From Maribacter antarcticus DSM 21422 (GTDB lineage: Bacteria > Bacteroidota > Bacteroidia > Flavobacteriales > Flavobacteriaceae), in the NCBI RefSeq assembly GCF_000621125.1, contig NZ_JHZC01000007.1, positions 186,001 to 250,000 on the forward strand: a stretch of 64,000 nucleotides of DNA, written 5' to 3'. The position numbers were made by a program, and so were the translations under genes. Positions within the stretch are counted from its first letter, which is position 1; each line of letters begins with the position of its first letter. The notes under the pieces are model-generated. The model made no database searches and had not been told where the DNA came from. It was given only the letters and a program-made list of their open reading frames with translations. Below are positions 1-64,000 of this stretch, one piece after another.

Positions 1-1
1 A

Positions 2-46
2 GTTAAATCCAGTATTAAGGAAGACAACGAAAGAGAAGTAGAATAA
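2..46 (+). CDS. C-terminal tail of an upstream gene (partial)
   Basis: An open frame from the window edge reads a short charged tail (KEDNEREVE at its end) and stops with TAA at 44-46, about 58 nt before the next start. A charged C-terminal tail is typical of real protein ends, but 14 codons are too few to identify a family. It could equally be a chance open frame. Confidence 0.3.
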   Translation, partial: VKSSIKEDNEREVE

Positions 47-104
47 CACAAGTTGCTTTATTTTTTGGCACTACTAATTCATAATAGTTTTAATTTTTTG
101 AGTG

Positions 105-1202
105 ATGGGTTCGGATTCAAGTTCAAGCACTACTTTGAAACCTTCCAATAGGAACGCGCAACATTTGCTAGTTATTCGTCTTTCGGCGATGGGTGATGTC
201 GCCATGACCGTTCCTGTGTTGATTGCCTTGACTCAAAAATATCCTTATTTAAAAATCACTGTACTTACCAAACCTTTCTTTGAACCTATCTTTGCTCAAA
301 TACCAAATGTTACTGTTCACAAGGCTGAGGTAAAGGGAAGACATAAGGGTGTTTTAGGTCTTTGGAAACTATATAAAGAGCTTAAACCTACAGGAATTAA
401 TAGTGTTGCCGACCTCCATAACGTACTTAGAAGTTCTATTTTAAAACGATTTTTTAAGTTTCAAGGAATTCCGTTTATACAGGTAGATAAAGCAAGAAAG
501 GAGAAGAAGGCACTGACGGCAACTGAAAACAAAATATTTGAACCTTTAAAACCAATGTATTTACGTTATGCGGATGTAGTTGCATCGCTAGGTTTTCCGG
601 TACATTTAGAAAATAGGCATATACTTTCTAGCTTGGGGTTAACACCTAAGTTAAAGCAAGCTCTTAGCTTACAAGTCAAGCACTATATCGGTGTAGCCCC
701 GTTTGCTGCCTTTTCTGGAAAAATGTATCCTTTGCATCTTATGAAAGAGGCCTTAGAACAATTGAATTCCTTGGGAGCATATCAAATTTTATTATTTGGT
801 GGCGGTACCACGGAAAAGAAACAATTGGAAGTATGGGAACAGGAACTGGAACATTGTGTAAGTGTAGTAGGTAAGATTAATTTTGAAGAAGAACTAGCCC
901 TTATTTCTAACTTGGACCTTATGGTAGCAATGGACAGTGGTAACTCCCATTTAGCTGCCATGTATGGGATTCCAACAATAACACTCTGGGGTGTAACACA
1001 CCCATATACCGGATTTTATCCCTTTGGACAAGCGCAAGAAAATGCACTACTATCCGATAGAGATAAATATCCTTTGATACCTACATCGGTCTATGGTAAT
1101 AGATTTCCTAAGGGTTATGACCGTGCTATGGAAACCATAGCTCCGGAACAAGTAATTCAAAAAATAAAAGGAGTATTGCGTTTCGAAGAAACTAAACCGT
1201 AA
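105..1202 (+). CDS. Glycosyltransferase family 9 (heptosyltransferase-like)
   Basis: A GT9-type transferase, probably adding a sugar to lipopolysaccharide core at the inner face of the inner membrane. The N-terminal half has the nucleotide-sugar fold start (HLLVIRLSAMGDVAMTVP, about residues 21-38). The C-terminal half carries the donor-site segment MDSGNSHLAAMYGIPTITLW, which is characteristic of heptosyltransferases. Length (about 365 aa) is normal. GTG at 102 is immediately followed by ATG at 105, which I prefer. No Shine-Dalgarno is visible, as is usual in Bacteroidota. The stop overlaps the convergent TetR gene by 11 nt. The acceptor sugar cannot be read from the sequence. Confidence 0.88.
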   Translation: MGSDSSSSTTLKPSNRNAQHLLVIRLSAMGDVAMTVPVLIALTQKYPYLKITVLTKPFFEPIFAQIPNVTVHKAEVKGRHKGVLGLWKLYKELKPTGINSVADLHNVLRSSILKRFFKFQGIPFIQVDKARKEKKALTATENKIFEPLKPMYLRYADVVASLGFPVHLENRHILSSLGLTPKLKQALSLQVKHYIGVAPFAAFSGKMYPLHLMKEALEQLNSLGAYQILLFGGGTTEKKQLEVWEQELEHCVSVVGKINFEEELALISNLDLMVAMDSGNSHLAAMYGIPTITLWGVTHPYTGFYPFGQAQENALLSDRDKYPLIPTSVYGNRFPKGYDRAMETIAPEQVIQKIKGVLRFEETKP

Positions 1203-1809
1203 CGTTTTTAGCTTCGATTAATCTGAAGTATTGTTTAAGCTGACCCATAAAACGATATTTTCTAGCACTAGGTGAAGCTCCTGCCATTAGTGTTCGTACT
1301 CCAAAGTAAGCACTCATTAGGTATGTGGCAACGGCCTCACAGTCTACATGACGGTCTAAATGGTCATTAGACTTTCCTTTTTGTAAGGCATAAACAAGAT
1401 TTACTTCCCAGATAGAAAGAATATCGTTTAGATGCTTCATAATGGTTTCGTTTCGCCCGTTAAATTCTGATAAAAAATTACTGAGAAGACAACCAAAATC
1501 CATCTCGTTATTAACTGCGCTTTCTAGGACATCTTCAAAACATTTGGTAATATTCCAAATAGGGTTCTCATGGCCTTCAATAGGTTCGATTAAAGTGCTG
1601 TAGACCTTCCTAGCTAGTAAATTCTGAACAATCTGTATAAAGAAGTCTTCTTTAGAATCAAAGTGATAGTAAAATGCGCCTTTGCTCATAGAGAGCTCCT
1701 TTAAAACATCATCTACACTTGTGTTATAGTATCCTTTTGAATAGAATAACTCTAATCCTTTAGCCTGCATACGTTGCATGGTAGCCATGCGTTTTAGTGA
1801 TTTTTCCAT
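1192..1809 (-). CDS. TetR/AcrR family transcriptional regulator
   Basis: A one-domain repressor of the TetR type, about 205 aa. The N-terminal helix-turn-helix is plain: a KGLELFYSKGYYNTSVDDV segment, then LSMSKGAFYYHFDSKEDFF. The C-terminal two thirds is the variable helical ligand and dimer domain. The frame extends 14 codons upstream to 1851, but the Met at 1809 (MEKSLKRM) gives a normal TetR N-terminus. An inverted repeat of TetR-operator type lies about 150 bp upstream (1957-1974), which suggests autoregulation. The ligand and other targets are unknown; the adjacent arsenosugar operon is a possible target but this is not shown. Confidence 0.88.
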   Translation of the reverse strand: MEKSLKRMATMQRMQAKGLELFYSKGYYNTSVDDVLKELSMSKGAFYYHFDSKEDFFIQIVQNLLARKVYSTLIEPIEGHENPIWNITKCFEDVLESAVNNEMDFGCLLSNFLSEFNGRNETIMKHLNDILSIWEVNLVYALQKGKSNDHLDRHVDCEAVATYLMSAYFGVRTLMAGASPSARKYRFMGQLKQYFRLIEAKNVTV

Positions 1810-1956
1810 AATTCCAAGATTTGGGTTAATCCGACCATGTGGTCTATACAAAGAACCCTCAGATTGTATTTAGGAACAGGATATTTGGATATGCGGATAC
1901 AAATAATCGGCCAAAGTGCAAAATATCGATGTACTACCCATTATTTGAAAATAGTT

Positions 1957-1974
1957 ACCGACCGAGTCGTCGGT
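1957..1974. promoter_or_regulatory. Putative TetR-type operator upstream of tetR-like gene
   Basis: ACCGACCGAGTCGTCGGT contains a perfect 6-bp inverted repeat (ACCGAC-N6-GTCGGT). It can also be read as ACCGA-GTCG-TCGGT, the same layout as the site at 37772. It lies in the 240-bp gap between the TetR gene and arsS, in the upstream region of the TetR gene. Assignment to that regulator is inference. Confidence 0.5.
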
Positions 1975-2091
1975 TTAAGTGACTTATTTTTTGGTTTAAA
2001 GGGATTCAAAATTTAGTGATTGCCATAACTAAAGACGCTTTCTAATCTTTTTGATATTCATTATCTATCAAAAACTTAACGTTTGTGACCT

Positions 2092-3147
2092 TTAAGCAAC
2101 CGTTCCCTGACAACTACTCCCCGCACCGGCGGTACACCCATAGCAATGTTGAGAGACGATGATATTCCTATCGTTAAGTAGACCTTCGTTATAATCTTTA
2201 ATGTGCTTTATCTTACTTGCTACTTTCAAATCTAGCATTTGATTAAAATCACAATCGTAAAGCCATCCGTCCCAACTTATGGAAATAGTATTGGTGCACA
2301 TTACGTTTGCTACTGCAGAGGGGTTATACGCATCTACTAAAGCATACATGTAGTCATCATAGTTTTCCGAAGCTATTAAATAATCCAAGAAACGAGCTAT
2401 GGGTAAATTGGTAATGGCAAATAAATTATGGAATTGAATATCAAAATCTTCTTTCAAAGCTTTTTTAAAGTCTTTCTCCATAGCTGCTTGGTCACTCGGT
2501 AAATATGCTCCTGATGGATTGTAGACCAAATCCAACCGTAAAGAGCTACCTGGCACCCCATATCCTCTTTCGTTTAGTTCCTGTAGTGCTTTTATGGATT
2601 TATCAAACACACCTTCTCCTCGTTGTTTGTCCGTTTTACCACGTGTCCAGTGTGGCATAGAAGAGATGACATGCACATTATGTTTTTTAAAGAAATCTGG
2701 TAAATGATAGTATTTCTTATTTGCCCTAATAATCGTAAGGTTGGAGCGAACGATAAAGTCTTTAATACCTGCTTCAGCCGCCTGTTCTACAAACCATTCA
2801 AAATCAGGATTCATTTCTGGCGCCCCACCAGTCAAATCTAACGTGTGAGCCCCCGTATTTTTAATGACTTCTAGACATTGCGCCATGGTATCTCGGGTCA
2901 TAATTTCTTTACGGTCCGGACCTGCATCTACGTGGCAATGAGCACATACTTGATTGCACATATATCCTAAATTAAGCTGAAGAATCTCCAGTTTTTTAGG
3001 TCTTAGTGGAAAATGACCTATTTCTGAGATTTTATCTTTGAAAAAGGGAAGTTCACCATCGGCAAATAGACCTCCGTTTAAAATATCGAGCTGTTTATTG
3101 CTTTGAGCAAGCTCGTTTCCTTTCGCTTTTAATGATTTAGTAGCCAT
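2092..3147 (-). CDS. arsS: Arsenosugar biosynthesis radical SAM protein ArsS
   Basis: A radical SAM enzyme of the ArsS family, which transfers the 5'-deoxyadenosyl group to dimethylarsenite on the way to arsenosugars. The 4Fe-4S cluster motif CNQVCAHC has Cys64, Cys68 and Cys71. The C-terminal DUF3641 region ends in the Cys-rich signature CYGCTAGAGSSCQGTVA, typical of this family (a Cys occupies the position that can be selenocysteine in some members). Length of 351 aa is normal. It is the last gene of a six-gene minus-strand block. The methyltransferase ArsM that normally supplies its substrate is not in this window. Confidence 0.92.
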   Translation of the reverse strand: MATKSLKAKGNELAQSNKQLDILNGGLFADGELPFFKDKISEIGHFPLRPKKLEILQLNLGYMCNQVCAHCHVDAGPDRKEIMTRDTMAQCLEVIKNTGAHTLDLTGGAPEMNPDFEWFVEQAAEAGIKDFIVRSNLTIIRANKKYYHLPDFFKKHNVHVISSMPHWTRGKTDKQRGEGVFDKSIKALQELNERGYGVPGSSLRLDLVYNPSGAYLPSDQAAMEKDFKKALKEDFDIQFHNLFAITNLPIARFLDYLIASENYDDYMYALVDAYNPSAVANVMCTNTISISWDGWLYDCDFNQMLDLKVASKIKHIKDYNEGLLNDRNIIVSQHCYGCTAGAGSSCQGTVA

Positions 3148-3257
3148 TTTTTTTGTGTTGAGTACAAAGTAGTGTGTATTTAGAATTCACTATACGGACG
3201 CTGTTTATAATCTTATTTCTAAAAGCACAGCGGTCTCATATTTTAGAGCGCAGCGTT

Positions 3258-3276
3258 CTGTCGATTACATCGACAG
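3258..3276. other. Stem-loop over the stop codon of the phosphoesterase/AhpD gene
   Basis: CTGTCGAT-TAC-ATCGACAG is a perfect 8-bp stem with a 3-nt loop. It spans the TAA stop (3265-3267) of the gene upstream of arsS. No T-run follows on the minus strand, so it is not a standard terminator. It could partly attenuate arsS or stabilise a processed mRNA end. Confidence 0.4.
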
Positions 3277-4470
3277 CTTATCATATTTATTCATCATTTG
3301 CACCCCATGCACCAATGTCGCTCCACTTTCAATGGCAGCACCTACATGCACAGCCTCCATCATTTCTTCTTTGGTAATTCCTTTTTGCAAACCATCTTTG
3401 GTGTAGGCATCAATACAATAAGGACATTTCACCACATGGGAAACAGCTAGGGCAATTAAGGATTTCTCCCTTGCACTTAGTGCACCTTCTTCGAAAACCT
3501 TACCATAATAGTCAAAAAACTTAGTTCCGAGCTCTTCGCTCCATTCAGTGATCTTGCCAAATTTTCTAAGGTCTTTAGGATCGTAATACGAGTCTGCCAT
3601 TTTTTTGTTTGTTTTAGGTGCTATTGTTTCTTGTTTTGATGTATCTAAACTAATAGGAATTCCCTGCCCCATTTTTTCCAATTCGGGAAGGATTTCCATG
3701 TTGTCCCAATTACCGGAAGTTAATGTATCTGCATACGCTTCAGGTAGGTGGTTTTTAAACATTAGTTGTTGCGCTGTGGTGTGGTCATACTCAAAAGACC
3801 GATGAGTATAATTTAATTCACCTTGCTGTATTTCCAGTATCATATACCAGACTCTTGTGGTACCGTCATTTGCGGGCATGCCAATAACTCCAGGGTTTAA
3901 CCACAGCTGTTCTTTTATGGACTGATGAAAAGGGAGTCCGCAATGTCCAGCAATAATAACATCACTTTTGGTTTCTGTAAAGCACTTTTCTTTACTGCTA
4001 TTGGCGTTGGATTTAAAAACAAATTCTGATGTGTTTCTATAATTCCCGTGAACTACCGTAATTTTTTTATCGCCATAATCAAAACTAATATATTCAGGAA
4101 CCTCAGAAATCCATTGCAAGGATTCTTTTGATAAATGGCCTTTTGTATAGGGAAACCACAGTTTGGAAAAACTATCGCAACGGCCACCTGCTTTAAAATC
4201 ACAACCGCAATCTTCACTATCGTTGGCTAATTGTAACTCTACATTACCTGCTATACTCAACGCACCCCATTCACGGAATAATTCAATGGTTTCCTCAGGT
4301 TGTGCACAGTATCCAGTAATGTCTCCTGTACAAATACAATTTTCTGGAGTAATGCCTTCGGTGTCAGCAATACCTATTAACTGCTCCAAAGCCTGCAGAT
4401 TACTATATACCCCTCCAAAGAGTAATAGCTTTCCGTTTTTGGTACCAATATGTGTTATCTCTTTATCCAT
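3265..4470 (-). CDS. Metallophosphoesterase fused to AhpD-like (CMD) domain, arsenosugar-associated
   Basis: Two proteins that are usually separate appear as one 401-aa frame. The N-terminal ~290 residues form a calcineurin-like phosphoesterase: GGVYSNLQALE, CTGDITGYC, AGNVE, VVHGN and AGHCGLP are the metal-ligand blocks. The last 111 residues, from MADSYYDP, are an AhpD/carboxymuconolactone-decarboxylase-like domain with the redox pair KCPYC, matching the peroxidase-like protein found with arsenosugar genes. The AhpD part has its own ATG at 3598-3600 preceded by an A-rich leader, so it may also be translated separately. I chose the start at 4470 (MDKEITHIG), which overlaps the symporter stop by 16 nt. 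The 4497 start adds nine residues without family support. Confidence 0.85.
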   Translation of the reverse strand: MDKEITHIGTKNGKLLLFGGVYSNLQALEQLIGIADTEGITPENCICTGDITGYCAQPEETIELFREWGALSIAGNVELQLANDSEDCGCDFKAGGRCDSFSKLWFPYTKGHLSKESLQWISEVPEYISFDYGDKKITVVHGNYRNTSEFVFKSNANSSKEKCFTETKSDVIIAGHCGLPFHQSIKEQLWLNPGVIGMPANDGTTRVWYMILEIQQGELNYTHRSFEYDHTTAQQLMFKNHLPEAYADTLTSGNWDNMEILPELEKMGQGIPISLDTSKQETIAPKTNKKMADSYYDPKDLRKFGKITEWSEELGTKFFDYYGKVFEEGALSAREKSLIALAVSHVVKCPYCIDAYTKDGLQKGITKEEMMEAVHVGAAIESGATLVHGVQMMNKYDKLSM

Positions 4471-5795
4471 TTGGGTATAAAATAGAGTGTGATACAACTT
4501 AAAATTCCCCAGAAATTAATCCAAAGTAAATCCGCATATTTTCCTGTGGTAAAAATTAATCTTTGTGGAAACCAACTGAAAATCAGTAAAAATCCGAATA
4601 AAATTCCACAAAAAACACTTAGGTGAAAACTTATCTTAGGTGCTTTGTCTTTCCAAAATAGAAAAATGGGTGTTAAGCCGATAACCATAGTGCCGCTTAT
4701 GGTAGTTGCTGATAGTATTTCCGCATTCAAAAAAACAGGGATGGTGCCTAGCGCTGCAATTAAAGCCATAGACCAACGTCCGAATTTAAGTGAATTCCCA
4801 AATTTTAAATCGATTGCCAATAGCTTGGAAAAAGAGGAAAATGTGGAGTCTAAGGTAGATGCAGCCGAGGTTATCATAATAAAATTAATACCTAATAAAA
4901 TAACGATTCCGAAAGCCTTACCGACTTCAACAGCTGCTTGTCCTTGCATTCCCTGCGATTGTGCATATACCCCAACAAAACTGAAAAGTATAATACATAA
5001 AGCACCAAGAATACTTGCCCACAGGAAGCTTTTTAGCGTAATTTTTGGACTGCTTAGAAAACCTCTGTCTGTTAGAACTGGATCATGGAACGGATAACTA
5101 AACGATTGTAAAACAGCCGCAAAAAGTAAGTTTAAGCCCATATCAAAGGACCAAATCCCTGATATAATAACGGTTTTAGAGGAAAAGTTGGTGTCAGCAC
5201 TAAAAATGGCTCCTAAAATTACGAGTAGAAGAATAGCGAAAAGCCCCATTTGTATGACATCAGTAAAAATAGAACTGCTCATACCGCCTTTAAGTACATA
5301 GGCCAAGGTCAAAGCTGTAAAAACAAGTATGGACCAATAATAAGGACTCGTTCCCATATCTCCAAAATAAGTGCCGATAACCATTGTATTGCTCCAAACC
5401 TCATTAAATAGTCGGATAGCGATGAGAATAGAAAAAACGGCCACCGCTCCTTTGCCAAACTTAGACCTAAGAAAATGGTGAATGCTTGTGTATTTGCCGT
5501 GTAACCGCATCTTATAAATAACCACACCGGCAACAGCAAATGACACATAATATCCTGCATACGCAACGCCGCCAACAATACCATAGTCTAATCCTAGATT
5601 TGTAGCATTAGTAATGCTCTTGGCAAAGATCCAAGAAATGATAAGACTACCCATTAGTATAAATGTACTAGGTTCTTTTTTCTTTTGAACCGCCTTAAAA
5701 AACTGATTGGTATTTTTTGCCCATGGGGAAAGCAGAAACAGCACCATACTAGATGCAATTACTAACCCCCATTGCCATAAATTAACCTCAATCAT
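4455..5795 (-). CDS. Sodium:solute symporter (SSS family)
   Basis: A multi-pass inner-membrane protein of the SSS family, 446 aa, with about 12-13 hydrophobic segments. The family features are visible: an early unwound-helix region (SIFAKSITNATNLG), GGMSSSIFTDVIQMG in the middle, and MITSAASTLDSTFSSFSKL, the conserved region near the second sodium site. The substrate is unknown. The gene sits 10 nt downstream of the SusD gene and overlaps the phosphoesterase gene, so it is probably the inner-membrane step for whatever SusCD brings into the periplasm. It is shorter than typical proline or glucose symporters. Confidence 0.87.
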   Translation of the reverse strand: MIEVNLWQWGLVIASSMVLFLLSPWAKNTNQFFKAVQKKKEPSTFILMGSLIISWIFAKSITNATNLGLDYGIVGGVAYAGYYVSFAVAGVVIYKMRLHGKYTSIHHFLRSKFGKGAVAVFSILIAIRLFNEVWSNTMVIGTYFGDMGTSPYYWSILVFTALTLAYVLKGGMSSSIFTDVIQMGLFAILLLVILGAIFSADTNFSSKTVIISGIWSFDMGLNLLFAAVLQSFSYPFHDPVLTDRGFLSSPKITLKSFLWASILGALCIILFSFVGVYAQSQGMQGQAAVEVGKAFGIVILLGINFIMITSAASTLDSTFSSFSKLLAIDLKFGNSLKFGRWSMALIAALGTIPVFLNAEILSATTISGTMVIGLTPIFLFWKDKAPKISFHLSVFCGILFGFLLIFSWFPQRLIFTTGKYADLLWINFWGILSCITLYFIPKWIKR

Positions 5796-5805
5796 ATGTA
5801 TAACT

Positions 5806-7407
5806 TTAATCCTCGCTTTTCGAGTCCCACCAAACAGGTGTATTTACACTATTTCCATTTGTTTTAATCGCTGCAGCTCGATAATTAGCAGCATTTAAAG
5901 CCTCTTCTTCTGCGGGATACGGCATACGAACGGGTAACAAATTATCGTTTAAACTCGCTGAGATGATTTTCAATTGTGGAAAGCCGGTTCTTCTGAACTC
6001 TATCCAACCTTCGTACCCGTTTATCATATTGGAAATCCATTTTTGTGTAATGATATTTTCTAATGCATCCCCATTAGTGTATGCTCCTGTTCCCGTTAAG
6101 TAATCCGTTGGGAGATCTACTTTCCAGTAGTTAAAAGCTTGCGCAACTCCAACATTGTAGAGGGCTTGGGCATCGGCGGTGATTAGCCCTTTCTGTGCTG
6201 CTTCAGCAAGTAGAAAGTGTGTTTCCATGCTCGTCATGAAGTTCGCATCTAGTACGCCTGTATTTTCACGAAAGATGGTGCCCACTAAAGAGTAATTAGC
6301 AAGAATAGCGGCATTTTGAGTGGCATCTATTCCGTTTAACAAGCCATTGAATTCACCTGAATCGCTATTACCGAAAGGTCTGAACAGCTTTGAAATTCTA
6401 GTATCGTTCAAGTCGGTTAGTATTTCTTCCATGGTTTCAGAAAGAACAAAGTTGTTAAAATCTCCAATACGCAAACGGGCCAATCTAAAATTATTGGGTT
6501 CTCCATCTGTAAAGTCAAAAATGGCGTTTTCAGAATTTTCATCAATAAAATCACCCTCTGCAACTATAGCTTGTAATTGGGAAGCAACATCTATTTTATC
6601 TGAAATTCTAATCAGATGCTTAATCCGAAGCGAATTTGCAAAACGAATCCAGCCATTTAGATCGCCTTCAAAAAGAATATCGCCGGCTAAGGCAATACTA
6701 CCATTATATGCTTCAATTGCTGTAATACCTTTTTCCAAGTTATCCAGAATACCTCCTTCATCCACATATATGGATTCTTGTGCTTCATAAACAGGGGTTA
6801 CGGTCCCGTTATTTCCTTTAAAAGCTTCCGAATAGGGCACATCTCCAAATAAATCTGTTACCCCTGCACTCATATATGCCTTAAGAATAAGAGCAGGACC
6901 TTCATAAACTGCAAAGGTTTCATTTTCTTGGGATAGGTTTAAAATGATTTCATTATCCCTTAGGTTTTTGTAGAAAATAGGCCAAGGATTGCCACCTAAT
7001 TGGGGCGACTTTAAGTTATGTCTATCAAAAAGGTTAAAATCCAGCGCTGTGGTGTACTGTCCTAATAAATTCCCAGCGGTAAATCCTTCATAGGACATCT
7101 GTTCCCCGTAATCATAGATAACCTGGCGTAAGAGCAGACTTGGTTGTATAGTTACAGGTGAATTGGGGTTGGTATTTATTTCTTCAAAATCTTGGGTACA
7201 GGCAGAAAATAAGGTCAAAAAAATAGAAATTTTAACCAATAAGAACGCCTCCTGCAGTCCCTTCTTCTTAGCAGGGAGGGTAGAATGCACTCGTTTCTCC
7301 TCTAAAAACAGGACGGAACAATGATGATTTTGGGCCAGGTGAAGCGTTGGCAAGAATTTGTAAATTTCAAGTAAAAATGTAATTAGTAGACTATATAATT
7401 TTTTCAT
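5806..7407 (-). CDS. SusD/RagB-family outer-membrane lipoprotein (SusD-like_2 type)
   Basis: A surface-exposed nutrient-binding partner of the SusC protein encoded 11 nt upstream. The mature start ACTQDFEEINTNPNSPV, the helical TPR-like core and the region TQKWISNMINGYEGWIEFRRTGFP are classic for the SusD-like_2 group. The N-terminus is odd. From the only ATG (7407) the lipobox Cys is near residue 69, whereas a normal lipoprotein has it near 20. Between MKKLYSLL and LVKISIFLTLFSAC lie roughly 50 residues unlike a signal peptide (see finding). Either a ~150-bp insertion sits in the signal-peptide region, or a non-ATG start (GTG or TTG near 7290-7230) is used. Confidence 0.88.
   Translation of the reverse strand: MKKLYSLLITFLLEIYKFLPTLHLAQNHHCSVLFLEEKRVHSTLPAKKKGLQEAFLLVKISIFLTLFSACTQDFEEINTNPNSPVTIQPSLLLRQVIYDYGEQMSYEGFTAGNLLGQYTTALDFNLFDRHNLKSPQLGGNPWPIFYKNLRDNEIILNLSQENETFAVYEGPALILKAYMSAGVTDLFGDVPYSEAFKGNNGTVTPVYEAQESIYVDEGGILDNLEKGITAIEAYNGSIALAGDILFEGDLNGWIRFANSLRIKHLIRISDKIDVASQLQAIVAEGDFIDENSENAIFDFTDGEPNNFRLARLRIGDFNNFVLSETMEEILTDLNDTRISKLFRPFGNSDSGEFNGLLNGIDATQNAAILANYSLVGTIFRENTGVLDANFMTSMETHFLLAEAAQKGLITADAQALYNVGVAQAFNYWKVDLPTDYLTGTGAYTNGDALENIITQKWISNMINGYEGWIEFRRTGFPQLKIISASLNDNLLPVRMPYPAEEEALNAANYRAAAIKTNGNSVNTPVWWDSKSED
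7249..7278. repeat. Imperfect inverted repeat inside the SusD 5' region
   Basis: CTCCTGC (7249-7255) and GCAGGGAG (7271-7278) form an inverted repeat with one bulged base, loop about 15 nt. It lies in the atypical ~150-bp stretch between the ATG and the lipoprotein signal of the SusD gene. It may mark a small inserted element or an mRNA structure near a secondary start. Confidence 0.35.
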
Positions 7408-7418
7408 CTCTTTCCTTC

Positions 7419-10400
7419 TTAAAAATTAAATCCTGCTTTAAAACCAAAACTACGCGTGGTTGCATAGGACATGTCTTCTACACCACTAACAAAACCTTGC
7501 CCTTGAACGGCTAATTGCTCAGGGTCAAAATATGGATTCTCCGTAATGGCGAACAAGTTTCTTCCTATTAAGGACAAACTCAGGCTGGCATCTTGCTTGA
7601 ATAAGCTGAGCTTGTCAAAGGTGTAACCGATAGAAAACTGCCTTAGTTTAAGGAAAGACGCGTCATACGTATTGTTCTCCTCATGGTTTCGGTCATAAAA
7701 TTGTCGGTAATAGCTTTCGGCTGATACAGAGACAGTATTTGGTGTGAATACTGGGTTTTCCGTTGTTCCAGTATTTACCACACCTTGTGGGACTATACCT
7801 ACCTCAGGTCTAAACGAGGTTTCGGCCAGTTGTCCGCCAACATTTCCTAAAGCTCTTGTACGGGAAACAATTATTCCACCTTGCCGCCAATCCAATAGAA
7901 AACCAAGGTTCCAGTTTTTATAGGCAAACTGGTTATTGAACCCTAACATAAAATCTGGATTGTAGTTGCCTAATTTTTGGAGCTTGTTATCTGGAATGTA
8001 TCCACCTTCATCGGTTAGAATAAAATCACCTATATCATTTTTTAAGTACCCTGTTCCGTAAAGGTCTCCAACACGGCCACCTTCTTCAACTTGTAAAAAT
8101 ACCGTTTGGTTTTGACTGTCGTATATTCTAGAATAGGCTAATGTGAGTCGACCTTCATCTTGGGGTAAATCCTCTACAATAGCTCTGCTCGTGCTAAAGT
8201 TTAAGGTGCTATTCCATTTAAAATTGTCTGAAATAATAGGAGAGATACCTGCTATGATTTCCAAGCCTTTCGCTCGTACCTTTCCGCCATTTACAACTTG
8301 TTGTGTAAAGCCAGATGAGATGCCTATTGGAAGTGAAATAATCTGATCTTCCGTAACAGCATTGTAGAAGGAGATATCAAAACGTAATTGATCACTGAAA
8401 AATCGTAAATCAGCACCTACTTCAAAAGAAGAAGTAGTTTCTGGTCTTAGATTAGGGTTCGCAATCGTGTTTTGATTACTAAATGTAGGTTGACCATTAA
8501 ATGGCGTTTGTGCGACAAAGGCACCTGTAGTTTGATATGGATTGGTATCGTTTCCTACTTGTGCCCAACTTGCTCTAAGTTGTGCAAAGGAAAATGCTTT
8601 AGGTAATTTAACGACTTCAGATAGAATAAAACTACTGGAAAAAGAAGGATAGAAAAATGAGGTGTTACCTACCGAAAATGGTGTTGCCAAAGCACTTGAC
8701 CAGTCGTTCCTTCCCGTAATATCTAAGAATAGAAAATTTTTGTACCCAAACTTCGCTAAACCATAAAAACTATTGATGCGCTTATTGGATTCAAACTCGA
8801 ACACTTCAATAGGCGATGCGCCATTTGAGAGGCGGAAAATACCGGGTTGCGCTAAGCTTGTAGTCTGTGATTGTGAGGTAAAGGCTTTCTGGTCCAATCT
8901 ATTTCCACCTATAGAAACATCAACCTTAAAGTCATTGAATTGATTGGTATAGTTTAAAAGAAAGTCGGTGTTTATTTCTCTAAAGAACACATCGTGCTCC
9001 GCATAACCACCATTCTGAAAACGATTGGAACTAAACGCACGGCGCAGTTGGCGCAATTCGCTTGAGTAATCCATTCCAGAACGTATGGTTGCCGTTAAAT
9101 AATCGGTAATATCATAACGGGCAGATATATTTCCAAAAACACGGTCCCTGTTAAAGGAATTACGGTTTTCATTCAGTATAAAGAAGGGGTTATCAAAAAA
9201 AGTATAGTTATAAGAATACTGTTGCACGCCTTCTAGACCTGGTTGCCAATAGTCCCTAAGGCTATCTATATTTAGGGAACGTGGCCCCCATGCTACCAAG
9301 GAATAATTTACGTTCTCCGAACCATACCCGTTGGATGGGCGGTTATCACTTTGTGAATTCACATAACTGATAGAAGAATTGATGCTTAGCTTATCTGTAG
9401 GCATAAAACCTAATCTGGCACTTACTGTCTGTCGGTCTAGATTCACTCCAGGAATAATAGATTCACTTCTTAAATCTGTAAACGAGAGTCGGTAATTTCC
9501 TTTTTCAAATCCGTTTGAAATAGCAATATTGTTTATGAGTGTTGTTCCAGTAGTATAAAAATCCTTCAAATTATCAGGATTGGAACGGAACTCCGTGGGT
9601 GTAATAGGCAGACCACTATAAAGTGCTGTATCACCACCACGAACTACGGTGCCATCTGTTAAAGTAACCGGACTATCAAATTGAGGAATTAACTTCCCTG
9701 CATTTAAACGCGGTCCCCAGCTGTAGGTTATATTGTCACTAGTTCCGCCTCCAAGCCCGTCTACAAACTCGAACACTCCAGATTGTCCTTGTCCGTATTC
9801 ATTTTGAAAGTCTGGAAGGCGAAATGCAGAATCGACGAAAAAACTAGTGTTATAACTTATACCAAGGCCTTGCGTATTCTTTCCGCTCTTGGTTTCTATA
9901 ACGATAACACCATTAGAAGCTCGAGTACCATAAAGCGCTGCTGCACTGGGGCCTTTTAATACGGACACTGCCGCGATATCATCAGGATTTACCTCCATGG
10001 CCCCGTTTCCAAAATCAATTGCTTGAAAACCAGCTGCAGCCTCATTGGTAAAGTTGAAGATGGAATTATTGTTTATAGGAACACCGTCTACTATGAATAG
10101 AGGATTATTGTTAGAAAAAGAAGCTTCTCCACGGATGGTAATCTTAGACGAAGAACCCACTCCTGTTGCCCCTTGGTTGATGGTTACACCTGCTAATTTT
10201 CCAGTAAGGTTATCGAGAAAATTAACTGCTTTCACCTCAGTTACTCCCTTAGCATCTAGACTTTGCACGGCATAGCCTAATTCTTTGGTTACCCTTTTTA
10301 GACCTAATGCCGTTAATACGACTCCATCTAATTGCTTGAAGGATTCCAATAAGGTCACATCTATAATTCCTATATTATTCATAGGAACGTTTTGTGTTTC

Positions 10401-10622
10401 ATAGCCGAGCACGGAAAATTTTAGCACCCCTAACGAATTAGGGACGGTTAGGCTATACGTACCTTCCTCGTTTGATATAGTTCCCTTATTCGTGCCTGTT
10501 AATTGTACGTTTACATATGGGATTGGCATGCCAGACGTATTTGTTATGGTACCCGAAATAGTTTCTTGTGCATTGGTAATGGTTACCATGAAGAAAGTCA
10601 TGGCTAACAATAAATACTTCAT
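7419..10622 (-). CDS. SusC/RagA-family TonB-linked outer-membrane transporter
   Basis: A 1067-aa TonB-dependent outer-membrane channel. It has a signal peptide (MKYLLLAMTFFMVTITNAQ), a CarboxypepD_reg-like domain (about residues 20-100, ETISGTITNTSGMPIPYVNV), a plug domain with the SusC signature GTRASNGVIVIETK near residues 230-245, and a 22-strand barrel ending in a terminal Phe (FGFKAGFNF). It forms the transport complex with the SusD protein 11 nt downstream. The location between the DUF2064 glycosyltransferase and the symporter links the pair to the arsenosugar-type operon. The substrate cannot be read from the sequence. Confidence 0.95.
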   Translation of the reverse strand: MKYLLLAMTFFMVTITNAQETISGTITNTSGMPIPYVNVQLTGTNKGTISNEEGTYSLTVPNSLGVLKFSVLGYETQNVPMNNIGIIDVTLLESFKQLDGVVLTALGLKRVTKELGYAVQSLDAKGVTEVKAVNFLDNLTGKLAGVTINQGATGVGSSSKITIRGEASFSNNNPLFIVDGVPINNNSIFNFTNEAAAGFQAIDFGNGAMEVNPDDIAAVSVLKGPSAAALYGTRASNGVIVIETKSGKNTQGLGISYNTSFFVDSAFRLPDFQNEYGQGQSGVFEFVDGLGGGTSDNITYSWGPRLNAGKLIPQFDSPVTLTDGTVVRGGDTALYSGLPITPTEFRSNPDNLKDFYTTGTTLINNIAISNGFEKGNYRLSFTDLRSESIIPGVNLDRQTVSARLGFMPTDKLSINSSISYVNSQSDNRPSNGYGSENVNYSLVAWGPRSLNIDSLRDYWQPGLEGVQQYSYNYTFFDNPFFILNENRNSFNRDRVFGNISARYDITDYLTATIRSGMDYSSELRQLRRAFSSNRFQNGGYAEHDVFFREINTDFLLNYTNQFNDFKVDVSIGGNRLDQKAFTSQSQTTSLAQPGIFRLSNGASPIEVFEFESNKRINSFYGLAKFGYKNFLFLDITGRNDWSSALATPFSVGNTSFFYPSFSSSFILSEVVKLPKAFSFAQLRASWAQVGNDTNPYQTTGAFVAQTPFNGQPTFSNQNTIANPNLRPETTSSFEVGADLRFFSDQLRFDISFYNAVTEDQIISLPIGISSGFTQQVVNGGKVRAKGLEIIAGISPIISDNFKWNSTLNFSTSRAIVEDLPQDEGRLTLAYSRIYDSQNQTVFLQVEEGGRVGDLYGTGYLKNDIGDFILTDEGGYIPDNKLQKLGNYNPDFMLGFNNQFAYKNWNLGFLLDWRQGGIIVSRTRALGNVGGQLAETSFRPEVGIVPQGVVNTGTTENPVFTPNTVSVSAESYYRQFYDRNHEENNTYDASFLKLRQFSIGYTFDKLSLFKQDASLSLSLIGRNLFAITENPYFDPEQLAVQGQGFVSGVEDMSYATTRSFGFKAGFNF

Positions 10623-10679
10623 GTATTGGTATAGAATGAGTTAGTACTTTAGATGGATTTGCCCATCGTTTCAATAAAA

Positions 10680-11369
10680 CTAAGAATGAAGTAGTACAGG
10701 GGAACCTTTGTTAAAAGGTTGCTGAAGAAAAGTTGCTGAGAATAGAGAAAGCACACTAGTTTGAAGCGCTTTATCTAGCTTTAAAAGTAGTGTCAACAAG
10801 TATAGTACAGTTGATGAAATGGAATTCTTAAAATAAGCAAGACGCTTTACATCCTTGATTGTATCTATGTCACTTAGAACAGGTAATTGATAAAGAAGGC
10901 TATCGGTTTGGTCTAAAAGCGAAGAAATTTTATTAAATATACTAGATTGTTGCCAGGGTAATCTCTTAAAAGTTTCTTTATCAAAGTTAGATTTATGAAT
11001 ACCCATTAAGTAAAATCCACCATCCAAGGACGGGCCTAAAACGGTTTTTCCAGCCTTTAGAGCGGCTGCGGTTTTTAGCAGGTGTGTGGTTTTTAGTTGA
11101 GGTGTATCGTTGCCAATGGTAATGACACACTCAAAACCCTCTTCAAAAACCGTTTGGATCGCGTTTGTAAAACGCTCCCCAAAGGAGCTTCCCTTTTGTT
11201 CTTTTTCTGAAATATGAAAATAAGGTAACCCTGTTCTGTTTGCCTTCTGAAGTGTTTCTTGTGTAAGTGTTTGAAACAAAACTTCCCCGTTTGGAATAGC
11301 CTTATGTGACAACTCTTCCGCAGCGGAATTGGAAAAGACCAGGATAGCAGTTTTGTGCAAAGAATTCAA
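10680..11369 (-). CDS. DUF2064 glycosyltransferase, arsenosugar-associated (TIGR04282 type)
   Basis: A GT-A-like protein of the DUF2064 family. The blocks FGERFTNAI, TIGNDTPQL and LGPSLDGGFYLMGI, with ITLPW-like KRLPWQQSSIF, are diagnostic. Members found with ArsS are named arsenosugar biosynthesis glycosyltransferases and are thought to add the sugar aglycone; the reaction has not been firmly shown. It is the first gene of the minus-strand block. Its last ~45 residues (after LAYFKNSI) are a hydrophobic and uncharged tail beyond the family core. The spacing of 57 nt to SusC is compatible with one transcript. Confidence 0.85.
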   Translation of the reverse strand: MNSLHKTAILVFSNSAAEELSHKAIPNGEVLFQTLTQETLQKANRTGLPYFHISEKEQKGSSFGERFTNAIQTVFEEGFECVITIGNDTPQLKTTHLLKTAAALKAGKTVLGPSLDGGFYLMGIHKSNFDKETFKRLPWQQSSIFNKISSLLDQTDSLLYQLPVLSDIDTIKDVKRLAYFKNSISSTVLYLLTLLLKLDKALQTSVLSLFSATFLQQPFNKGSPVLLHS

Positions 11370-11694
11370 TGGGCTTCTTTTTCTATTATACGTGGACTTA
11401 CGATAAAAAGGATATGGTGGTTTGGTCGTAGCGGTACTAAATTCATTACAAATCGTGAAATAGTTTTTTTCTTAAAACTAACGAATCAGTTTGTTTAACA
11501 ATCTATATTTCTTCTAAATTTAAAAACAAACATCGTTATAGTAGAAGGAATTGAAGGCAAATTTCAGAATAAGCCCTAGAATTAGGCGTTTATATGTCAA
11601 AACGGACCGAGTAGTTTAAAATCTAAGCCATAAAACAAACTCGAACACGCTTCTTTCGCCTTAAACGTTCTACTTTTACAGTTCAATTTACGCT
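11370..11694. other. Divergent intergenic region between the arsenosugar block and the patatin gene
   Basis: This 325-bp AT-rich gap must hold the promoters of both divergent units. At 11604-11614 there is GACCGAGTAGT, the reverse complement of the half-site ACTACTCGGTC seen at 37777. The other arm is degenerate, so regulation by a TetR protein is only suggested. A TACTTTTA box about 25 nt before the patatin ATG is a weak match to the TAnnTTTG element. No ORF or RNA gene is apparent. Confidence 0.4.
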
Positions 11695-12480
11695 ATGCAA
11701 CCACATTCATTACAATCTAAGTCACTTGGCCTTGTACTTTCAGGAGGGGGTGTTCGTGGTATGGCTCACATAGGGGTTATCAAGGCTATGGAAGAGTTTG
11801 GATTAGATGCTAAACTTGTTGCAGGAAGTAGTGTGGGTGCTTTGATTGGTGCGCTATATGCCAACGGCAGTTCGGTTTTGGATATGATGCGCTTTTTTAA
11901 GGAAACCCCTTTATTCAAGTACAATTACTTTGCCGTAGCAAGACCCGGACTGATAAATACGGAGCGCTACATAGACACATTTAAAGAATATTTTCCTGAG
12001 GATAGTTTTGAAAGCTTACAAAAGAAACTTTTGGTGGTTGCCACGAACCTAGAACTGGGGCAGGAGGAGTTTATTTCGAGTGGCGAATTAATAAAACCTC
12101 TGTTAGCGTCTGCAGCTTTACCACCCGTTTTTAGCCCCGTAAGTTACAACGGTATGCTTTATGCCGACGGGGGTATTATGAACAACTTTCCGTCGGAAGC
12201 CGTAATGGGTAAGGTCGATTTTGTGATTGGCAGTAATGTGTCCATCGTGTCGAAGCTCCGAAGGAAGGATTTGAATAACTCAATCCAATTAGCCGGACGG
12301 GTTACGAGCTTAATGATTTACGCCATCAATAGGAAAAAAATTGACACTTGCGATTTGGTCTTTGAACCAAAAGAACTGGAACATATTGGTGTTTTAGACC
12401 GTAAAGGCTTGGAAAAAGCGTACGCACTAGGATATGAGACCGCGGTAAGGGGATTTGAAACACTGTGTACTGTGCACTAA
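11695..12480 (+). CDS. Patatin-like phospholipase
   Basis: A cytoplasmic or membrane-associated lipid acyl hydrolase, 261 aa. The oxyanion loop GGGVRG (residues 17-22), the nucleophile elbow GSSVG (Ser near residue 43) and the catalytic Asp in ADGGIMNN (near residue 155) are all present, so the Ser-Asp dyad is intact. There is no signal peptide, placing it with the RssA-like bacterial group. It is transcribed alone and converges with the reductase gene. Confidence 0.9.
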   Translation: MQPHSLQSKSLGLVLSGGGVRGMAHIGVIKAMEEFGLDAKLVAGSSVGALIGALYANGSSVLDMMRFFKETPLFKYNYFAVARPGLINTERYIDTFKEYFPEDSFESLQKKLLVVATNLELGQEEFISSGELIKPLLASAALPPVFSPVSYNGMLYADGGIMNNFPSEAVMGKVDFVIGSNVSIVSKLRRKDLNNSIQLAGRVTSLMIYAINRKKIDTCDLVFEPKELEHIGVLDRKGLEKAYALGYETAVRGFETLCTVH

Positions 12481-12503
12481 TACCTTCCTACTAATTCTTT
12501 TAT

Positions 12504-13550
12504 TTACACATCGTCAAAATCCACCGTTAAAGTAGCAGTGGTGGGATGCGCTTGGCAGGTTAGTATAAAACCATCTGCTATTTCGCCATCGGTTAGTATT
12601 TGATTTTTAACCATTTCTGCTTTTCCCTCTTTAACTTTGGCAATGCAACTACTGCATACACCGCCTTGGCAAGAGTAGGGTGCATCAATGTTTTCCTTAA
12701 GAACGGCATCTAACACCAACATCTTTTTATCCATGGTGATTTCAAACTCCTCGTCATCCACAATGACCTTTACCTTCGTTTGTCCTTCAGCTACAATGGG
12801 CATTTCCTCCTTTATTTCCGTAGAGGTAAACAGTTCAAAATGAATTTTCTCTTTTGGCACATCGTTTTCAACCAGCGTATCTGTAACCAAGTGAATCATT
12901 TGTTCGGGGCCACAAAGATAGTAGCCATCAAAACGGACATCCTTATGTTTGTTTTTCAAAGCATAGTTGACAGTAGACACATCTATACGGCCAAACAATG
13001 CGTTATCTTCTTTGGTTTGGCTGTTCGTGAAATAAGCAAAAAACCTATTGTTATAATCTAGTTGTAGTTTTACCAAATCTGTGTAAAACATAGTTTCCTC
13101 ATAGGATTTATTGCCGTAAACTAAAACGAAAGTGTTTTTGGTATTGCTATCCAATACTGTCTTTGCTATACTCATAATAGGCGTAATTCCACTACCGGCT
13201 GCAAAAGCAGCAATATGTTGTACTTCGGCTGATTTAAAGATAAAACGACCCTCAGGAGGCATTACGTCTAATACATCACCAACATTTAGTTTTGTGTTTG
13301 CATAGTCCGAAAACCCGCCACGGTCTACTTTTTTAATCCCAATGGTAATATCTTGTTTGCTAGGAGCGGAGCTAATGGAATACGCACGACGTATTTCGGT
13401 ACCCTTTATTTCCTTTTTAACGGTAATATATTGTCCGGCAGAGAATGCAAAGGTCTGTGCAAGTTCCTTAGTAATAGCTAAGGTTACTGCAACAGAACTT
13501 GGAGTTAATTTTTTAATGGAGCTTACCGTAAGGGCATGAAAATCGGCCAT
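12504..13550 (-). CDS. Ferredoxin:NAD(P)H oxidoreductase with C-terminal 2Fe-2S domain (PaaE-like)
   Basis: A three-part flavoprotein reductase, 348 aa. The FAD-binding barrel has RRAYSISSAPS (about residue 53). The NAD(P)-binding domain has AAGSGITPIMS and LCGPEQMI. The C-terminal plant-type 2Fe-2S ferredoxin domain carries CQGGVCSSC with the fourth ligand in LTCQAHP. This order (FAD, NAD, 2Fe-2S) is that of PaaE and related oxygenase reductases. No phenylacetate genes are near, so its electron acceptor is open: it may serve a desaturase or hydroxylase encoded elsewhere. Confidence 0.85.
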   Translation of the reverse strand: MADFHALTVSSIKKLTPSSVAVTLAITKELAQTFAFSAGQYITVKKEIKGTEIRRAYSISSAPSKQDITIGIKKVDRGGFSDYANTKLNVGDVLDVMPPEGRFIFKSAEVQHIAAFAAGSGITPIMSIAKTVLDSNTKNTFVLVYGNKSYEETMFYTDLVKLQLDYNNRFFAYFTNSQTKEDNALFGRIDVSTVNYALKNKHKDVRFDGYYLCGPEQMIHLVTDTLVENDVPKEKIHFELFTSTEIKEEMPIVAEGQTKVKVIVDDEEFEITMDKKMLVLDAVLKENIDAPYSCQGGVCSSCIAKVKEGKAEMVKNQILTDGEIADGFILTCQAHPTTATLTVDFDDV

Positions 13551-13689
13551 AATTTCTTTTCTTTTAAATAGATTGCAAAATTAAGCATTGATAAAGCGAT
13601 AAAAAATTTCAGGATTAAAAAAAATCACTTTTTTGTAACAAAAACCATTTTTTTATTACCAATCATTAGAACGTTAAAACCAACCGACT

Positions 13690-15159
13690 ATGTTCAAACT
13701 ATTTACAGGACTTCAATGGAAATCTTTTTTCCGCTCTTCTACGTTTGGTAAGAGCCTTGGGATTAAAATCCTTATGGGTTTTTTCGGAGTGATGATGCTT
13801 TTTTATCTAGCTGCAGCCGGTGGTGGTATGTATTTTATCCTTAAAAAGATTTTCCCCAATCAAAGTCCTATGTGGACTATCAGCCAATATTTTATTTATT
13901 GGATACTCATAGAGTTGCTTTTGCGATATTTTATGCAAAAACTCCCTGTAATGGATATAAAACCTTTTCTTACTACGCCCGTAAAGAAAAGTGCTATTGC
14001 CCATTATATATTGGGTCGTTCTGGAGTATCTATCTATAATTTATTGGCACTCTTTTTCTTTGTGCCCTTTGCAATTGTGTTGTTGTTTCATGGATATCCG
14101 GCACTGAATGTACTCTTATGGATCGTGGCCGTTTTCGCCATTGTCCTTTGTGTTAACTATATTAATCTCTTGATTAACAAGAATGATAAGGCTTTGATTA
14201 CAATCGGCAGCCTCATTGTCATAGGATATGCACTGGATTACTTTCAGGTATTTGATGTAAAGGTATTCTTTGCCCCTATGTTTCACGCCCTATACGCATA
14301 TCCTTTGGCCGCTCTGGTGCCTGTTGGCTTTGCAGCACTTATTTATTATATCAATTACAAATACCTAAGAACAAAAATTTATTTAGATGCTACTTTAAAG
14401 CCCAAAACTGTCAAAGCGAATACAAGCGATATGGCATGGGCCAAGAAATTTGGGGAAATGGGGCCGTTTTTACAGCTAGACCTTAAAATGATATGGCGTA
14501 ACAAACGCACCAAGAGCCAAGTCTTTATTTCACTGTTGTTCGTGTTCTACGGATTGATATTTTATACCCAAGATATCTATTCTGATATGATACCCATGAA
14601 AGTGTTTTTAGGGGTGTTTATGACGGGTATTTTTCTGAGTAATTTCGGTCAGTTTATTCCAGCTTGGGACAGTAGTTATTATTCTATGATGATGTCTCAG
14701 AATATTCCGCTTCGTAAGTATTTGGAGTCAAAAGCGACCTTGATATCTGTAAGCGTGGTGGTCATGTTCTTGCTTACCATCCCTTATCTTTACTTTGGAT
14801 GGGAGGCCTTGGCCATTAATTTTGCATGTGCACTATATAACTTAGGAGTAAACATACCAGTCATTTTATTTTTTGGCTCCTTCAATAAAAAACGAATCGA
14901 ATTAGATCAGAGTCCGTTCGGGAATATGCAAGGGACGAGTGCTACTCAGTTTTTAATTATGCTTCCGGTATTGATAGCCCCTATTGTATTATTTTCTATT
15001 TTTTATTATGCGATTTCCTTCGAGGCTGCCATTATCGTTTTATCTGTGTTAGGGGTCATAGGCTTTGCTTTGAAGAATTACTTATTAAACCTGGTAACCG
15101 AACAGTACAGAAAAAAGAAGTATGGTATGATTGCAGGATTTAAAGAGAAGGCGAGTTAA
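13690..15159 (+). CDS. DUF5687 ABC transporter permease
   Basis: A 489-aa polytopic membrane protein with about ten or more hydrophobic segments, of the DUF5687 type found in Bacteroidota. The cytoplasmic loop FGEMGPFLQLDLKMIWRNKRTKSQ precedes the second membrane half, a feature of ABC-2-type permeases with heavy-metal or lipid-like cargo. The next gene, 64 nt downstream, is the ATPase, so the two form an exporter. The substrate is unknown. Confidence 0.82.
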   Translation: MFKLFTGLQWKSFFRSSTFGKSLGIKILMGFFGVMMLFYLAAAGGGMYFILKKIFPNQSPMWTISQYFIYWILIELLLRYFMQKLPVMDIKPFLTTPVKKSAIAHYILGRSGVSIYNLLALFFFVPFAIVLLFHGYPALNVLLWIVAVFAIVLCVNYINLLINKNDKALITIGSLIVIGYALDYFQVFDVKVFFAPMFHALYAYPLAALVPVGFAALIYYINYKYLRTKIYLDATLKPKTVKANTSDMAWAKKFGEMGPFLQLDLKMIWRNKRTKSQVFISLLFVFYGLIFYTQDIYSDMIPMKVFLGVFMTGIFLSNFGQFIPAWDSSYYSMMMSQNIPLRKYLESKATLISVSVVVMFLLTIPYLYFGWEALAINFACALYNLGVNIPVILFFGSFNKKRIELDQSPFGNMQGTSATQFLIMLPVLIAPIVLFSIFYYAISFEAAIIVLSVLGVIGFALKNYLLNLVTEQYRKKKYGMIAGFKEKAS

Positions 15160-15223
15160 TTTTTGAAGAGACAAGAAACAAGAGTTAAATTACAGCAACT
15201 AATACTAGATTTATTTTACAGCC

Positions 15224-15919
15224 ATGATAATAACTGAAAAATTAACCAAGAAGTACGGAAAGCAAACAGTCCTTAGTATAGAACATTTAGAAATACCCAA
15301 AGGGCAAAGTTTTGGCTTGGTGGGTAATAACGGAGCAGGTAAAACAACATTTTTCAGCCTTTTGTTGGATTTAATCCAGCCAAGTTCTGGTCATATTACG
15401 TCTAATGGAGTACAAGTGAATACCAGTGAAGAATGGAAACCTTTTACTTCTTCATTTATTGATGAGAGTTTCTTAATTGGCTACTTGACGCCAGAAGAAT
15501 ACTTTTATTTTATCGGTGATTTAAGAGGAGCTAATAAAGCTGATGTGAATGCGCTATTGGCTCAGTTTCAAGACTTTTTCCATGGCGAAATTTTGGGGCA
15601 GAAAAAATATTTACGTGACCTCTCCAAAGGAAATCAGAAAAAAGCAGGTATAGTAGCATCGTTCATTGGAAACCCGGAAGTCGTTATTTTGGATGAGCCA
15701 TTTGCTAATTTGGACCCCACCACACAGATTCGGCTAAAAGGAATCATTAAGGATTTAGCGGCCAAAGACAATGTAACCGTTTTGGTTTCCAGTCACGATT
15801 TAATTCATGTGACCGAAGTCTGCGAACGTATTGTGGTCTTGAACAAAGGTGAAGTAGTAAAGGATATTCAAACATCAACCGAAACCTTAAAGGAGTTGGA
15901 GGCGTTTTTTGCGGGCTAG
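15224..15919 (+). CDS. ABC transporter ATP-binding protein
   Basis: The nucleotide-binding subunit pairing with the DUF5687 permease. Walker A is GNNGAGKTT (about residue 36), the signature is LSKGNQKK, Walker B is VVILDEP, followed by the D-loop FANLDP and the switch His in SSHD. Length of 231 aa is normal for a single-domain ATPase. The missing classical LSGGQ (here LSKGN) is usual for ABC-2 type exporters. Confidence 0.92.
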   Translation: MIITEKLTKKYGKQTVLSIEHLEIPKGQSFGLVGNNGAGKTTFFSLLLDLIQPSSGHITSNGVQVNTSEEWKPFTSSFIDESFLIGYLTPEEYFYFIGDLRGANKADVNALLAQFQDFFHGEILGQKKYLRDLSKGNQKKAGIVASFIGNPEVVILDEPFANLDPTTQIRLKGIIKDLAAKDNVTVLVSSHDLIHVTEVCERIVVLNKGEVVKDIQTSTETLKELEAFFAG

Positions 15920-16024
15920 CAATCTCTTTGTGAAAATAATAAACAGAAAAAGAAGGCTTTGTATAACATAGAAAATGCAGACTATGCGCAAGCAAGATGA
16001 TTATGAGCAAACAATTTTGGATAA

Positions 16025-16273
16025 ATGAAACAAAAAGATTTAGAAGAATTGACAGATGAGGAATTACTTAAGGGAAAAAAGAAAATACAATCAAATAAGG
16101 TAGTCAATGCATCTCTTATCGGTTTCTGTATTGGTGTTGTGGTGTATAGTGCTGTGAAAAATGGATTTGAATTTTTTACGTTTCTCCCGTTGGGTTTTGT
16201 CTATCTGTTATCAAAGAACGGAAAAAACATCAAGGCATTAGACCAAGAATTAAAGTCTCGAAACTTATTATAG
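16025..16273 (+). CDS. Small two-helix membrane protein, uncharacterised
   Basis: An 82-aa protein with a charged N-terminus (QKDLEELTDEELLKGKKK) and two hydrophobic stretches (about residues 28-46 and 51-64), ending in a charged tail. The motif EELTDEELLKGKK is shared by small flavobacterial membrane proteins of unknown role. It follows the ABC genes by about 105 nt on the same strand and may be cotranscribed. No function is assigned. Confidence 0.65.
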   Translation: MKQKDLEELTDEELLKGKKKIQSNKVVNASLIGFCIGVVVYSAVKNGFEFFTFLPLGFVYLLSKNGKNIKALDQELKSRNLL

Positions 16274-16855
16274 TAAAAGACGAATTACCTTCAAATTTAT
16301 ACGAGTTAGTTTGTATCGTTATTGCGCTCGCGCATGCAAGCCATCATTCCTAAATAGAGAAATAGAGTTGAATAGGGTCTCATATACCCGCAATGCATGC
16401 TGTTAATATGATTTTACTCAGCGTTTCTAGGAATACACAGCCCTATTTACAAACGGTCAAGAACGGATTGTCATTTTGAACTTTGACCATAGCTGACAGA
16501 TTAGAGCTAGATTTAGTGTTGTAGTTTATCGCTTTAATTTAAACCCTCCTATGGTAGGCAGTTTTCACCCTTGAGTTTAAACTCAACTGCCAATCACTCC
16601 GTCTGTTTTTAAAGTTTATGTTTCAGCCGAGTCAGGAACAAACATGGACAGCCATCGAAAAAGTATCGGTCACTTGCTGTTTTAGTTGATTTTATCGACT
16701 AGAAAAGAACCCAAAAAGACCGCTCGGTCGATAAAAATATAGAATTTGAAAAAGAATAGCTTCTTTCTACAAGAAAATAAATCTCCCTATTATCGATGAA
16801 CTGTATAATAATATGGTAGTTTTTATGTTTACCATACATACGTATACAGATAATT
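16274..16855. other. Gene-free region with palindromes before the PorW gene
   Basis: No ORF with family resemblance is seen in this 580-bp gap. It holds a perfect 16-bp palindrome TTGAGTTTAAACTCAA (16571-16586), enclosed on the outside by GGCAGTT (16557-16563) and AACTGCC (16585-16591). It also holds GACCGCTCGGTC (16718-16729), a short TetR-operator-like inverted repeat. TATCGAC (16693) and GTCGATA (16727) flank the latter in inverted orientation. The regulatory role is unproven. Confidence 0.4.
16718..16729. promoter_or_regulatory. TetR-operator-like inverted repeat
   Basis: GACCG-CT-CGGTC is a perfect inverted repeat, 127 bp upstream of the PorW/SprE-like gene. It shares ACCG/CGGT arms with the sites at 1957 and 37772 but has a shorter spacer, so it may belong to another regulator. 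Confidence 0.3.
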
Positions 16856-19408
16856 TTGACGCTTAAACAAAGATACATTACGACCCTACTTTTAGGAACA
16901 CTGTTATTAAGTGCATGCTCCACAAAAAAGGATGCCGCAATTAACCGTAACTGGCACGCTCTAAACACAAAGTATAATACCTTATACAACGGTAATATTG
17001 CTTTTGAGGAAGGCCGTGTCACATTAAATGACAGCTACCGAGACGACTATTGGGACGTGTTACCCATAGAGCGTTTGGAAGTCTCTGGAGAGGTAAAGCT
17101 AGATTCCGAAGACAACAATTCTAATTTTTTACTGGCAGAGGAAAAAGCTACGAAGGCCATTCAGCGCCATAGTATGGATATTAAGGATGAAGAGCGTAAT
17201 CCTCAGACCGATGAAGCTTTTCTGCTTCTTGGGAAAGCACGCTATTTTGACGAACGTTACATTCCGGCCTTAGAGGCATTCAACTACATTCTGAATAAGT
17301 ATTCGCAAAGCGATAAGCTGAACGAGGCCACCATCTGGAGAGAGAAAACAAATATTAGACTTGAAAACGAGGATTTGGCGATTAGGAATTTGAAGCGCCT
17401 TATGAAATACGAGACATTAAAAGACCAGGAATATGCTGATGCTCGCGCTATGTTGGCCCAAGCGTATATTAATTTAAATGTGCCGGATACGGCGATTCAA
17501 CAACTAAAGATAGCATCCTATTACACCCAAAATAAACCAGAAAAAGGCAGATACTATTACATCATAGGTCAGTTATATAATGAAATAGGCCATAAAGACA
17601 GTGCTAATTATGCCTATGACAAGGTCATTGAGCTAAACAGGAAATCGCCAAGGGTTTACATGATAAATGCTGAAATTCAGAAAATAAGGAATACGGTTAT
17701 TACAGAAGAAAATAAGGAAAAAGTACTGGAATACCTGACATGGTTAGAAGGAAATCGTGAAAACAGACCATTTTTGGATAAAATCTTTCGTCAAGTGGCC
17801 GAATTTCATTTGGAGCAAGGTTCTGATAGTTTATCAGTATCCTATTTCAATAAATCGCTTCGCGCGACAGAAAACACGCCCAAATTAAATGCGTTGAATT
17901 ACGAGAATCTGGCGGAGTACAATTTTGACCGGAACAGTTATAAATATGCAGGAGCTTATTATGATAGTGTTTTGCCCAATTTGGATGAGAATTCTAAAAA
18001 ATACAGAATCGTTAAAAGGAAGTTGGACAATTTGGAAGACGTTATCAAATACGAAGATATCGTTCAATATACCGACAGTGTGATCACACTTTACGAACTA
18101 CCAGTAGAGGACCGTATCGCCTATTTTGAAAATCATATCACCGAGTTAAAAAGGGCACAAAAAGCAGCACAGAAAAAGGAAAAAGATAAGATAACAGAAG
18201 GATTTGCATCGTTTGCAAAAAGTAAGGGAGGTAAGGAAAACAAAGGCAAATTTTACTTTTATAATATTACCAGTCTTGGTTACGGCCGAAACGAGTTTAA
18301 GAATAGATGGGGCAATAGGGAACTTTCCGATGATTGGCGTTGGTCTAACAAAGCCATTGCAAAAGTGTCAGAAGCAACCGGAGAACTTGTTGCCGAACTT
18401 CCCTCAGATGCTGAATTGACCCAAGACGAAAAATTCTCCTTGGATTTCTACATGGATCGTGTACCTAAAGAAGTAATGGTTATAGATAGTCTAAGAACGG
18501 AACGTAATTTTGCGAATTACCAACTGGGATTAATCTACAAGGAAAAGTTTAAGGAAAATTTTTTGGCGGCCGGGAAGTTAGAGAATGTATTGGCATCTAA
18601 CCCGGAGGAACGTTTGATTCTTCCATCAAAATATAACTTGTATAAAATATATGAGGAAGAAGGCAGTCCGTTAACGGCTTCTATGAAGGCAGATATAATA
18701 GCGAACCATGCAAGTTCTCGCTACGCGGAAATACTCTTGAATCCTCAAGCTGTGTTGGCCAACGATTCCGATAGTCCGGAGAAACGCTATCAAAACTTAT
18801 ATAAAAAATACAACAATCAGGAATTTCTTCAGGTAATTACTGCATCGGAAGAAAACATCAATAGATTTACTGGAGATGCCATAGTGCCAAAATTTGAGAT
18901 GCTAAAGGCCAACGCTATTGGAAGGCTGCAGGGTTTTGAAGATTTTAAGGAATCCTTAAATTATGTGGCGCTTACCTATCCCAACAATCCAGAAGGTAAA
19001 AAGGCAGAGCAGATGATTTCGGAGCAGTTACCTAAGCTAGAACCAAAAGAATTTTCTCCTGAGACAGACTCTAAAGGAACTTCTAATTGGAAGGTAATGT
19101 TCCCTTTTAAAAGGAGTAATAACGAAAAAGCCTTACAACTGATGGAGTTATTGGAGAAATCCATTACAGACCTGAGATATAGAAATAGTGTGTCCAAGGA
19201 TATTTACAATTTAGAAGACCAGTTTATTGTTGTGCATGGCTTTAAATCAAAAGAATTTGCCCTGGGTTACGCAGAGCTTTTAAAAAATAATAGGGATTAC
19301 CGAGTTGCTGATAAGAATTTTGTAATTTTATCGGAGAATTATAAGGTAATTCAAGTACACAAGAATTTACAGCACTACCTTAATACGCTTATAACCCCAA
19401 AACCCTAA
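16856..19408 (+). CDS. porW: Type IX secretion lipoprotein PorW/SprE-like, TPR-rich
   Basis: An 850-aa outer-membrane-associated periplasmic lipoprotein needed in related bacteria for type IX secretion and gliding, where it links the core complex to the PorV/attachment components. It has a lipobox LLLSAC (Cys21), the family opening KKDAAINRNWHALNTKYN, many TPR-like helices across residues 100-400, a basic segment near 435-460, and a conserved C-terminal domain (FIVVHGFKSKEFALGYAELL). In frame, a TAG lies 36 nt upstream with no ATG after it, so the start is TTG at 16856. It is followed 4 nt later by the bactofilin gene. Confidence 0.87.
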   Translation: MTLKQRYITTLLLGTLLLSACSTKKDAAINRNWHALNTKYNTLYNGNIAFEEGRVTLNDSYRDDYWDVLPIERLEVSGEVKLDSEDNNSNFLLAEEKATKAIQRHSMDIKDEERNPQTDEAFLLLGKARYFDERYIPALEAFNYILNKYSQSDKLNEATIWREKTNIRLENEDLAIRNLKRLMKYETLKDQEYADARAMLAQAYINLNVPDTAIQQLKIASYYTQNKPEKGRYYYIIGQLYNEIGHKDSANYAYDKVIELNRKSPRVYMINAEIQKIRNTVITEENKEKVLEYLTWLEGNRENRPFLDKIFRQVAEFHLEQGSDSLSVSYFNKSLRATENTPKLNALNYENLAEYNFDRNSYKYAGAYYDSVLPNLDENSKKYRIVKRKLDNLEDVIKYEDIVQYTDSVITLYELPVEDRIAYFENHITELKRAQKAAQKKEKDKITEGFASFAKSKGGKENKGKFYFYNITSLGYGRNEFKNRWGNRELSDDWRWSNKAIAKVSEATGELVAELPSDAELTQDEKFSLDFYMDRVPKEVMVIDSLRTERNFANYQLGLIYKEKFKENFLAAGKLENVLASNPEERLILPSKYNLYKIYEEEGSPLTASMKADIIANHASSRYAEILLNPQAVLANDSDSPEKRYQNLYKKYNNQEFLQVITASEENINRFTGDAIVPKFEMLKANAIGRLQGFEDFKESLNYVALTYPNNPEGKKAEQMISEQLPKLEPKEFSPETDSKGTSNWKVMFPFKRSNNEKALQLMELLEKSITDLRYRNSVSKDIYNLEDQFIVVHGFKSKEFALGYAELLKNNRDYRVADKNFVILSENYKVIQVHKNLQHYLNTLITPKP

Positions 19409-19412
19409 ATCC

Positions 19413-19838
19413 ATGTTTTCAGACAAACAAAAACCTAAAACTATGAACGAAGTAGGAGGACAACCCAACAGAATTGAGAAAAACACAAAAATCAAAGGAG
19501 ATATTATTTCCGAAGCCGATTTCCGTATTGATGGTAAATTGGACGGTAACGTAAAAACCTCTGGTAAAGTAGTAATCGGAAAGGACGGTTACATTCACGG
19601 AAAAGTAGAATGTGTAAATGCGGATATAGAAGGGGGTTTTAATGGCGAACTATTGGTTTCTGATTTACTATCATTAAAGGCATCTGCGGTAATAGAAGGA
19701 ACGGTGTCGGTTAGTAAACTTGCCGTAGAGCCAGGAGCTACTTTTAATGCTTCTTGTACCATGAAAGGCAGTGCAGGTGCTATGAGCTCAAATTCTGGAA
19801 GTTTCAAAGGGAAGAATGAGCCAGCAAAAGCCTCGTAA
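19413..19838 (+). CDS. Bactofilin (polymer-forming cytoskeletal protein)
   Basis: A 141-aa bactofilin. The central beta-helix repeats (TKIKGDIISEADFRIDG, LDGNVKTSGKVVIG, GYIHGKVECVNADIEG, FNGELLVSDLLSL) are followed by a short disordered tail. Such proteins polymerise without nucleotide and organise cell-wall or motility machinery. It sits between the PorW gene (4 nt) and atpZ (23-nt overlap), a conserved flavobacterial order. Confidence 0.92.
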   Translation: MFSDKQKPKTMNEVGGQPNRIEKNTKIKGDIISEADFRIDGKLDGNVKTSGKVVIGKDGYIHGKVECVNADIEGGFNGELLVSDLLSLKASAVIEGTVSVSKLAVEPGATFNASCTMKGSAGAMSSNSGSFKGKNEPAKAS

Positions 19839-20040
19839 AGACAATAAGGACCTTAGAAATGCCGCAAGACTAACTGGCATAGCAATCCAGATGGGTGCTA
19901 CCATATATTTAGGAAATTTCTTGGGTTCATGGTTAGACGGTAAATTCGATAAAACCTTCTGGGAAACAACCTGCACGCTTTTAGCTATTGTTTTATCTAT
20001 ATACTCCGTTATTAAACAGGCAAATCGACTTAATAGCTAG
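19816..20040 (+). CDS. atpZ: AtpZ/AtpI family protein
   Basis: A 74-aa inner-membrane protein with two transmembrane helices and the AtpZ signature GATIYLGNFLGSWLDGKF. Such proteins precede ATP synthase operons and assist c-ring assembly or Mg/Ca handling. The ATG lies inside the end of the bactofilin gene (23-nt overlap), which implies translational coupling. Confidence 0.85.
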   Translation: MSQQKPRKDNKDLRNAARLTGIAIQMGATIYLGNFLGSWLDGKFDKTFWETTCTLLAIVLSIYSVIKQANRLNS

Positions 20041-20043
20041 ATT

Positions 20044-20445
20044 TTGATAAAGAAATTGACAATCTATTTAGTAGCTTTTGGTGTGCTTTTGGTTTGTGGA
20101 TCCTACGTGCATCTATATTTTTTGGGAGCTGAAGTTAGCTCCTTGAATTTTTATGTAAGTAACATTTACTTATTCCACGCGGTGTTTTCTTTTCTGCTTT
20201 GTAGTGTGTTTTATGTGTTGTCTAAAATTCACAAATTTCAACATCAGCTTGGTTTTATTTACCTCGGGGCATTGCTTTTTAAAGTACTGGCCTTTTCGGT
20301 TATTTTCTATTCCGTATTGTTCCAGCAGGAAACATTGAGCTATAATGAACGTCTCTCCCTTCTAATTCCCGTGTTTGTTTTTATGGCCCCAGAGCTATAC
20401 TTTATCTCCAAAATATTGTTGAAAATACACCCAGTTAAGAATTAG
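20044..20445 (+). CDS. Four-helix membrane protein between atpZ and atpB
   Basis: A 133-aa hydrophobic protein with about four membrane helices, at the position of AtpI-like accessory proteins (DUF6168-like in Flavobacteriaceae). The only in-frame start near the atpZ stop is TTG at 20044 (TTG ATA AAG AAA), 3 nt after the atpZ stop. Function is unknown; position suggests a role with ATP synthase assembly. Confidence 0.7.
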   Translation: MIKKLTIYLVAFGVLLVCGSYVHLYFLGAEVSSLNFYVSNIYLFHAVFSFLLCSVFYVLSKIHKFQHQLGFIYLGALLFKVLAFSVIFYSVLFQQETLSYNERLSLLIPVFVFMAPELYFISKILLKIHPVKN

Positions 20446-20478
20446 GGGAAAAAAATTAGAAAATTATTTTTTAATAGG

Positions 20479-20486
20479 TATCTTTG
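20479..20486 (+). promoter_or_regulatory. Bacteroidota -7 element for atpB
   Basis: TATCTTTG matches the TAnnTTTG -7 box of the Bacteroidota housekeeping sigma factor exactly, about 32 nt before the atpB ATG. The upstream spacer is A/T-rich with no clear -33 TTTG. It suggests that the structural atp genes have their own promoter. Confidence 0.55.
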
Positions 20487-20517
20487 CGCGACTTTTAGAA
20501 AGACATATTTTGAAAGA

Positions 20518-21702
20518 ATGGCAATGAAAAAAGCATCTACATATTTTAGTAAATTAATTACCACTTTAATTCTTTTAACTGTGGCCACTGGTTTTTCCAA
20601 TTCAGAGTCTGATAAGGAAGGCCAAGTAGACACTAGTGATGAGATAAAGGAGTACATAAATCATCACATAAAAGATTCTCACGATTTTCATCTATTTTCC
20701 TATTCAAATGATGCAGGGGAGCGTAAGCACATCGGTTTTCCGCTACCGATAATCGTTTGGTCTTCTGAAGGTTTAGTCACTTTTATGTCGTCTGCATTTC
20801 ATCACGATGATAAGGGCGAGATTATTGTAGAGAAAAATGGCACTAAATTCGCGAAATTGCATAGTAAAATATATGAGCTCAATAGCGGTGAATCCTCAAT
20901 TACTTTTGATGAAGAGGAGCATGCTTCGAATGCAAGTAAGGTTTTGGATTTTTCAATTACAAAAAGTGTTGTTGGAGTTCTTTTAGTCGGACTACTTATG
21001 CTTTTAGCTTTTTCATCTTTGGGACGTCAATACAAAAACAAAAAAGTTCCTACCGGTTTTGGTAGAGTATTGGAGCCGTTGGTACTTTATGTACGAGATG
21101 AAATTTCAAGGCCTAACATCGGCGAAAAACATTATAGGAAATTCACAGGATATTTATTGACGGTATTCTTTTTTATATGGATACTGAATTTATTGGGTTT
21201 AACTCCATTTGGTTTTAATGTTACTGGGCAATTGGCGGTAACGGCTTGTTTGGCAATTTTCACATTAGTTATTTACACATTCAGCGGTAATAAGGATTAT
21301 TGGATGCATATCTTGTGGATGCCAGGAGTCCCATATCTTATTAGACCTGTATTGGCTGTTATAGAATTAGCTGGAGCTTTGATTATAAAGCCCTTCTCAT
21401 TATTAGTTCGTCTTTTTGCAAACATATCTGCAGGGCATATTGTGGTAATGAGTTTGATAGCGATTATGTTCACGTTAAAAGAAACGTTGGGTGTAGCAGG
21501 AGCAACGCTACTGTCGTTTATTTTATCTTTCTTTATTACATTAATTGAAGTGTTGGTAGCCTTTTTACAGGCGTATATTTTCACAATGCTTTCAGCGCTG
21601 TTCATTGGAATGGCCGTTGCAGAACATGATCATGATCATGCACATGATGAGAATACTAATGAAGTTGTGGATGCTGAGGATGTTCGTGAAAATTTTCTTT
21701 AG
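20518..21702 (+). CDS. atpB: ATP synthase F0 subunit a
   Basis: The proton-channel stator subunit in the inner membrane. At 394 aa it is the long Bacteroidota form: a signal-like N-terminus, a ~130-residue periplasmic extension with His-rich patches (NHHIKDSHDFHLF), then six helices. The essential Arg is in SLLVRLFANISAGH. The C-terminus carries an unusual AEHDHDHAHDEN tail, which looks metal-binding. It is followed by atpE 32 nt later. Confidence 0.95.
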   Translation: MAMKKASTYFSKLITTLILLTVATGFSNSESDKEGQVDTSDEIKEYINHHIKDSHDFHLFSYSNDAGERKHIGFPLPIIVWSSEGLVTFMSSAFHHDDKGEIIVEKNGTKFAKLHSKIYELNSGESSITFDEEEHASNASKVLDFSITKSVVGVLLVGLLMLLAFSSLGRQYKNKKVPTGFGRVLEPLVLYVRDEISRPNIGEKHYRKFTGYLLTVFFFIWILNLLGLTPFGFNVTGQLAVTACLAIFTLVIYTFSGNKDYWMHILWMPGVPYLIRPVLAVIELAGALIIKPFSLLVRLFANISAGHIVVMSLIAIMFTLKETLGVAGATLLSFILSFFITLIEVLVAFLQAYIFTMLSALFIGMAVAEHDHDHAHDENTNEVVDAEDVRENFL

Positions 21703-21713
21703 AGTTTTTTTAA

Positions 21714-21923
<210 letters not shown>

Positions 21924-22010
21924 GAACAAAAACTAGTAAAGACATTTTCCTGCAACGGTTGGTTGCAGGGAATTGTTTTAATTGAAAAATAAGAAGTAGA
22001 ATTTACAGTT

Positions 22011-22511
22011 ATGGAAACTTTAATAAACGATTTTTCTCCAGGGTTATTTATAGTACAGACTATTCTTTTGTTAGGATTGATTTTGTTATTGGTAAAGTTT
22101 GCTTGGAAACCTATATTAAATTCATTGAACGAACGTGAGGAGGGTATTACCAATGCTTTAGAAGCAGCCGAGAACGCTCGTAAAGAAATGCAAAACCTTC
22201 AAGCTGACAATGACAAGCTTTTAAAGGAAGCCCGTGCAGAGCGTGAAGCCATGTTAAAAGAAGCAAGAGAAATAAAAGATAAGTTAATTTCCGAATCAAA
22301 AGAACAGGCAAAGATTGAAGGTGATAAAATAGTACTCCAAGCACAAGCCGCTATTGAGAGTGAAAAGAAAGCTGCTATGGCCGATATTAAAAGTCAAGTT
22401 GCCGAGCTATCCGTTGCCATTGCAGAGAAGGTAATTAAGCAGGAACTTTCTAATAAAGAGAAGCAATTGAAATTGGTTGACAATCTTTTGGGAGATATTA
22501 AATTGAAGTAA
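22011..22511 (+). CDS. atpF: ATP synthase F0 subunit b
   Basis: The peripheral stalk subunit: one N-terminal membrane helix (residues 10-28, GLFIVQTILLLGLILLLV) followed by FAWKPIL and a long charged coiled coil of about 120 residues. Length of 166 aa is normal. The atpH gene starts 6 nt later. Confidence 0.95.
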   Translation: METLINDFSPGLFIVQTILLLGLILLLVKFAWKPILNSLNEREEGITNALEAAENARKEMQNLQADNDKLLKEARAEREAMLKEAREIKDKLISESKEQAKIEGDKIVLQAQAAIESEKKAAMADIKSQVAELSVAIAEKVIKQELSNKEKQLKLVDNLLGDIKLK

Positions 22512-22517
22512 GAAAGC

Positions 22518-23057
22518 ATGAGTGAATCTAGAGCAGCAATACGTTACGCGAAGGCCATCTTGGATTTGGCAGTAGACAAAAAAGCTACGGATGCCGTAGA
22601 GAAGGATATGCGTTCTGTTTTGGCTACTATTTCCGATAGTGTCGAGCTACGGCAACTAGTAGATAGCCCAGTAATTTCTGGTCCTATGAAAAAGGATATT
22701 CTATTAAAAATATTTAAAGGAAGTCACGCTATTTCAGAAGGATTGATTGGCATGTTGGTAGATAATAAAAGAGTCTCCATATTAAACGAAGTGGCTTTAA
22801 AGTTTATTATTCTTAATGAGCAACAGAAAGGGAAAGACGTAGCCTATGTGACTACGGCCATACCAATGGATGCTGCAATGGAAAAAAAGATTTTAAAACA
22901 AGTGACTACTATTACAGGGAATAAGGTTACTGTAGAGAATACCGTAGATGAAAGCATCATCGGCGGTTTTGTTTTGCGTGTTGGCGATTTACAGTACGAT
23001 GCCAGCATTTCCAATAAACTGAATAACTTAAAAAGAGAATTTACAAATAGTCTATAA
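22518..23057 (+). CDS. atpH: ATP synthase F1 subunit delta
   Basis: The OSCP/delta subunit, 179 aa, joining the b stalk to the top of the alpha/beta hexamer. The N-terminal helical domain starts with SRAAIRYAKAILDLA. The conserved C-terminal segment DESIIGGFVLRVGDLQYDASI is complete. Confidence 0.95.
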   Translation: MSESRAAIRYAKAILDLAVDKKATDAVEKDMRSVLATISDSVELRQLVDSPVISGPMKKDILLKIFKGSHAISEGLIGMLVDNKRVSILNEVALKFIILNEQQKGKDVAYVTTAIPMDAAMEKKILKQVTTITGNKVTVENTVDESIIGGFVLRVGDLQYDASISNKLNNLKREFTNSL

Positions 23058-23080
23058 ATAACTATAATGGGACAATGGCG

Positions 23081-23115
23081 TCTAACGTCTAACCTCTAAT
23101 ATCTAACGTCTAGTA
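23081..23115. repeat. Five heptamer repeats just upstream of atpA
   Basis: TCTAACG-TCTAACC-TCTAATA-TCTAACG-TCTAGTA: five tandem 7-mers with the fixed core TCTA, ending 3 nt before the atpA ATG. It fills most of the atpH-atpA gap. Short TCTAACx repeats occur in flavobacterial intergenic DNA; a function here (spacer, mRNA structure control) is not known. Confidence 0.8.
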
Positions 23116-23118
23116 AAC

Positions 23119-24699
23119 ATGGCAGGAGTAAAAGCCGCTGAGGTATCAGCAATTTTAAAGCAACAATTATCAGGTTTCGATGCAACCGCTACTTTAGATG
23201 AAGTAGGAACAGTATTGCAAGTAGGCGATGGTATCGCCAGGGTCTTTGGTTTGGCCAACGTGCAATACGGCGAATTAGTTGAGTTCGACGGTGGTTTGGA
23301 AGGAATCGTTTTGAACTTGGAAGAAGATAATGTAGGGGTGGTTTTATTGGGCCATTCCAGAGAAATTGGAGAAGGAACTACCGTAAAGCGTACACAACGT
23401 ATTGCTTCCATAAATGTTGGTGAGGGTATTGTTGGTCGGGTAGTGGATACGTTAGGACAACCTATAGATGGTAAAGGACCTATTGCTGGAAAAACGTACG
23501 AAATGCCATTGGAGCGTAAAGCACCAGGTGTAATTTTCCGTGAGCCTGTTACAGAACCTTTACAGACTGGAATTAAGGCGATTGATGCCATGATTCCCGT
23601 AGGAAGAGGACAACGTGAATTGGTAATTGGTGACCGTCAAACAGGTAAGACTACAGTTTGTATCGATACCATTCTAAACCAAAAGGAATTTTTTGATGCA
23701 GGTGAGCCTGTATATTGTATCTATGTTGCCATTGGCCAGAAAGCTTCAACTGTTGCAGGTATTGCCCAGGTTTTGGAAGATAAAGGCGCTATGGCGTATA
23801 CGACTATAGTGGCTGCAAATGCATCTGACCCTGCTCCAATGCAAGTATATGCTCCTTTTGCAGGGGCATCTATTGGAGAGTATTTTAGGGATACAGGTCG
23901 TCCGGCTTTGATTATATATGATGATTTATCAAAACAGGCTGTTGCTTATCGTGAGGTTTCTTTGTTATTGAGAAGACCACCAGGACGTGAGGCATACCCT
24001 GGAGACGTTTTCTATCTGCACTCTAGGTTATTGGAGCGTGCTGCAAAGGTTATAAACAATGACGATATTGCTAAGGAGATGAACGATTTGCCAGATGTTT
24101 TAAAACCAATGGTAAAAGGTGGAGGTTCGTTAACGGCTTTACCAATTATTGAAACTCAGGCGGGTGATGTATCGGCCTATATTCCAACGAACGTAATTTC
24201 TATTACAGACGGTCAGATTTTCTTGGAGCAAGATTTATTCAACCAAGGAGTTCGTCCTGCAATTAATGTAGGTATATCGGTTTCTCGTGTTGGGGGTAAT
24301 GCGCAAATTAAGTCCATGAAGAAAGTGGCAGGTACACTTAAACTAGATCAAGCACAGTTTCGTGAATTGGAGGCTTTTGCCAAGTTTGGTTCCGATTTGG
24401 ATGCTGCTACGCTAAACGTAATTGAAAAAGGACGTAGAAACGTGGAAATATTAAAACAAGCGCAAAACGATCCATTTACGGTAGAAGATCAAGTAGCAAT
24501 TATCTACGCAGGCTCTAAGAACTTGTTAAGAGATGTTCCCGTGGGAAAAATAAAGGAATTTGAAAGAGATTATATAGAATTTTTAAATGCGAAGCATAGA
24601 GGAATTTTAGATACACTTAAATCAGGAAAGCTAACGGACGAGGTTACGGATACTTTAACGTCTGTTTGTAAAGAGCTTTCATCTAAATACGTAGGTTAA
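23119..24699 (+). CDS. atpA: ATP synthase F1 subunit alpha
   Basis: The regulatory nucleotide-binding subunit, 526 aa. Walker A is GDRQTGKTT, with [28 protein letters not shown] and the catalytic-interface Arg in [11 protein letters not shown]. All domains (N-terminal barrel, nucleotide domain, C-terminal helical) are complete. It is preceded directly by a heptamer repeat. Beta and epsilon genes (atpD, atpC) are absent here, as is usual for Bacteroidota, where they lie elsewhere. Confidence 0.97.
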
Positions 24700-24715
24700 A
24701 AGATAGTAGATAGAC

Positions 24716-24748
24716 AAAAGTATGAAGTAAATAGTGCTTTATACTTTT
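24716..24748. other. Stem-loop between atpA and atpG
   Basis: AAAAGTATGAAG (24716-24727) pairs with CTTTATACTTTT (24737-24748) over 12 bp, with one G-U pair on the plus-strand RNA and a 9-nt loop. It may set the mRNA stability or the relative expression of atpA and atpG, since alpha and gamma are needed at 3:1. That role is inference. Confidence 0.45.
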
Positions 24749-24774
24749 AACAAATCACTCAATACTGATAGAAA

Positions 24775-25635
24775 ATGGCCAATTTAAAGGAAATACGGAA
24801 CAGAATAGCATCGGTGTCATCAACGATGCAGATTACCAGTGCCATGAAAATGGTTTCTGCTGCTAAGTTAAAAAAGGCCCAAGATGCAATCACAGCAATG
24901 AGGCCTTATGCCGATAAGCTGACAGAATTACTACAGGGACTTAGTGCCAGTATGGATTCGGATTCCGGAAGTAAGTATGCTGATAATAGAACGGTAAACA
25001 AAGTATTAATCGTTGCCATTACCTCAAACAGAGGCTTATGTGGTGCTTTCAATACCAATATTCTAAAGCAGAGTACGAATTTAGCGGATACTGTTTATGC
25101 GGATAAGCAAGTAGATTTTATTGCTGTTGGAAAAAAGGCAAACGATTTTTTAGTAAAAAAGTATACGGTTCTTTCGAATCATAGTTCAGTTTACGAAGAC
25201 CTTACTTTTGATAATGTCGCGGAGATAGCCGAGGGTTTAATGGAGCAGTTTACAAATGGTTCCTACGATAAAATTGAAATTGTGTATAACAAGTTCAAGA
25301 ACGCAGCTACTCAAATCGTAATGACTGAACAGTTTTTACCTATTGTTCCAATGGTAGGTGACGAAAATTCAAGCGCAGATTATACGTTTGAGCCATCTAA
25401 AATGGAAATTATAGAGCAGTTGATTCCTAAATCTTTAAAAATGCAATTGTACAAGGCTATTAGGGACTCGTTTGCAAGTGAGCATGGTGCGCGGATGACA
25501 GCGATGCATAAAGCAACGGATAATGCTACTGAGCTTAGAGATGAATTGAAATTAACATATAATAAAGCAAGACAAGCTGCTATTACCAATGAGATTTTAG
25601 AAATTGTTGGCGGTGCTGAGGCATTAAATAACTAA
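24775..25635 (+). CDS. atpG: ATP synthase F1 subunit gamma
   Basis: The rotor shaft, 286 aa. The N-terminal coiled helix starts with NLKEIRNRIASVSSTMQITSAMKMVSAAKL, continues with ITSNRGLCGAFN, and the C-terminal helix ends in YNKARQAAITNEILEIVGGAEAL. All are intact. It is the last gene of the operon and is followed by a strong terminator. Confidence 0.96.
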   Translation: MANLKEIRNRIASVSSTMQITSAMKMVSAAKLKKAQDAITAMRPYADKLTELLQGLSASMDSDSGSKYADNRTVNKVLIVAITSNRGLCGAFNTNILKQSTNLADTVYADKQVDFIAVGKKANDFLVKKYTVLSNHSSVYEDLTFDNVAEIAEGLMEQFTNGSYDKIEIVYNKFKNAATQIVMTEQFLPIVPMVGDENSSADYTFEPSKMEIIEQLIPKSLKMQLYKAIRDSFASEHGARMTAMHKATDNATELRDELKLTYNKARQAAITNEILEIVGGAEALNN

Positions 25636-25693
25636 GATTTCATACTAATTTCGGTCGAAGGGTCATACTAGTAAAAGCTTATAACTAAATATA

Positions 25694-25719
25694 AACCTCA
25701 CAAAACGTGAGGTTTTTTT
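25694..25719 (+). terminator. Rho-independent terminator of the atp operon
   Basis: AACCTCAC (25694-25701), a 5-nt loop and GTGAGGTT (25707-25714) form an 8-bp stem that runs into a T-run (25713-25719). It closes the operon about 60 nt after the atpG stop. Confidence 0.85.
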
Positions 25720-25769
25720 ACGGATAAAATGGATATTATACCTCATTTTTATCCGATTTTTGCAATCGC

Positions 25770-27023
25770 ATGAAAGCTAAGAAAACTGCCTTACTTTTTA
25801 TTTTCATTACCATACTTGTTGATGTCATCGGTATTGGAATTATACTACCCATAATACCGGAGCTAATCATGGAGCTAACCGGTGAAGGAACCCACATGGC
25901 AGTTATTTACGGTATGTGGTTGACAACGGCCTTCGCTGGGATGCAGTTCTTGTTTTCTCCGGTGTTAGGAGAGATTTCGGATCGATTTGGTAGGCGACCC
26001 ATTCTGTTGATGGCGCTTTTAGGATTAAGTATAGATTACCTTATACATGCATGGGCACCTACGATAACATGGTTGTTCATAGGTAGGTTTTTGGCAGGTA
26101 TTACTGGAGCAAGTTTTACCGTTGCCTCTGCTTATATAGCTGATATTAGTACCAAGCAAGAAAAGGCAAAGAACTTTGGACTCATTGGAGCCGCGTTTGG
26201 CTTAGGATTTATCATAGGCCCAGGTATTGGAGGTTTTTTCGGAGAAATTGATATTAGATTACCCTTTTACATAGCCGCCGGACTCACCTTTGCCAACTTT
26301 CTATTTGGTTGGTTCTTTGTGCCGGAGTCCCTAGCGGTTGAGAATAGACGACCTATCAATTTGGTTAAAATGATTCCAGGGGTTTCTTTGGTTAGTCTTC
26401 GAAATTACAAAGGTGTTTTACTACTTATTTCCGCATTTTTTTTGGCAAACTTGGCGGGGCAGGCCTTACCGTCCACATGGTCCTACTATGGTATAGAGCG
26501 CTATGATTGGAGCCCTAGGGATATTGGTATTTCTTTAATGGTTGTTGGCCTTTTCGTTTCCATAGCTCAAGGGTTTTTGGTAGGGGTCGCAGTAAAAAGG
26601 TTCGGACGTAAAACTGTCGTTATTTCTGGATTTTTGCTTTGGACCGTTGGTATGTTTCTTTTTTCCTTAGCAGAGGAACCTTGGATGTTATACGCCTTTC
26701 TTATCCCTTATGCACTGGGTGGAGTTGCCGGTCCAACTGTACAGGGTGTTATTTCAAATCAGGTTTCGGAAAAGGAACAGGGGAATCTACAGGGAGCGAT
26801 TACCGGTTTGGTAAGTGTTACCGCTATTTTGGGTCAATTGACTTTCTCACCAGTGTTCTATTATTTTATCCGCCCAGAAAGCGAAATATACTTTCCAGGA
26901 GCACCCTATGCCTTAGCGTCCATTTTCCTTCTTGTGGCGCTTATTTTTGCTTCATTAGCCATGAACAGGATGAGTCTTTCTGATGAAGAGGACGAACTAT
27001 CTTCTGTGGTTTCTTCAAAGTAA
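25770..27023 (+). CDS. MFS transporter, TCR/Tet type
   Basis: A 12-helix major facilitator superfamily pump, 417 aa. Motif A between helices 2 and 3 reads GEISDRFGRRPILL, and GFIIGPGIGGFFGE is the drug/H+ antiporter motif C. Resemblance to class C-like TetA exporters is strong, but such chromosomal members are common in flavobacteria and need not confer resistance. It is transcribed alone. Confidence 0.88.
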   Translation: MKAKKTALLFIFITILVDVIGIGIILPIIPELIMELTGEGTHMAVIYGMWLTTAFAGMQFLFSPVLGEISDRFGRRPILLMALLGLSIDYLIHAWAPTITWLFIGRFLAGITGASFTVASAYIADISTKQEKAKNFGLIGAAFGLGFIIGPGIGGFFGEIDIRLPFYIAAGLTFANFLFGWFFVPESLAVENRRPINLVKMIPGVSLVSLRNYKGVLLLISAFFLANLAGQALPSTWSYYGIERYDWSPRDIGISLMVVGLFVSIAQGFLVGVAVKRFGRKTVVISGFLLWTVGMFLFSLAEEPWMLYAFLIPYALGGVAGPTVQGVISNQVSEKEQGNLQGAITGLVSVTAILGQLTFSPVFYYFIRPESEIYFPGAPYALASIFLLVALIFASLAMNRMSLSDEEDELSSVVSSK

Positions 27024-27085
27024 GCCAAGAGTTTAGGCCTTCGAGCTGTGCTTTCATGAATAAATAAAAGTTTTTTTAAAGCGGA

Positions 27086-27112
27086 TGTAACATTTGCTAA
27101 AAAATGTATCTA
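27086..27112 (+). promoter_or_regulatory. Putative ECF-sigma promoter of the hydrolase operon
   Basis: TGTAACA (27086-27092) as a -35 and GTATCTA (27106-27112) as a -10 resemble the flavobacterial ECF pattern TGTAAC...CGTCTA. The spacing of 17 nt between GTAAC and TCTA fits ECF promoters. The second gene of the operon is itself an ECF sigma factor, so autoregulation is likely but inferred. Confidence 0.5.
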
Positions 27113-27138
27113 AAAGGAAAATCCTAAATACAGATACA

Positions 27139-27984
27139 ATGAAAGCATTGAAAATCACCCATCTCGTTCTAATTATTATTACGTTCAATTGCATAAACGC
27201 GCAAGACCACCCTTTTGAAGTACAGGTAAAAGGTGCCGGACAGCCTATTCTACTTTTCCCAGGTTTTACGTGTACCGCAGATGTTTGGGAAGATACGGTT
27301 ATGGAACTTGCTAAAAATTACGAGTGCCATGTCTTTACTTTTGCAGGTTTTGGGGATGTAGCCCCGATAGAGAAACCTTGGTTTCCAAAAATAAAAACGG
27401 GAGTAGAAGCCTATGTAAAAGAACAAAACCTAAAAAACCCAATAATTGTTGGACACAGTTTGGGTGGCACTTTGGGTCTTTGGTTGGCTACGGAAACAGA
27501 ACATCCCTTTTCAAAAATAATAGTAGTAGATGCATTACCTTCCACTGGAGCACTCATGATGCCGAATTTTAATAGCGAAGCGCTTGTATACGAAAGTCCG
27601 TGGAACAAACAAATGTTGGCAATGGATAACGCATCCTTTGCTGTTATGGCTGCTCAAAGGGCTACTGGAATGTCGATGAATAAAGAAAAACAAGGTCAAA
27701 TTAAAGATTGGATACTTCAAGCCGACAGAGAAACCTATGTGTACGGCTATACAGACCTATTAAAGCTTGACTTAAGAGAAGATATTGGCAAAATCAATAT
27801 TCCTGTCATTATTTTGGCAGCAGCACAGCCTTATGGTTTGGAAATGGTTAAGAGTACGTATGTAAAGCAGTACAAGAAGCTACAAAATTATGAAATTGAA
27901 TTTGCAGCCGATGCGGCCCATTTTATTATGTACGACAGTCCTATATGGTTTCAAGAAAAATTAATCACTAGTTTGGGGAATTAA
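27139..27984 (+). CDS. Secreted alpha/beta hydrolase
   Basis: An exported hydrolase of about 281 aa. A signal peptide (MKALKITHLVLIIITFNCINA) supports the start at 27139; an in-frame start at 27094 would place 15 extra residues before it. The fold is clear: LLFPGFTCTADVW oxyanion region, VGHSLGGTLG nucleophile elbow (Ser near residue 105), late Asp in the IPVIILAAAQPYG area, and His in ADAAHFIMYD. The substrate is unknown. It directly overlaps the sigma-factor start by one base, so the hydrolase is likely part of the ECF response. Confidence 0.83.
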   Translation: MKALKITHLVLIIITFNCINAQDHPFEVQVKGAGQPILLFPGFTCTADVWEDTVMELAKNYECHVFTFAGFGDVAPIEKPWFPKIKTGVEAYVKEQNLKNPIIVGHSLGGTLGLWLATETEHPFSKIIVVDALPSTGALMMPNFNSEALVYESPWNKQMLAMDNASFAVMAAQRATGMSMNKEKQGQIKDWILQADRETYVYGYTDLLKLDLREDIGKINIPVIILAAAQPYGLEMVKSTYVKQYKKLQNYEIEFAADAAHFIMYDSPIWFQEKLITSLGN

Positions 27985-28478
27985 TGAATAGCATCGAAAA
28001 AAAATATAAAGAGCTGTATACCGCACATTATGCTAAGGTGATGCGCTTATGTCTAGGCTATGTTGCAGGAGATCAAGATTTAGCCAAAGATGTAACCCAA
28101 GAAATCTTTATAAAGATATGGGAAAATTTAGAATACTTTAGAAACGAAAGTAGTATCAGCACATGGATTTACAGAATAAGCGTGAACACTTGTCTGTCTA
28201 ACCTAAGAACTACAAAAAAGAGTTCCAGAACAATTGCTATTGCCGATGTTCCTGAGATTAGTGAAGAACATCCTGATGCAGATAAAGCACATCAACTAGC
28301 GCTGTTGTATGCGTGTATAAAGAAGCTATCAGAAACAAACCGTGCTATTATTTTATTAGTGCTAGAAGGACTTCCGCACAAGGAAATATCCGATATCATC
28401 GGAATAAAACATGATGCGATTCGTACGCGAATACATCGAATTAAAATGCAATTAACAAAATGTGTATCCCATGTATAA
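27984..28478 (+). CDS. ECF-type RNA polymerase sigma factor
   Basis: A 164-aa sigma-70 factor of the ECF class. Region 2 has DQDLAKDVTQEIFIKIWENL and the -10 helix STWIYRISVNTCLSNLR; region 4 has LPHKEISDIIGIKHDAIRTRIHRIK as the -35 recognition helix-turn-helix. Its start overlaps the hydrolase stop, and the next gene overlaps its end. Target promoters are probably of the TGTAAC type seen at 27086. Confidence 0.92.
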   Translation: MNSIEKKYKELYTAHYAKVMRLCLGYVAGDQDLAKDVTQEIFIKIWENLEYFRNESSISTWIYRISVNTCLSNLRTTKKSSRTIAIADVPEISEEHPDADKAHQLALLYACIKKLSETNRAIILLVLEGLPHKEISDIIGIKHDAIRTRIHRIKMQLTKCVSHV

Positions 28479-29034
28479 TTTTGAAGAGTTAGAATCAAAT
28501 TGGAAAAATCAACCCGAAATACAAGTAACAGAACAAGGATTTCAAGAGGTGTTGAACGGATTGCGGAAAATTAAAAATAAACAACGCATAACAAATGTAG
28601 TATTAGGGATTACCGCAATTATATTAGTGGTGTTTTTCTTTTATATATCAGGATATCGCAGCCAACAAGTCATTCTAGGAATTTCTCTTATGATTGGGAG
28701 TCTGCTGATACGTATCCTATTTGAAGTGTTAAGCATGCGAAAACTTAGAAAAATGAATGCGGTAGCACACAGTACGGATTTTAGAAACGGCTTAATCGGA
28801 TATTATAACAGTCGGAAATTTGTACATTTTGGATGGACACCACTACTTATTCTAAGTTATGTTGCGGGATTTCTAATACTCTTGCCGCTTTTTAAAGCTA
28901 ATTTGTCTTCGGGATTCTATACCTATATCGTTGTATCTTCCATTGTGTTGTTAATCGTTTTATCAATTTTCATAGCCAAACAAATTAGGATTGAAATGAA
29001 TAATTTAAAACGATTGCAAGAGGAATTTCTATAG
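28471..29034 (+). CDS. Four-helix membrane protein, candidate anti-sigma partner
   Basis: A 187-aa protein with a soluble N-terminus of ~45 residues (NFEELESNWKNQPEIQ) and four membrane helices (near residues 45-62, 70-90, 120-140, 150-170). The ATG at 28471 is preferred over GTG 28462. Its start lies within the sigma-factor gene, the usual place for an anti-sigma factor; the N-terminal ELESNWKNQ motif occurs in flavobacterial proteins adjacent to ECF sigma factors. No recognised zinc anti-sigma motif is present, so the role is inferred from context. Confidence 0.65.
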   Translation: MYNFEELESNWKNQPEIQVTEQGFQEVLNGLRKIKNKQRITNVVLGITAIILVVFFFYISGYRSQQVILGISLMIGSLLIRILFEVLSMRKLRKMNAVAHSTDFRNGLIGYYNSRKFVHFGWTPLLILSYVAGFLILLPLFKANLSSGFYTYIVVSSIVLLIVLSIFIAKQIRIEMNNLKRLQEEFL

Positions 29035-29147
29035 TGTTTAGCCTATTTATCTCGTATGATTTTAGATTGATGTACGCTCATAAGTCGGATAGTGAAAAAT
29101 TGGATAAAAGAAAAGTGTCCGTTCATTCATAACAGTATCCCTAAAAG

Positions 29148-29155
29148 TAACTTTG
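29148..29155 (+). promoter_or_regulatory. -7 element of the flippase-dut operon
   Basis: TAACTTTG matches the Bacteroidota TAnnTTTG -7 box, about 47 nt upstream of the flippase start. A clear -33 box is not seen. It would drive flippase, dut, the TPR protein, the DUF4292 lipoprotein and the EnvC-like gene. Confidence 0.5.
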
Positions 29156-29201
29156 TTTACAGGGTCTAAATAGGTACTTTTAAGGCTTCAATACAATTTG
29201 T

Positions 29202-30659
29202 TTGAATCCACTTAAAAAACTTTTTCAACAAACGGCTATTTATGGGCTGGCAACCGTGTTGCCAAGGATGCTCAATGTCATATTAGTGCCTATTTATACA
29301 GCGGTAATGCTTCCTGGGTCTTATGGAGAAGTTATAGTGATATTTGCCTATTTCGCTATTTTTAATGTATTCTTGGCCTACGGAATGGAGACTACTTTCT
29401 TTCGGTTCTATAAGGAAGCGGACCAGCGAAAGAAAGTAGTAACAACGTCCTTACTTTCCATTCTAGCTACTACCTTATCCTTTCTGATTATAGGATTTAT
29501 TTTTAAGGGAGCGTTGTCCGAACTACTGGAGATTAAACCAAAGTATATGAGTTATGTATTTGGCATCCTTACTTTAGATGCGTTGGTAATCATACCTTTT
29601 GCTTGGTTACGGGCTAATGAAAAGCCTATGCGCTACGCTATGGTTAAAATAGCCAACGTGGTAATGAATCTGGGGCTAACGGTTTTCTTTTTGATTCTTT
29701 TACCCGACCTAGTTTCGCCAGAAGGAACAGGAGTGTTCAGCGCGTTGTATATCGAAGATTTTGAAATTTCATACATACTAATAGCTAATCTCATAGCAAG
29801 TGGCATTACGTTTTTATTGATGCTCAGGGTATATATGAGACGCCCATATGTATTCGATGCTGGTCTTTGGAAAAAAATGATGCGTTATGCTATGCCCATT
29901 CTAATAGCAGGTGCAGCTTTTACAGTAAATGAAGTTTTGGATAAGATTCTGTTGGAACGCTTACTACCTGATGACATTGCCAGCGCGGAAGTAGGTAAAT
30001 ATGGAGCCTGTATTAAACTGGCTGTTTTTATGACCTTATTTACTACTGCATTTAGAATGGGGATAGAACCCTTTTTCTTTAGTCACTCAGAGACCAAGAA
30101 CCCTCAAAAAGCCTATGCGCAGATTACGAATTATTTTGTAGTACTGGGGAGTATTATTTTATTGGTAGTAGTGGTGTTTGCAGATGTATTAAAAGAACTT
30201 TTTGTCAGAAATGAAGCGTATTGGGATGCCATGCCTGCGGTGCCCATTATTTTACTGGCCAGTTTTTTCTTGGGGATCTATAATAACCTGTCTGTATGGT
30301 ACAAGGTTACCGACCGTACAAAGTTTGGGGCGTATATTTCAATGATTGGAGCAGTGCTTACCATCATCATCAACTTTGCCCTGATACAGTATTTTAGCTA
30401 TATGGCTTCGGCTGTCGCAACATTAGTAGCTTATGGCACTATGATGTTGCTTTCTTTTTATTTTGGCCGTATGTATTATCCTATTCCGTATAATTTTAGA
30501 AAAATTGGTTTTTATTTAGGAGTATCAATCCTTTTTTCAATCCTGTCGTTTTATATTTTTGATAGGAATTTGATAATCGGCGGCATACTACTGGTCATAT
30601 TTCTTGGACTGGTTTATAAATTGGAAGCTGATAACCTTAAAAAAGTTTTTTTAAAATAG
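29202..30659 (+). CDS. Polysaccharide flippase (Wzx/MATE-like)
   Basis: A 485-aa inner-membrane lipid-linked-sugar flippase with about 14 helices, opening with NPLKKLFQQTAIYGLATVLPRML, the characteristic PST-family start. The start codon is TTG at 29202; no in-frame ATG occurs before residue 24. The dut gene begins one base after its stop. It probably exports O-antigen or exopolysaccharide intermediates. No glycosyltransferase cluster is adjacent, so the product is not known. Confidence 0.87.
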   Translation: MNPLKKLFQQTAIYGLATVLPRMLNVILVPIYTAVMLPGSYGEVIVIFAYFAIFNVFLAYGMETTFFRFYKEADQRKKVVTTSLLSILATTLSFLIIGFIFKGALSELLEIKPKYMSYVFGILTLDALVIIPFAWLRANEKPMRYAMVKIANVVMNLGLTVFFLILLPDLVSPEGTGVFSALYIEDFEISYILIANLIASGITFLLMLRVYMRRPYVFDAGLWKKMMRYAMPILIAGAAFTVNEVLDKILLERLLPDDIASAEVGKYGACIKLAVFMTLFTTAFRMGIEPFFFSHSETKNPQKAYAQITNYFVVLGSIILLVVVVFADVLKELFVRNEAYWDAMPAVPIILLASFFLGIYNNLSVWYKVTDRTKFGAYISMIGAVLTIIINFALIQYFSYMASAVATLVAYGTMMLLSFYFGRMYYPIPYNFRKIGFYLGVSILFSILSFYIFDRNLIIGGILLVIFLGLVYKLEADNLKKVFLK

Positions 30660-31094
30660 ATGAAAATCAATATAATAAATAAATCGGCACACGAATTGCC
30701 GCATTACGAAACAGGAGCATCTGCAGGGATGGATTTACGTGCCAACATATCCGAACCTGTTACGTTGGCGCCCCTTGCAAGAACGATAATTAAAACAGGC
30801 CTTTTCATGGAGCTTCCAGTGGGTTACGAGGCACAAGTGCGGCCTAGAAGCGGACTGGCGGCAAAAAAAGGGATTACAGTATTGAACGCGCCAGGTACTA
30901 TTGATGCAGATTATAGAGGTGAAGTAGGGGTTATTTTGGTAAATCTTTCCAATGAAGCATTTGTAATTGAAAATGGGGAACGTATTGCACAAATGGTCAT
31001 TGCAAAGCACGAGCGTGCAGAGTGGGAGCATGTTGAACTATTATCTGATACCGTTAGGGGTGAAGGTGGTTTTGGAAGTACAGGGGTTAAGTAA
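30660..31094 (+). CDS. dut: dUTP diphosphatase
   Basis: A trimeric dUTPase of 144 aa that hydrolyses dUTP to dUMP and pyrophosphate. All five motifs are present: [17 protein letters not shown] (as RPRSGLA), [21 protein letters not shown] and the C-terminal [10 protein letters not shown] arm. Confidence 0.95.
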
Positions 31095-31132
31095 AGTACC
31101 CTAACCCCAAATGGGGAAATTGATGTGTAGGT

Positions 31133-32074
31133 ATGAAAGTTGGACATTTCCTTTTACTGTTGCTTTTTGGAATATTATGTGTTCCATTGCATAGCTATAC
31201 CCAAGAAGCACCCGAAATTCAGGTAGAAGAAAGTGCCGAGGTCTTTCTAGAAGAATATTCTGACGAATTTCAAGAAAATTTCTTTGAAGGACTCAAACAA
31301 AAGGGTATTCAGAACTACGATAGGGCCATTAATTTTTTATTGGAATGCAAACGCCTACAGCCCGATAATGAGGCCGTAAGCCATGAGTTGGCCAGAGTCT
31401 ATTTTTTGGATAAGGATTATGTAAAATCAAAGGGCTATGCTATAGCGGCAGTTTCAGCGGTTCCAGAAAATTATTGGTATCTGAATACCTTAATGACAAC
31501 TATAAAAAAGCAAGGAAACGATATTGCTTCGGTAACCAATGATATTCCAATGGAGAATAGCAGCATACAGGAAAACTTAGCACGTATATACTATAATCTG
31601 GAGAAGTATGAAGAAGCTTTAGCCTTGTTTCAATCTTTTAAAAAATCCAAAAAGGCCATGGTGTTGGAACAGAACATAAAGGACGCGTTAGCAAAAAAGA
31701 CAAAAAATACCAAAAGCATATCGGTCACCACAGCGGTTGTAAATAGCGATAAACGTGATTTAGAAAGTTATAAGGCAAGAATACGCGGTCTATTTATGAC
31801 GCCGTCCGATAATTCTATATTGTTGCAGGTTTCTGAAGAGGCGCTGGGAAATTACCCCGCACAGCCTTATTTTTATTATGCCAATGGTTATGCTTTGAGT
31901 AAGAAGGGGAAGCATAAAGAAGCCATTGAAATTTTGGAAATAGCCCTCGATTATATGGTCAGTGATATTTCTCTAGCGAATAAGATTTATACAGAACTCT
32001 CCACAGCATACAACGCAATATCCAACCCTTCTAAGGCAAATATGTACCTTCGTAAGGTAAAACCCGGATTTTAA
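31133..32074 (+). CDS. Secreted TPR protein
   Basis: A 313-aa protein with a signal peptide (MKVGHFLLLLLFGILCVPLHSYTQ) and several TPR-like helical pairs (near residues 55-120, 140-180 and 230-300). The gene order dut, TPR protein, DUF4292 lipoprotein, EnvC-like protein is conserved among Flavobacteriaceae, so a role at the envelope is likely. The exact function is unknown. Confidence 0.8.
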   Translation: MKVGHFLLLLLFGILCVPLHSYTQEAPEIQVEESAEVFLEEYSDEFQENFFEGLKQKGIQNYDRAINFLLECKRLQPDNEAVSHELARVYFLDKDYVKSKGYAIAAVSAVPENYWYLNTLMTTIKKQGNDIASVTNDIPMENSSIQENLARIYYNLEKYEEALALFQSFKKSKKAMVLEQNIKDALAKKTKNTKSISVTTAVVNSDKRDLESYKARIRGLFMTPSDNSILLQVSEEALGNYPAQPYFYYANGYALSKKGKHKEAIEILEIALDYMVSDISLANKIYTELSTAYNAISNPSKANMYLRKVKPGF

Positions 32075-32076
32075 TT

Positions 32077-32862
32077 ATGGCAAGTAGTTTAACTCAGTAT
32101 CTAAGGGGATGCGCTTATGGGGTTTTAACCCTATTGGTATTCTCTTGTAAAGGCACCAAAGTACTAAGCAATGGCAGCATAGATGAACGTCTATCTGCAA
32201 AAACAATCATTAAGGCCCATTACCAGAACAAAACCAATTTTAAGACGCTAAGAGGAAAGGTGAAAATTGACTATTCCAATGGCGAGGATGGCCAAAGCTT
32301 TACGGTTAGCCTGCGGATGGAAAAGGATAAAGGTATTTGGATGAGCGCCCCTTTGGGAATTGTAAAGGCCTATATTACCCCAGACAGGGTTTCTTTTTAT
32401 AACAAATTACAAAACGATTATTTTGATGGAAATTTTTCATACCTCAGTCAACTTTTAGGCACGGAGGTAGATTTTAATAGTGTACAAAATCTGCTCTTAG
32501 GGGAGGCTATCTTCGATTTAAAAAAGGATAAATACGGTATCAGTATAACAGATAATAATTACAGACTTACCCCTAAAACTGCGAGAGAACTATTTAAAGT
32601 GCTATTTCAAATAGAGCCCAACAACTTTAAAATGGCTACACAACAAGTTTCCCAACCCATAAAAGGAAGGCTTCTTCAAATCAACTATAAAAACTATCAA
32701 AGCGTTGGCCCAACAGTGTGGCCAAATGTAATTTCTATCAGTGCGATAGATGGGACTATAGAAAATGCGATAACTTTGGAGTATAGGAATTTAGAATTGA
32801 ACCAGAAGCTTAATTTTCCTTATGCTATTCCAAAGGGGTACAAAGAAATCGTGCTAGAATAA
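32077..32862 (+). CDS. DUF4292 lipoprotein
   Basis: A 261-aa lipoprotein with a lipobox VFSC near residue 24. The DUF4292 fold resembles LolA/LolB-like shallow half-barrels that bind lipid (FKTLRGKVKIDYSNGEDGQSF start). It starts 2 nt after the TPR gene and ends 1 nt before the EnvC-like gene. A role in lipid or lipoprotein handling is inferred from fold similarity only. Confidence 0.82.
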   Translation: MASSLTQYLRGCAYGVLTLLVFSCKGTKVLSNGSIDERLSAKTIIKAHYQNKTNFKTLRGKVKIDYSNGEDGQSFTVSLRMEKDKGIWMSAPLGIVKAYITPDRVSFYNKLQNDYFDGNFSYLSQLLGTEVDFNSVQNLLLGEAIFDLKKDKYGISITDNNYRLTPKTARELFKVLFQIEPNNFKMATQQVSQPIKGRLLQINYKNYQSVGPTVWPNVISISAIDGTIENAITLEYRNLELNQKLNFPYAIPKGYKEIVLE

Positions 32863-32863
32863 T

Positions 32864-34099
32864 ATGGGTCTTAAAACAGGGTTACGATTGTGTTTTATAT
32901 TATTTATGACCTTTACGGTTCAGACTGCCTGTGGCCAGACTACGGAACAAAAAGCACTTGAGGAAAAGCGCGAAAAACTACAGCAAGAAATAAGAGATAT
33001 TAACCGCTTGCTCTTTGCCGAAAAGAAGGAAAAAGGAAATGTGTTGGATCAAATGGAGGCACTGGATAAAAAAATTACCGTGCGCCAAGAGTTGATTCGG
33101 GTCACCAATCAACAATCCAATTTGCTCAACCGGCAAATAAATACGAATATCAGGAATATAGGAAAGCTAAAAAATGAACTCGGACAAGTAAAGGATGAGT
33201 ACGCCACCATGGTACAAAAATCCTATCAGAACAAATCCAAACAGAATAGATTGATGTTTTTGTTATCCTCTGAGAGTTTTTTCCAAGCGTTTAAAAGACT
33301 TCAATACATGAAGCAGTATACGGACTACAGAAGGGAGCAGGGAGAAAAAATCGTTGTAAAAACGGACGATTTATCCCGTTTAAATAGTGATTTGAACGAA
33401 GAGCGGAAAGTTAAAGAAGTTTTATTGGCACAAAACCGAAAAGCTAAAGACGCCCTATTTGGTGAAATCCAAGATCAGAAAGCTTTGTTAGGAACTATAC
33501 GCAAGAACGAGGGTAAGTACTCCAGTGCCATAGATAATAAGAAGCGGGAGGCTAAGAAGATAGATCGGGAGATACAAAAACTGATACGTAATGCCATTGC
33601 CGCATCTAACAAAAAAACAGGTATAAAAACCACTAAAAGTTCTAGTAGTGAGTTCCTGTTAACGCCAGAGGCAACGCTGATAGCCAATAATTTTTCGGCC
33701 AATAAGGGTAAGCTCATTTGGCCTGTAGAAAAGGGGATAAAAAGTCAGGGTTTTGGTATTTATAAAGACCCTATTTATCCTGGTATCAAGCACGAGAGTA
33801 ATGGGGTGATTATCGCTACGGATTCCGGTGCCAAAGCGAGGGCAATTTTTGAAGGCGAGGTTATTGCGATTCTTTCTGTCCCTGGCGGAAAAAGAGGGGT
33901 GCAGATAAAGCACGGTAATTTTATCAGCACGTATTATAATTTAGATCAGCTCTTTGTTAAAAAAGGAGATAAAGTAGCTATCAAGGAAGAATTAGGAACG
34001 GTCTATACCAATGCTTCCAGCGGTCAGACCCGATTAAAGTTTTATCTGTATCAGAACACATTAAAATTAAACCCGGAAGAATGGGTGTATCAATTATAA
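32864..34099 (+). CDS. EnvC-like murein hydrolase activator (M23/LytM)
   Basis: A 411-aa periplasmic protein: signal peptide, a long coiled coil (about residues 25-250) and a C-terminal LytM domain (WPVEKGIKSQGFGIYKDPIYPGIKHESNG, about residues 285-410). The LytM metal ligands are degenerate: the usual HxxxD is HESNG, and the second His motif keeps only one His. That fits EnvC-type activators, which stimulate amidases but do not cut peptidoglycan. It closes a flippase-to-EnvC operon. Confidence 0.85.
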   Translation: MGLKTGLRLCFILFMTFTVQTACGQTTEQKALEEKREKLQQEIRDINRLLFAEKKEKGNVLDQMEALDKKITVRQELIRVTNQQSNLLNRQINTNIRNIGKLKNELGQVKDEYATMVQKSYQNKSKQNRLMFLLSSESFFQAFKRLQYMKQYTDYRREQGEKIVVKTDDLSRLNSDLNEERKVKEVLLAQNRKAKDALFGEIQDQKALLGTIRKNEGKYSSAIDNKKREAKKIDREIQKLIRNAIAASNKKTGIKTTKSSSSEFLLTPEATLIANNFSANKGKLIWPVEKGIKSQGFGIYKDPIYPGIKHESNGVIIATDSGAKARAIFEGEVIAILSVPGGKRGVQIKHGNFISTYYNLDQLFVKKGDKVAIKEELGTVYTNASSGQTRLKFYLYQNTLKLNPEEWVYQL

Positions 34100-34108
34100 G
34101 ACAGTGTT

Positions 34109-34928
34109 ATGCAAACACCTGTAATAACAAATATAAAAGGAGGGTCTACACGTCACAAGGGAGTGTATGTGCACTATTTGGTCCTTTTCACCTATCTCCA
34201 ATACAACCACAATAAGGCTGCAGAAGCTATTAAAGACGCTTTTAACGTTGGTTATAGGTATACAGATGCTTGTTTGTGTATAAGAATTAAAATGGAATAG
34301 GCATAGGTATTAAAGGAAGCCATGTCCCAAGGGAAGCGGTTTTTATAGTTTCCAAAGTTTGGAATGCAGACCAAGGATATGATGCTGCCTTACGGTCGTT
34401 TTAGGATAGTTTGTAACGTTTGTAATTAGATTGCCTAGATTTGTTTCATTGGCCAGTAAAAGGTAAATACAATGAAACTTAGCAGGCTTTGGAACAGTTG
34501 TACACAGAAAAAAAGTGAGGGCAATAGGCGTAAGCGATTTTTTTCAATAACATTTGGAGGATGTAACGACCGACGCCAAAATAGTACCTATGGTAAATTA
34601 GACGAAATTCCATCCCCACTTGGTTCCGCAGTCTCTGCTAGATTTCTGTAAGGAAAATACCTTTAGTATGAAGCTTTGTCTACGTTCATGGGAGGTAAGG
34701 TGTTTGCCTCAGATTGGTTAAGAAATACGATAAATCAATTACCTAGGTCTTCCTCTGCTCGAACCTTCAAAAAGGGGAGGGAACTATCCTTAAATCGGCA
34801 CCTAGTCGCCGCATCTCTTCCAATACCGATATTTTGATTTTGAATTAATTACTGCTGATGTCACTTATTTGGCTAGTTTAAGTCAAAATGAGTGCACAGC
34901 CACCCATCCCGTCCATTTTTATGTTTAA
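34109..34928 (+). pseudogene. Decayed aldo/keto reductase
   Basis: Fragments of an AKR follow in order but in shifting frames with many stops: MQTPVITNIKGGS start, AAEAIKDAFNVGYRYTD, FIVSKVWNADQGYDAALRSF, HWPVKGKYNE, QALEQLYTE, VKKYDKSIT and a final HPVHFYV stop. These match the beta-strands of the TIM barrel (catalytic Tyr and His region included) of 2,5-diketogluconate-reductase-like AKRs. The remnant ends within 4 nt of the convergent thioesterase stop. It cannot make a full enzyme. Confidence 0.9.
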
Positions 34929-35440
34929 GAACCCATAAACAAAGCCTTCAGCTCCGTAGCCTCATCTGGTTTCATTTTGCCTGCAAGAACTAAACTGAGC
35001 TGTTTTCTTCGTAAGGCTCCTGCAAAGCGTTCTTTTTCCAAATCAGTTTCTGGGGATAACTGCGGTACTTCGGTAGGCTTTCCTGTCTCATCCACGGCTA
35101 CAAAAGTATAAATAGCTTCGTTTGCTTTTGTTCTTTCACCACTAAAACGATCTTCCATCCACACATCGATATAGACTTCCATAGAAGTTTTGAATGCACG
35201 CGAAACTGCCGCCTCAACGGTAACAACACTACCTACAGGAACTGCTCTGTTAAAAGCAACATGGTTTACAGAAGCCGTAACTGTAATGCGCCTACTATGC
35301 CTTCTTGCTGCGATACTCGCCGCTCGATCCATACGTGCTAAAAGCTCGCCTCCAAATAAGTTGTTTAAAGGGTTTGTTTCACTGGGGAGCACCATATCTG
35401 TCATGGTAGTTCTAGATGCTGAGGGTGATTTTGATTCCAT
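34925..35440 (-). CDS. Acyl-CoA thioesterase (hotdog fold)
   Basis: A 171-aa YciA/BACH-type hotdog thioesterase that hydrolyses acyl-CoA. Signature blocks: LPSETNPLNNLFGGELLARMD (with the active-site Asn and Asp region) and VTASVNHVAFNRAVPVGSVV. ATG at 35440 is preferred over the TTG three bases upstream. The gene converges with the decayed AKR. Confidence 0.88.
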   Translation of the reverse strand: MESKSPSASRTTMTDMVLPSETNPLNNLFGGELLARMDRAASIAARRHSRRITVTASVNHVAFNRAVPVGSVVTVEAAVSRAFKTSMEVYIDVWMEDRFSGERTKANEAIYTFVAVDETGKPTEVPQLSPETDLEKERFAGALRRKQLSLVLAGKMKPDEATELKALFMGS

Positions 35441-35595
35441 CAAAAAAATAGTTTTTGCAAAGGTACGGGGCTAAAAAAGGATAGAATACAGAATTAGAGT
35501 TAATTTGGAGAAATTGCCTTAACACAAAAAATTAATTTACGATAGCATTTAGTCTCGGTAGAATACCAAGGTACTCTTCAGGGGGTAGGAGTCTC

Positions 35596-36555
35596 CTATT
35601 TTTCAGAAAGCAACCACGCATCGGAAGATTCGCTTCGCTTAATCGCTCTTAAAGCTTCTAGTGCCTCTTGGGGATTATTACTGCGATCATAGGTAACCAT
35701 ATGCAGGCCATACGCATTGGCGCCATAATAAGCAGCATTGTAGCCTTTGTTTTGCAAGCTTACTATTTTTCTATCCGCATTGGCTTTTACTCTAAAGGCA
35801 CCGGCAACAATATGGTGTTTTGCAGTAGTAATTGTTTTTTCTCGTATGGAAATAGCGTCAACCTTAACGGTAGGAAGTTCTAAGGGGGAGGTATTAAAAA
35901 AAGTAGCCTCTTGTATTTGTTTGGTTACTTGGTTTTGGGCGTCTTGTCGAACAACTTCCTCGTTTAGCAGGCCATTATGGTAAAAACGATATCCTGTAAG
36001 TCCGGTTGAAAGAGCTAGGAGAAGAATCGCGGCATATTTTAAATAAGGCCTAAAAGAAATGCTTTCGCGCTGCTCCGGACTAATCATAAATGGTATTTTC
36101 TCTTCAATAGCGACTATCTCTTCCTTTAAAACTTCCCGAATTACCGGTATAGCGTTAAAAGGTGCCAAACCAAAGGAGGAAGTAAGGTAATTGACTTCCA
36201 AAGAAGGTTGAAACTGAATTTTACCTTCGGCATTGGTCCATAATAAACCAATGTGTTGTAGGTCTAACTTTTCTTCAGTGGCCAATTGTGTTTTCCATTG
36301 CTTGGCTATCTCCTCTATACCAGACAGGACCGTTTCAAACGAAGTTTTTTCAGCTTCTGCAATGTGAGAAACTAAAAGTCCGTCGTTGGAAGTCAACTGT
36401 TGGTTAAAACCAATAGCTTTGGTTGGAGCAAAGAAAGTATTGGTGTTATCATTGATTCGCGCCGAGGTCTTTTGTGTAAGGAAAGCCCCAAATGTTGGGA
36501 CAGCCACACAGTTATACCTGTAAAGCAATTCGCCGATATAGTGTTCTAGTACCAT
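35596..36555 (-). CDS. HU-CCDC81 and SPOR domain protein
   Basis: A 319-aa protein of the Bacteroidota cell-division-type architecture: N-terminal CCDC81-like HU domain (HYIGELLYRYNCVAVPTFGAFLTQ, residues 4-30), a second HU-like part, one membrane helix (YLKYAAILLLALSTGLTGYRF, near residue 175) and a C-terminal SPOR domain (about residues 250-315) that binds denuded peptidoglycan. ATG at 36555 replaces a TTG nine bases upstream. It is divergent from dprA. Confidence 0.87.
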   Translation of the reverse strand: MVLEHYIGELLYRYNCVAVPTFGAFLTQKTSARINDNTNTFFAPTKAIGFNQQLTSNDGLLVSHIAEAEKTSFETVLSGIEEIAKQWKTQLATEEKLDLQHIGLLWTNAEGKIQFQPSLEVNYLTSSFGLAPFNAIPVIREVLKEEIVAIEEKIPFMISPEQRESISFRPYLKYAAILLLALSTGLTGYRFYHNGLLNEEVVRQDAQNQVTKQIQEATFFNTSPLELPTVKVDAISIREKTITTAKHHIVAGAFRVKANADRKIVSLQNKGYNAAYYGANAYGLHMVTYDRSNNPQEALEALRAIKRSESSDAWLLSEK

Positions 36556-36642
36556 AGACAACAAATATCAAAAAAATAAGGGGCATAAAAACCCTTGCCC
36601 TAACTTTTTATTAACATTAATATTTGTGGTATTTTGCAGATC

Positions 36643-37764
36643 ATGATGAAACAATTCCAACATACTACGGATGAGCTGATTGCAATCTTAAGATTGCAAC
36701 ACGTGCCTAATATTGGAGATGTAATAGCAAAACGACTTATTACGCACTTTGGTAGTCCATCTGATATTTTTGAAGCCAAACGGAGTCATTTATTACAGAT
36801 TGATGGTATTGGCACGCATACCATTAGATATTTGTTCGATGCTGAACATTTGGAGGCTGCCGAAATGGAGTGTCTGTTTATAACTTCTAATGATGTGGAG
36901 TGGACCTACTTTCAAGACGCAGACTTTCCACACTACCTAAAACACTGTATCGATAGTCCCATCTTGCTTTTTAAAAAAGGAAAGATAGATTTAGAAGGAC
37001 GAAAGCTCATTAGCGTTGTCGGTACTCGGAAAGTTACAAGTTATGGTACCGCATTTTGTGAACGGTTTATTGCGGATATTGCTCCCTTGAACCCAATTAT
37101 AGTAAGTGGTTTTGCGTATGGAGTAGATATTTGCATACAACGGGAGGCTATAAAACACGGATTACAGACAATAGGCTGTTTGGCACATGGTTTAAACCAG
37201 ATATATCCTAAGATACATGCCAAATACCAGGCTGATGTTTGCGCTAACGGAGGATTCTTTACGGAATTCTGGAGTACGAGTAGTCCGGAACGAGAGAACT
37301 TTCTAAAAAGAAACCGCATTATTGCGGGTATGAGCGAAGCTACTTTGGTTGTAGAATCGGCTGAAAAAGGAGGAAGCTTGGTTACTGCCGATATTGCCAA
37401 TAGTTACAACAGAGATGTTTTTGCTGTTCCAGGGCGCACGTCTGATACATATAGTTTGGGTTGTAATAACCTTATAAAACAGCAAAAAGCCCATATGCTC
37501 ACTTCTGCAGCTGATTTGATTTATCTGTTGGATTGGGATTTGGAAGAAATGGAAACGAAGTCCGTACAAAAACAGTTATTTGTAGATTTGGATGAAACGG
37601 AACAAATCATTTACACCTACTTACAGCAAAATGGCAAACAATTATTGGACAGCGTTGCCCTCTCTTGTAAGATTCCCATTTTTAAGGCCTCTTCTACCTT
37701 ATTGACTATGGAAATGAAAGGTGTGGTCCGGCCTTTACCAGGAAAATTATTCGAGGCTATTTAG
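36643..37764 (+). CDS. dprA: DNA-processing protein DprA
   Basis: A 373-aa RecA loader for incoming single-stranded DNA. The N-terminal SAM/HhH-like region (LRLQHVPNIGDVIAKRLITHFG) is followed by the Rossmann-like domain with SVVGTRKVTSYG, VSGFAYGVDICIQREA, GGFFTEF and GMSEATLVVESAEKGGSLVTAD. The C-terminal winged helix (DLDETEQIIYTYLQ...) is present. ATG at 36643 is preferred over TTG 36634. Ten bases after the stop lies an operator-like palindrome. Confidence 0.95.
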   Translation: MMKQFQHTTDELIAILRLQHVPNIGDVIAKRLITHFGSPSDIFEAKRSHLLQIDGIGTHTIRYLFDAEHLEAAEMECLFITSNDVEWTYFQDADFPHYLKHCIDSPILLFKKGKIDLEGRKLISVVGTRKVTSYGTAFCERFIADIAPLNPIIVSGFAYGVDICIQREAIKHGLQTIGCLAHGLNQIYPKIHAKYQADVCANGGFFTEFWSTSSPERENFLKRNRIIAGMSEATLVVESAEKGGSLVTADIANSYNRDVFAVPGRTSDTYSLGCNNLIKQQKAHMLTSAADLIYLLDWDLEEMETKSVQKQLFVDLDETEQIIYTYLQQNGKQLLDSVALSCKIPIFKASSTLLTMEMKGVVRPLPGKLFEAI

Positions 37765-38134
37765 AAAATTTACCGACTACTCGGTCTAAAACTTACTTTT
37801 TCTAATCTAACAAATTATGATATCGTGCAGTTTATCGGGTTTTTGATTTTGGATGACGCTCTATTTAGTCCGTGTCTTATGGGTGGATTTTTCTTAAACC
37901 GACCAATTGGTTTATTCTATTTGATACTAATACAAGTTTGTAACTGTTGGCCGCAACATTAAGCATGTATAACAAAAGCCATGTACATCTTATCCCAAAA
38001 TCCTAAAGGAGATTTCATTAATGATTTTAGCCTCTGTTTTTTAATCTTGCAGATTTTGCCTAGTGAATAAGCTATTTTTAGGCTACCGAGAACAGGTGGC
38101 AAAAAATTAATACTATTAAAATCACCATAGATAG
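37765..38134. other. Gene-free region with two operator-like palindromes
   Basis: No coding signal is seen in these 370 bp. ACCGACTACTCGGT (37772-37785) is an ACCGA-N4-TCGGT inverted repeat, and AAACCGACCAATTGGTTT (37896-37913) is a second one with AAACC/GGTTT arms. They may be relics of a TetR-controlled locus that has decayed together with the neighbouring outer-membrane-protein pseudogene. Confidence 0.45.
37772..37785. promoter_or_regulatory. TetR-operator-like inverted repeat
   Basis: ACCGA-CTAC-TCGGT has perfect 5-bp arms and a 4-bp spacer, followed by C. It shares the layout of the right part of the site upstream of the TetR gene (ACCGA-GTCG-TCGGT). There is no intact gene immediately downstream on either strand. 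Confidence 0.4.
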
Positions 38135-38756
38135 TTAGCTGCCAAGATAAATTGAAAAACCAGTTGAAAAATTAATGATCTGATTTACAGTTTGTAAATC
38201 AGGTATGTTATTCACACGGCCCTTAAATATAAAAGAAGACCAATTTAAAATTACATCGAAAGTGACCTTATTGCTTAAAGATATTACAATTCCAGCACCA
38301 CCACCAAATTGAACGATGTTACTCTTAAATAAATTATCGGTAAAATTACTTTCAGTTTTTATAATGCCAATGCCACCAGTAGCTTCCAAAAAAGGCAAAA
38401 CTTTTCCAGTTTTAAAATATTATCCCCAAAAATTTTGATAAACAATACGGTTAGACTTGTTTTCAAATTCACTTATTCCATTAAATGAATCCTCGTAAGT
38501 GGTAGATGTAAGATTTGAATATTGGATATTTGCTCCAACTACAAGGTTGTTTACAATAAAGAAACCAACTGCGGGAGAAATTGAGAAATTAAAGCTTTTG
38601 AATCTGTCTTCTTCAAAATCATCAGATGTTACTTTTTCACTATTGCGACCAATGGATATTGCGCCATCGAGCTTAAATAAAAGTTGTCTTTTTCAGTTTG
38701 TGCTAAAGAAGAATCAAAAAATTTAACGGAAGTAGTAATTTGGTTATGCTATTCAT
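38135..38756 (-). pseudogene. Decayed outer-membrane beta-barrel protein
   Basis: Read in shifting frames, the minus strand gives MNSITKLLLPLNF, then SLAQTEKDNFYL, then a long barrel piece DGAISIGRNSEK...SFNFSISPAVGFFIVNNLVVGANIQYSN..., a stop at ...YQNFWG, and the intact last 87 residues PFLEATGGIGIIKTESNF ... GFSIYLGS. This is the pattern of an OmpX/OmpW-sized barrel with at least two frameshifts and one in-frame stop. The final 87-aa open frame alone could not form a barrel. Confidence 0.85.
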
Positions 38757-38933
38757 TTTTTCTGTTTGTGTTAGACTTTTTGAATCTGAAAGAAAAGCTT
38801 TAATCCTTATGAGGTTTTAGATATAAGCGATTACTAGGGTTTCTTATTTGAGAACTAGTTGAATATAAAATAAGGAAGGATAAATAGTTATTTTCAGATT
38901 TTAGTTATTTTCGCATTCCATAAAAACAAATAA

Positions 38934-39692
38934 ATGCAGAAGTCGATTGTTGTTCTAGTAGTATTTCTTTTTGGTTTAATCAGTTTTGGCCAGAAAAAAA
39001 GGGACTTGATTAAAGAAGTAACACAGTTAAAAGTACAAGCTGTCGAAATGCAGTCCCAATTGGATGTAATAGCGAAAGCCAAGGAATTGAACCTACAGGA
39101 TAGCCTACAAAGGTTTAGCTATGCCTTTGGCACAAGTATTGGGCGCAACCTAAAGACCGTAGGTTTTGATTCGCTATCCTATCATGCCTTCTCCATAGCC
39201 TTACAAGATGTTATTAAGGGCGAAGAAAAAATCTCATTTAAAGAGGCGCAAAAACTTATTCAGAACACAATTCAAGGAAAACAAGAGGCATTAGCCGAAG
39301 AACAAAGTGCGGAAGGCGAACGTTTCTTGGATGAGAATGGAAAAAGACCCGAAATAGTTACTACCGAAAGCGGTCTACAGTATGAAATTATAAATAAAAG
39401 CGATGGTGCCATTCCTCTAGCAACGGACAAGGTAAAAGTGCATTACACAGGAACACTCATTGAAGGAAGGGTATTTGACAGTTCCATAGAGCGAGGCGAA
39501 CCAACTAGTTTTGGAGTTTCTCAGGTTATTAGTGGCTGGACAGAAGCTTTGTTACTAATGCCGGTCGGTTCTAAATGGAAGGTATTTATACCCCAAGATT
39601 TGGCCTATGGACCAAGAGGTGCTGGCGGCGGTGAAATTCCCCCTTATGCCGCATTGATTTTTGAAATGGAATTATTAGCCATCGAAAAATAA
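38934..39692 (+). CDS. FKBP-type peptidyl-prolyl cis-trans isomerase
   Basis: A 252-aa exported foldase. Signal peptide (KSIVVLVVFLFGLISFGQ), an N-terminal FKBP_N dimerisation helix region (SLQRFSYAFGTSIGRNLK, residues 58-140), then the FKBP domain with VHYTGTLIEGRVFDSS, GWTEALLLMPVGSKW, IPQDLAYGPRGAGG and IPPYAALIFEMELL. It resembles FkpA/Mip, a periplasmic proline isomerase. Confidence 0.93.
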   Translation: MQKSIVVLVVFLFGLISFGQKKRDLIKEVTQLKVQAVEMQSQLDVIAKAKELNLQDSLQRFSYAFGTSIGRNLKTVGFDSLSYHAFSIALQDVIKGEEKISFKEAQKLIQNTIQGKQEALAEEQSAEGERFLDENGKRPEIVTTESGLQYEIINKSDGAIPLATDKVKVHYTGTLIEGRVFDSSIERGEPTSFGVSQVISGWTEALLLMPVGSKWKVFIPQDLAYGPRGAGGGEIPPYAALIFEMELLAIEK

Positions 39693-39698
39693 TGGGTA

Positions 39699-40667
39699 TT
39701 AATACCCTAGCTTCTCTCTAACGCGTTCCAAAACCCCATCGGCTACTTTCCTAGCTTTTTCGGCACCTAAACCTAAAGCTTCGTCTATTTCGTTTAAATG
39801 GTTCATGTAGTATTCAAACTTTTCACGTGGTTCTTCAAATTTGTTTTCGATAACCTCGTATAAAGCTTGTTTGGCATGTCCATAACCATAATTTCCGGCC
39901 AAGTAGTTGGCGCTCATGTCCTCTATCTGTGGCTGTGACGCCAATATTTTATAAAGTGCAAATACGTTGTCCGTACTTGGGTCTTTTGGTGCTTCCATAG
40001 GCGTACTATCGGTTTGTATGCCCATGATCTGTTTCCGGAGTTTTTTATCGCTCTGAAAAAGATTTATAAGATTTCCTTTGCTCTTGCTCATTTTAGCCCC
40101 ATCTGTTCCGGGAATGTACATGGTGTCTTCTTGTACTTTTCCGTCAGGTAATACAAAGGTATCGCCCAATTGTGCATGGAAACGGGAAGCTACATCACGG
40201 GTCATTTCTATATGTTGCATTTGGTCTTTTCCTACGGGTACAATGTTAGCATCGTACAGTAGAATATCCGCTGCCATGAGCATAGGATAGGTAAAGAGCC
40301 CTGCATTGATATCTTCCAAACGATCAGATTTATCTTTAAAGGAGTGTGCCAACGTAAGGCGTTGGTAGGGAAAAAAGCAGCTGAGGTACCAAGATAGTTC
40401 TGTTACTTGAGGAACATCACTTTGTCTGTAGAAAACTGTTTTCTCTACATCTAGTCCAAAGGCCAGCCATGTAGCGGCGGTAGCATAGGTGTTATTTCTA
40501 AGTTCAGTCCCATCTTTTATTTGGGTAAGGGAATGCATATCTGCAATAAACAGAAAGGACTCGTTTTTTGGGTTTTGCGCCATTTCTATGGCGGGGATAA
40601 TTGCACCTAGGATGTTTCCTAAATGTGGAGTTCCTGTGCTTTGGATACCGGTTAATATTCTAGCCAT
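39699..40667 (-). CDS. trpS: Tryptophan--tRNA ligase
   Basis: Charges tRNA(Trp). Class I signatures: the HIGH-like TPHLGNILGA (residues 13-22) and KMSKSKGN (near residue 195). Length of 322 aa is normal. It converges with the FKBP gene, whose stop is 6 nt away, and is divergent from the acyltransferase. Confidence 0.97.
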   Translation of the reverse strand: MARILTGIQSTGTPHLGNILGAIIPAIEMAQNPKNESFLFIADMHSLTQIKDGTELRNNTYATAATWLAFGLDVEKTVFYRQSDVPQVTELSWYLSCFFPYQRLTLAHSFKDKSDRLEDINAGLFTYPMLMAADILLYDANIVPVGKDQMQHIEMTRDVASRFHAQLGDTFVLPDGKVQEDTMYIPGTDGAKMSKSKGNLINLFQSDKKLRKQIMGIQTDSTPMEAPKDPSTDNVFALYKILASQPQIEDMSANYLAGNYGYGHAKQALYEVIENKFEEPREKFEYYMNHLNEIDEALGLGAEKARKVADGVLERVREKLGY

Positions 40668-40738
40668 TTGCTTTTATGATAAGAAAGCAAAGGTAAAACA
40701 AATCAAAAAATAAGAGCCGAAATACCTATTTTTGATTC

Positions 40739-41485
40739 ATGCTCAAAATGATTAGGCGTATTGGCCATGTATTGTACCGTGTTTGGTTTTATATTATGGT
40801 GGCCTTACCCATACTCCTTTTTTTCCCATTGCTGTTGTTATTTGCTTCCAAGCAGACATGGTATCCTCAATTTTTTTGGATGGCACGTAATATATGGGCC
40901 AAACCTATTCTGTATGGTATGGGCTGTCCTCCAAAAGTGGTGTATGAGCAACATTTGGTTAAAGGGGAGAGCTACATGTTAGTCGCCAATCATACCAGTA
41001 TGTTGGATATTATGTTAATGCTCTATGTGAGTAAAAATCCTTTTGTATTTGTAGGTAAAAAGGAATTAGTCAAAATACCCTTATTTGGTTTTTTCTATAA
41101 AAGGGTTTGTATTTTGGTAGATAGGGAAGACACCCGCAGTAGAACGGCGGTTTATCGTAGGGCACAAAAAAGACTCAATCAAGGGTTAAGTATTTGTATT
41201 TTTCCGGAAGGAGGCGTGCCAGAAGAACATATTTTACTGGATAAATTTAAGGACGGTGCTTTTAGAATGGCAATCAGTCATAACATAGCGGTAGTACCTA
41301 TAACATTTTACGACAACAAAAAGAGGTTTTCTTTTACGTTCTTCAGTGGAGGACCAGGAATTAGTCGCGCCATAGTCCATGAGTTTCTTGAAACGGGGAT
41401 TTTAGCCCAAGACGATACATCAACCTTACGGGAAGAGGTAAGAGACGTAATTCTATCCGATTTAAGCACTAGTATTAAAACTTAA
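40739..41485 (+). CDS. plsC: 1-acyl-sn-glycerol-3-phosphate acyltransferase
   Basis: A 248-aa PlsC-type enzyme making phosphatidate at the inner membrane. An N-terminal membrane helix (FYIMVALPILLFFPLLLLF) precedes motif I NHTSMLD (HX4D, near residue 83), GKKELVKIPLFG, and motif III FPEGG (near residue 157). TATTTTTG (40727-40734) lies only about 5 nt before the ATG, suggesting a very short leader. Its 3' end overlaps the convergent OMP gene by 11 nt. Confidence 0.92.
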   Translation: MLKMIRRIGHVLYRVWFYIMVALPILLFFPLLLLFASKQTWYPQFFWMARNIWAKPILYGMGCPPKVVYEQHLVKGESYMLVANHTSMLDIMLMLYVSKNPFVFVGKKELVKIPLFGFFYKRVCILVDREDTRSRTAVYRRAQKRLNQGLSICIFPEGGVPEEHILLDKFKDGAFRMAISHNIAVVPITFYDNKKRFSFTFFSGGPGISRAIVHEFLETGILAQDDTSTLREEVRDVILSDLSTSIKT

Positions 41486-43079
41486 AGCTAAGTCCGCTGT
41501 AAACACCCAAGGCATAAGGGTTAAATGTTCCATTTGTTTCCGAAAAGGTATTTAGCTGATATTTGAATACAGGTTCAATGTTCAATTGAATATTCTGTGA
41601 AAATTTATAGTTAACACCAAGCCCAAAATTTGCACTGAAATTAAGGTCGTTTAAATTATTTGCATCGCCCATTTCTGTAATAAGGTCTCCAGAAGTTAGT
41701 GCCACGGAGTTGTCTACCAAAAACAAGGAACTTACTCCACCGATAACATTTAGCCCAAACTTCTTGTCTATAAGTGCGTAATTTAATTCTACCGGAATTT
41801 CTAAATAACCCATTTGCTGTGTCATGACACCTTCTTTTTCTACACTTTGAGCAGAAACGTCTAATGAATTAGTGGGAGCCTGTTCAAGAGCGCTTCCACC
41901 TGGTTTGCTGGAAATAACTAAATTTTTAGAGGTTACCCGATAGTTTATGTTATCTATTTGTCCGTTAGTAGAGGCTACAGGAGAGGATGAAAAGGCGATA
42001 TCATTAGTGTCATAACCATAGTCTACTTTATGAATTCCTGAGCGAACTGTAAGTTTAGGACTTATTTCGTATCCTACGGATAACCCATAACTCATATTAA
42101 TGTTGCCCGATTTAGAATTTGGCACAAAGATAGAGTGCACGGAAGAACCTTCGCCTATAGCATTAAAGTATACAGGTGCTACACTGGGCCCGGCCGACCA
42201 TTTTTTAGTAGATGCTTTTGCAACAGCGTCTTCTTCTTTCATTTCTATTTCGTCGAAAATAGATTTCTTATTACCCGTATTTAGGCTGTCTTTTTTATGT
42301 TCAGCTTCATTTGCTGCTACTTGGTATTCTTTACTCGTAGCATTTAATTTTTCTACCGCATCCGAATCTATTGACCCGTTTGTAGTTGATTTTTTCTGTG
42401 CTATTTCAGTATTGTTGATAGCAATCGCTGTTTCCCTGTTACCGGCTATTTTTTCTACCACATCCAAATGTTGCGCAGCATTTGTTTCCTTAGTTGTTTG
42501 TTGATGCGATTCTTGTGATTCAGCAATAGCATCCTCGGTTTTCAGTTTATTGATATCCTGATATGCTTTGTTTTTTAGTTTGTTGCTATTTTGGTCCCCT
42601 ATGTTTTGAGTTTGTACCATAGCCTCTTTTTCTTTAGACCAATCGCTACCAGTTACGTCCTTCTTTTGCTGGTTTGCATCTTGCGCATTTTTAAAAGAAT
42701 TATTTTGACTATCGTCATTATTTACGACCTGTACTTCGGTTTCTTCTAAAATGAATTTGGTTTTATTATCTGTGGTCACTTCAATGGCTTCTTCGTTATT
42801 TTGGTCTATTTTTAATACTCTAGAAGCATCGTTTGAATCTGTAATAGGGTCTGTGTTATTCTGCTCTGTAGTGCTGCTTTTATTGAAGGGATTAAAAATA
42901 AGGAACCCTACCAACAAGGCTGCGGCAATACTACCAAGAGACCACCATAAGGGCAGAACTCGTTTCCTTTTCTTTTTGTCCAGCGAAGCTTCAATAGAAG
43001 CCCAAACGCTATCGTTGGGAGCTTCCTTGAAATCTGAGAGGGTATCTCGGAACAGTTCGTCTAATTTTTTTTTGTTCAT
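41475..43079 (-). CDS. Anti-sigma-like N-terminus with C-terminal outer-membrane beta-barrel
   Basis: A 534-aa protein in three parts. Residues 1-43 are cytoplasmic and anti-sigma-like (DELFRDTLSDFKEAPNDSVWASIEASLDKKKRKR). Residues 44-62 are one membrane helix (LWWSLGSIAAALLVGFLIF). Residues ~65-290 are a Gln/Asn/Lys/Glu-rich low-complexity linker. Residues ~292-534 look like a PorT-like outer-membrane beta-barrel ending in Phe (GLSFKF). The sigma-factor gene lies 36 nt upstream. A protein that bridges both membranes and holds a sigma factor would be a one-protein envelope sensor; this is inference from architecture. Confidence 0.8.
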   Translation of the reverse strand: MNKKKLDELFRDTLSDFKEAPNDSVWASIEASLDKKKRKRVLPLWWSLGSIAAALLVGFLIFNPFNKSSTTEQNNTDPITDSNDASRVLKIDQNNEEAIEVTTDNKTKFILEETEVQVVNNDDSQNNSFKNAQDANQQKKDVTGSDWSKEKEAMVQTQNIGDQNSNKLKNKAYQDINKLKTEDAIAESQESHQQTTKETNAAQHLDVVEKIAGNRETAIAINNTEIAQKKSTTNGSIDSDAVEKLNATSKEYQVAANEAEHKKDSLNTGNKKSIFDEIEMKEEDAVAKASTKKWSAGPSVAPVYFNAIGEGSSVHSIFVPNSKSGNINMSYGLSVGYEISPKLTVRSGIHKVDYGYDTNDIAFSSSPVASTNGQIDNINYRVTSKNLVISSKPGGSALEQAPTNSLDVSAQSVEKEGVMTQQMGYLEIPVELNYALIDKKFGLNVIGGVSSLFLVDNSVALTSGDLITEMGDANNLNDLNFSANFGLGVNYKFSQNIQLNIEPVFKYQLNTFSETNGTFNPYALGVYSGLSFKF

Positions 43080-43115
43080 CTTTTTAAGACTTATTTTTAT
43101 AGCGATTCCTAAGAA

Positions 43116-43679
43116 TCAAAAACAATTTCCAACCAAAACGGCTATGCCTATAATGGTCTGGAGAACTTTCGTTTCTATTTTTTCTTTTAAAAGTATTCGT
43201 GCACGCGCAAGATTCGACTTCGACGTCCCTGCCGTTGTCCCTAATAACTCACCAATTTCCTTGTGTGTATGGCCGTCCAAAACATAAAGGTTAAATGTGG
43301 TTCTGTACTTGTTCGGAAGTTCTTTAATATACCCCAAAAGGGTCTGCAAAGAGATATCGTTGTCTTGCGTATCTATCGTTACCTCTTCTTCTTTGTTTTC
43401 GTTTACAACAGATAAATGCTTTTCTTTCCTGTATTTTTGTAGCACAGTATTAACAGTTATACGTTTCAACCAACCTTCAAAAGATCCTTTAGAAGAAAAC
43501 TGACCTATTTTTTCATAAATGGTCATAAAACTATCATGCAGACTGTCCTCTGCTTCTGTCTTATTTCTTGAATATTTAACGCATATTCCGTAGAGTACAC
43601 CAGAATAGGTGCGGTACAGATGCTCCTGCGCCCTACGGTCACCCTTTTTACAATGTAGTATGAGTTCCTCTTGACTCAC
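43116..43679 (-). CDS. ECF-type RNA polymerase sigma factor
   Basis: A 187-aa ECF sigma factor. Region 2: HLYRTYSGVLYGICVKYSRNKTEAEDSLHDSFMTIYEKI and GSFEGWLKRITVNTVLQKYRK. Region 4: LPNKYRTTFNLYVLDGHTHKEIGELLGTTAGTSKSNLARAR. Its partner is the bipartite anti-sigma/barrel gene directly downstream. The last ~15 residues (IIGIAVLVGNCF) are hydrophobic, which is odd for a soluble sigma factor. Confidence 0.92.
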   Translation of the reverse strand: MSQEELILHCKKGDRRAQEHLYRTYSGVLYGICVKYSRNKTEAEDSLHDSFMTIYEKIGQFSSKGSFEGWLKRITVNTVLQKYRKEKHLSVVNENKEEEVTIDTQDNDISLQTLLGYIKELPNKYRTTFNLYVLDGHTHKEIGELLGTTAGTSKSNLARARILLKEKIETKVLQTIIGIAVLVGNCF

Positions 43680-43702
43680 TAAAAATGGTCGGTTTTTGTG
43701 TT

Positions 43703-44122
43703 TTAGTTTACAGGTACAATTACCTCCAGATATTCATTTTCACCCGCACTATTTTCGCTTTGATAAAATTTAAAGGTGTAAGGCTGGTCATGAATAACGG
43801 TAAAATTGAAAGAAGCTTGCGCTTCAATTGTTTCTTCCCTGCAGCCTACTTGATCTGTTCTCACTGAACCAATGGCAACCACGTTTCTTATAGCGGTGTC
43901 CTCTTGGGTTACTTCAAATCCATCAAAAAGGGCGCAGTTGTTGGGTAATGTGTAATCTACTACAACCTCATAGGTTTCATTCAGTTCAAATGACTCTGGC
44001 AGGTTTGCCGCATTTATCTTAAGGGCGGTAAAATGAAAATTGGGACTATCATCATCTAGTGAGCAACTCCATAGCAACACACCTGCACAAAACAGCAGGA
44101 ATATTAATTTTTTCCTCATCAT
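43703..44122 (-). CDS. Small lipoprotein, uncharacterised
   Basis: A 139-aa lipoprotein: MMRKKLIFLLFCAGVLLWSC gives a lipobox Cys20 followed by SLDDD, which predicts outer-membrane sorting. The mature part is beta-rich (YEVVVDYTLPNNCALFDGFEV) and has two further Cys residues that may pair. It is 23 nt upstream of the sigma gene on the same strand; no function is known. Confidence 0.75.
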   Translation of the reverse strand: MMRKKLIFLLFCAGVLLWSCSLDDDSPNFHFTALKINAANLPESFELNETYEVVVDYTLPNNCALFDGFEVTQEDTAIRNVVAIGSVRTDQVGCREETIEAQASFNFTVIHDQPYTFKFYQSENSAGENEYLEVIVPVN

Positions 44123-44206
44123 AGCACTTTGTTTTTAGTTATAAGATGAAAATAGTTCGTAAGGGTTGCGTAAAAGAGTAAAAAATGAGTGAATAATAGT
44201 TCTTGT

Positions 44207-45214
44207 TTAAGAGTTTACAGCCTTTATGGCCTCACGTATTTTACCATCTAGTTCTTCAAATAGTTCTGGATTATCATTCAGTAGTGATTTTACTGCATCC
44301 CTGCCCTGTCCTAGTTTGGTGTCCCCGTAGCTAAACCAGGAACCAGCTTTTTTCACGATTTCATATTCGACCCCAAGGTCAACGATTTCGCCTACTTTCG
44401 ATATTCCTACACCATACATAATATCAAATTCCGTAGTACGAAAAGGTGGAGCTACTTTGTTTTTCACAACCTTAACTCGCGTCTTATTTCCCTGTACATT
44501 GCCATCCGTATCTTTTATCTGTGTAGACCTTCTTATATCTAGCCTTACAGAAGCATAAAATTTAAGTGCGTTACCACCGGTCGTCGTTTCGGGATTACCG
44601 AACATAACACCAATTTTTTCACGTAACTGATTAATGAAAATAACAGTACAACCAGTCTTACTTATCGAACCCGTAAGTTTTCTTAAGGCTTGTGACATTA
44701 ACCGTGCGTGTAATCCCATTTTAGAATCACCCATTTCACCTTCAATTTCACTTTTAGGTGTTAACGCGGCAACAGAATCAATTACAACAATGTCGATAGC
44801 CCCTGAGCGTATTAGGTTATCTGCAATTTCTAAGCCTTGCTCTCCGTTATCAGGTTGAGATATGATAAGATTATCGATATCTACTCCTAATTTTTCAGCA
44901 TAAAAACGGTCAAAGGCATGTTCCGCATCAATAAATGCTGCAATACCTCCATTTTTTTGCGCCTCTGCAATCGCATGCAAGGTTAATGTGGTTTTACCTG
45001 ATGATTCTGGGCCGTAAATTTCTACTACTCTCCCGCGAGGGTAACCACCTACGCCCAAAGCAACATCAAGTCCCAATGAACCCGAAGGAATCACCTCTAC
45101 GTCAGCAACAACACTATCTCCTAATTTCATGACAGCACCCTTTCCATAGGTTTTGTCCATTTTATCAAGGGTAAGTTTAAGGGCTTTTAATTTTGCTTCT
45201 TTCTCGGAACTCAT
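44207..45214 (-). CDS. recA: Recombinase RecA
   Basis: DNA strand-exchange protein, 335 aa. Walker [10 protein letters not shown] (residues 68-76), the Walker B region [11 protein letters not shown], and the L2-like segment [24 protein letters not shown] are complete. No LexA-type operator was found in its upstream region. Confidence 0.98.
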
Positions 45215-45831
45215 AGTCTGTTTTTTTAGTATATTGAATACCTATTGGTATAAAGTATTGGAGCTTTGTTCAATTCTCCATCAAGGCGCATAAATTTTGT
45301 CTTTATTGTTATCTGATATGGCCTAATCACATATAAATCTTATGAAATGCTAAATTAGCATTTCTTTTTTTTAAATGATTGTTGTGAGGTCAAATTTGTT
45401 ACAATTATAAAGATGCCCATAATCGTAGTAGTTCAGAAATAAAAACCCTTTAGTACCCCATTTTGGATACTGTTCAAAGATAGTTTTAATACCTAAATGG
45501 AACATTACCCGTTGTTGTTCACCATTCTGTTTATTGTAAAAATAATAAACAATTATACGCAACCATTCAAGAACATGGGCATCTTAACAGTAATATTGGT
45601 TAATATGGTTGGTTCTGTTGTTTAAACAACAGATATTTTGGTGGCTATCTCCTTTTAAGTATGTGGAAGTATTGCTATGAAGAGGAAAAAATGGAATAGT
45701 CAGTAAAGAGTCTTGGGAAACCGAGACTCTTTTTAGGTTATAGCATATGGTGAGTCATAGCACCGGTATCTAATTTCAATTAGTAGTACCTTTACACTTG
45801 TAATAATTCTTTAACTTGAAATTGGTATAGC
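45215..45831. other. Intergenic region with palindrome and plus-strand terminator
   Basis: The 617 bp between recA and trhO contain no gene I recognise. CTGTTGTTTAAACAACAG (45615-45632) is a perfect 18-bp palindrome. A rho-independent terminator for the plus strand lies at 45705-45735. With no plus-strand gene upstream, the stretch about 45570-45735 may encode a small RNA. A 63-codon minus frame (45371-45562) has no family resemblance. Confidence 0.45.
45705..45735 (+). terminator. Rho-independent terminator of unknown upstream transcript
   Basis: AAAGAGTCT (45705-45713) pairs with AGACTCTTT (45724-45732), with a GG/CC extension in the loop and a T-run ending at 45734. The orientation is plus strand. 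No protein gene lies upstream on that strand. Confidence 0.7.
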
Positions 45832-46863
45832 ATGCAACTGTACAATACATTAAGTGCAAAGGAGAGAGCTGCTTTGATTGAAGAAGCAGGTAAAGAACGG
45901 TTAACAATCTCTTTCTACCAGTACGCACACATAGTAAACACCTCCATTTTTAGAAATCATTTATTCATCCATTGGGATGCCCTAGAAGTTTTGGGACGTA
46001 TTTACGTGGCGCATGAGGGTATAAATGCACAGCTATCTGTTCCTGCTGAGAATTTTGAAGCGTTTAAGGCGCATTTGGATAGTATCTCTTTTTTGAAAGG
46101 AGTACGACTTAACATTGCGGTTGAACAGGATAATATGTCTTTTTTAAAATTGAAGGTAAAAGTGCGGCATAAAATTGTTGCCGATGGCCTTAATGACGCC
46201 TCCTTTGATGTCACCAATAAAGGGGTTCACGCAAATGCAATGGAGTTCAATGCACTTATCGAAGATCCGGATACGGTTTTAGTGGATATGCGAAACCATT
46301 ACGAAAGTGAAATAGGACACTTTGAAAATGCGATTACGCCAGATGTAGATACATTTCGCGATTCTTTGGATATTATAGAAAAAGATTTAGCAGACCATAA
46401 AGAGGATAAAAAATTGGTGATGTACTGTACTGGAGGCATACGATGCGAAAAAGCCAGCGCATATTACAAACATAAAGGCTTTAAACAAGTATATCAATTA
46501 GAAGGTGGAATTATAGAGTATGCCAAACAGGTAGAAAGCCAGAAATTAGAGAATAAGTTCAAAGGCAAAAATTTTGTTTTTGATAGCCGCCTAGGAGAAC
46601 GAATTTCAGACGATGTCATAGCCAGTTGCCACCAGTGCGGACAACCGTGTGATGAGCATGTGAATTGCGTTAATGATGCTTGCCATTTGCTATTTATACA
46701 ATGTGAGGTCTGTTCTGAGAAAATGAACTATTGTTGTTCAGATAATTGTAAGGAGGTACATGAATTGACATTTGAAGAGCAGAAGGCATTAAGAAGAGGT
46801 AAAACGGTAAGCAATAAGATATTCAAGAAAGGCCGTTCCGAGGTGTTGAAGTTTAAGAAGTAG
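45832..46863 (+). CDS. trhO: tRNA uridine(34) hydroxylase TrhO
   Basis: An oxygen-dependent enzyme forming 5-hydroxyuridine at tRNA position 34. The N-terminal domain holds HEGINAQLSVPAENFEAF (about residue 64), the rhodanese domain holds DMRNHYESEIGHFENA, and the active Cys loop is YCTGGIRCEKASAYYKHKGF. The C-terminal Cys-rich part (CHQCGQPCDEHVNC, CEVCSEKMNYCCSDNC) is typical of the long 343-aa form. Confidence 0.95.
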   Translation: MQLYNTLSAKERAALIEEAGKERLTISFYQYAHIVNTSIFRNHLFIHWDALEVLGRIYVAHEGINAQLSVPAENFEAFKAHLDSISFLKGVRLNIAVEQDNMSFLKLKVKVRHKIVADGLNDASFDVTNKGVHANAMEFNALIEDPDTVLVDMRNHYESEIGHFENAITPDVDTFRDSLDIIEKDLADHKEDKKLVMYCTGGIRCEKASAYYKHKGFKQVYQLEGGIIEYAKQVESQKLENKFKGKNFVFDSRLGERISDDVIASCHQCGQPCDEHVNCVNDACHLLFIQCEVCSEKMNYCCSDNCKEVHELTFEEQKALRRGKTVSNKIFKKGRSEVLKFKK

Positions 46864-46899
46864 TGTTTTGCTACACACTACTTCGAATATATTTTTTTT
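46857..46899 (+). terminator. Rho-independent terminator of trhO
   Basis: GAAGTAGTGT (46857-46866) and ACACTACTTC (46875-46884) form a perfect 10-bp stem around an 8-nt loop, followed by a T-rich run (about 46889-46899). The stem includes the trhO stop codon. Confidence 0.8.
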
Positions 46900-47209
46900 A
46901 TTGTCTTCAAGAGGAGGAACTTAAGAAGATTTGGTTACTTAGAGCTAGTAAGATTAATCTGTACTTTCGCTGAGGTTTAAACAGATTGCCTAGGACACTC
47001 AGGACCTTCCTAAAAACGTTTATGGAAATAGTAGTAAAAGTAGCGCTAGGTTTGCGCTGGGTATGTCATTGCACTTTATAAAACTATAGGCTGCCCAAGA
47101 TCTTCCTTTTCCTTCACATCAAAAAAATAGTATCTTTACCGTTAAGATTTAGTTTTTTACGAACCTTAATCCAAAAAACAACTTGTTTTTTGGAGTCAAT
47201 ATATATAAT
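46900..47209. other. Intergenic region before ricT
   Basis: About 310 bp without a recognisable gene. TATCTTTA (47131-47138), about 72 nt before the ricT ATG, is a reasonable -7 element. Codon-like stretches are present on both strands, but no family match was found. Confidence 0.45.
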
Positions 47210-48469
47210 ATGGGGTGTAGCAGTTGTTCTACCGGTAAGGATGGACAACCTAAGGGATGCAAGAATAATGGCACTTGCGGTACGGATGGTTGCAATAAAT
47301 TAACAGTTTTTGATTGGCTTTCAAATATGGCGCTTCCCAACGGGGAAAAGCGTTTTGATTTTGTAGAGGTCCGATTTAAGAATAGCAGAAAGGAATTTTT
47401 CCAAAACACAGAAAATCTATCACTTTCTATTGGCGATATCGTTGCTACACAAGCAACTTCGGGTCATGATATTGGTATGGTTACCTTGACCGGAGAATTG
47501 GTTCGGGTTCAGATGAAGCGTAAAAAGGAAGATTTTACAAAGGAAGATTTTCCTAAAGTCTACAGAAAGGCCTCCCAAAAAGACATTGATATTTGGCAGA
47601 AATGTAGGGATAGAGAAGATGAAATTAAAAAACGCTCTCGGGAAATTGCCATTATTTTACAGCTTCAAATGAAGATTTCTGATGTGGAGTTTCAAGGAGA
47701 TGGTTCGAAGGCTACATTCTATTATACTGCAGAAGACCGTGTAGACTTTAGACAATTAATCAAGGATATGGCCAAGGCCTTTGGTATTCGAATAGAAATG
47801 CGTCAAATCGGTTACAGGCAAGAGGCTCAGCGTTTAGGCGGTATTGGTTCTTGTGGTAGAGAACTTTGTTGTTCCACATGGCTTACGGATTTTAGATCGG
47901 TAAGCACCTCTGCGGCTCGGTACCAACAACTGTCGCTCAATCCTCAAAAATTGGCTGGGCAATGTGGAAAACTCAAGTGTTGTTTGAACTATGAATTAGA
48001 TGTTTATTTAGATGCCTTAAAAGATTTTCCATCGCAGGAAACCAAGCTTTTTACCGAAAAAGGGCTCGCTTTTTGTCAAAAAACAGATATTTTCAAAGAA
48101 CAACTATGGTTCTCTTACAAAGATGTGCCTGCCAACTGGCATGTACTTTCCAAAGATCAGGTCAATGAGATTTTAGAGAAAAATAGAAATAAGGAAAAAG
48201 TGGCAAGTCTAGAAGCCTATGCGGTAGATAATATTATCGAAGAAAAAGTAGTGTTCGAAAATGTTGTTGGTCAGGATAGTCTTACACGTTTTGACAAGCC
48301 TAAGGGCAGTAAATACAGCCGAAACAGAAACAAAGGTAAACGCACTACCAATGCCAAGAATAGCAACGCTAATCCTAGCAATAGTAACAACAAGAGCAAC
48401 AACGGCAATAGCAACAATAATAGTAGAGGAAATAGCAACAATAGAAAAGGAAAGCCAAATAATGCGTAA
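47210..48469 (+). CDS. ricT: PSP1-domain iron-sulfur protein RicT
   Basis: A 419-aa RicT/YaaT-like protein; related proteins form the Y-complex with RicA and RicF and affect RNase Y. The Cys-rich start MGCSSCSTGKDGQPKGC, the PSP1 domain (residues 60-190) and the cluster ligands SCGRELCCSTW and GQCGKLKCCLNYE are visible. I start at ATG 47210 because the nine residues upstream fall outside the family. The last ~75 residues are an Asn/Ser-rich, basic, low-complexity tail likely to bind RNA or be disordered. Confidence 0.92.
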   Translation: MGCSSCSTGKDGQPKGCKNNGTCGTDGCNKLTVFDWLSNMALPNGEKRFDFVEVRFKNSRKEFFQNTENLSLSIGDIVATQATSGHDIGMVTLTGELVRVQMKRKKEDFTKEDFPKVYRKASQKDIDIWQKCRDREDEIKKRSREIAIILQLQMKISDVEFQGDGSKATFYYTAEDRVDFRQLIKDMAKAFGIRIEMRQIGYRQEAQRLGGIGSCGRELCCSTWLTDFRSVSTSAARYQQLSLNPQKLAGQCGKLKCCLNYELDVYLDALKDFPSQETKLFTEKGLAFCQKTDIFKEQLWFSYKDVPANWHVLSKDQVNEILEKNRNKEKVASLEAYAVDNIIEEKVVFENVVGQDSLTRFDKPKGSKYSRNRNKGKRTTNAKNSNANPSNSNNKSNNGNSNNNSRGNSNNRKGKPNNA

Positions 48470-48947
48470 GCTCAGTTGTCTTGTTATGCTTGGTGTTATG
48501 GTAATTTCTTGTAATACCAATATAGTCCGTTCCGAGTACAAAAGCGTGAATGGCTCAGTTTGGAATAAGGATGATGTTAAGGAATTTGCTTTTTCTGAAA
48601 TGGATTCCCTCCAAGAATACCAGATTTTTATTAATGTAAGGAACGACCAAAACTTTCGGTTCAGCAATCTTTTTTTAATAGCCGCTCTCAATACTCCTGA
48701 AGGGGAAGTAGTACAAGACACCCTAGAATATGTAATGGCCTTGCCAGATGGCACTTGGTTGGGAAAGGGCGGTGGTAGTCTTAAAGAGAATAAATTATGG
48801 TACAAGGAAAACATCGTTTTTCCTACTTCTGGCGTATATACCTTAAAGCTCTCACATGCAATGCGTAAAAATGGCAACGTATCCGGTGTTATTGGATTGG
48901 AAGGCATTACGGATGTGGGTATAGAAATAATAGAAACTAACCCCTAG
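48462..48947 (+). CDS. gldH: Gliding motility lipoprotein GldH
   Basis: A 161-aa lipoprotein of the gliding/T9SS machinery. The lipobox MVISC gives Cys17; the mature part has VRNDQNFRFSNLFLI and PDGTWLGKGGGSLKENKLWYKENI, typical of GldH. Its ATG lies 8 nt inside the end of ricT. It is followed 4 nt later by the PBP1A gene. The order ricT-gldH-PBP1A is conserved in Flavobacteriaceae. Confidence 0.92.
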   Translation: MRKLSCLVMLGVMVISCNTNIVRSEYKSVNGSVWNKDDVKEFAFSEMDSLQEYQIFINVRNDQNFRFSNLFLIAALNTPEGEVVQDTLEYVMALPDGTWLGKGGGSLKENKLWYKENIVFPTSGVYTLKLSHAMRKNGNVSGVIGLEGITDVGIEIIETNP

Positions 48948-48951
48948 TTTA

Positions 48952-51294
48952 ATGGCGAAAACGGTTAAAAAGAAGGAACCTCTTGGGTTTTTTAAATACA
49001 TCAAATGGTTTTGGATACTTTTTGTTTCCGGTATTGCGTTCTTTGCATTGCTTTTTTTATCCGCTTCCTGGGGCTTATTCGGTGATTTACCACCCTATGA
49101 GTATCTAGAAAATCCACAGACCAATTTGGCATCGCAAATAGTATCCTCTGATGGAAAGCTTTTAGGAAAATTTTATTTGGACGATAACAGAACCGATGTA
49201 ACCTACGAAGACCTGCCAGAAAACTTAGTTAATACCCTTATCGCAAGTGAGGATATTCGTTTTAGGGACCATTCAGGCATAGATGCTCGGGGAACTCTTA
49301 GAGCGGCATTCTACTTAGGAAAGCGAGGAGGAGCAAGTACTATTACCCAGCAGTTGGCACGCCAACTCTTTGTGGGTGTAAGATCTAGGAATAAGTTGGA
49401 GACCATTCAACAAAAACTAAAGGAATGGGTCCTGGCTGCTCGTTTGGAACGCAGCTACACCAAGGAAGAAATCATAAGTATGTATTTGAATATCTATGAT
49501 TTTGGTAATAACGCTGACGGTATCCGCTCTGCATCCCGAATTTATTTTGGTAAAGAACCAAAGGACCTAAAAGTTGAAGAATCTGCTATGTTGGTGGGTA
49601 TGCTTCAAAATTCATCGCTTTTTAACCCGTTACGACGAGAAGAGATTACGCTGAATAAACGAAATATAGTATTGGGACAGTTGGCGCGGTACGAATACAT
49701 TACTGAGAACGAAAAAGATTCGTTACAGGCCTTAAAGATGGATATTAACTTTAATCCGGAAAGCCACCGGGAAGGCTTGGCTACTTATTTTAGAATGTAC
49801 CTTCAACGTTTTATGAGAGGTTGGATAAATAAGAACCCTAAACCGGCAATGGCAGGGGAACGTGATCGTTATAATTTGTACCTAGACGGATTAAAAATAT
49901 ACACTACGATTGATTCTAGAATGCAGCAGAATGCTGAAGAGTCTGTTTCCCAACACATGGAACGACTGCAAGCTGAATTTTTTCGTCAGAATACACCAGA
50001 TAAAAATCCCACAGCACCATTTTTAGACCTCACCACAGAGGAAACGGACAGAATTATGGAAAGAGCCATTAAATCTTCGGAGCGGTGGCGAAAAATGAAA
50101 GATGTAGGGAAATCTGAAAACGAAATTCGAGAGTCATTTACCAAAAGGACAGAAATGACGGTTTTTGACTGGAAAAGTGATACCAGAGAAAAAGACACGA
50201 TACTTACTCCAATGGATTCCATCCGGTATTATAAAACCTTCTTAAGGGCATCAATGATGTCCATGGAACCACAATCCGGCCACGTAAAAGCATGGGTTGG
50301 GGGTGTCGATTATAAGCATTTTCAGTATGACAACGTGATACAGGGCGCACGGCAAGCTGGTTCTACTTTTAAACCTTTTGTCTATGCCGCAGCGATAGAC
50401 CAATTGCGATTATCACCATGCGAAACGTTTCCAGATACGCAGTACTGTATCGAGGCAGGTAAACATGGTAATATGGAGCCCTGGTGTCCTAGGAATTCCG
50501 ATTCCAAGTATTCTGGAAGGGACATGACTTTGAAATATGCGCTGGCAAACTCTGTAAATACAGTTACGGCGCAGCTTATAGATAAGGTTGGGCCAAAATC
50601 AGTCGTATCTATTGTAAAGAACTTGGGCTTTACCGGCGACATCTTAGCGGTGCCTGCCATAGCCTTAGGAACAGAGGAAGTAAGCGTATATGAAATGGTA
50701 GGAGCTTATGGTGCTTTTGCCAACCAAGGTGTGTATGTAAAACCGGTAATGGTCACCCGTATAGAGGATAAGAACGGCACCGTGCTTTATGAATATGTAC
50801 CAGAGACTAAAGATGTACTTAGTAAAGAAGTTTCCTATACCATGGTAGACCTAATGAAGGGGGTAACCGAAGGAGGTTCTGGAACGCGTTTACGCCATAA
50901 CTATAATAAAGATAATTCAGTATATAAGAAAGTGATTACAGGCTATCCGTATGGGCTTACGAATCCTATCGCAGGTAAAACGGGTACTACCCAAAACAAT
51001 AGTGATGGTTGGTTTATGGGAATGGTGCCTAATTTGGTTACTGGTGTTTGGGTAGGCGGTGAAGAACGTGCTACGCACTTTAAAAGTATTACGTACGGCC
51101 AAGGCGCAACCATGGCTTTGCCTATATGGGGCTTGTATATGAAAAAGAACTACGCTAATGAGGAGCTAGCTATCTCCACAGCGGATTTTGAAAAACCTGA
51201 GGATATGTCTATAGAAATTGATTGCGATAAATTTAGTGAAAACCAAAGGCAAGATACTGATATAGAGGAGGATTTGGAGGATTTGGATTTTTAG
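48952..51294 (+). CDS. Class A penicillin-binding protein (PBP1A)
   Basis: A bifunctional peptidoglycan synthase, 780 aa. One N-terminal membrane helix (residues 18-40), GT51 transglycosylase with EDIRFRDHSGID and GGASTITQQLARQLF, then the transpeptidase domain with SxxK in AGSTFKPF, SxN in ANSVNTVTAQL, and KTG in GKTGTTQNNSD. The C-terminus has an acidic tail (DIEEDLEDLDF). A terminator follows. Confidence 0.95.
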   Translation: MAKTVKKKEPLGFFKYIKWFWILFVSGIAFFALLFLSASWGLFGDLPPYEYLENPQTNLASQIVSSDGKLLGKFYLDDNRTDVTYEDLPENLVNTLIASEDIRFRDHSGIDARGTLRAAFYLGKRGGASTITQQLARQLFVGVRSRNKLETIQQKLKEWVLAARLERSYTKEEIISMYLNIYDFGNNADGIRSASRIYFGKEPKDLKVEESAMLVGMLQNSSLFNPLRREEITLNKRNIVLGQLARYEYITENEKDSLQALKMDINFNPESHREGLATYFRMYLQRFMRGWINKNPKPAMAGERDRYNLYLDGLKIYTTIDSRMQQNAEESVSQHMERLQAEFFRQNTPDKNPTAPFLDLTTEETDRIMERAIKSSERWRKMKDVGKSENEIRESFTKRTEMTVFDWKSDTREKDTILTPMDSIRYYKTFLRASMMSMEPQSGHVKAWVGGVDYKHFQYDNVIQGARQAGSTFKPFVYAAAIDQLRLSPCETFPDTQYCIEAGKHGNMEPWCPRNSDSKYSGRDMTLKYALANSVNTVTAQLIDKVGPKSVVSIVKNLGFTGDILAVPAIALGTEEVSVYEMVGAYGAFANQGVYVKPVMVTRIEDKNGTVLYEYVPETKDVLSKEVSYTMVDLMKGVTEGGSGTRLRHNYNKDNSVYKKVITGYPYGLTNPIAGKTGTTQNNSDGWFMGMVPNLVTGVWVGGEERATHFKSITYGQGATMALPIWGLYMKKNYANEELAISTADFEKPEDMSIEIDCDKFSENQRQDTDIEEDLEDLDF

Positions 51295-51338
51295 GATTGA
51301 TGAAGTGAAAGCTACGTATTATACCTAAATAATTTACT

Positions 51339-51367
51339 GACCTCGCAAAATGCGGGGTCTTTTTTTT
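51339..51367 (+). terminator. Rho-independent terminator after PBP1A
   Basis: GACCTCGCA (51339-51347) and TGCGGGGTC (51351-51359) form a 9-bp stem with one T-G pair and a 3-nt loop, followed by eight T (51360-51367). It ends the ricT-gldH-PBP1A transcript. Confidence 0.85.
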
Positions 51368-51419
51368 GGGAATACATCAATATTAGCGGTACATTGTACA
51401 TGCTATAATGTAAGGAGCT

Positions 51420-52121
51420 ATGATAAAAAAAACGGTTGCTAATGTGCATGAGGCACTAAAAGGGATAGAGGATGGTATGACCTTAATGTTGGGAGGATTC
51501 GGCCTGTGCGGAATACCTGAAAATGCCATTGCCCAACTAGTTGCTTTAGGCGTAACCGATATTACCTGTATTTCTAATAATGCCGGTGTAGATGATTTTG
51601 GCTTGGGACTATTGCTACAGAAACATCAGATAAAAAAAATGATATCTTCTTATGTTGGCGAAAACGATGAGTTTGAACGTCAGATGTTAAGTGGAGAACT
51701 AGAAGTAGAGCTTACCCCACAAGGTACGCTTGCGGAAAAGTGTAGGGCAGCCCAAGGTGGTTTTCCTGCGTTTTTTACACCAGCAGGATACGGAACCGAA
51801 GTAGCAGAAGGAAAGGAAACGCGTGAGTTTGATGGTAAAATGTATGTATTGGAAGAGGCATACAAAGCAGACTTTGCTTTTATAAAAGCGTGGAAAGGAG
51901 ATGAGGCAGGTAATCTTATTTTTAAGGGAACTGCGCGGAACTTTAACCCGTGTATGTGCGGCGCTGCGAAAGTTACCGTAGTTGAGGTAGAGGAGCTGGT
52001 ACCTGCAGGAGGCCTCGACCCAAATCAAGTGCATATCCCCGGAATATTTGTGCAGCGTATATTTCAAGGAGAAATCTTTGAAAAGAGAATAGAGCAGCGA
52101 ACTGTAAGACAAAGGAACTAA
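51420..52121 (+). CDS. 3-oxoacid CoA-transferase subunit A
   Basis: The alpha subunit of a SCOT-type CoA transferase (CoA transfer between succinyl-CoA and acetoacetate), 233 aa. [16 protein letters not shown] (residues 20-35) is the CoA-binding glycine-rich loop, and [15 protein letters not shown] and [21 protein letters not shown] are typical. Subunit B follows 3 nt later. Confidence 0.93.
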
Positions 52122-52124
52122 GCC

Positions 52125-52781
52125 ATGCTGGATAAAAATGGAATTGCAAAACGTATTGCACAAGAAGTACAGAACGGATTTTATGTTAATTTAGGAATAG
52201 GAATACCCACATTGGTGGCCAACTATGTGCGAGACGACACAAGTGTAGAGTTTCAAAGTGAAAACGGCGTTTTAGGCATGGGTCCTTTTCCATTTGAGGG
52301 CGAGGAGGATGCTGATATCATCAATGCGGGTAAGCAAACAATTACAACCTTACCCGGGGCATCTTTTTTTGATTCTGTCCTTAGTTTCGGCATGATAAGA
52401 GGAAAGCACGTAGACCTGACGATTCTTGGAGCAATGGAAGTTGCCCAAAATGGAGATATTGCGAATTGGAAAATTCCTGGTAAAATGGTTAAGGGGATGG
52501 GAGGAGCCATGGATTTGGTCGCTTCGGCAGAGCAAATCATCGTAGCTATGATGCACACGAACAGAGCAGGAGAATCTAAATTATTAAAAAAATGTTCCTT
52601 GCCATTAACGGGTGTGGGTTGCGTTAAGAAAATTGTGACTAACCTTGCTGTTTTGGAAATCACCCCTGATGGTTTCTTATTATTAGAGCGGGCTCCTGGT
52701 GTTACCGTGGAGGACATTAGAGGGGCTACAGAGGGCAAACTTATTATAAAAGGCGCAGTGCCCGAGATGAAAATAGAGTAG
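52125..52781 (+). CDS. 3-oxoacid CoA-transferase subunit B
   Basis: The beta subunit, 218 aa, with the catalytic Glu in the SENGVLGMGP loop (near residue 45). GIGIPTLVANYV and AMEVAQNGDIANWKIPGKMVKGMGGAMDLV complete the family pattern. It acts as a heteromer with the preceding subunit in ketone-body or short-chain acid use. Confidence 0.94.
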   Translation: MLDKNGIAKRIAQEVQNGFYVNLGIGIPTLVANYVRDDTSVEFQSENGVLGMGPFPFEGEEDADIINAGKQTITTLPGASFFDSVLSFGMIRGKHVDLTILGAMEVAQNGDIANWKIPGKMVKGMGGAMDLVASAEQIIVAMMHTNRAGESKLLKKCSLPLTGVGCVKKIVTNLAVLEITPDGFLLLERAPGVTVEDIRGATEGKLIIKGAVPEMKIE

Positions 52782-52950
52782 GTTATACTTTTATTGTATC
52801 TACAAAAAGTAGCACTTTATTTATTTCACAACATTTTAGAATAGATTACAACAATAATATGATTTTCAAAAACGTTAACTGATATATTAATAGTGTTGAA
52901 ACTATTATACGACTCAAGAAAAAGCATAAAATCAACCTAATAGGAACTCC

Positions 52951-53037
52951 ATGGCGCCACAAGAAAAACCACAAGTATATCACAATGATTTCTTCAGCGG
53001 TATCATTCGGTTGATTAAAAAGTTATTTATGCTATAG
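52951..53037 (+). CDS. Possible 28-residue small protein
   Basis: ATG at 52951 opens a 28-codon frame (starts MAPQEKPQVYHNDFF, then GIIRLIKKLF) ending at TAG 53035-53037. AGGAA sits about 8 nt upstream, unusually good for this lineage. The predicted C-terminal half is an amphipathic basic helix. A terminator follows 25 nt later with no other gene between, which suggests a real transcript. It is absent from the ORF list only because of size. Function unknown; it may also be chance. Confidence 0.45.
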   Translation: MAPQEKPQVYHNDFFSGIIRLIKKLFML

Positions 53038-53061
53038 CATTCTTTTATAAAAATGATAATG

Positions 53062-53094
53062 AAAGAGCACCTATCCAAAGGGGCTCTTTTTTTT
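53062..53094 (+). terminator. Rho-independent terminator before the GNAT gene
   Basis: AAAGAGC (53062-53068) pairs with GCTCTTT (53083-53089), with an inner CC/GG pair and a run of T after (53087-53094). The nearest upstream plus-strand gene is the small ORF at 52951; the CoA-transferase operon ends 280 nt away. Confidence 0.75.
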
Positions 53095-53164
53095 GTTGCT
53101 ATTAGTTCACCTATAGTTTTTTTATATCTCGCATGGAAGGGAAACAAATTATTTAGAAATATTT

Positions 53165-53172
53165 TATCTTTA
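53165..53172 (+). promoter_or_regulatory. -7 element overlapping the GNAT start
   Basis: TATCTTTA lies 4 nt before the GTG start at 53177, with an in-frame TAG at 53171-53173. A start of transcription 5-7 nt after this box would begin the mRNA at or next to the GTG. Confidence 0.4.
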
Positions 53173-53176
53173 GTCG

Positions 53177-53707
53177 GTGGAATTAAATTTTAGACAGTGT
53201 AAGGATAATGATATTGATCAGCTCTTGGCGATTTCTAAAAGCACTTTTATAAATGCTTTTGAGAAGGATAACAAACCTGACGATTTTAATACATATATCG
53301 GTATTGCGTTTAACGAGAAAGTGCTATTGTCACAGCTACGAAACCCCGATAGCTTTTTCTATTTTGTGTATTTGGATACGCACGTTATAGGATATCTAAA
53401 GCTTAATCAAAATCAAGCCCAAACAGAGCTGAGAGTAGCTGAAGGTATGGAGTTAGAGCGTATTTATGTAGTGGAAGCTTTTCAAGGTCGCGGATATGGT
53501 CTAGGTATACTTCGAAAAGTACAAGAAATAGCTTTGAGATTAGATAAGCGTTATGTTTGGCTTGGGGTTTGGGAGAAGAATAAAAAAGCCATACGATTTT
53601 ATCAACGATATGGTTTCTCCAAGTTTGGAACCCATCCCTATTACATTGGAACTGATGAACAGACAGATTGGTTAATGAGGTGTGATTTAACTACCTTACC
53701 AAACTAA
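53177..53707 (+). CDS. GNAT family N-acetyltransferase
   Basis: A 176-aa acetyl-CoA-dependent acetyltransferase. Motif A is LERIYVVEAFQGRGYGLGIL (residues 92-111), with WLGVWEKNKKAIRFYQRYGFSKFG as motif B. The start must be GTG 53177, because an in-frame TAG precedes it and no ATG follows before residue 90. It may be leaderless (see finding). The substrate is unknown. Confidence 0.88.
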   Translation: MELNFRQCKDNDIDQLLAISKSTFINAFEKDNKPDDFNTYIGIAFNEKVLLSQLRNPDSFFYFVYLDTHVIGYLKLNQNQAQTELRVAEGMELERIYVVEAFQGRGYGLGILRKVQEIALRLDKRYVWLGVWEKNKKAIRFYQRYGFSKFGTHPYYIGTDEQTDWLMRCDLTTLPN

Positions 53708-53720
53708 TAGAGGACTACAC

Positions 53721-54872
53721 ATGAGATATTTGACCACGGTTTTTTTTCTGCTTTCGTTTATTTTGGTTGGACAGTCACAGGATTATTATTTTCCAGAGCG
53801 TAATGCTGTTTGGGAACAGAAATCGGCGAAGGCGTTTAGTATTGATAATTCAAGATTGGAGGAGGCTGTTTCATTTGCCAAGTCTAACGAATATTTGGGC
53901 TCTCGGGATTTAAGGATTGCTATTCTTAAAGGATTTGAAAATGAGCCTTTTCATAACATTTTAGGACCAACCAAAAAGAGAGGAGGACCAGCGGGCATGA
54001 TACTGAAAAATGGGCACATTGTAGCAGTTTGGGGGGATACCAAGCGTGTAGATATGACCTTTAGCGTAACCAAAAGCTTTTTAAGCACCATGGCCGGTTT
54101 GGCTTTTGATAACGGCCTTATTGCAAATACAAATGATAAAGTAAGGCAGTACATCTGGGATGGAACTTTTGATGGAAAACATAATTCAAAAGTTAATTGG
54201 GAACATTTACTGCAGCAAAATTCTTCTTGGTCGGGAGCCATTTGGGGTGGCAAGGATTGGGCTGATAGGCCACCAAAAGAAGGGGACATCGATGACTGGA
54301 AATTCGAAGAACCCAAAGAACCTGGAACTTTTATGGAATACAACGATGTTCGTGTAAATGTGCTAGCTTATGCACTTACCCATGTATGGCGTAAGCCTAT
54401 GCCCTTGGTGCTGAAGGATAAGATTATGGATAAAATCGGGGCGTCAACAACGTGGCGTTGGTACGGTTATGACCACGCTTGGACTGAAGTTGATGGTATT
54501 AAAATGAAATCGGTAACTGGAGGTGGACATTCGGGTGCTGGACTTTTTATTAATACAGAGGATATGGCACGTTTTGGCTTATTATTCTTAAATAATGGCA
54601 AATGGAAGCAAGAGCGTTTGATAAGTGAAGATTGGATTAAGAAGGCGATAGCACCATCAAAACCTAACGTGAATTATGGCTACATGTGGTGGTTAAACAA
54701 AAAAGGAGATAGACATTGGGAAGGTCTGTCGGAAAACATTTATTATGCTGCAGGATTTGGAGGGAATTTTATTGTAATAGATAAAGAAAACGATATGGTC
54801 ATAGTGACACGATGGTTAGAACCTAATAAGATTGGCGAGTTTATGATTAAAATAAATGCCGCATTACCTTAA
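53721..54872 (+). CDS. Secreted serine hydrolase (beta-lactamase family)
   Basis: A 383-aa exported class C-like hydrolase. Signal peptide MRYLTTVFFLLSFILVGQSQ; the SxxK nucleophile is in FSVTKSFLS (near residue 115), the YxN-type residue in EYNDVRVNVLAY (near 213), and the third element in TGGGHSGAGLF (near 270). Members include esterases and D-aminopeptidases; the substrate is unknown and beta-lactamase activity is not implied. Stop overlaps the convergent aminotransferase by 4 nt. Confidence 0.88.
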   Translation: MRYLTTVFFLLSFILVGQSQDYYFPERNAVWEQKSAKAFSIDNSRLEEAVSFAKSNEYLGSRDLRIAILKGFENEPFHNILGPTKKRGGPAGMILKNGHIVAVWGDTKRVDMTFSVTKSFLSTMAGLAFDNGLIANTNDKVRQYIWDGTFDGKHNSKVNWEHLLQQNSSWSGAIWGGKDWADRPPKEGDIDDWKFEEPKEPGTFMEYNDVRVNVLAYALTHVWRKPMPLVLKDKIMDKIGASTTWRWYGYDHAWTEVDGIKMKSVTGGGHSGAGLFINTEDMARFGLLFLNNGKWKQERLISEDWIKKAIAPSKPNVNYGYMWWLNKKGDRHWEGLSENIYYAAGFGGNFIVIDKENDMVIVTRWLEPNKIGEFMIKINAALP

Positions 54873-56011
54873 ATTCGATTAAGAATGTCAAGAGCTTCTT
54901 CTAAAGTTTCACGTTTTTTAGCAAAACAAAAGCGAAGCATCATGTTGTTTTCTTTTTTAGAATTAAATGAAGAAATAGGAATACTGGCTAATTTATAATC
55001 TGTAATTAATCTTTTGGCGAAATCTTCATCATGCTCATCTGTAATAGCACTGTAATCTAAAAGTTGAAAATAAGTTCCGGCGCTAGGTTTAAAAGTAAAT
55101 CTGGAAGCGTCTAGCCCCTCTAAAAATAAATCTCGTTTTTTCTGGTAGAAGTCGTTTAGATGTAGGTAGTGATTTTTATCCTGTAGGTATTCTGCCAAAG
55201 CCCTTTGAACAGGATGGTCTACACAAAACACGGCAAATTGGTGGACTTTTCTAAACTCTGCCATAAGGGGCTCTGGAGCTACGCAATAGCCTACTTTCCA
55301 TCCAGTAACATGAAAGGTTTTTCCGAAAGAAGCACAGATAAAGCTTCTTTTGGCCAAGTCGGGATAACGGCAGGCGCTTTCATGGTCTTTACTGTCGAAG
55401 ATAATATGTTCGTATACCTCATCGCTTAATAGAAGAATATTTGTAGGCCTTAGAATTGCTTCTAGTTTGAGCATATCTTCGTTTGAAAGTATACGCCCCG
55501 TGGGATTATGTGGCGTATTTAGAATAACCATTTTGGTTTTAGCGGTAATCAATTTTTGAAAAGCCTCCCAGTCGATACTATAGTCACGGGCTGGTAACTG
55601 CAGATAAACCGGAATACCTCCGTTTAACATAATAGCGGGCTCGTAACAGTCGTAAGCAGGTTTTATAACAACTACCTCGTCGCCTGTATGAATAAATGCT
55701 GTAATGGCCGTAAAAATTGCTTGTGTCGCACCTACCGTGATAGTGATTTCTGTTTCGGGATGATACTCATAATTATGAGCTTTTAGAATCTTTCCGGAAA
55801 TAGCTTCTCGAAGTCCGTAGTGTCCTTGCATGGGAGCATATTGATTATGCCCGTTTTGCATCGCTTTGGAGACTAATTGTATAAGCTTTGGGTCAGCCTC
55901 AAAATTAGGAAAGCCTTGGGAGAGATCAGTGGCCTTATGTTTTCGGGCCAAGTTTCCTATCGTGGTAAAAATAGTCGTCTTTATAGTAGGTAGTTTTGAG
56001 GAATGACGCAT
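54869..56011 (-). CDS. Methionine/aromatic aminotransferase (class I, PLP)
   Basis: A 380-aa PLP-dependent transaminase resembling YbdL methionine aminotransferase. SFGKTFHVTGWKVGY contains the PLP-lysine (near residue 238), ILNTPHNPTGR (near 168) and LLSDEVYEHIIF (near 199) bind the cofactor, and RFCFAK near the C-terminus binds the substrate carboxylate. Probably the last step of methionine salvage from 4-methylthio-2-oxobutanoate. Confidence 0.88.
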   Translation of the reverse strand: MRHSSKLPTIKTTIFTTIGNLARKHKATDLSQGFPNFEADPKLIQLVSKAMQNGHNQYAPMQGHYGLREAISGKILKAHNYEYHPETEITITVGATQAIFTAITAFIHTGDEVVVIKPAYDCYEPAIMLNGGIPVYLQLPARDYSIDWEAFQKLITAKTKMVILNTPHNPTGRILSNEDMLKLEAILRPTNILLLSDEVYEHIIFDSKDHESACRYPDLAKRSFICASFGKTFHVTGWKVGYCVAPEPLMAEFRKVHQFAVFCVDHPVQRALAEYLQDKNHYLHLNDFYQKKRDLFLEGLDASRFTFKPSAGTYFQLLDYSAITDEHDEDFAKRLITDYKLASIPISSFNSKKENNMMLRFCFAKKRETLEEALDILNRI

Positions 56012-56130
56012 AGCAAAATCAATTTATTTTAAAGATAGTTTAGGTCAGCTGATTTTACCAATGAGCAGTGACTTCGTTTCTAAAGGGCGTGACTATGATG
56101 TGTTCTTCACGACATTTTTGGATATATGCT

Positions 56131-56163
56131 AAAAATAAAAAACCCCATACGTTGATGCATGGG
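56131..56163 (-). terminator. Rho-independent terminator of the sdh operon
   Basis: On the minus strand, CCCATGC, a 6-nt loop and GTATGGG (plus coordinates 56144-56163) form a stem, then a U-rich run (56131-56143). The G-U pair works only on the minus-strand RNA, which fixes the orientation. Confidence 0.8.
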
Positions 56164-56195
56164 ATTTCATATGTATATAAATAAATGGTATCGAT

Positions 56196-56942
56196 TTAAC
56201 CCTTGACACTGGCACTAAGATATTCACGGTTCATACGTGCAATGTTCTCTAAGGAAATTCCTTTAGGACACTCTATCTCACAGGCACCGGTATTCGTACA
56301 GTTGCCAAAACCTTCTAAATCCATTTGACGTACCATGTTCTGTACCCTGTCTACAGCTTCTACCTGTCCTTGTGGTAACAATGCATATTGAGATATTTTA
56401 GCTGAGGTAAATAACATTGCGCTTGCATTTTTACAAGCGGCTACACAAGCACCACAACCAATACATGCAGCTGAATAAAAGGCATCGTCTGCATCGTGCT
56501 TATCAATAGGAATTGAGTTTGCATCTTGAGTATTTCCAGAGGTGTTCACAGAAATGTAACCGCCAGCTTGTTGTATTCTATCGAATGCTGTACGATCTAC
56601 AATCAAATCTTTAATAACAGGGAAAGCTTTTGCTCTAAAGGGCTCAATAGTTATCGTATCACCATCGTTGAATTTACGCATATGCAATTGACAGGTAGTG
56701 ACTAATCTATCTGGTCCGTGAGGTTCACCATTTATTTGAAGGGAGCAGGATCCACAAATGCCTTCGCGACAATCATGGTCAAATTCCACCGGCTCTTCAC
56801 CTTTGTTATTCAAATTTTCATTAAGAACATCCATCATCTCTAAAAAAGACATATCACCATCTATACCATCTATGGCATAATCCATCATTTTTCCTTTGGA
56901 ATTAGCATCCTTCTGACGCCAGATTTTTAATGTTAATTTCAT
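56196..56942 (-). CDS. sdhB: Succinate dehydrogenase iron-sulfur subunit
   Basis: A 248-aa electron-transfer subunit. The 2Fe-2S site is CREGICGSC with a further Cys in TTCQLH; the 4Fe-4S site is [11 protein letters not shown]; the 3Fe-4S site is [15 protein letters not shown]. It passes electrons from the flavoprotein to the membrane anchor. It is the last gene of the sdhCAB operon. Confidence 0.96.
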
Positions 56943-56996
56943 AGCTTTTATTTTGTAGTTCGTGGATGATTCTATTTCTAGCGCATCAACACGAAA

Positions 56997-59000
56997 CTAT
57001 TTATAACTTCTAGTTTTCAATTCGATATTCTCGTACTTCAACTCTTCCTTGTGAAGCACAGCGTCTTTAGGTTCGCCTTTATATTCCCAAGATGACACAA
57101 ACTTAAAGTTCTCATCGTCTCGTAAAGCTTCACCTTCCGGAGTTTGGTACTCTTCACGGAAATGCCCACCGCAAGATTCATTACGCGTCAATGCATCTTT
57201 TGCGAACAATTCTCCAAGCTCTAAGAAGTCCGCTACACGTCCTGCTTTCTCTAACTCTTGGTTCTTGCTGTCTATTGATCCTGGAACTCGCACGTTTTCC
57301 CAAAAATCTGCTCTTAAAGCTGATATTTCATCTATGGCCTCCTGCAATTCCTTGACGTTCCTTGACATTCCACATTTATTCCACATGATTTTACCAAGTA
57401 TTTTATGGTAATAATCTACAGAATGGGTTCCCTTGCCGTTTATTAATTTTGCCATTCGTTCACGAACTTCTTTTTCGGCGGCATCGAATTCTGGAGAATC
57501 TGTAGGGATTTTTCCGGTTCTAATATCGTTCGACAAATAATCGCCAATCGTGTATGGAAGCACAAAATACCCATCGGCTAAACCTTGCATTAATGCGGAA
57601 GCGCCGAGCCTATTTGCTCCGTGATCACTAAAGTTTGCTTCACCTGCGGCATAACAACCTTCAATTGTGGTTTGCAAGTTATAATCCACCCATAGTCCAC
57701 CCATAGTATAGTGTACTGCGGGATAAATCATCATTGGTGTTTTGTATGGATTTTCATCTACAATTTTCTCATACATTTGGAAAAGGTTACCATATTTGGT
57801 CTCTATCACCTCTTCTCCGTATGTGCGAACTTCTTTGTCTGTTGCTTCTTTATGACCGCTGGTCAAAGCTTTTTCATGACCATATCTTGTAATGGCCGCG
57901 TCGAAGTCTAAATAAACAGCTTCCCCTGTTTTGTTGACTCCAAAACCGGCGTCACAACGTTCTTTTGCAGCTCTAGAAGCAACATCTCTTGGGACTAAGT
58001 TGCCAAATGCAGGGTATCTTCTTTCCAAAAAGTAATCTCTATCTTCTTCGTTAATTGAAGTAGGTTTTAATTTGCCATCTCTTATTGCCTGTGCATCTGC
58101 TTCTTTTGAAGGAACCCAGATTCGTCCATCGTTTCTTAATGATTCAGACATTAAGGTTAGTTTGGATTGATGATCTCCAGAAACAGGAATACAAGTGGGG
58201 TGTATTTGTGTAAAGCAAGGATTTGCAAAATGAGCTCCTCTACGGTGTGCTCTCCAAGCCGCCATTGCATTACTTCCCATGGCGTTCGTAGAAAGGAAAA
58301 ATACATTGCCATATCCACCGGTTGCTAATACAACAGCGTGGGCAGAATGCCTTTCTATTTCACCAGTTATGAGGTTACGTGCTATAATACCTCGGGCTTT
58401 TCCATCAATCTTCACCAAATCCATCATCTCATGACGATTAAAAGGTTGAATCTTACCCCGATTGATTTGTCGGTTCATTGCCGAATAAGCACCTAACAAT
58501 AATTGCTGTCCCGTTTGACCTTTAGCATAAAATGTTCTAGAAACCAAAACACCACCAAAAGAACGATTATCCAATAAACCACCGTACTCTCTTGCAAAAG
58601 GGACTCCTTGCGCCACACATTGGTCAATTATTTGACCAGATACTTCCGCTAAACGATAAACGTTAGCCTCTCTAGAGCGATAATCTCCTCCTTTAACGGT
58701 GTCGTAGAATAAGCGATAACTACTATCACCATCACCCTGGTAATTTTTAGCCGCGTTAATGCCTCCTTGTGCTGCAATTGAGTGGGCACGTCTAGGAGAA
58801 TCTTGATAGCAAAACGTTTTTACGTTATAGCCTAATTCAGCTAAGGTGGCGGCGGCAGAACCTCCTGCTAATCCGGTACCTACAACGATAATATCTATGT
58901 TCCGTTTGTTAGCTGGATTTACTAGATTAATTTTATTTTTATGGTTAGTCCATTTATCGGCCAGCGGCCCTGAAGGAACTTTAGAATCCAATATGCCCAT
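56997..59000 (-). CDS. sdhA: Succinate dehydrogenase flavoprotein subunit
   Basis: A 667-aa flavoprotein that oxidises succinate to fumarate. The dinucleotide fold is [20 protein letters not shown], the covalent FAD His lies in [15 protein letters not shown], and the active-site blocks [10 protein letters not shown] and [10 protein letters not shown] are intact. The Bacteroidota/epsilon-type length is larger than the E. coli SdhA. Confidence 0.96.
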
Positions 59001-59002
59001 AT

Positions 59003-59671
59003 TTAATGTGTTATTGGGTTAAGGTGATGATATATTGCGATGAATGCGAATCCTAAAGGAATTCCGATAGCATATATCTTAGTAAATGTTTGTATCGCTG
59101 GAGAATATTTGTTGTTTATTCCCATAGTTTGAAAGGAGGAGGCAAAACCATGTAATAAGTGCAATGCCAATAACCCAAATGAGGCAACATATATTACCGT
59201 TCTAACAAGTGGCTCAAATTTCTCTACAGTTTCTTCATAATATCTTGTTGGGTCCTCTGGGTTGGCCTCAATATATTTATAGGCCATTTCATGTATCCAA
59301 AAATCATACATATGCAAACCTAGAAAAGCGAGTACAACGAGTCCTGTGATGATCATATTTCTTGAAATCCAGGAAGCATTTGCACTCCCTTTGTATTTCG
59401 CATATTTCACTGTTCTTGCTCTTGTATTTTGAATTTCTAAAGCAATCCCCATGGCGAAGTGGACAACAACACCAGCGATAAGAATAGGTTGAAGAAGATA
59501 TTGCACTAAAGGATTGTATCCCATAAAATGGGACCAACTATTAAACGTGTTGGGAGCAATAACAGAAGTAATGTTGATTACAAAATGTTGGCCTAGAAAG
59601 AAGACCAAAAAAATACCAGAAAGGGCCATCACTACTTTTCTGGCAATTGAAGATGTTAACAAACCACTCAT
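59003..59671 (-). CDS. sdhC: Succinate dehydrogenase cytochrome b subunit
   Basis: A 222-aa membrane anchor with five helices, of the two-haem type B family (fumarate reductase-like). Haem-ligand histidines lie in [31 protein letters not shown] and [10 protein letters not shown]. It precedes sdhA by 2 nt. Confidence 0.92.
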
Positions 59672-59691
59672 TTATTGATTTTTTATCTGTA

Positions 59692-59699
59692 CAAATTTA
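59692..59699 (-). promoter_or_regulatory. -7 element of the sdh operon
   Basis: TAAATTTG on the minus strand matches TAnnTTTG, about 21 nt before the sdhC ATG. A TTG lies about 20 nt further upstream as a possible -33. Confidence 0.5.
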
Positions 59700-59774
59700 C
59701 GGTACGGGTTAGTTATTAACAACTTTTATATGGCTTTAGTATCTTATTTAGACACATTTTGATCACATTAAAAA

Positions 59775-60059
59775 ACCTGTTTAGATTTTACTGGGGAAAT
59801 ACCATATTTAAACATATTCTATTAAACAGAAAAAGCAGCAGCCCGCCAAGTGTTTAGCAAAGGAGTCTGAAAAGTGTGCGCTTTGTATAGAAAAGATTGG
59901 CCATACGGAGTACTTTATAAATTTAGGTAACACTAGTCTAAAAATTTGTTTTAGGAAGAGGGTATCATCCAATAGGTTAAGAAAATTGCGACAGGTGTAA
60001 ATTTGGCTAAGAAAATCACAGCATTTATTTAGAAACAAAGAAATCGAAAGAGAAAATAA
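59775..60059 (+). pseudogene. rimK: Remnant of rimK 3' end
   Basis: Degraded C-terminal part of a RimK-type glutamate ligase, read across frames: FRFYWGNT (compare FRSNLHRGG), KAAARQVFSKGV, CALYRKDWPYGVLYKF (compare LRSDDGPYVLEVN), EEGIIQ, IATGVNLAKKITAFI and the basic tail KQRNRKRK with stop at 60057-60059. Several stops and shifts are present and the 5' half is gone. Identification rests on my reading of the residual motifs; together with the adjacent aspartoacylase remnant the case is good. Confidence 0.6.
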
Positions 60060-60999
60060 AACAACAACTATTGGAGGAAATTCTGTTCCTCTTGGCAAAA
60101 ACAGGTTCGTAAAAATAATCATTGACTGTTTAGCTATCGGAATCTTAATAAATACCTTGGTTTATGTTTTTAATACTAAAATGGCCGGTACCGTGGTACT
60201 GGTCTAGGCATGATTACAAGGAAATGTGGTATACGGTGTGGAGATAGACCGTAGTATGTCACACAATGGTAGTTTTAATGTAAATGTAGGGGCAGTTATT
60301 GCAGTGCCTATTCTTAATATTTTTGGATGTATCCACTATTCTACACACGTACCAGGCGGTAAGGATGTAAATACAAGTTTTCCTGGAACAAAGTCTGGCT
60401 CCATGGCCAGTGGGATAGCCTGTCGCTATTTGAATGGAATACTACCTCAAATAAGTTTGCACACTGGTGGGGGGCAGCGACATAATTATCCCTAAATAAG
60501 ATATACCAAGGAAGATAAGAAAAGTGATACTTTGGTCAAAATGTTTAATGCGCCGCTAACTTTTTCTTCTAAGTTAATTAAGGGCTTCTTTAGGAATATG
60601 GTATTTCGTTTGAACAAGCCGGCTATCGTTTTTGAAGCGGGGGAAAGTATGCGTTCTGATGATTTTTCTATCCAATAGGGGATTTCTGATATCCTTGTGA
60701 TATTTGAATCTTTAGAAATGTTTTTTGATAGTATTGGTAACGACAAAAAAGGTGATGAATCTATTTATCTGGAACGTCGTAAGTGATTGCGCGCATCAAC
60801 AGTCGGAATTTTTGTGCTATAGGTTTTTAATGGCGCCAAAGTTGAAAAAGACAAACTTTTAGCTATAGTGTTCGATACTTATGCACAGAAAACAACGCTA
60901 ATAAAAGCTCCTTTTGACGGTTATATTAGTTGTTTAAACGACTAAGCGGTCGTTAATTAAGGCGATGCTTTATTACATATTGGAATGGTTAAGCTTTAA
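60043..60999 (+). pseudogene. Decayed succinylglutamate desuccinylase/aspartoacylase-family gene
   Basis: Nearly the whole family pattern survives with in-frame stops and shifts: ERENKTTTIGGNSVPLGKNRF, INTLVYVFNTKMAGTVVLV, then VYGVEID, AVIAVPILNIFGCIHYSTHVPGGKDVNTSFPGTKSGSMAS, LNGILPQISLHTGGGQRHNYP (residual zinc and carboxylate motifs), MFNAPLTFSSKLIKGFF, NKPAIVFEAGES, VFNGAKVEKDKLLAI, and AVVN..GDALLHIG. The ATG is now ATC. In related flavobacteria this gene follows rimK. Confidence 0.85.
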
Positions 61000-61424
61000 A
61001 GTCGCGCACTATTGTACGCCTCTAGTTTTTCCAAACTCCAAGCTATAGCCTCGTCTAGTTCATTGAACTGCATTAGAGAGCCTTTGAAAAACATTTTTTC
61101 TAACAGGGTGCTAGGCAAACTTCCTTTGGTGCTGCCCACTACCGAATAGTATGCTAATTCATGTCTGTGGTTATAAAATTTGAGCCAATCGGTCGGTGCC
61201 ACGGTATAACTATGAATTCGGTTGGAAATATAGGCAATGGGTTGTTCTTCCTTATAAAACTCCTTAGCGGCTTTAACAGCTTTTTCAGCCATTTTCCATC
61301 GGAAGAAAACACCTTTATTTATTTCAGATATAACCAAACCATCGAAAAAGTAGAAACTTCCAAATTCGAACTCTCGTACTTCTCTTATGTTCTTAAAATA
61401 ATCTAGCTGCTTTACATATTGCAT
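60996..61424 (-). CDS. Conserved flavobacterial protein, uncharacterised
   Basis: A 142-aa soluble protein with a pattern seen in flavobacterial hypotheticals: FGSFYFFDGLVISEINKGVFFRW, then KAAKEFY, PIAYISNRIHSYTVAPTDWLKFYNHRH, and EKMFFKGSLMQFNELDEAIAWSLEKLE. The strand/helix alternation resembles STAS-like folds, but this is not established. It converges with the aspartoacylase remnant. Confidence 0.65.
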   Translation of the reverse strand: MQYVKQLDYFKNIREVREFEFGSFYFFDGLVISEINKGVFFRWKMAEKAVKAAKEFYKEEQPIAYISNRIHSYTVAPTDWLKFYNHRHELAYYSVVGSTKGSLPSTLLEKMFFKGSLMQFNELDEAIAWSLEKLEAYNSARL

Positions 61425-61796
61425 AACTAAAGAGTAGTTTTGACAAGGTCATAAATATATGCATATTATATAAGATTTATTTGATGTAAGTTATTGTTAA
61501 ACCATTCAGATTTGATTTCTAAGAAATAAGTTTTTTATTCAGTTGTTACCAAATTCAAAATAAATATGTAAAAGTGATGGTATACGTTCGATGAAACGCA
61601 CTTTTAGAACTTTAAAAAACAAACTATCCAGTCTGTTTTTTTGTCAAAAGTTTTATAAACAGATAGTATTCTGCTCTTTGTGCTCTAAAATATTGCTTTT
61701 GTCGACTTCTTTTAATGTATGGTGAAAATCAGTTTAAAAAAACCGACTACTGAGTTGGTTAGTGTATTTTGTCGATAAGGGCTTCTGAAATTTATT
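61425..61796. other. Gene-free region with an operator-like repeat
   Basis: 372 bp, AT-rich. AACCGACTACTGAGTTGGTT (61741-61760) is an imperfect inverted repeat whose left half ACCGACTACT is identical to the site at 37772. It lies 37-56 nt from the stop of the SHOCT-like gene, upstream of the gene at 60996. No ORF is apparent. Confidence 0.4.
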
Positions 61797-62003
61797 TCAA
61801 AGTGTAAATACATCTGAGATGTTAGCTATTTCTGCGTATTCACCCTTTAAAATCTTTATTTTTTCTGTATCAAATTCTTCTTGAGTAAGTACGCTTTCAC
61901 CCAAAAGGTATTTTAAGTTGGTCAATGCTTTTTCTAGAGGTCTATACCAATACTGTTTTAAAGAGGAATGACCCTTTTCCTTAAAGCCACTAAAGACAGC
62001 CAT
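61797..62003 (-). CDS. Small SHOCT-like protein
   Basis: A 68-aa basic protein whose middle, LKYLLGESVLTQEEFDTEKIKIL, resembles the SHOCT short helical motif (LLDxGxITxEEFxxxK). Such motifs are often oligomerisation pieces. It overlaps the DUF2721 gene by one base. Confidence 0.55.
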   Translation of the reverse strand: MAVFSGFKEKGHSSLKQYWYRPLEKALTNLKYLLGESVLTQEEFDTEKIKILKGEYAEIANISDVFTL

Positions 62004-62389
62004 TATTCCATATCCTTGAGTTGAATGGAAAGTGCTTTGGTAGATAATTGGACTTCTATTAAACTTAGGACCAAGGAAGTCATCAAAGCCATAAGACTAA
62101 AGCCAAAAACTACGTTGGCCAATGTGGAATGTTCTAAGTAAATCAATGCCATCGTAATAACCGCTAATAAAAAACTGAAAATCGCAGTGGCCTGCATATG
62201 CTTTATGATGGTTAATCTTCTACTCAGCTTTTTGACTTGTAATCTAACAGATTCGGATGCTGTCTCTTGATATTTTTGGTGTAATTGACGGATTAATGCT
62301 GCAATCGCTAGATAGCGCGCGTTATAGGCTAGCATAGTTAAAGAAATAGCTGGAAATAATAGGGCGGGAATACTTAAAGTGAGCTCCAT
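62003..62389 (-). CDS. DUF2721 membrane protein
   Basis: A ~128-aa membrane protein of the DUF2721 family. ELTLSIPALLFPAISLTMLAYNARYLAIAALIRQLH is the family start, which is why I choose the Met at 62389 rather than the frame's first Met at 62527 (46 residues more, with no family resemblance). Two further helices follow (MQATAIFSFLLAVITMALIYL, VVFGFSLMALMTSLVLSLIE). The role is unknown. Confidence 0.75.
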   Translation of the reverse strand: MELTLSIPALLFPAISLTMLAYNARYLAIAALIRQLHQKYQETASESVRLQVKKLSRRLTIIKHMQATAIFSFLLAVITMALIYLEHSTLANVVFGFSLMALMTSLVLSLIEVQLSTKALSIQLKDME

Positions 62390-62531
62390 ATATTTTACTG
62401 TGGATATAAGTTGTTTAATTTTTTTTAGATACTTCATATTCATTCTATAGCTATTGTTTCTTTTAGCAATGAGCGTATCCTTAAAAACCAAACTTAGTAA
62501 AACAAAACAATAAGACTTTTTAAGCATATAC

Positions 62532-63497
62532 TCAATACTCGGTTGATAAAGAGCTCGACTTTTCTTCTGAAGGGAAGTTCTCGGGAATTTCTTGGGTTAC
62601 CTGGCCTGTTGCCGCCCATTCTGTTCCTCTCAACATTGTTGTTATAAAGCCGACACAGGCAACAGAATAATCAGCATGTCCCATAATGTTATGGAATATG
62701 CGCCCTTTGCCATAGGTCAGAGTCATTAGGGCCGGTTCGTGCCGTCCCGTGCCTTTGTTATCGGGGTCGGCAAAAGCCGTTGCTAAAATCTCCATATTCT
62801 CTGCGGGGCCTCTTAATTTAGCATAGAGTTCGTCCTTGGTATGCATCCATAGGGTAGGCATCCCTTTTGTAATGGGATGTTCTGTAATTCTAAGCTGAAT
62901 CTGATATTCACTTTGTGGGCCATGTTCACCGCCGTTGCCAGGCTCCGTATCATAGACTAGTTCATCTTCATCGTTATAATAAACGTATGGACCATCTTTT
63001 TCATTACGATCGCCCCATCCACCAAGACCGATCATTTTATTATAGACCTCCCATTTTGGGAAAGAGTTGTCTGCTGCATGAAATACAACCAATCCACCCC
63101 CATTTTCTATATAGTTTTCAAAGGATTTTTGAGTTGCATCTGTCCAATCCGCTGCATTCCAACCAAAATTGGAGATGATCACATCGTATTTAGAGAATTC
63201 TGGACTAAAATTTGAATCAGGTTTTGGATTTTCCAAGGCTTCGGTTTTTTGGTCTATAGGAAATTCTAGGATGAATTCTTCTCCTTTCCAGGTGTAAGCA
63301 GAGCGTTGAACATCCACCTTAAAAAGACCACTTTCCTCTAAATAGGCCTTTAGCATATGGGTAGTCTTTGGCCATTGTACATGGTTATTCTGGCCATCGA
63401 TAATTAATACGTTTATAGTTTTATCTAATCCTTGTGCGTTCGAGTAAACTCCTAGAAATAACAGAAGCATAGCCAGTAATATTTTATGTTGTTTCAT
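62532..63497 (-). CDS. ThuA domain-containing protein
   Basis: A 321-aa exported protein: signal peptide MKQHKILLAMLLLFLGVYSNAQ, then the ThuA class I glutamine amidotransferase-like fold (INVLIIDGQNNHVQWPKTTHMLK, GGLVVFHAADNSFP, ITKGMPTLWMHTKDELYA, and GRIFHNIMGHADYS). Start at 63497 is set by the signal peptide. ThuA proteins are linked to trehalose and other carbohydrate use. It follows a BNR protein by 7 nt. Confidence 0.9.
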   Translation of the reverse strand: MKQHKILLAMLLLFLGVYSNAQGLDKTINVLIIDGQNNHVQWPKTTHMLKAYLEESGLFKVDVQRSAYTWKGEEFILEFPIDQKTEALENPKPDSNFSPEFSKYDVIISNFGWNAADWTDATQKSFENYIENGGGLVVFHAADNSFPKWEVYNKMIGLGGWGDRNEKDGPYVYYNDEDELVYDTEPGNGGEHGPQSEYQIQLRITEHPITKGMPTLWMHTKDELYAKLRGPAENMEILATAFADPDNKGTGRHEPALMTLTYGKGRIFHNIMGHADYSVACVGFITTMLRGTEWAATGQVTQEIPENFPSEEKSSSLSTEY

Positions 63498-63504
63498 GTT
63501 ATTG

Positions 63505-64000
63505 TTATTCAATTGTAAATGTTTTGATTTCTTTTGCCCCATTCCCGGCAAGTTCTATGGTATAGGTGCCTTTAGGAAGATAGGTTTTCCCATCTTTTGC
63601 CTGCTCCAACTTGGCTTTGTGTTTTTTAAGGTAGTTTATTTTGCCCATTTTGGAGAATGCTACATCGAATGAAAGTACGTTAAGCCCTTTGTCAGCCTTT
63701 AGTGCTGTTTCGCTAACCACAATGTTATCATCGGTTTTAACCAATGCTTTAATAGTGTCTGGGTTCGAGGAATAAAAAGTTACGTCTAGTCCCGGTGTAT
63801 TAGCCTTCATCCAAGAACTCCAAGCGTTGCCCCATCTGCTGGAATGTTTTATGTTTTCCAAATCAAAAACGGAGAGGTCTTTGACTACCATGTTAGGCGT
63901 CATGAGTTGCAAGGGTGCAATATTTGATTTATAAATACCTCGGCCGTGGGTGGCTATAATCAAGTGTTTGGCTTCTGGTTGTATGACTAGGTCGTGTATG
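63505..64000 (-). CDS. C-terminal part of a VPS10/sortilin-like BNR repeat protein (partial)
   Basis: The minus-strand frame is open to the window edge and begins in the middle of the gene: HDLVIQPEAKHLIIATHGRGIYKS is the last blade motif of a sialidase/BNR-type beta-propeller (usual form HDL.I.P....L..GTHGRG.Y), followed by a C-terminal extension with a T9SS-style beta sandwich (GTYTIELAGNG.EIKTFTIE). The 5' end lies outside. The context with ThuA suggests carbohydrate metabolism; the function of this protein type is poorly defined. Confidence 0.85.
   Translation of the reverse strand, partial: IHDLVIQPEAKHLIIATHGRGIYKSNIAPLQLMTPNMVVKDLSVFDLENIKHSSRWGNAWSSWMKANTPGLDVTFYSSNPDTIKALVKTDDNIVVSETALKADKGLNVLSFDVAFSKMGKINYLKKHKAKLEQAKDGKTYLPKGTYTIELAGNGAKEIKTFTIE

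What the first reader, a model, noticed from the sequence alone, without database searches (positions are those of the whole stretch)
2092..11369. Arsenosugar-type operon carrying its own SusC/SusD pair and sodium symporter
Seen: one minus-strand block with tight spacing (57 nt, 11 nt, 10 nt, a 16-nt overlap, 117 nt) of DUF2064 glycosyltransferase, SusC, SusD, SSS symporter, phosphoesterase/AhpD fusion and ArsS. Known: ArsS, the DUF2064 enzyme and the AhpD-like protein co-occur in arsenosugar loci. Inference: the TonB-dependent pair and symporter import an arsenic-containing or phosphate/sugar compound, so this operon may scavenge or remodel arsenosugars, common in seaweed, rather than make them from arsenite. 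ArsM is missing here.
Basis: partly seen in the sequence, partly recalled or inferred. Interest (0 to 1): 0.8.

Follow-up and report, generated by a model that had tools for sequence, protein, structure and literature searches.

The report
Arsenosugar operon with its own importer
A marine bacterium seems to lack the gene that methylates arsenic but keeps the rest of the arsenic-sugar pathway, part of it next to genes for a nutrient importer, which suggests that it builds arsenic sugars from organic arsenic taken up from outside.

Summary
In detail: one minus-strand block with the stated genes and spacings. Corrections: the DUF2064 protein is a divergent subfamily below the arsenosugar-enzyme cut-off, and a TetR gene belongs to the locus. 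The linkage is conserved: a SusC-SusD-symporter-"phosphoesterase" cassette lies near ArsS in 18 of 111 ArsS-bearing genomes of the window's family and recurs in four other families (near ArsS in two). All 19 cassette genomes checked carry ArsS. No ArsM was found in the window's genome; a second own locus holds the later pathway enzymes, with ArsM missing where a cassette-free relative has it. Lack of ArsM goes with the cassette (9 of 20 versus 6 of 91; near relatives 20 of 26 versus 0 of 27), but 11 of 20 keep an ArsM and a tree-corrected test is underpowered. The "phosphoesterase" has lost metal ligands and has invariant cysteines; a relative on a Roseomonas plasmid adjoins a phosphonate-type importer. 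Best reading: an uptake module feeds an external methylated arsenical to ArsS in place of, or besides, ArsM. The ligand is inferred, not shown.

The parts
10680..11369 (-). DUF2064 protein, divergent subfamily 'B' (no KTRLA motif, conserved C-terminal NKGSP tail); first gene of the block
   Evidence: (PF09837 75.7 bits; TIGR04282 103.8 < 134)
7419..10622 (-). SusC/RagA-type TonB-dependent outer-membrane transporter; nearest solved relative Bt2264
   Evidence: (TIGR04056 573.9 bits)
5806..7407 (-). SusD-like lipoprotein lid (PF12771); lipoprotein signal at about residues 58-70, true start uncertain
4455..5795 (-). sodium:solute symporter-fold inner-membrane transporter
   Evidence: weak by sequence; Foldseek to DUR3, SGLT, CHT1, SiaT, NIS
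3643..4497 (-). N-terminal metallophosphoesterase-like domain (MPE) of the fusion; metal-site residues partly lost, conserved Cys motif DCGCDF..G.RCD; probable ATG start at 4470
3265..3600 (-). C-terminal AhpD/CMD domain (TIGR04169, CPYC motif), fused to MPE
   Evidence: (196.7 bits)
2092..3147 (-). ArsS, arsenosugar radical SAM enzyme (Radical_SAM + DUF3641)
   Evidence: (431 bits)
1192..1851 (-). TetR-family regulator, conserved neighbour of this operon type
1956..1975 (.). palindromic candidate TetR operator AACCGACGACTCGGTCGGTA upstream of tetR (2 mismatches from AACCGACC-N4-GGTCGGTT)
11601..11608 (-). single half-site GGTCCGTT upstream of the block (weak; full sites only in relatives)

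Best explanation
This is an arsenosugar operon that carries a dedicated import cassette. SusC/SusD bring a compound across the outer membrane and the symporter takes it across the inner membrane. The cytoplasmic fusion receives it: the cysteine-rich, altered phosphoesterase-like domain binds or unloads it, and the AhpD-like CPYC domain keeps or makes the arsenic trivalent. ArsS then adenosylates the dimethylated arsenic, and the phosphorylase, TIGR04282 and TIGR04283 enzymes at the second own locus finish the sugar. The import supplies the methylated arsenic that the missing ArsM would have made. SHOWN: gene order, conservation, no detectable ArsM, the second locus, loss of metal ligands and invariance of the cysteines. 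INFERRED: that the cargo is an organoarsenical, and every catalytic step. The cargo is probably larger than free dimethylarsinate (a dimethylarsinoyl sugar or lipid fragment, or a thiol/peptide conjugate), since very small solutes do not seem to need a SusCD pair.
For: (1) The cassette adjoins ArsS in 18 of 111 ArsS genomes (all four genes re-checked) and in two layouts; a SusC-SusD-symporter-MPE/CMD fusion-ArsS order like the window's also occurs in a genome of another family, at 46-59% identity (L241). (2) 19 of 19 cassette genomes hold ArsS over cut-off; in 12 of them ArsS had already been seen in the locus, so the informative part is 7 of 7. In the phylum sample ArsS is in 156 of 395 genomes and all 9 with a close MPE are among them. 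(3) No ArsM in the window's genome, while the second locus has rhodanese-D2064A-PNP-TIGR04283 and the cassette-free G026 has the same genes with ArsM-DUF547 in between; ArsM is missing from that operon in 10 of 12 cassette genomes and present in 5 of 5 cassette-free ones. (4) No ArsM of either kind in 9 of 20 cassette genomes against 6 of 91 others (Fisher p 9e-5). (5) Substitution at the same slot: G063, with no strong ArsM hit, has a TonB receptor, an ABC importer and a radical SAM gene there. (6) Roseomonas plasmid: an MPE relative at the end of a phosphonate-type ABC importer operon with radical SAM and TIGR04282 genes. (7) MPE: D and H of motif I, H of motif III and the second H of motif V lost; C97, C99, C107 invariant in 13 of 13.
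Against: No ligand is shown. The ArsM association is not independent of descent: only 4 supported independent pairs (same way 1.8, other way 0.2 on average, median p 0.6; for the arsenosugar ArsM alone 1.7 against 0.5, median p 1; with near relatives 2.5 against 0.1, median p 0.5). 11 of 20 cassette genomes do have an ArsM, and in several other cassette species it sits directly behind ArsS; 6 of 91 cassette-free ArsS genomes have none. Outside the family, cassette genomes G332 and G218 hold canonical ArsM-like genes (361 and 188 bits; cut-off 263) and G512 the arsenosugar ArsM. Free dimethylarsinate is too small to need SusCD (PMC7782687, passages). Bt2264 was solved with peptide, so the cargo could be peptide-like and arsenic-free. 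The MPE-Cys link to arsenic is chemistry by analogy only.
Confidence: 0.5

Rival explanations
1. The cassette imports an arsenic-free partner for arsenosugar assembly (for example a glycerol-, phosphate- or sulfonate-bearing acceptor, or a thiol or peptide), and arsenic enters as inorganic arsenic or small methyl arsenicals by other routes.
For: 11 of 20 cassette genomes keep an ArsM and several have it in the same operon, so methyl arsenic is made there anyway. Nearest solved SusC is from a peptide-bound complex (PMC7782687 passages). Known arsenosugars carry varied aglycones (recalled).
Against: Does not explain why ArsM is so often missing where the cassette is present or why the MPE has conserved cysteines. 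Most ArsS loci of the sample have pathway genes and no cassette (75 of 111).
Confidence: 0.25
2. The cassette scavenges finished algal arsenosugars or arsenolipids and the operon remodels or degrades them for carbon, phosphorus or detoxification.
For: A SusCD pair suits a larger, sugar-bearing ligand; PNP, TIGR04282 and TIGR04283 enzymes at the second locus could rework a ribosyl-arsenical; a GH32-family glycosidase gene stands divergently beside that locus; the genome's other D2064B locus pairs SusCD and an ABC importer with a nucleoside hydrolase.
Against: The six proteins of the window block gave no hydrolase family except the degenerate phosphoesterase. The GH32 gene is also there in the cassette-free G026, so it does not go with the cassette. 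ArsS forms rather than breaks a C-As bond (PMC12159101 passage, citing Cheng 2021).
Confidence: 0.15
3. In ArsM-less genomes ArsS and its partners act on a different, arsenic-free substrate that the cassette imports.
For: All arsenic assignments rest on homology; no ArsM found in the window's genome.
Against: ArsS here is 431 bits to the equivalog and 81-94% identical to ArsS of near relatives that have ArsM; ArsM stands beside ArsS in several cassette species.
Confidence: 0.07
4. The neighbourhood is accidental: a nutrient-uptake locus inherited next to ArsS in one lineage.
For: Linkage is strongest in Maribacter-like species.
Against: Two different layouts, other families, an MPE-CMD fusion in two families, ArsS present in 7 of 7 cassette genomes where it was not in the locus.
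Confidence: 0.03

Closest known systems
Arsenosugar biosynthesis cluster (ArsM NF038099, ArsS TIGR04167, TIGR04169, TIGR04282, TIGR04283)
   Same: ArsS and TIGR04169 are present here; TIGR04282 (210 bits), TIGR04283 (227 bits), PNP and rhodanese at a second locus of the same genome.
   Different: No ArsM found; pathway split over two loci; import cassette inserted; AhpD-like protein fused to an altered phosphoesterase; TetR gene attached.
SusCD outer-membrane importers (Bt2263-2264 peptide complex; Sus/PUL glycan systems)
   Same: Full-length SusC and SusD next to each other; SusC 425 bits to Bt2264.
   Different: No polysaccharide-degrading enzyme among the 10 genes scanned around it; inner-membrane step is a symporter; partner is ArsS.
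Sodium:solute symporters (SGLT, CHT1, SiaT, NIS, DUR3)
   Same: Predicted fold matches them.
   Different: Sequence falls just below the family cut-off; no solved relative by sequence.
Calcineurin-like phosphoesterases (3rqz, SapH Ap4A hydrolase, YfcE)
   Same: Same fold and Pfam family.
   Different: Motif I Asp/His, motif III His and last motif V His replaced in 13 of 13 rows; invariant Cys motif added.
PhnCDE-type phosphonate/oxyanion ABC importer with MPE on a Roseomonas plasmid
   Same: MPE relative (38%), radical SAM and TIGR04282 genes beside an importer.
   Different: ABC instead of SusCD plus symporter; the record holds no ArsS over cut-off.

Membership tests
Arsenosugar radical SAM enzyme ArsS | Score over the TIGR04167 cut-off (300) | tested here: met
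   431 bits, DUF3641 and Radical_SAM domains
Arsenosugar biosynthesis cluster | An arsenite methyltransferase (NF038099 or another ArsM) in the genome | tested here: not met
   No match with an ArsM protein at E <= 1e-3 or NF038099 at 1e-10; best NF008823 hit 40 bits, a generic methyltransferase level
Arsenosugar biosynthesis cluster | Later enzymes (TIGR04282, nucleoside phosphorylase, TIGR04283) | tested here: met
   Second own locus, G000 contig 7: 210, 346 and 227 bits, all over cut-off
TIGR04282 arsenosugar glycosyltransferase (for the window's DUF2064 protein) | Score over cut-off 134 and the N-terminal KTRLA segment | tested here: not met
   103.8 bits; segment absent from the consensus of 65 sequences
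TIGR04169 peroxidase-like protein | Score over cut-off 120 | tested here: met
   196.7 bits over residues 302-410
SusC/RagA | Score over TIGR04056 cut-off | tested here: met
   573.9 bits against 368.25
SusD | PF12771 over cut-off, adjacent to SusC | tested here: met
   287.9 bits
Sodium:solute symporter | PF00474 over cut-off | tested here: not met
   21.0 against 22.8 bits
Sodium:solute symporter | SSS fold | tested here: met
   Foldseek E 1.5e-9, TM about 0.7-0.76 (query) to DUR3, SGLT, CHT1; model pLDDT 71.8
Active metallophosphoesterase | Complete two-metal ligand set | tested here: not met
   Motif I D/H, motif III H and last motif V H absent
Polysaccharide utilisation locus | Polysaccharide-degrading enzymes with the SusCD pair | tested here: not met
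   None among the 10 genes scanned around it (one GT9 glycosyltransferase is there, a synthetic enzyme)
Organoarsenical importer | Transport of an arsenical | not testable with these tools
   Needs uptake assays
Single operon | Cotranscription | not testable with these tools
   Only spacing and conserved order

The most novel reading that the evidence does not exclude
A SusCD-symporter system with a cysteine-rich, repurposed phosphoesterase is a dedicated importer of dimethylated organoarsenic, the first of its kind. It lets marine Bacteroidota drop arsenic methylation and build arsenosugars from arsenic compounds released by algae, so that arsenosugar synthesis is shared between organisms.
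Probability: 0.4. Interest if true: 0.87.

Novelty: new variant of a known kind. Interest (0 to 1): 0.74.

Why it matters
Arsenosugars are a main form of arsenic in seaweed, and why cells make them is an old open question (recalled). If bacteria without ArsM import methylated arsenic to make them, arsenosugar is a sought-after product and not only a by-product of detoxification, and arsenic joins vitamins and siderophores as something passed between organisms in the sea. It would also add a new kind of SusCD cargo, and there are closely related species pairs (with and without ArsM or cassette) in which this can be tested directly.

Tried and rejected
Chance linkage: rejected by conservation in two layouts and other families and by co-occurrence. 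Ordinary glycan PUL: no polysaccharide-degrading enzyme among the 10 genes scanned around the pair, SusC closest to Bt2264. Active phosphoesterase: ligand loss. ArsM hidden elsewhere in the genome: not found with three queries. Recognising the symporter's substrate by sequence failed (no match), and the fold search names many SSS members without choosing one. Plasmid searches gave one close MPE relative only, so the Roseomonas parallel is a single case. Sigma-70 promoter scan: no more than shuffles (31 found, 30.6 expected). Operator motif: with up to 4 mismatches the number of hits (185, merged) lies within permuted controls (30-242, unmerged); only the position of the near-perfect sites speaks for it, and the scan of 17 second-locus regions with up to 5 mismatches showed no clear site before the rhodanese gene. 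Tree-corrected ArsM/cassette tests were underpowered.

Literature: only searched arsenosugars together with SusC/SusD/TonB words; the rows listed (15 of 29,128 and 5 of 190 papers) show no use of the word arsenosugar. Searches searched other arsenic terms and no listed title or abstract start named an importer in such a cluster. Only listings, and passages of three papers, were seen; most subscription papers are not held. So novelty is not proven by search.

Rows left out: the 111-genome count uses the genomes over the ArsS cut-off among 149 searched; some stretches are cut by contig ends, so absence of the cassette there is weaker. ArsM classes in that count come, whose match list was cut, so genomes without a listed match of about 60 bits or more were judged by best E-value. 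Overlap filters hid SusD in L143 and L157 and MPE in L164; one search finds them. The near-relative table uses 53 of the 80 loci: 45 of 46 handles given to (one not held) and 8 of those given. The other 27 loci were not in it (4 of them, with the other layout and ArsM present, were). Those loci were chosen by similarity to the window's own fusion protein and are not a random sample. The ArsM state of L003 was taken from G446, taken as the same genome because contig length and gene layout agree; five further duplicates were dropped from the tree on equal contig lengths.
Full report
What is there. The window is part of a 4.85 Mb genome (99.99% complete) of a Maribacter-like flavobacterium; the nearest named locus, a Maribacter metagenome contig, has 98% identical ArsS. 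A TetR gene follows ArsS on the same strand. The DUF2064 protein belongs to a subfamily, here called D2064B, without the KTRLA segment and with a conserved C-terminal NKGSP tail; it is below the TIGR04282 cut-off.

Conservation. I fetched up to 20 kb around ArsS from the genomes that pass the ArsS cut-off, 111 of 149 of the window's family, drawn nearly one per genus (the window stands for its own genome). Three layouts appear. Type I is CMD-ArsS-rhodanese-D2064A-PNP-ArsM, often with a sterol desaturase and a GT2; 75 of 111 have such pathway genes nearby and no cassette. Type II has D2064B-SusC-SusD-symporter-MPE inserted between ArsS and the rhodanese gene. Type III, Maribacter-like, is D2064B-[SusC-SusD-symporter-MPE]-CMD-ArsS-TetR, with the bracketed cassette present or absent. 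With the cassette, MPE and CMD form one open frame in 27 of 30 such loci checked; in L197 and L028, the same record, they do not, and L009 was not resolved. In the type II and other cassette loci of the sample MPE is a separate gene. The symporter and MPE lie near ArsS in 20 of 111, SusC and SusD too in 18 of 111. In a phylum sample of 395 genomes MPE relatives at 45% identity or more occur in 9, five of them in other families (three more matches at 29-31%). All five have SusC-SusD-symporter-MPE together, two with ArsS nearby, and one with an MPE-CMD fusion followed by ArsS as in the window. Of 19 cassette genomes and one plasmid record tested, all 19 genomes have ArsS over cut-off and the plasmid does not. 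In 12 of the 19 ArsS had been seen in the locus; the telling ones are the other 7 (G462, G512, G218 and the genomes of L029, L031, L036, L037). ArsS is in 156 of 395 genomes of the phylum sample, among them all 9 with a close MPE.

ArsM. The methyltransferase of type I and II operons is NF038099, 'arsenosugar biosynthesis arsenite methyltransferase' (576 bits for L030). No ArsM was found in the window's genome: no match at E 1e-3 with an ArsM protein, none with NF038099 at 1e-10, and only a 40-bit generic methyltransferase hit with NF008823. The rest of the pathway is present on another contig: rhodanese (NF045521), TIGR04282, purine nucleoside phosphorylase and TIGR04283, each over its cut-off. 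In the cassette-free relative G026 the same genes read rhodanese-D2064A-PNP-ArsM-DUF547-GT2, so ArsM is missing at its place. Of 12 cassette genomes examined at that operon 10 lack ArsM there; 5 of 5 cassette-free ones have it. Three of the ten (G547, G549, G553) have an ArsM directly behind ArsS instead, 87% identical to the Flavivirga protein, whereas the operon copies are 80-84%; this looks like loss and later regain, but was not tested with a tree.

Association. In the 111-genome sample no ArsM of either kind was found in 9 of 20 cassette genomes and in 6 of 91 others (Fisher p 9e-5); for the arsenosugar ArsM alone 10 of 20 against 16 of 91 lack it (p 0.006). Among 53 near relatives, 20 of 26 cassette genomes and 0 of 27 cassette-free genomes lack it (p 1e-9). 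These p-values ignore shared descent. On an ArsS tree only four supported independent pairs exist; they lean the expected way (1.8 against 0.2 on average; 1.7 against 0.5 for the arsenosugar ArsM alone; 2.5 against 0.1 with the near relatives added) but cannot reach significance. One of the six ArsM-less genomes without the cassette, G063, has at the same slot a TonB receptor, an ABC importer with a solute-binding protein, and a radical SAM gene: a different importer in the same place. The other five are G046, G062, G065, G095 and G098; three of them are small genomes of 1.6-1.9 Mb, and G062, G065 and G095 are 83-88% complete.

The phosphoesterase-like domain. Aligned with its relatives and with the solved 3rqz, it has Gly and Tyr for the motif I Asp and His, Val (Cys in Roseomonas) for the motif III His and Gly for the last motif V His. 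It keeps the Asp, Asn, His and His that would hold one metal. Cys97, Cys99 and Cys107 are invariant in 13 of 13 sequences, the Roseomonas one included; Cys54, Cys64 and Cys186 are nearly so. The predicted fold is a phosphoesterase (pLDDT 74; best match SapH, E 2.8e-12). I infer a binding or unloading role for a thiophilic ligand such as trivalent methyl arsenic rather than a classical phosphatase. The Roseomonas relative (38% identity) ends an operon with a PhnD-like binding protein, PhnE, an ATPase, two radical SAM genes and TIGR04282. Thus in two phyla this domain adjoins an importer and arsenosugar-type enzymes, though the alphaproteobacterial case is a single one.

Transporters. SusC is nearest among solved structures to Bt2264 (425 bits; next 117). 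The Bt2263/64 complex was seen with peptide (PMC7782687, passages read). The same paper says that monosaccharides and very small oligosaccharides do not appear to need a Sus system, which argues against free dimethylarsinate as cargo. The symporter model matches DUR3, SGLT, CHT1, SiaT and NIS, which does not name a ligand.

Regulation. A palindrome near AACCGACC-N4-GGTCGGTT stands before tetR or before D2064B in many type III loci. Of 13 hits with at most one mismatch in 50 loci (970 kb), 12 lie some 120-160 bp upstream of the match to one of these genes by my reading of the coordinates (three loci turned by hand). In the window the tetR site has two mismatches (1956-1975), and before the block there is only a half-site (11601-11608). 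With up to four mismatches the hit count is not above controls.

Known biochemistry. ArsS with ArsM makes the first steps of arsenosugar synthesis in Synechocystis (PMC8552651, passage read), and radical SAM adenosylation of arsenic in arsenosugar synthesis is reported (PMC12159101, passage read, citing Cheng 2021, not held). I found no paper on an importer in such clusters in the searches named under Tried and rejected, which saw only listings.

Verdict. Confirmed observation, interpretation partly supported. That the cassette is an import module belonging to the ArsS pathway is about 90% likely; that its cargo is a methylated arsenical that replaces or supplements ArsM, about 50%.

Noticed in passing
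L247 (window's own genome, contig 12, 11000-30500): 2-9915: A second D2064B gene heads another operon: D2064B-SusC (44% to the window's)-SusD-solute-binding protein-two permeases-ATPase-nucleoside hydrolase. D2064B seems to go with import modules.
   Followed up: partly
L246: 6870-8450 (own genome), L248: 6675-8420, L249: 10046-11608: A GH32-family glycosidase gene stands divergently beside the rhodanese-TIGR04282-PNP locus in the own genome, G075 and the cassette-free G026.
   Followed up: partly
L209: 11147-18683: In G063 a TonB receptor, an ABC importer and a radical SAM gene replace the SusCD-symporter-MPE cassette at the same slot between D2064B and rhodanese.
   Followed up: partly
L224 (Roseomonas haemaphysalidis plasmid p546-1): A cluster of TIGR04282, DUF547, two radical SAM genes, PhnD/PhnE-type ABC importer and MPE, with a TIGR04283-like gene (165 bits, cut-off 182) nearby.
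   Followed up: partly
L006, L008, L011, L015, L016, directly behind ArsS: ArsM genes next to ArsS, closer to the Flavivirga type (87-88%) than the operon copies of relatives (80-84%): possible regain by transfer.
   Followed up: partly
window 7239-7407 and SusD genes of L003, L013, L016, L024: N-terminal extensions of varied sequence before the SusD lipoprotein signal, in frame, in some species only.
   Followed up: no
L040 (Maribacter litopenaei): 4049-7248 and 11287-12340: SusC and ArsS each match in two pieces in different frames, so both may be broken or mis-sequenced.
   Followed up: no
G121 contig 1, 464811-465596: A canonical ArsM-like gene with an in-frame TAA in the match, in a genome that has symporter+MPE without SusCD.
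   Followed up: no
window 1956-1975 and intergenic regions of type III loci: Palindrome, near-perfect in several relatives, before tetR or before D2064B: a likely TetR operator.
   Followed up: partly
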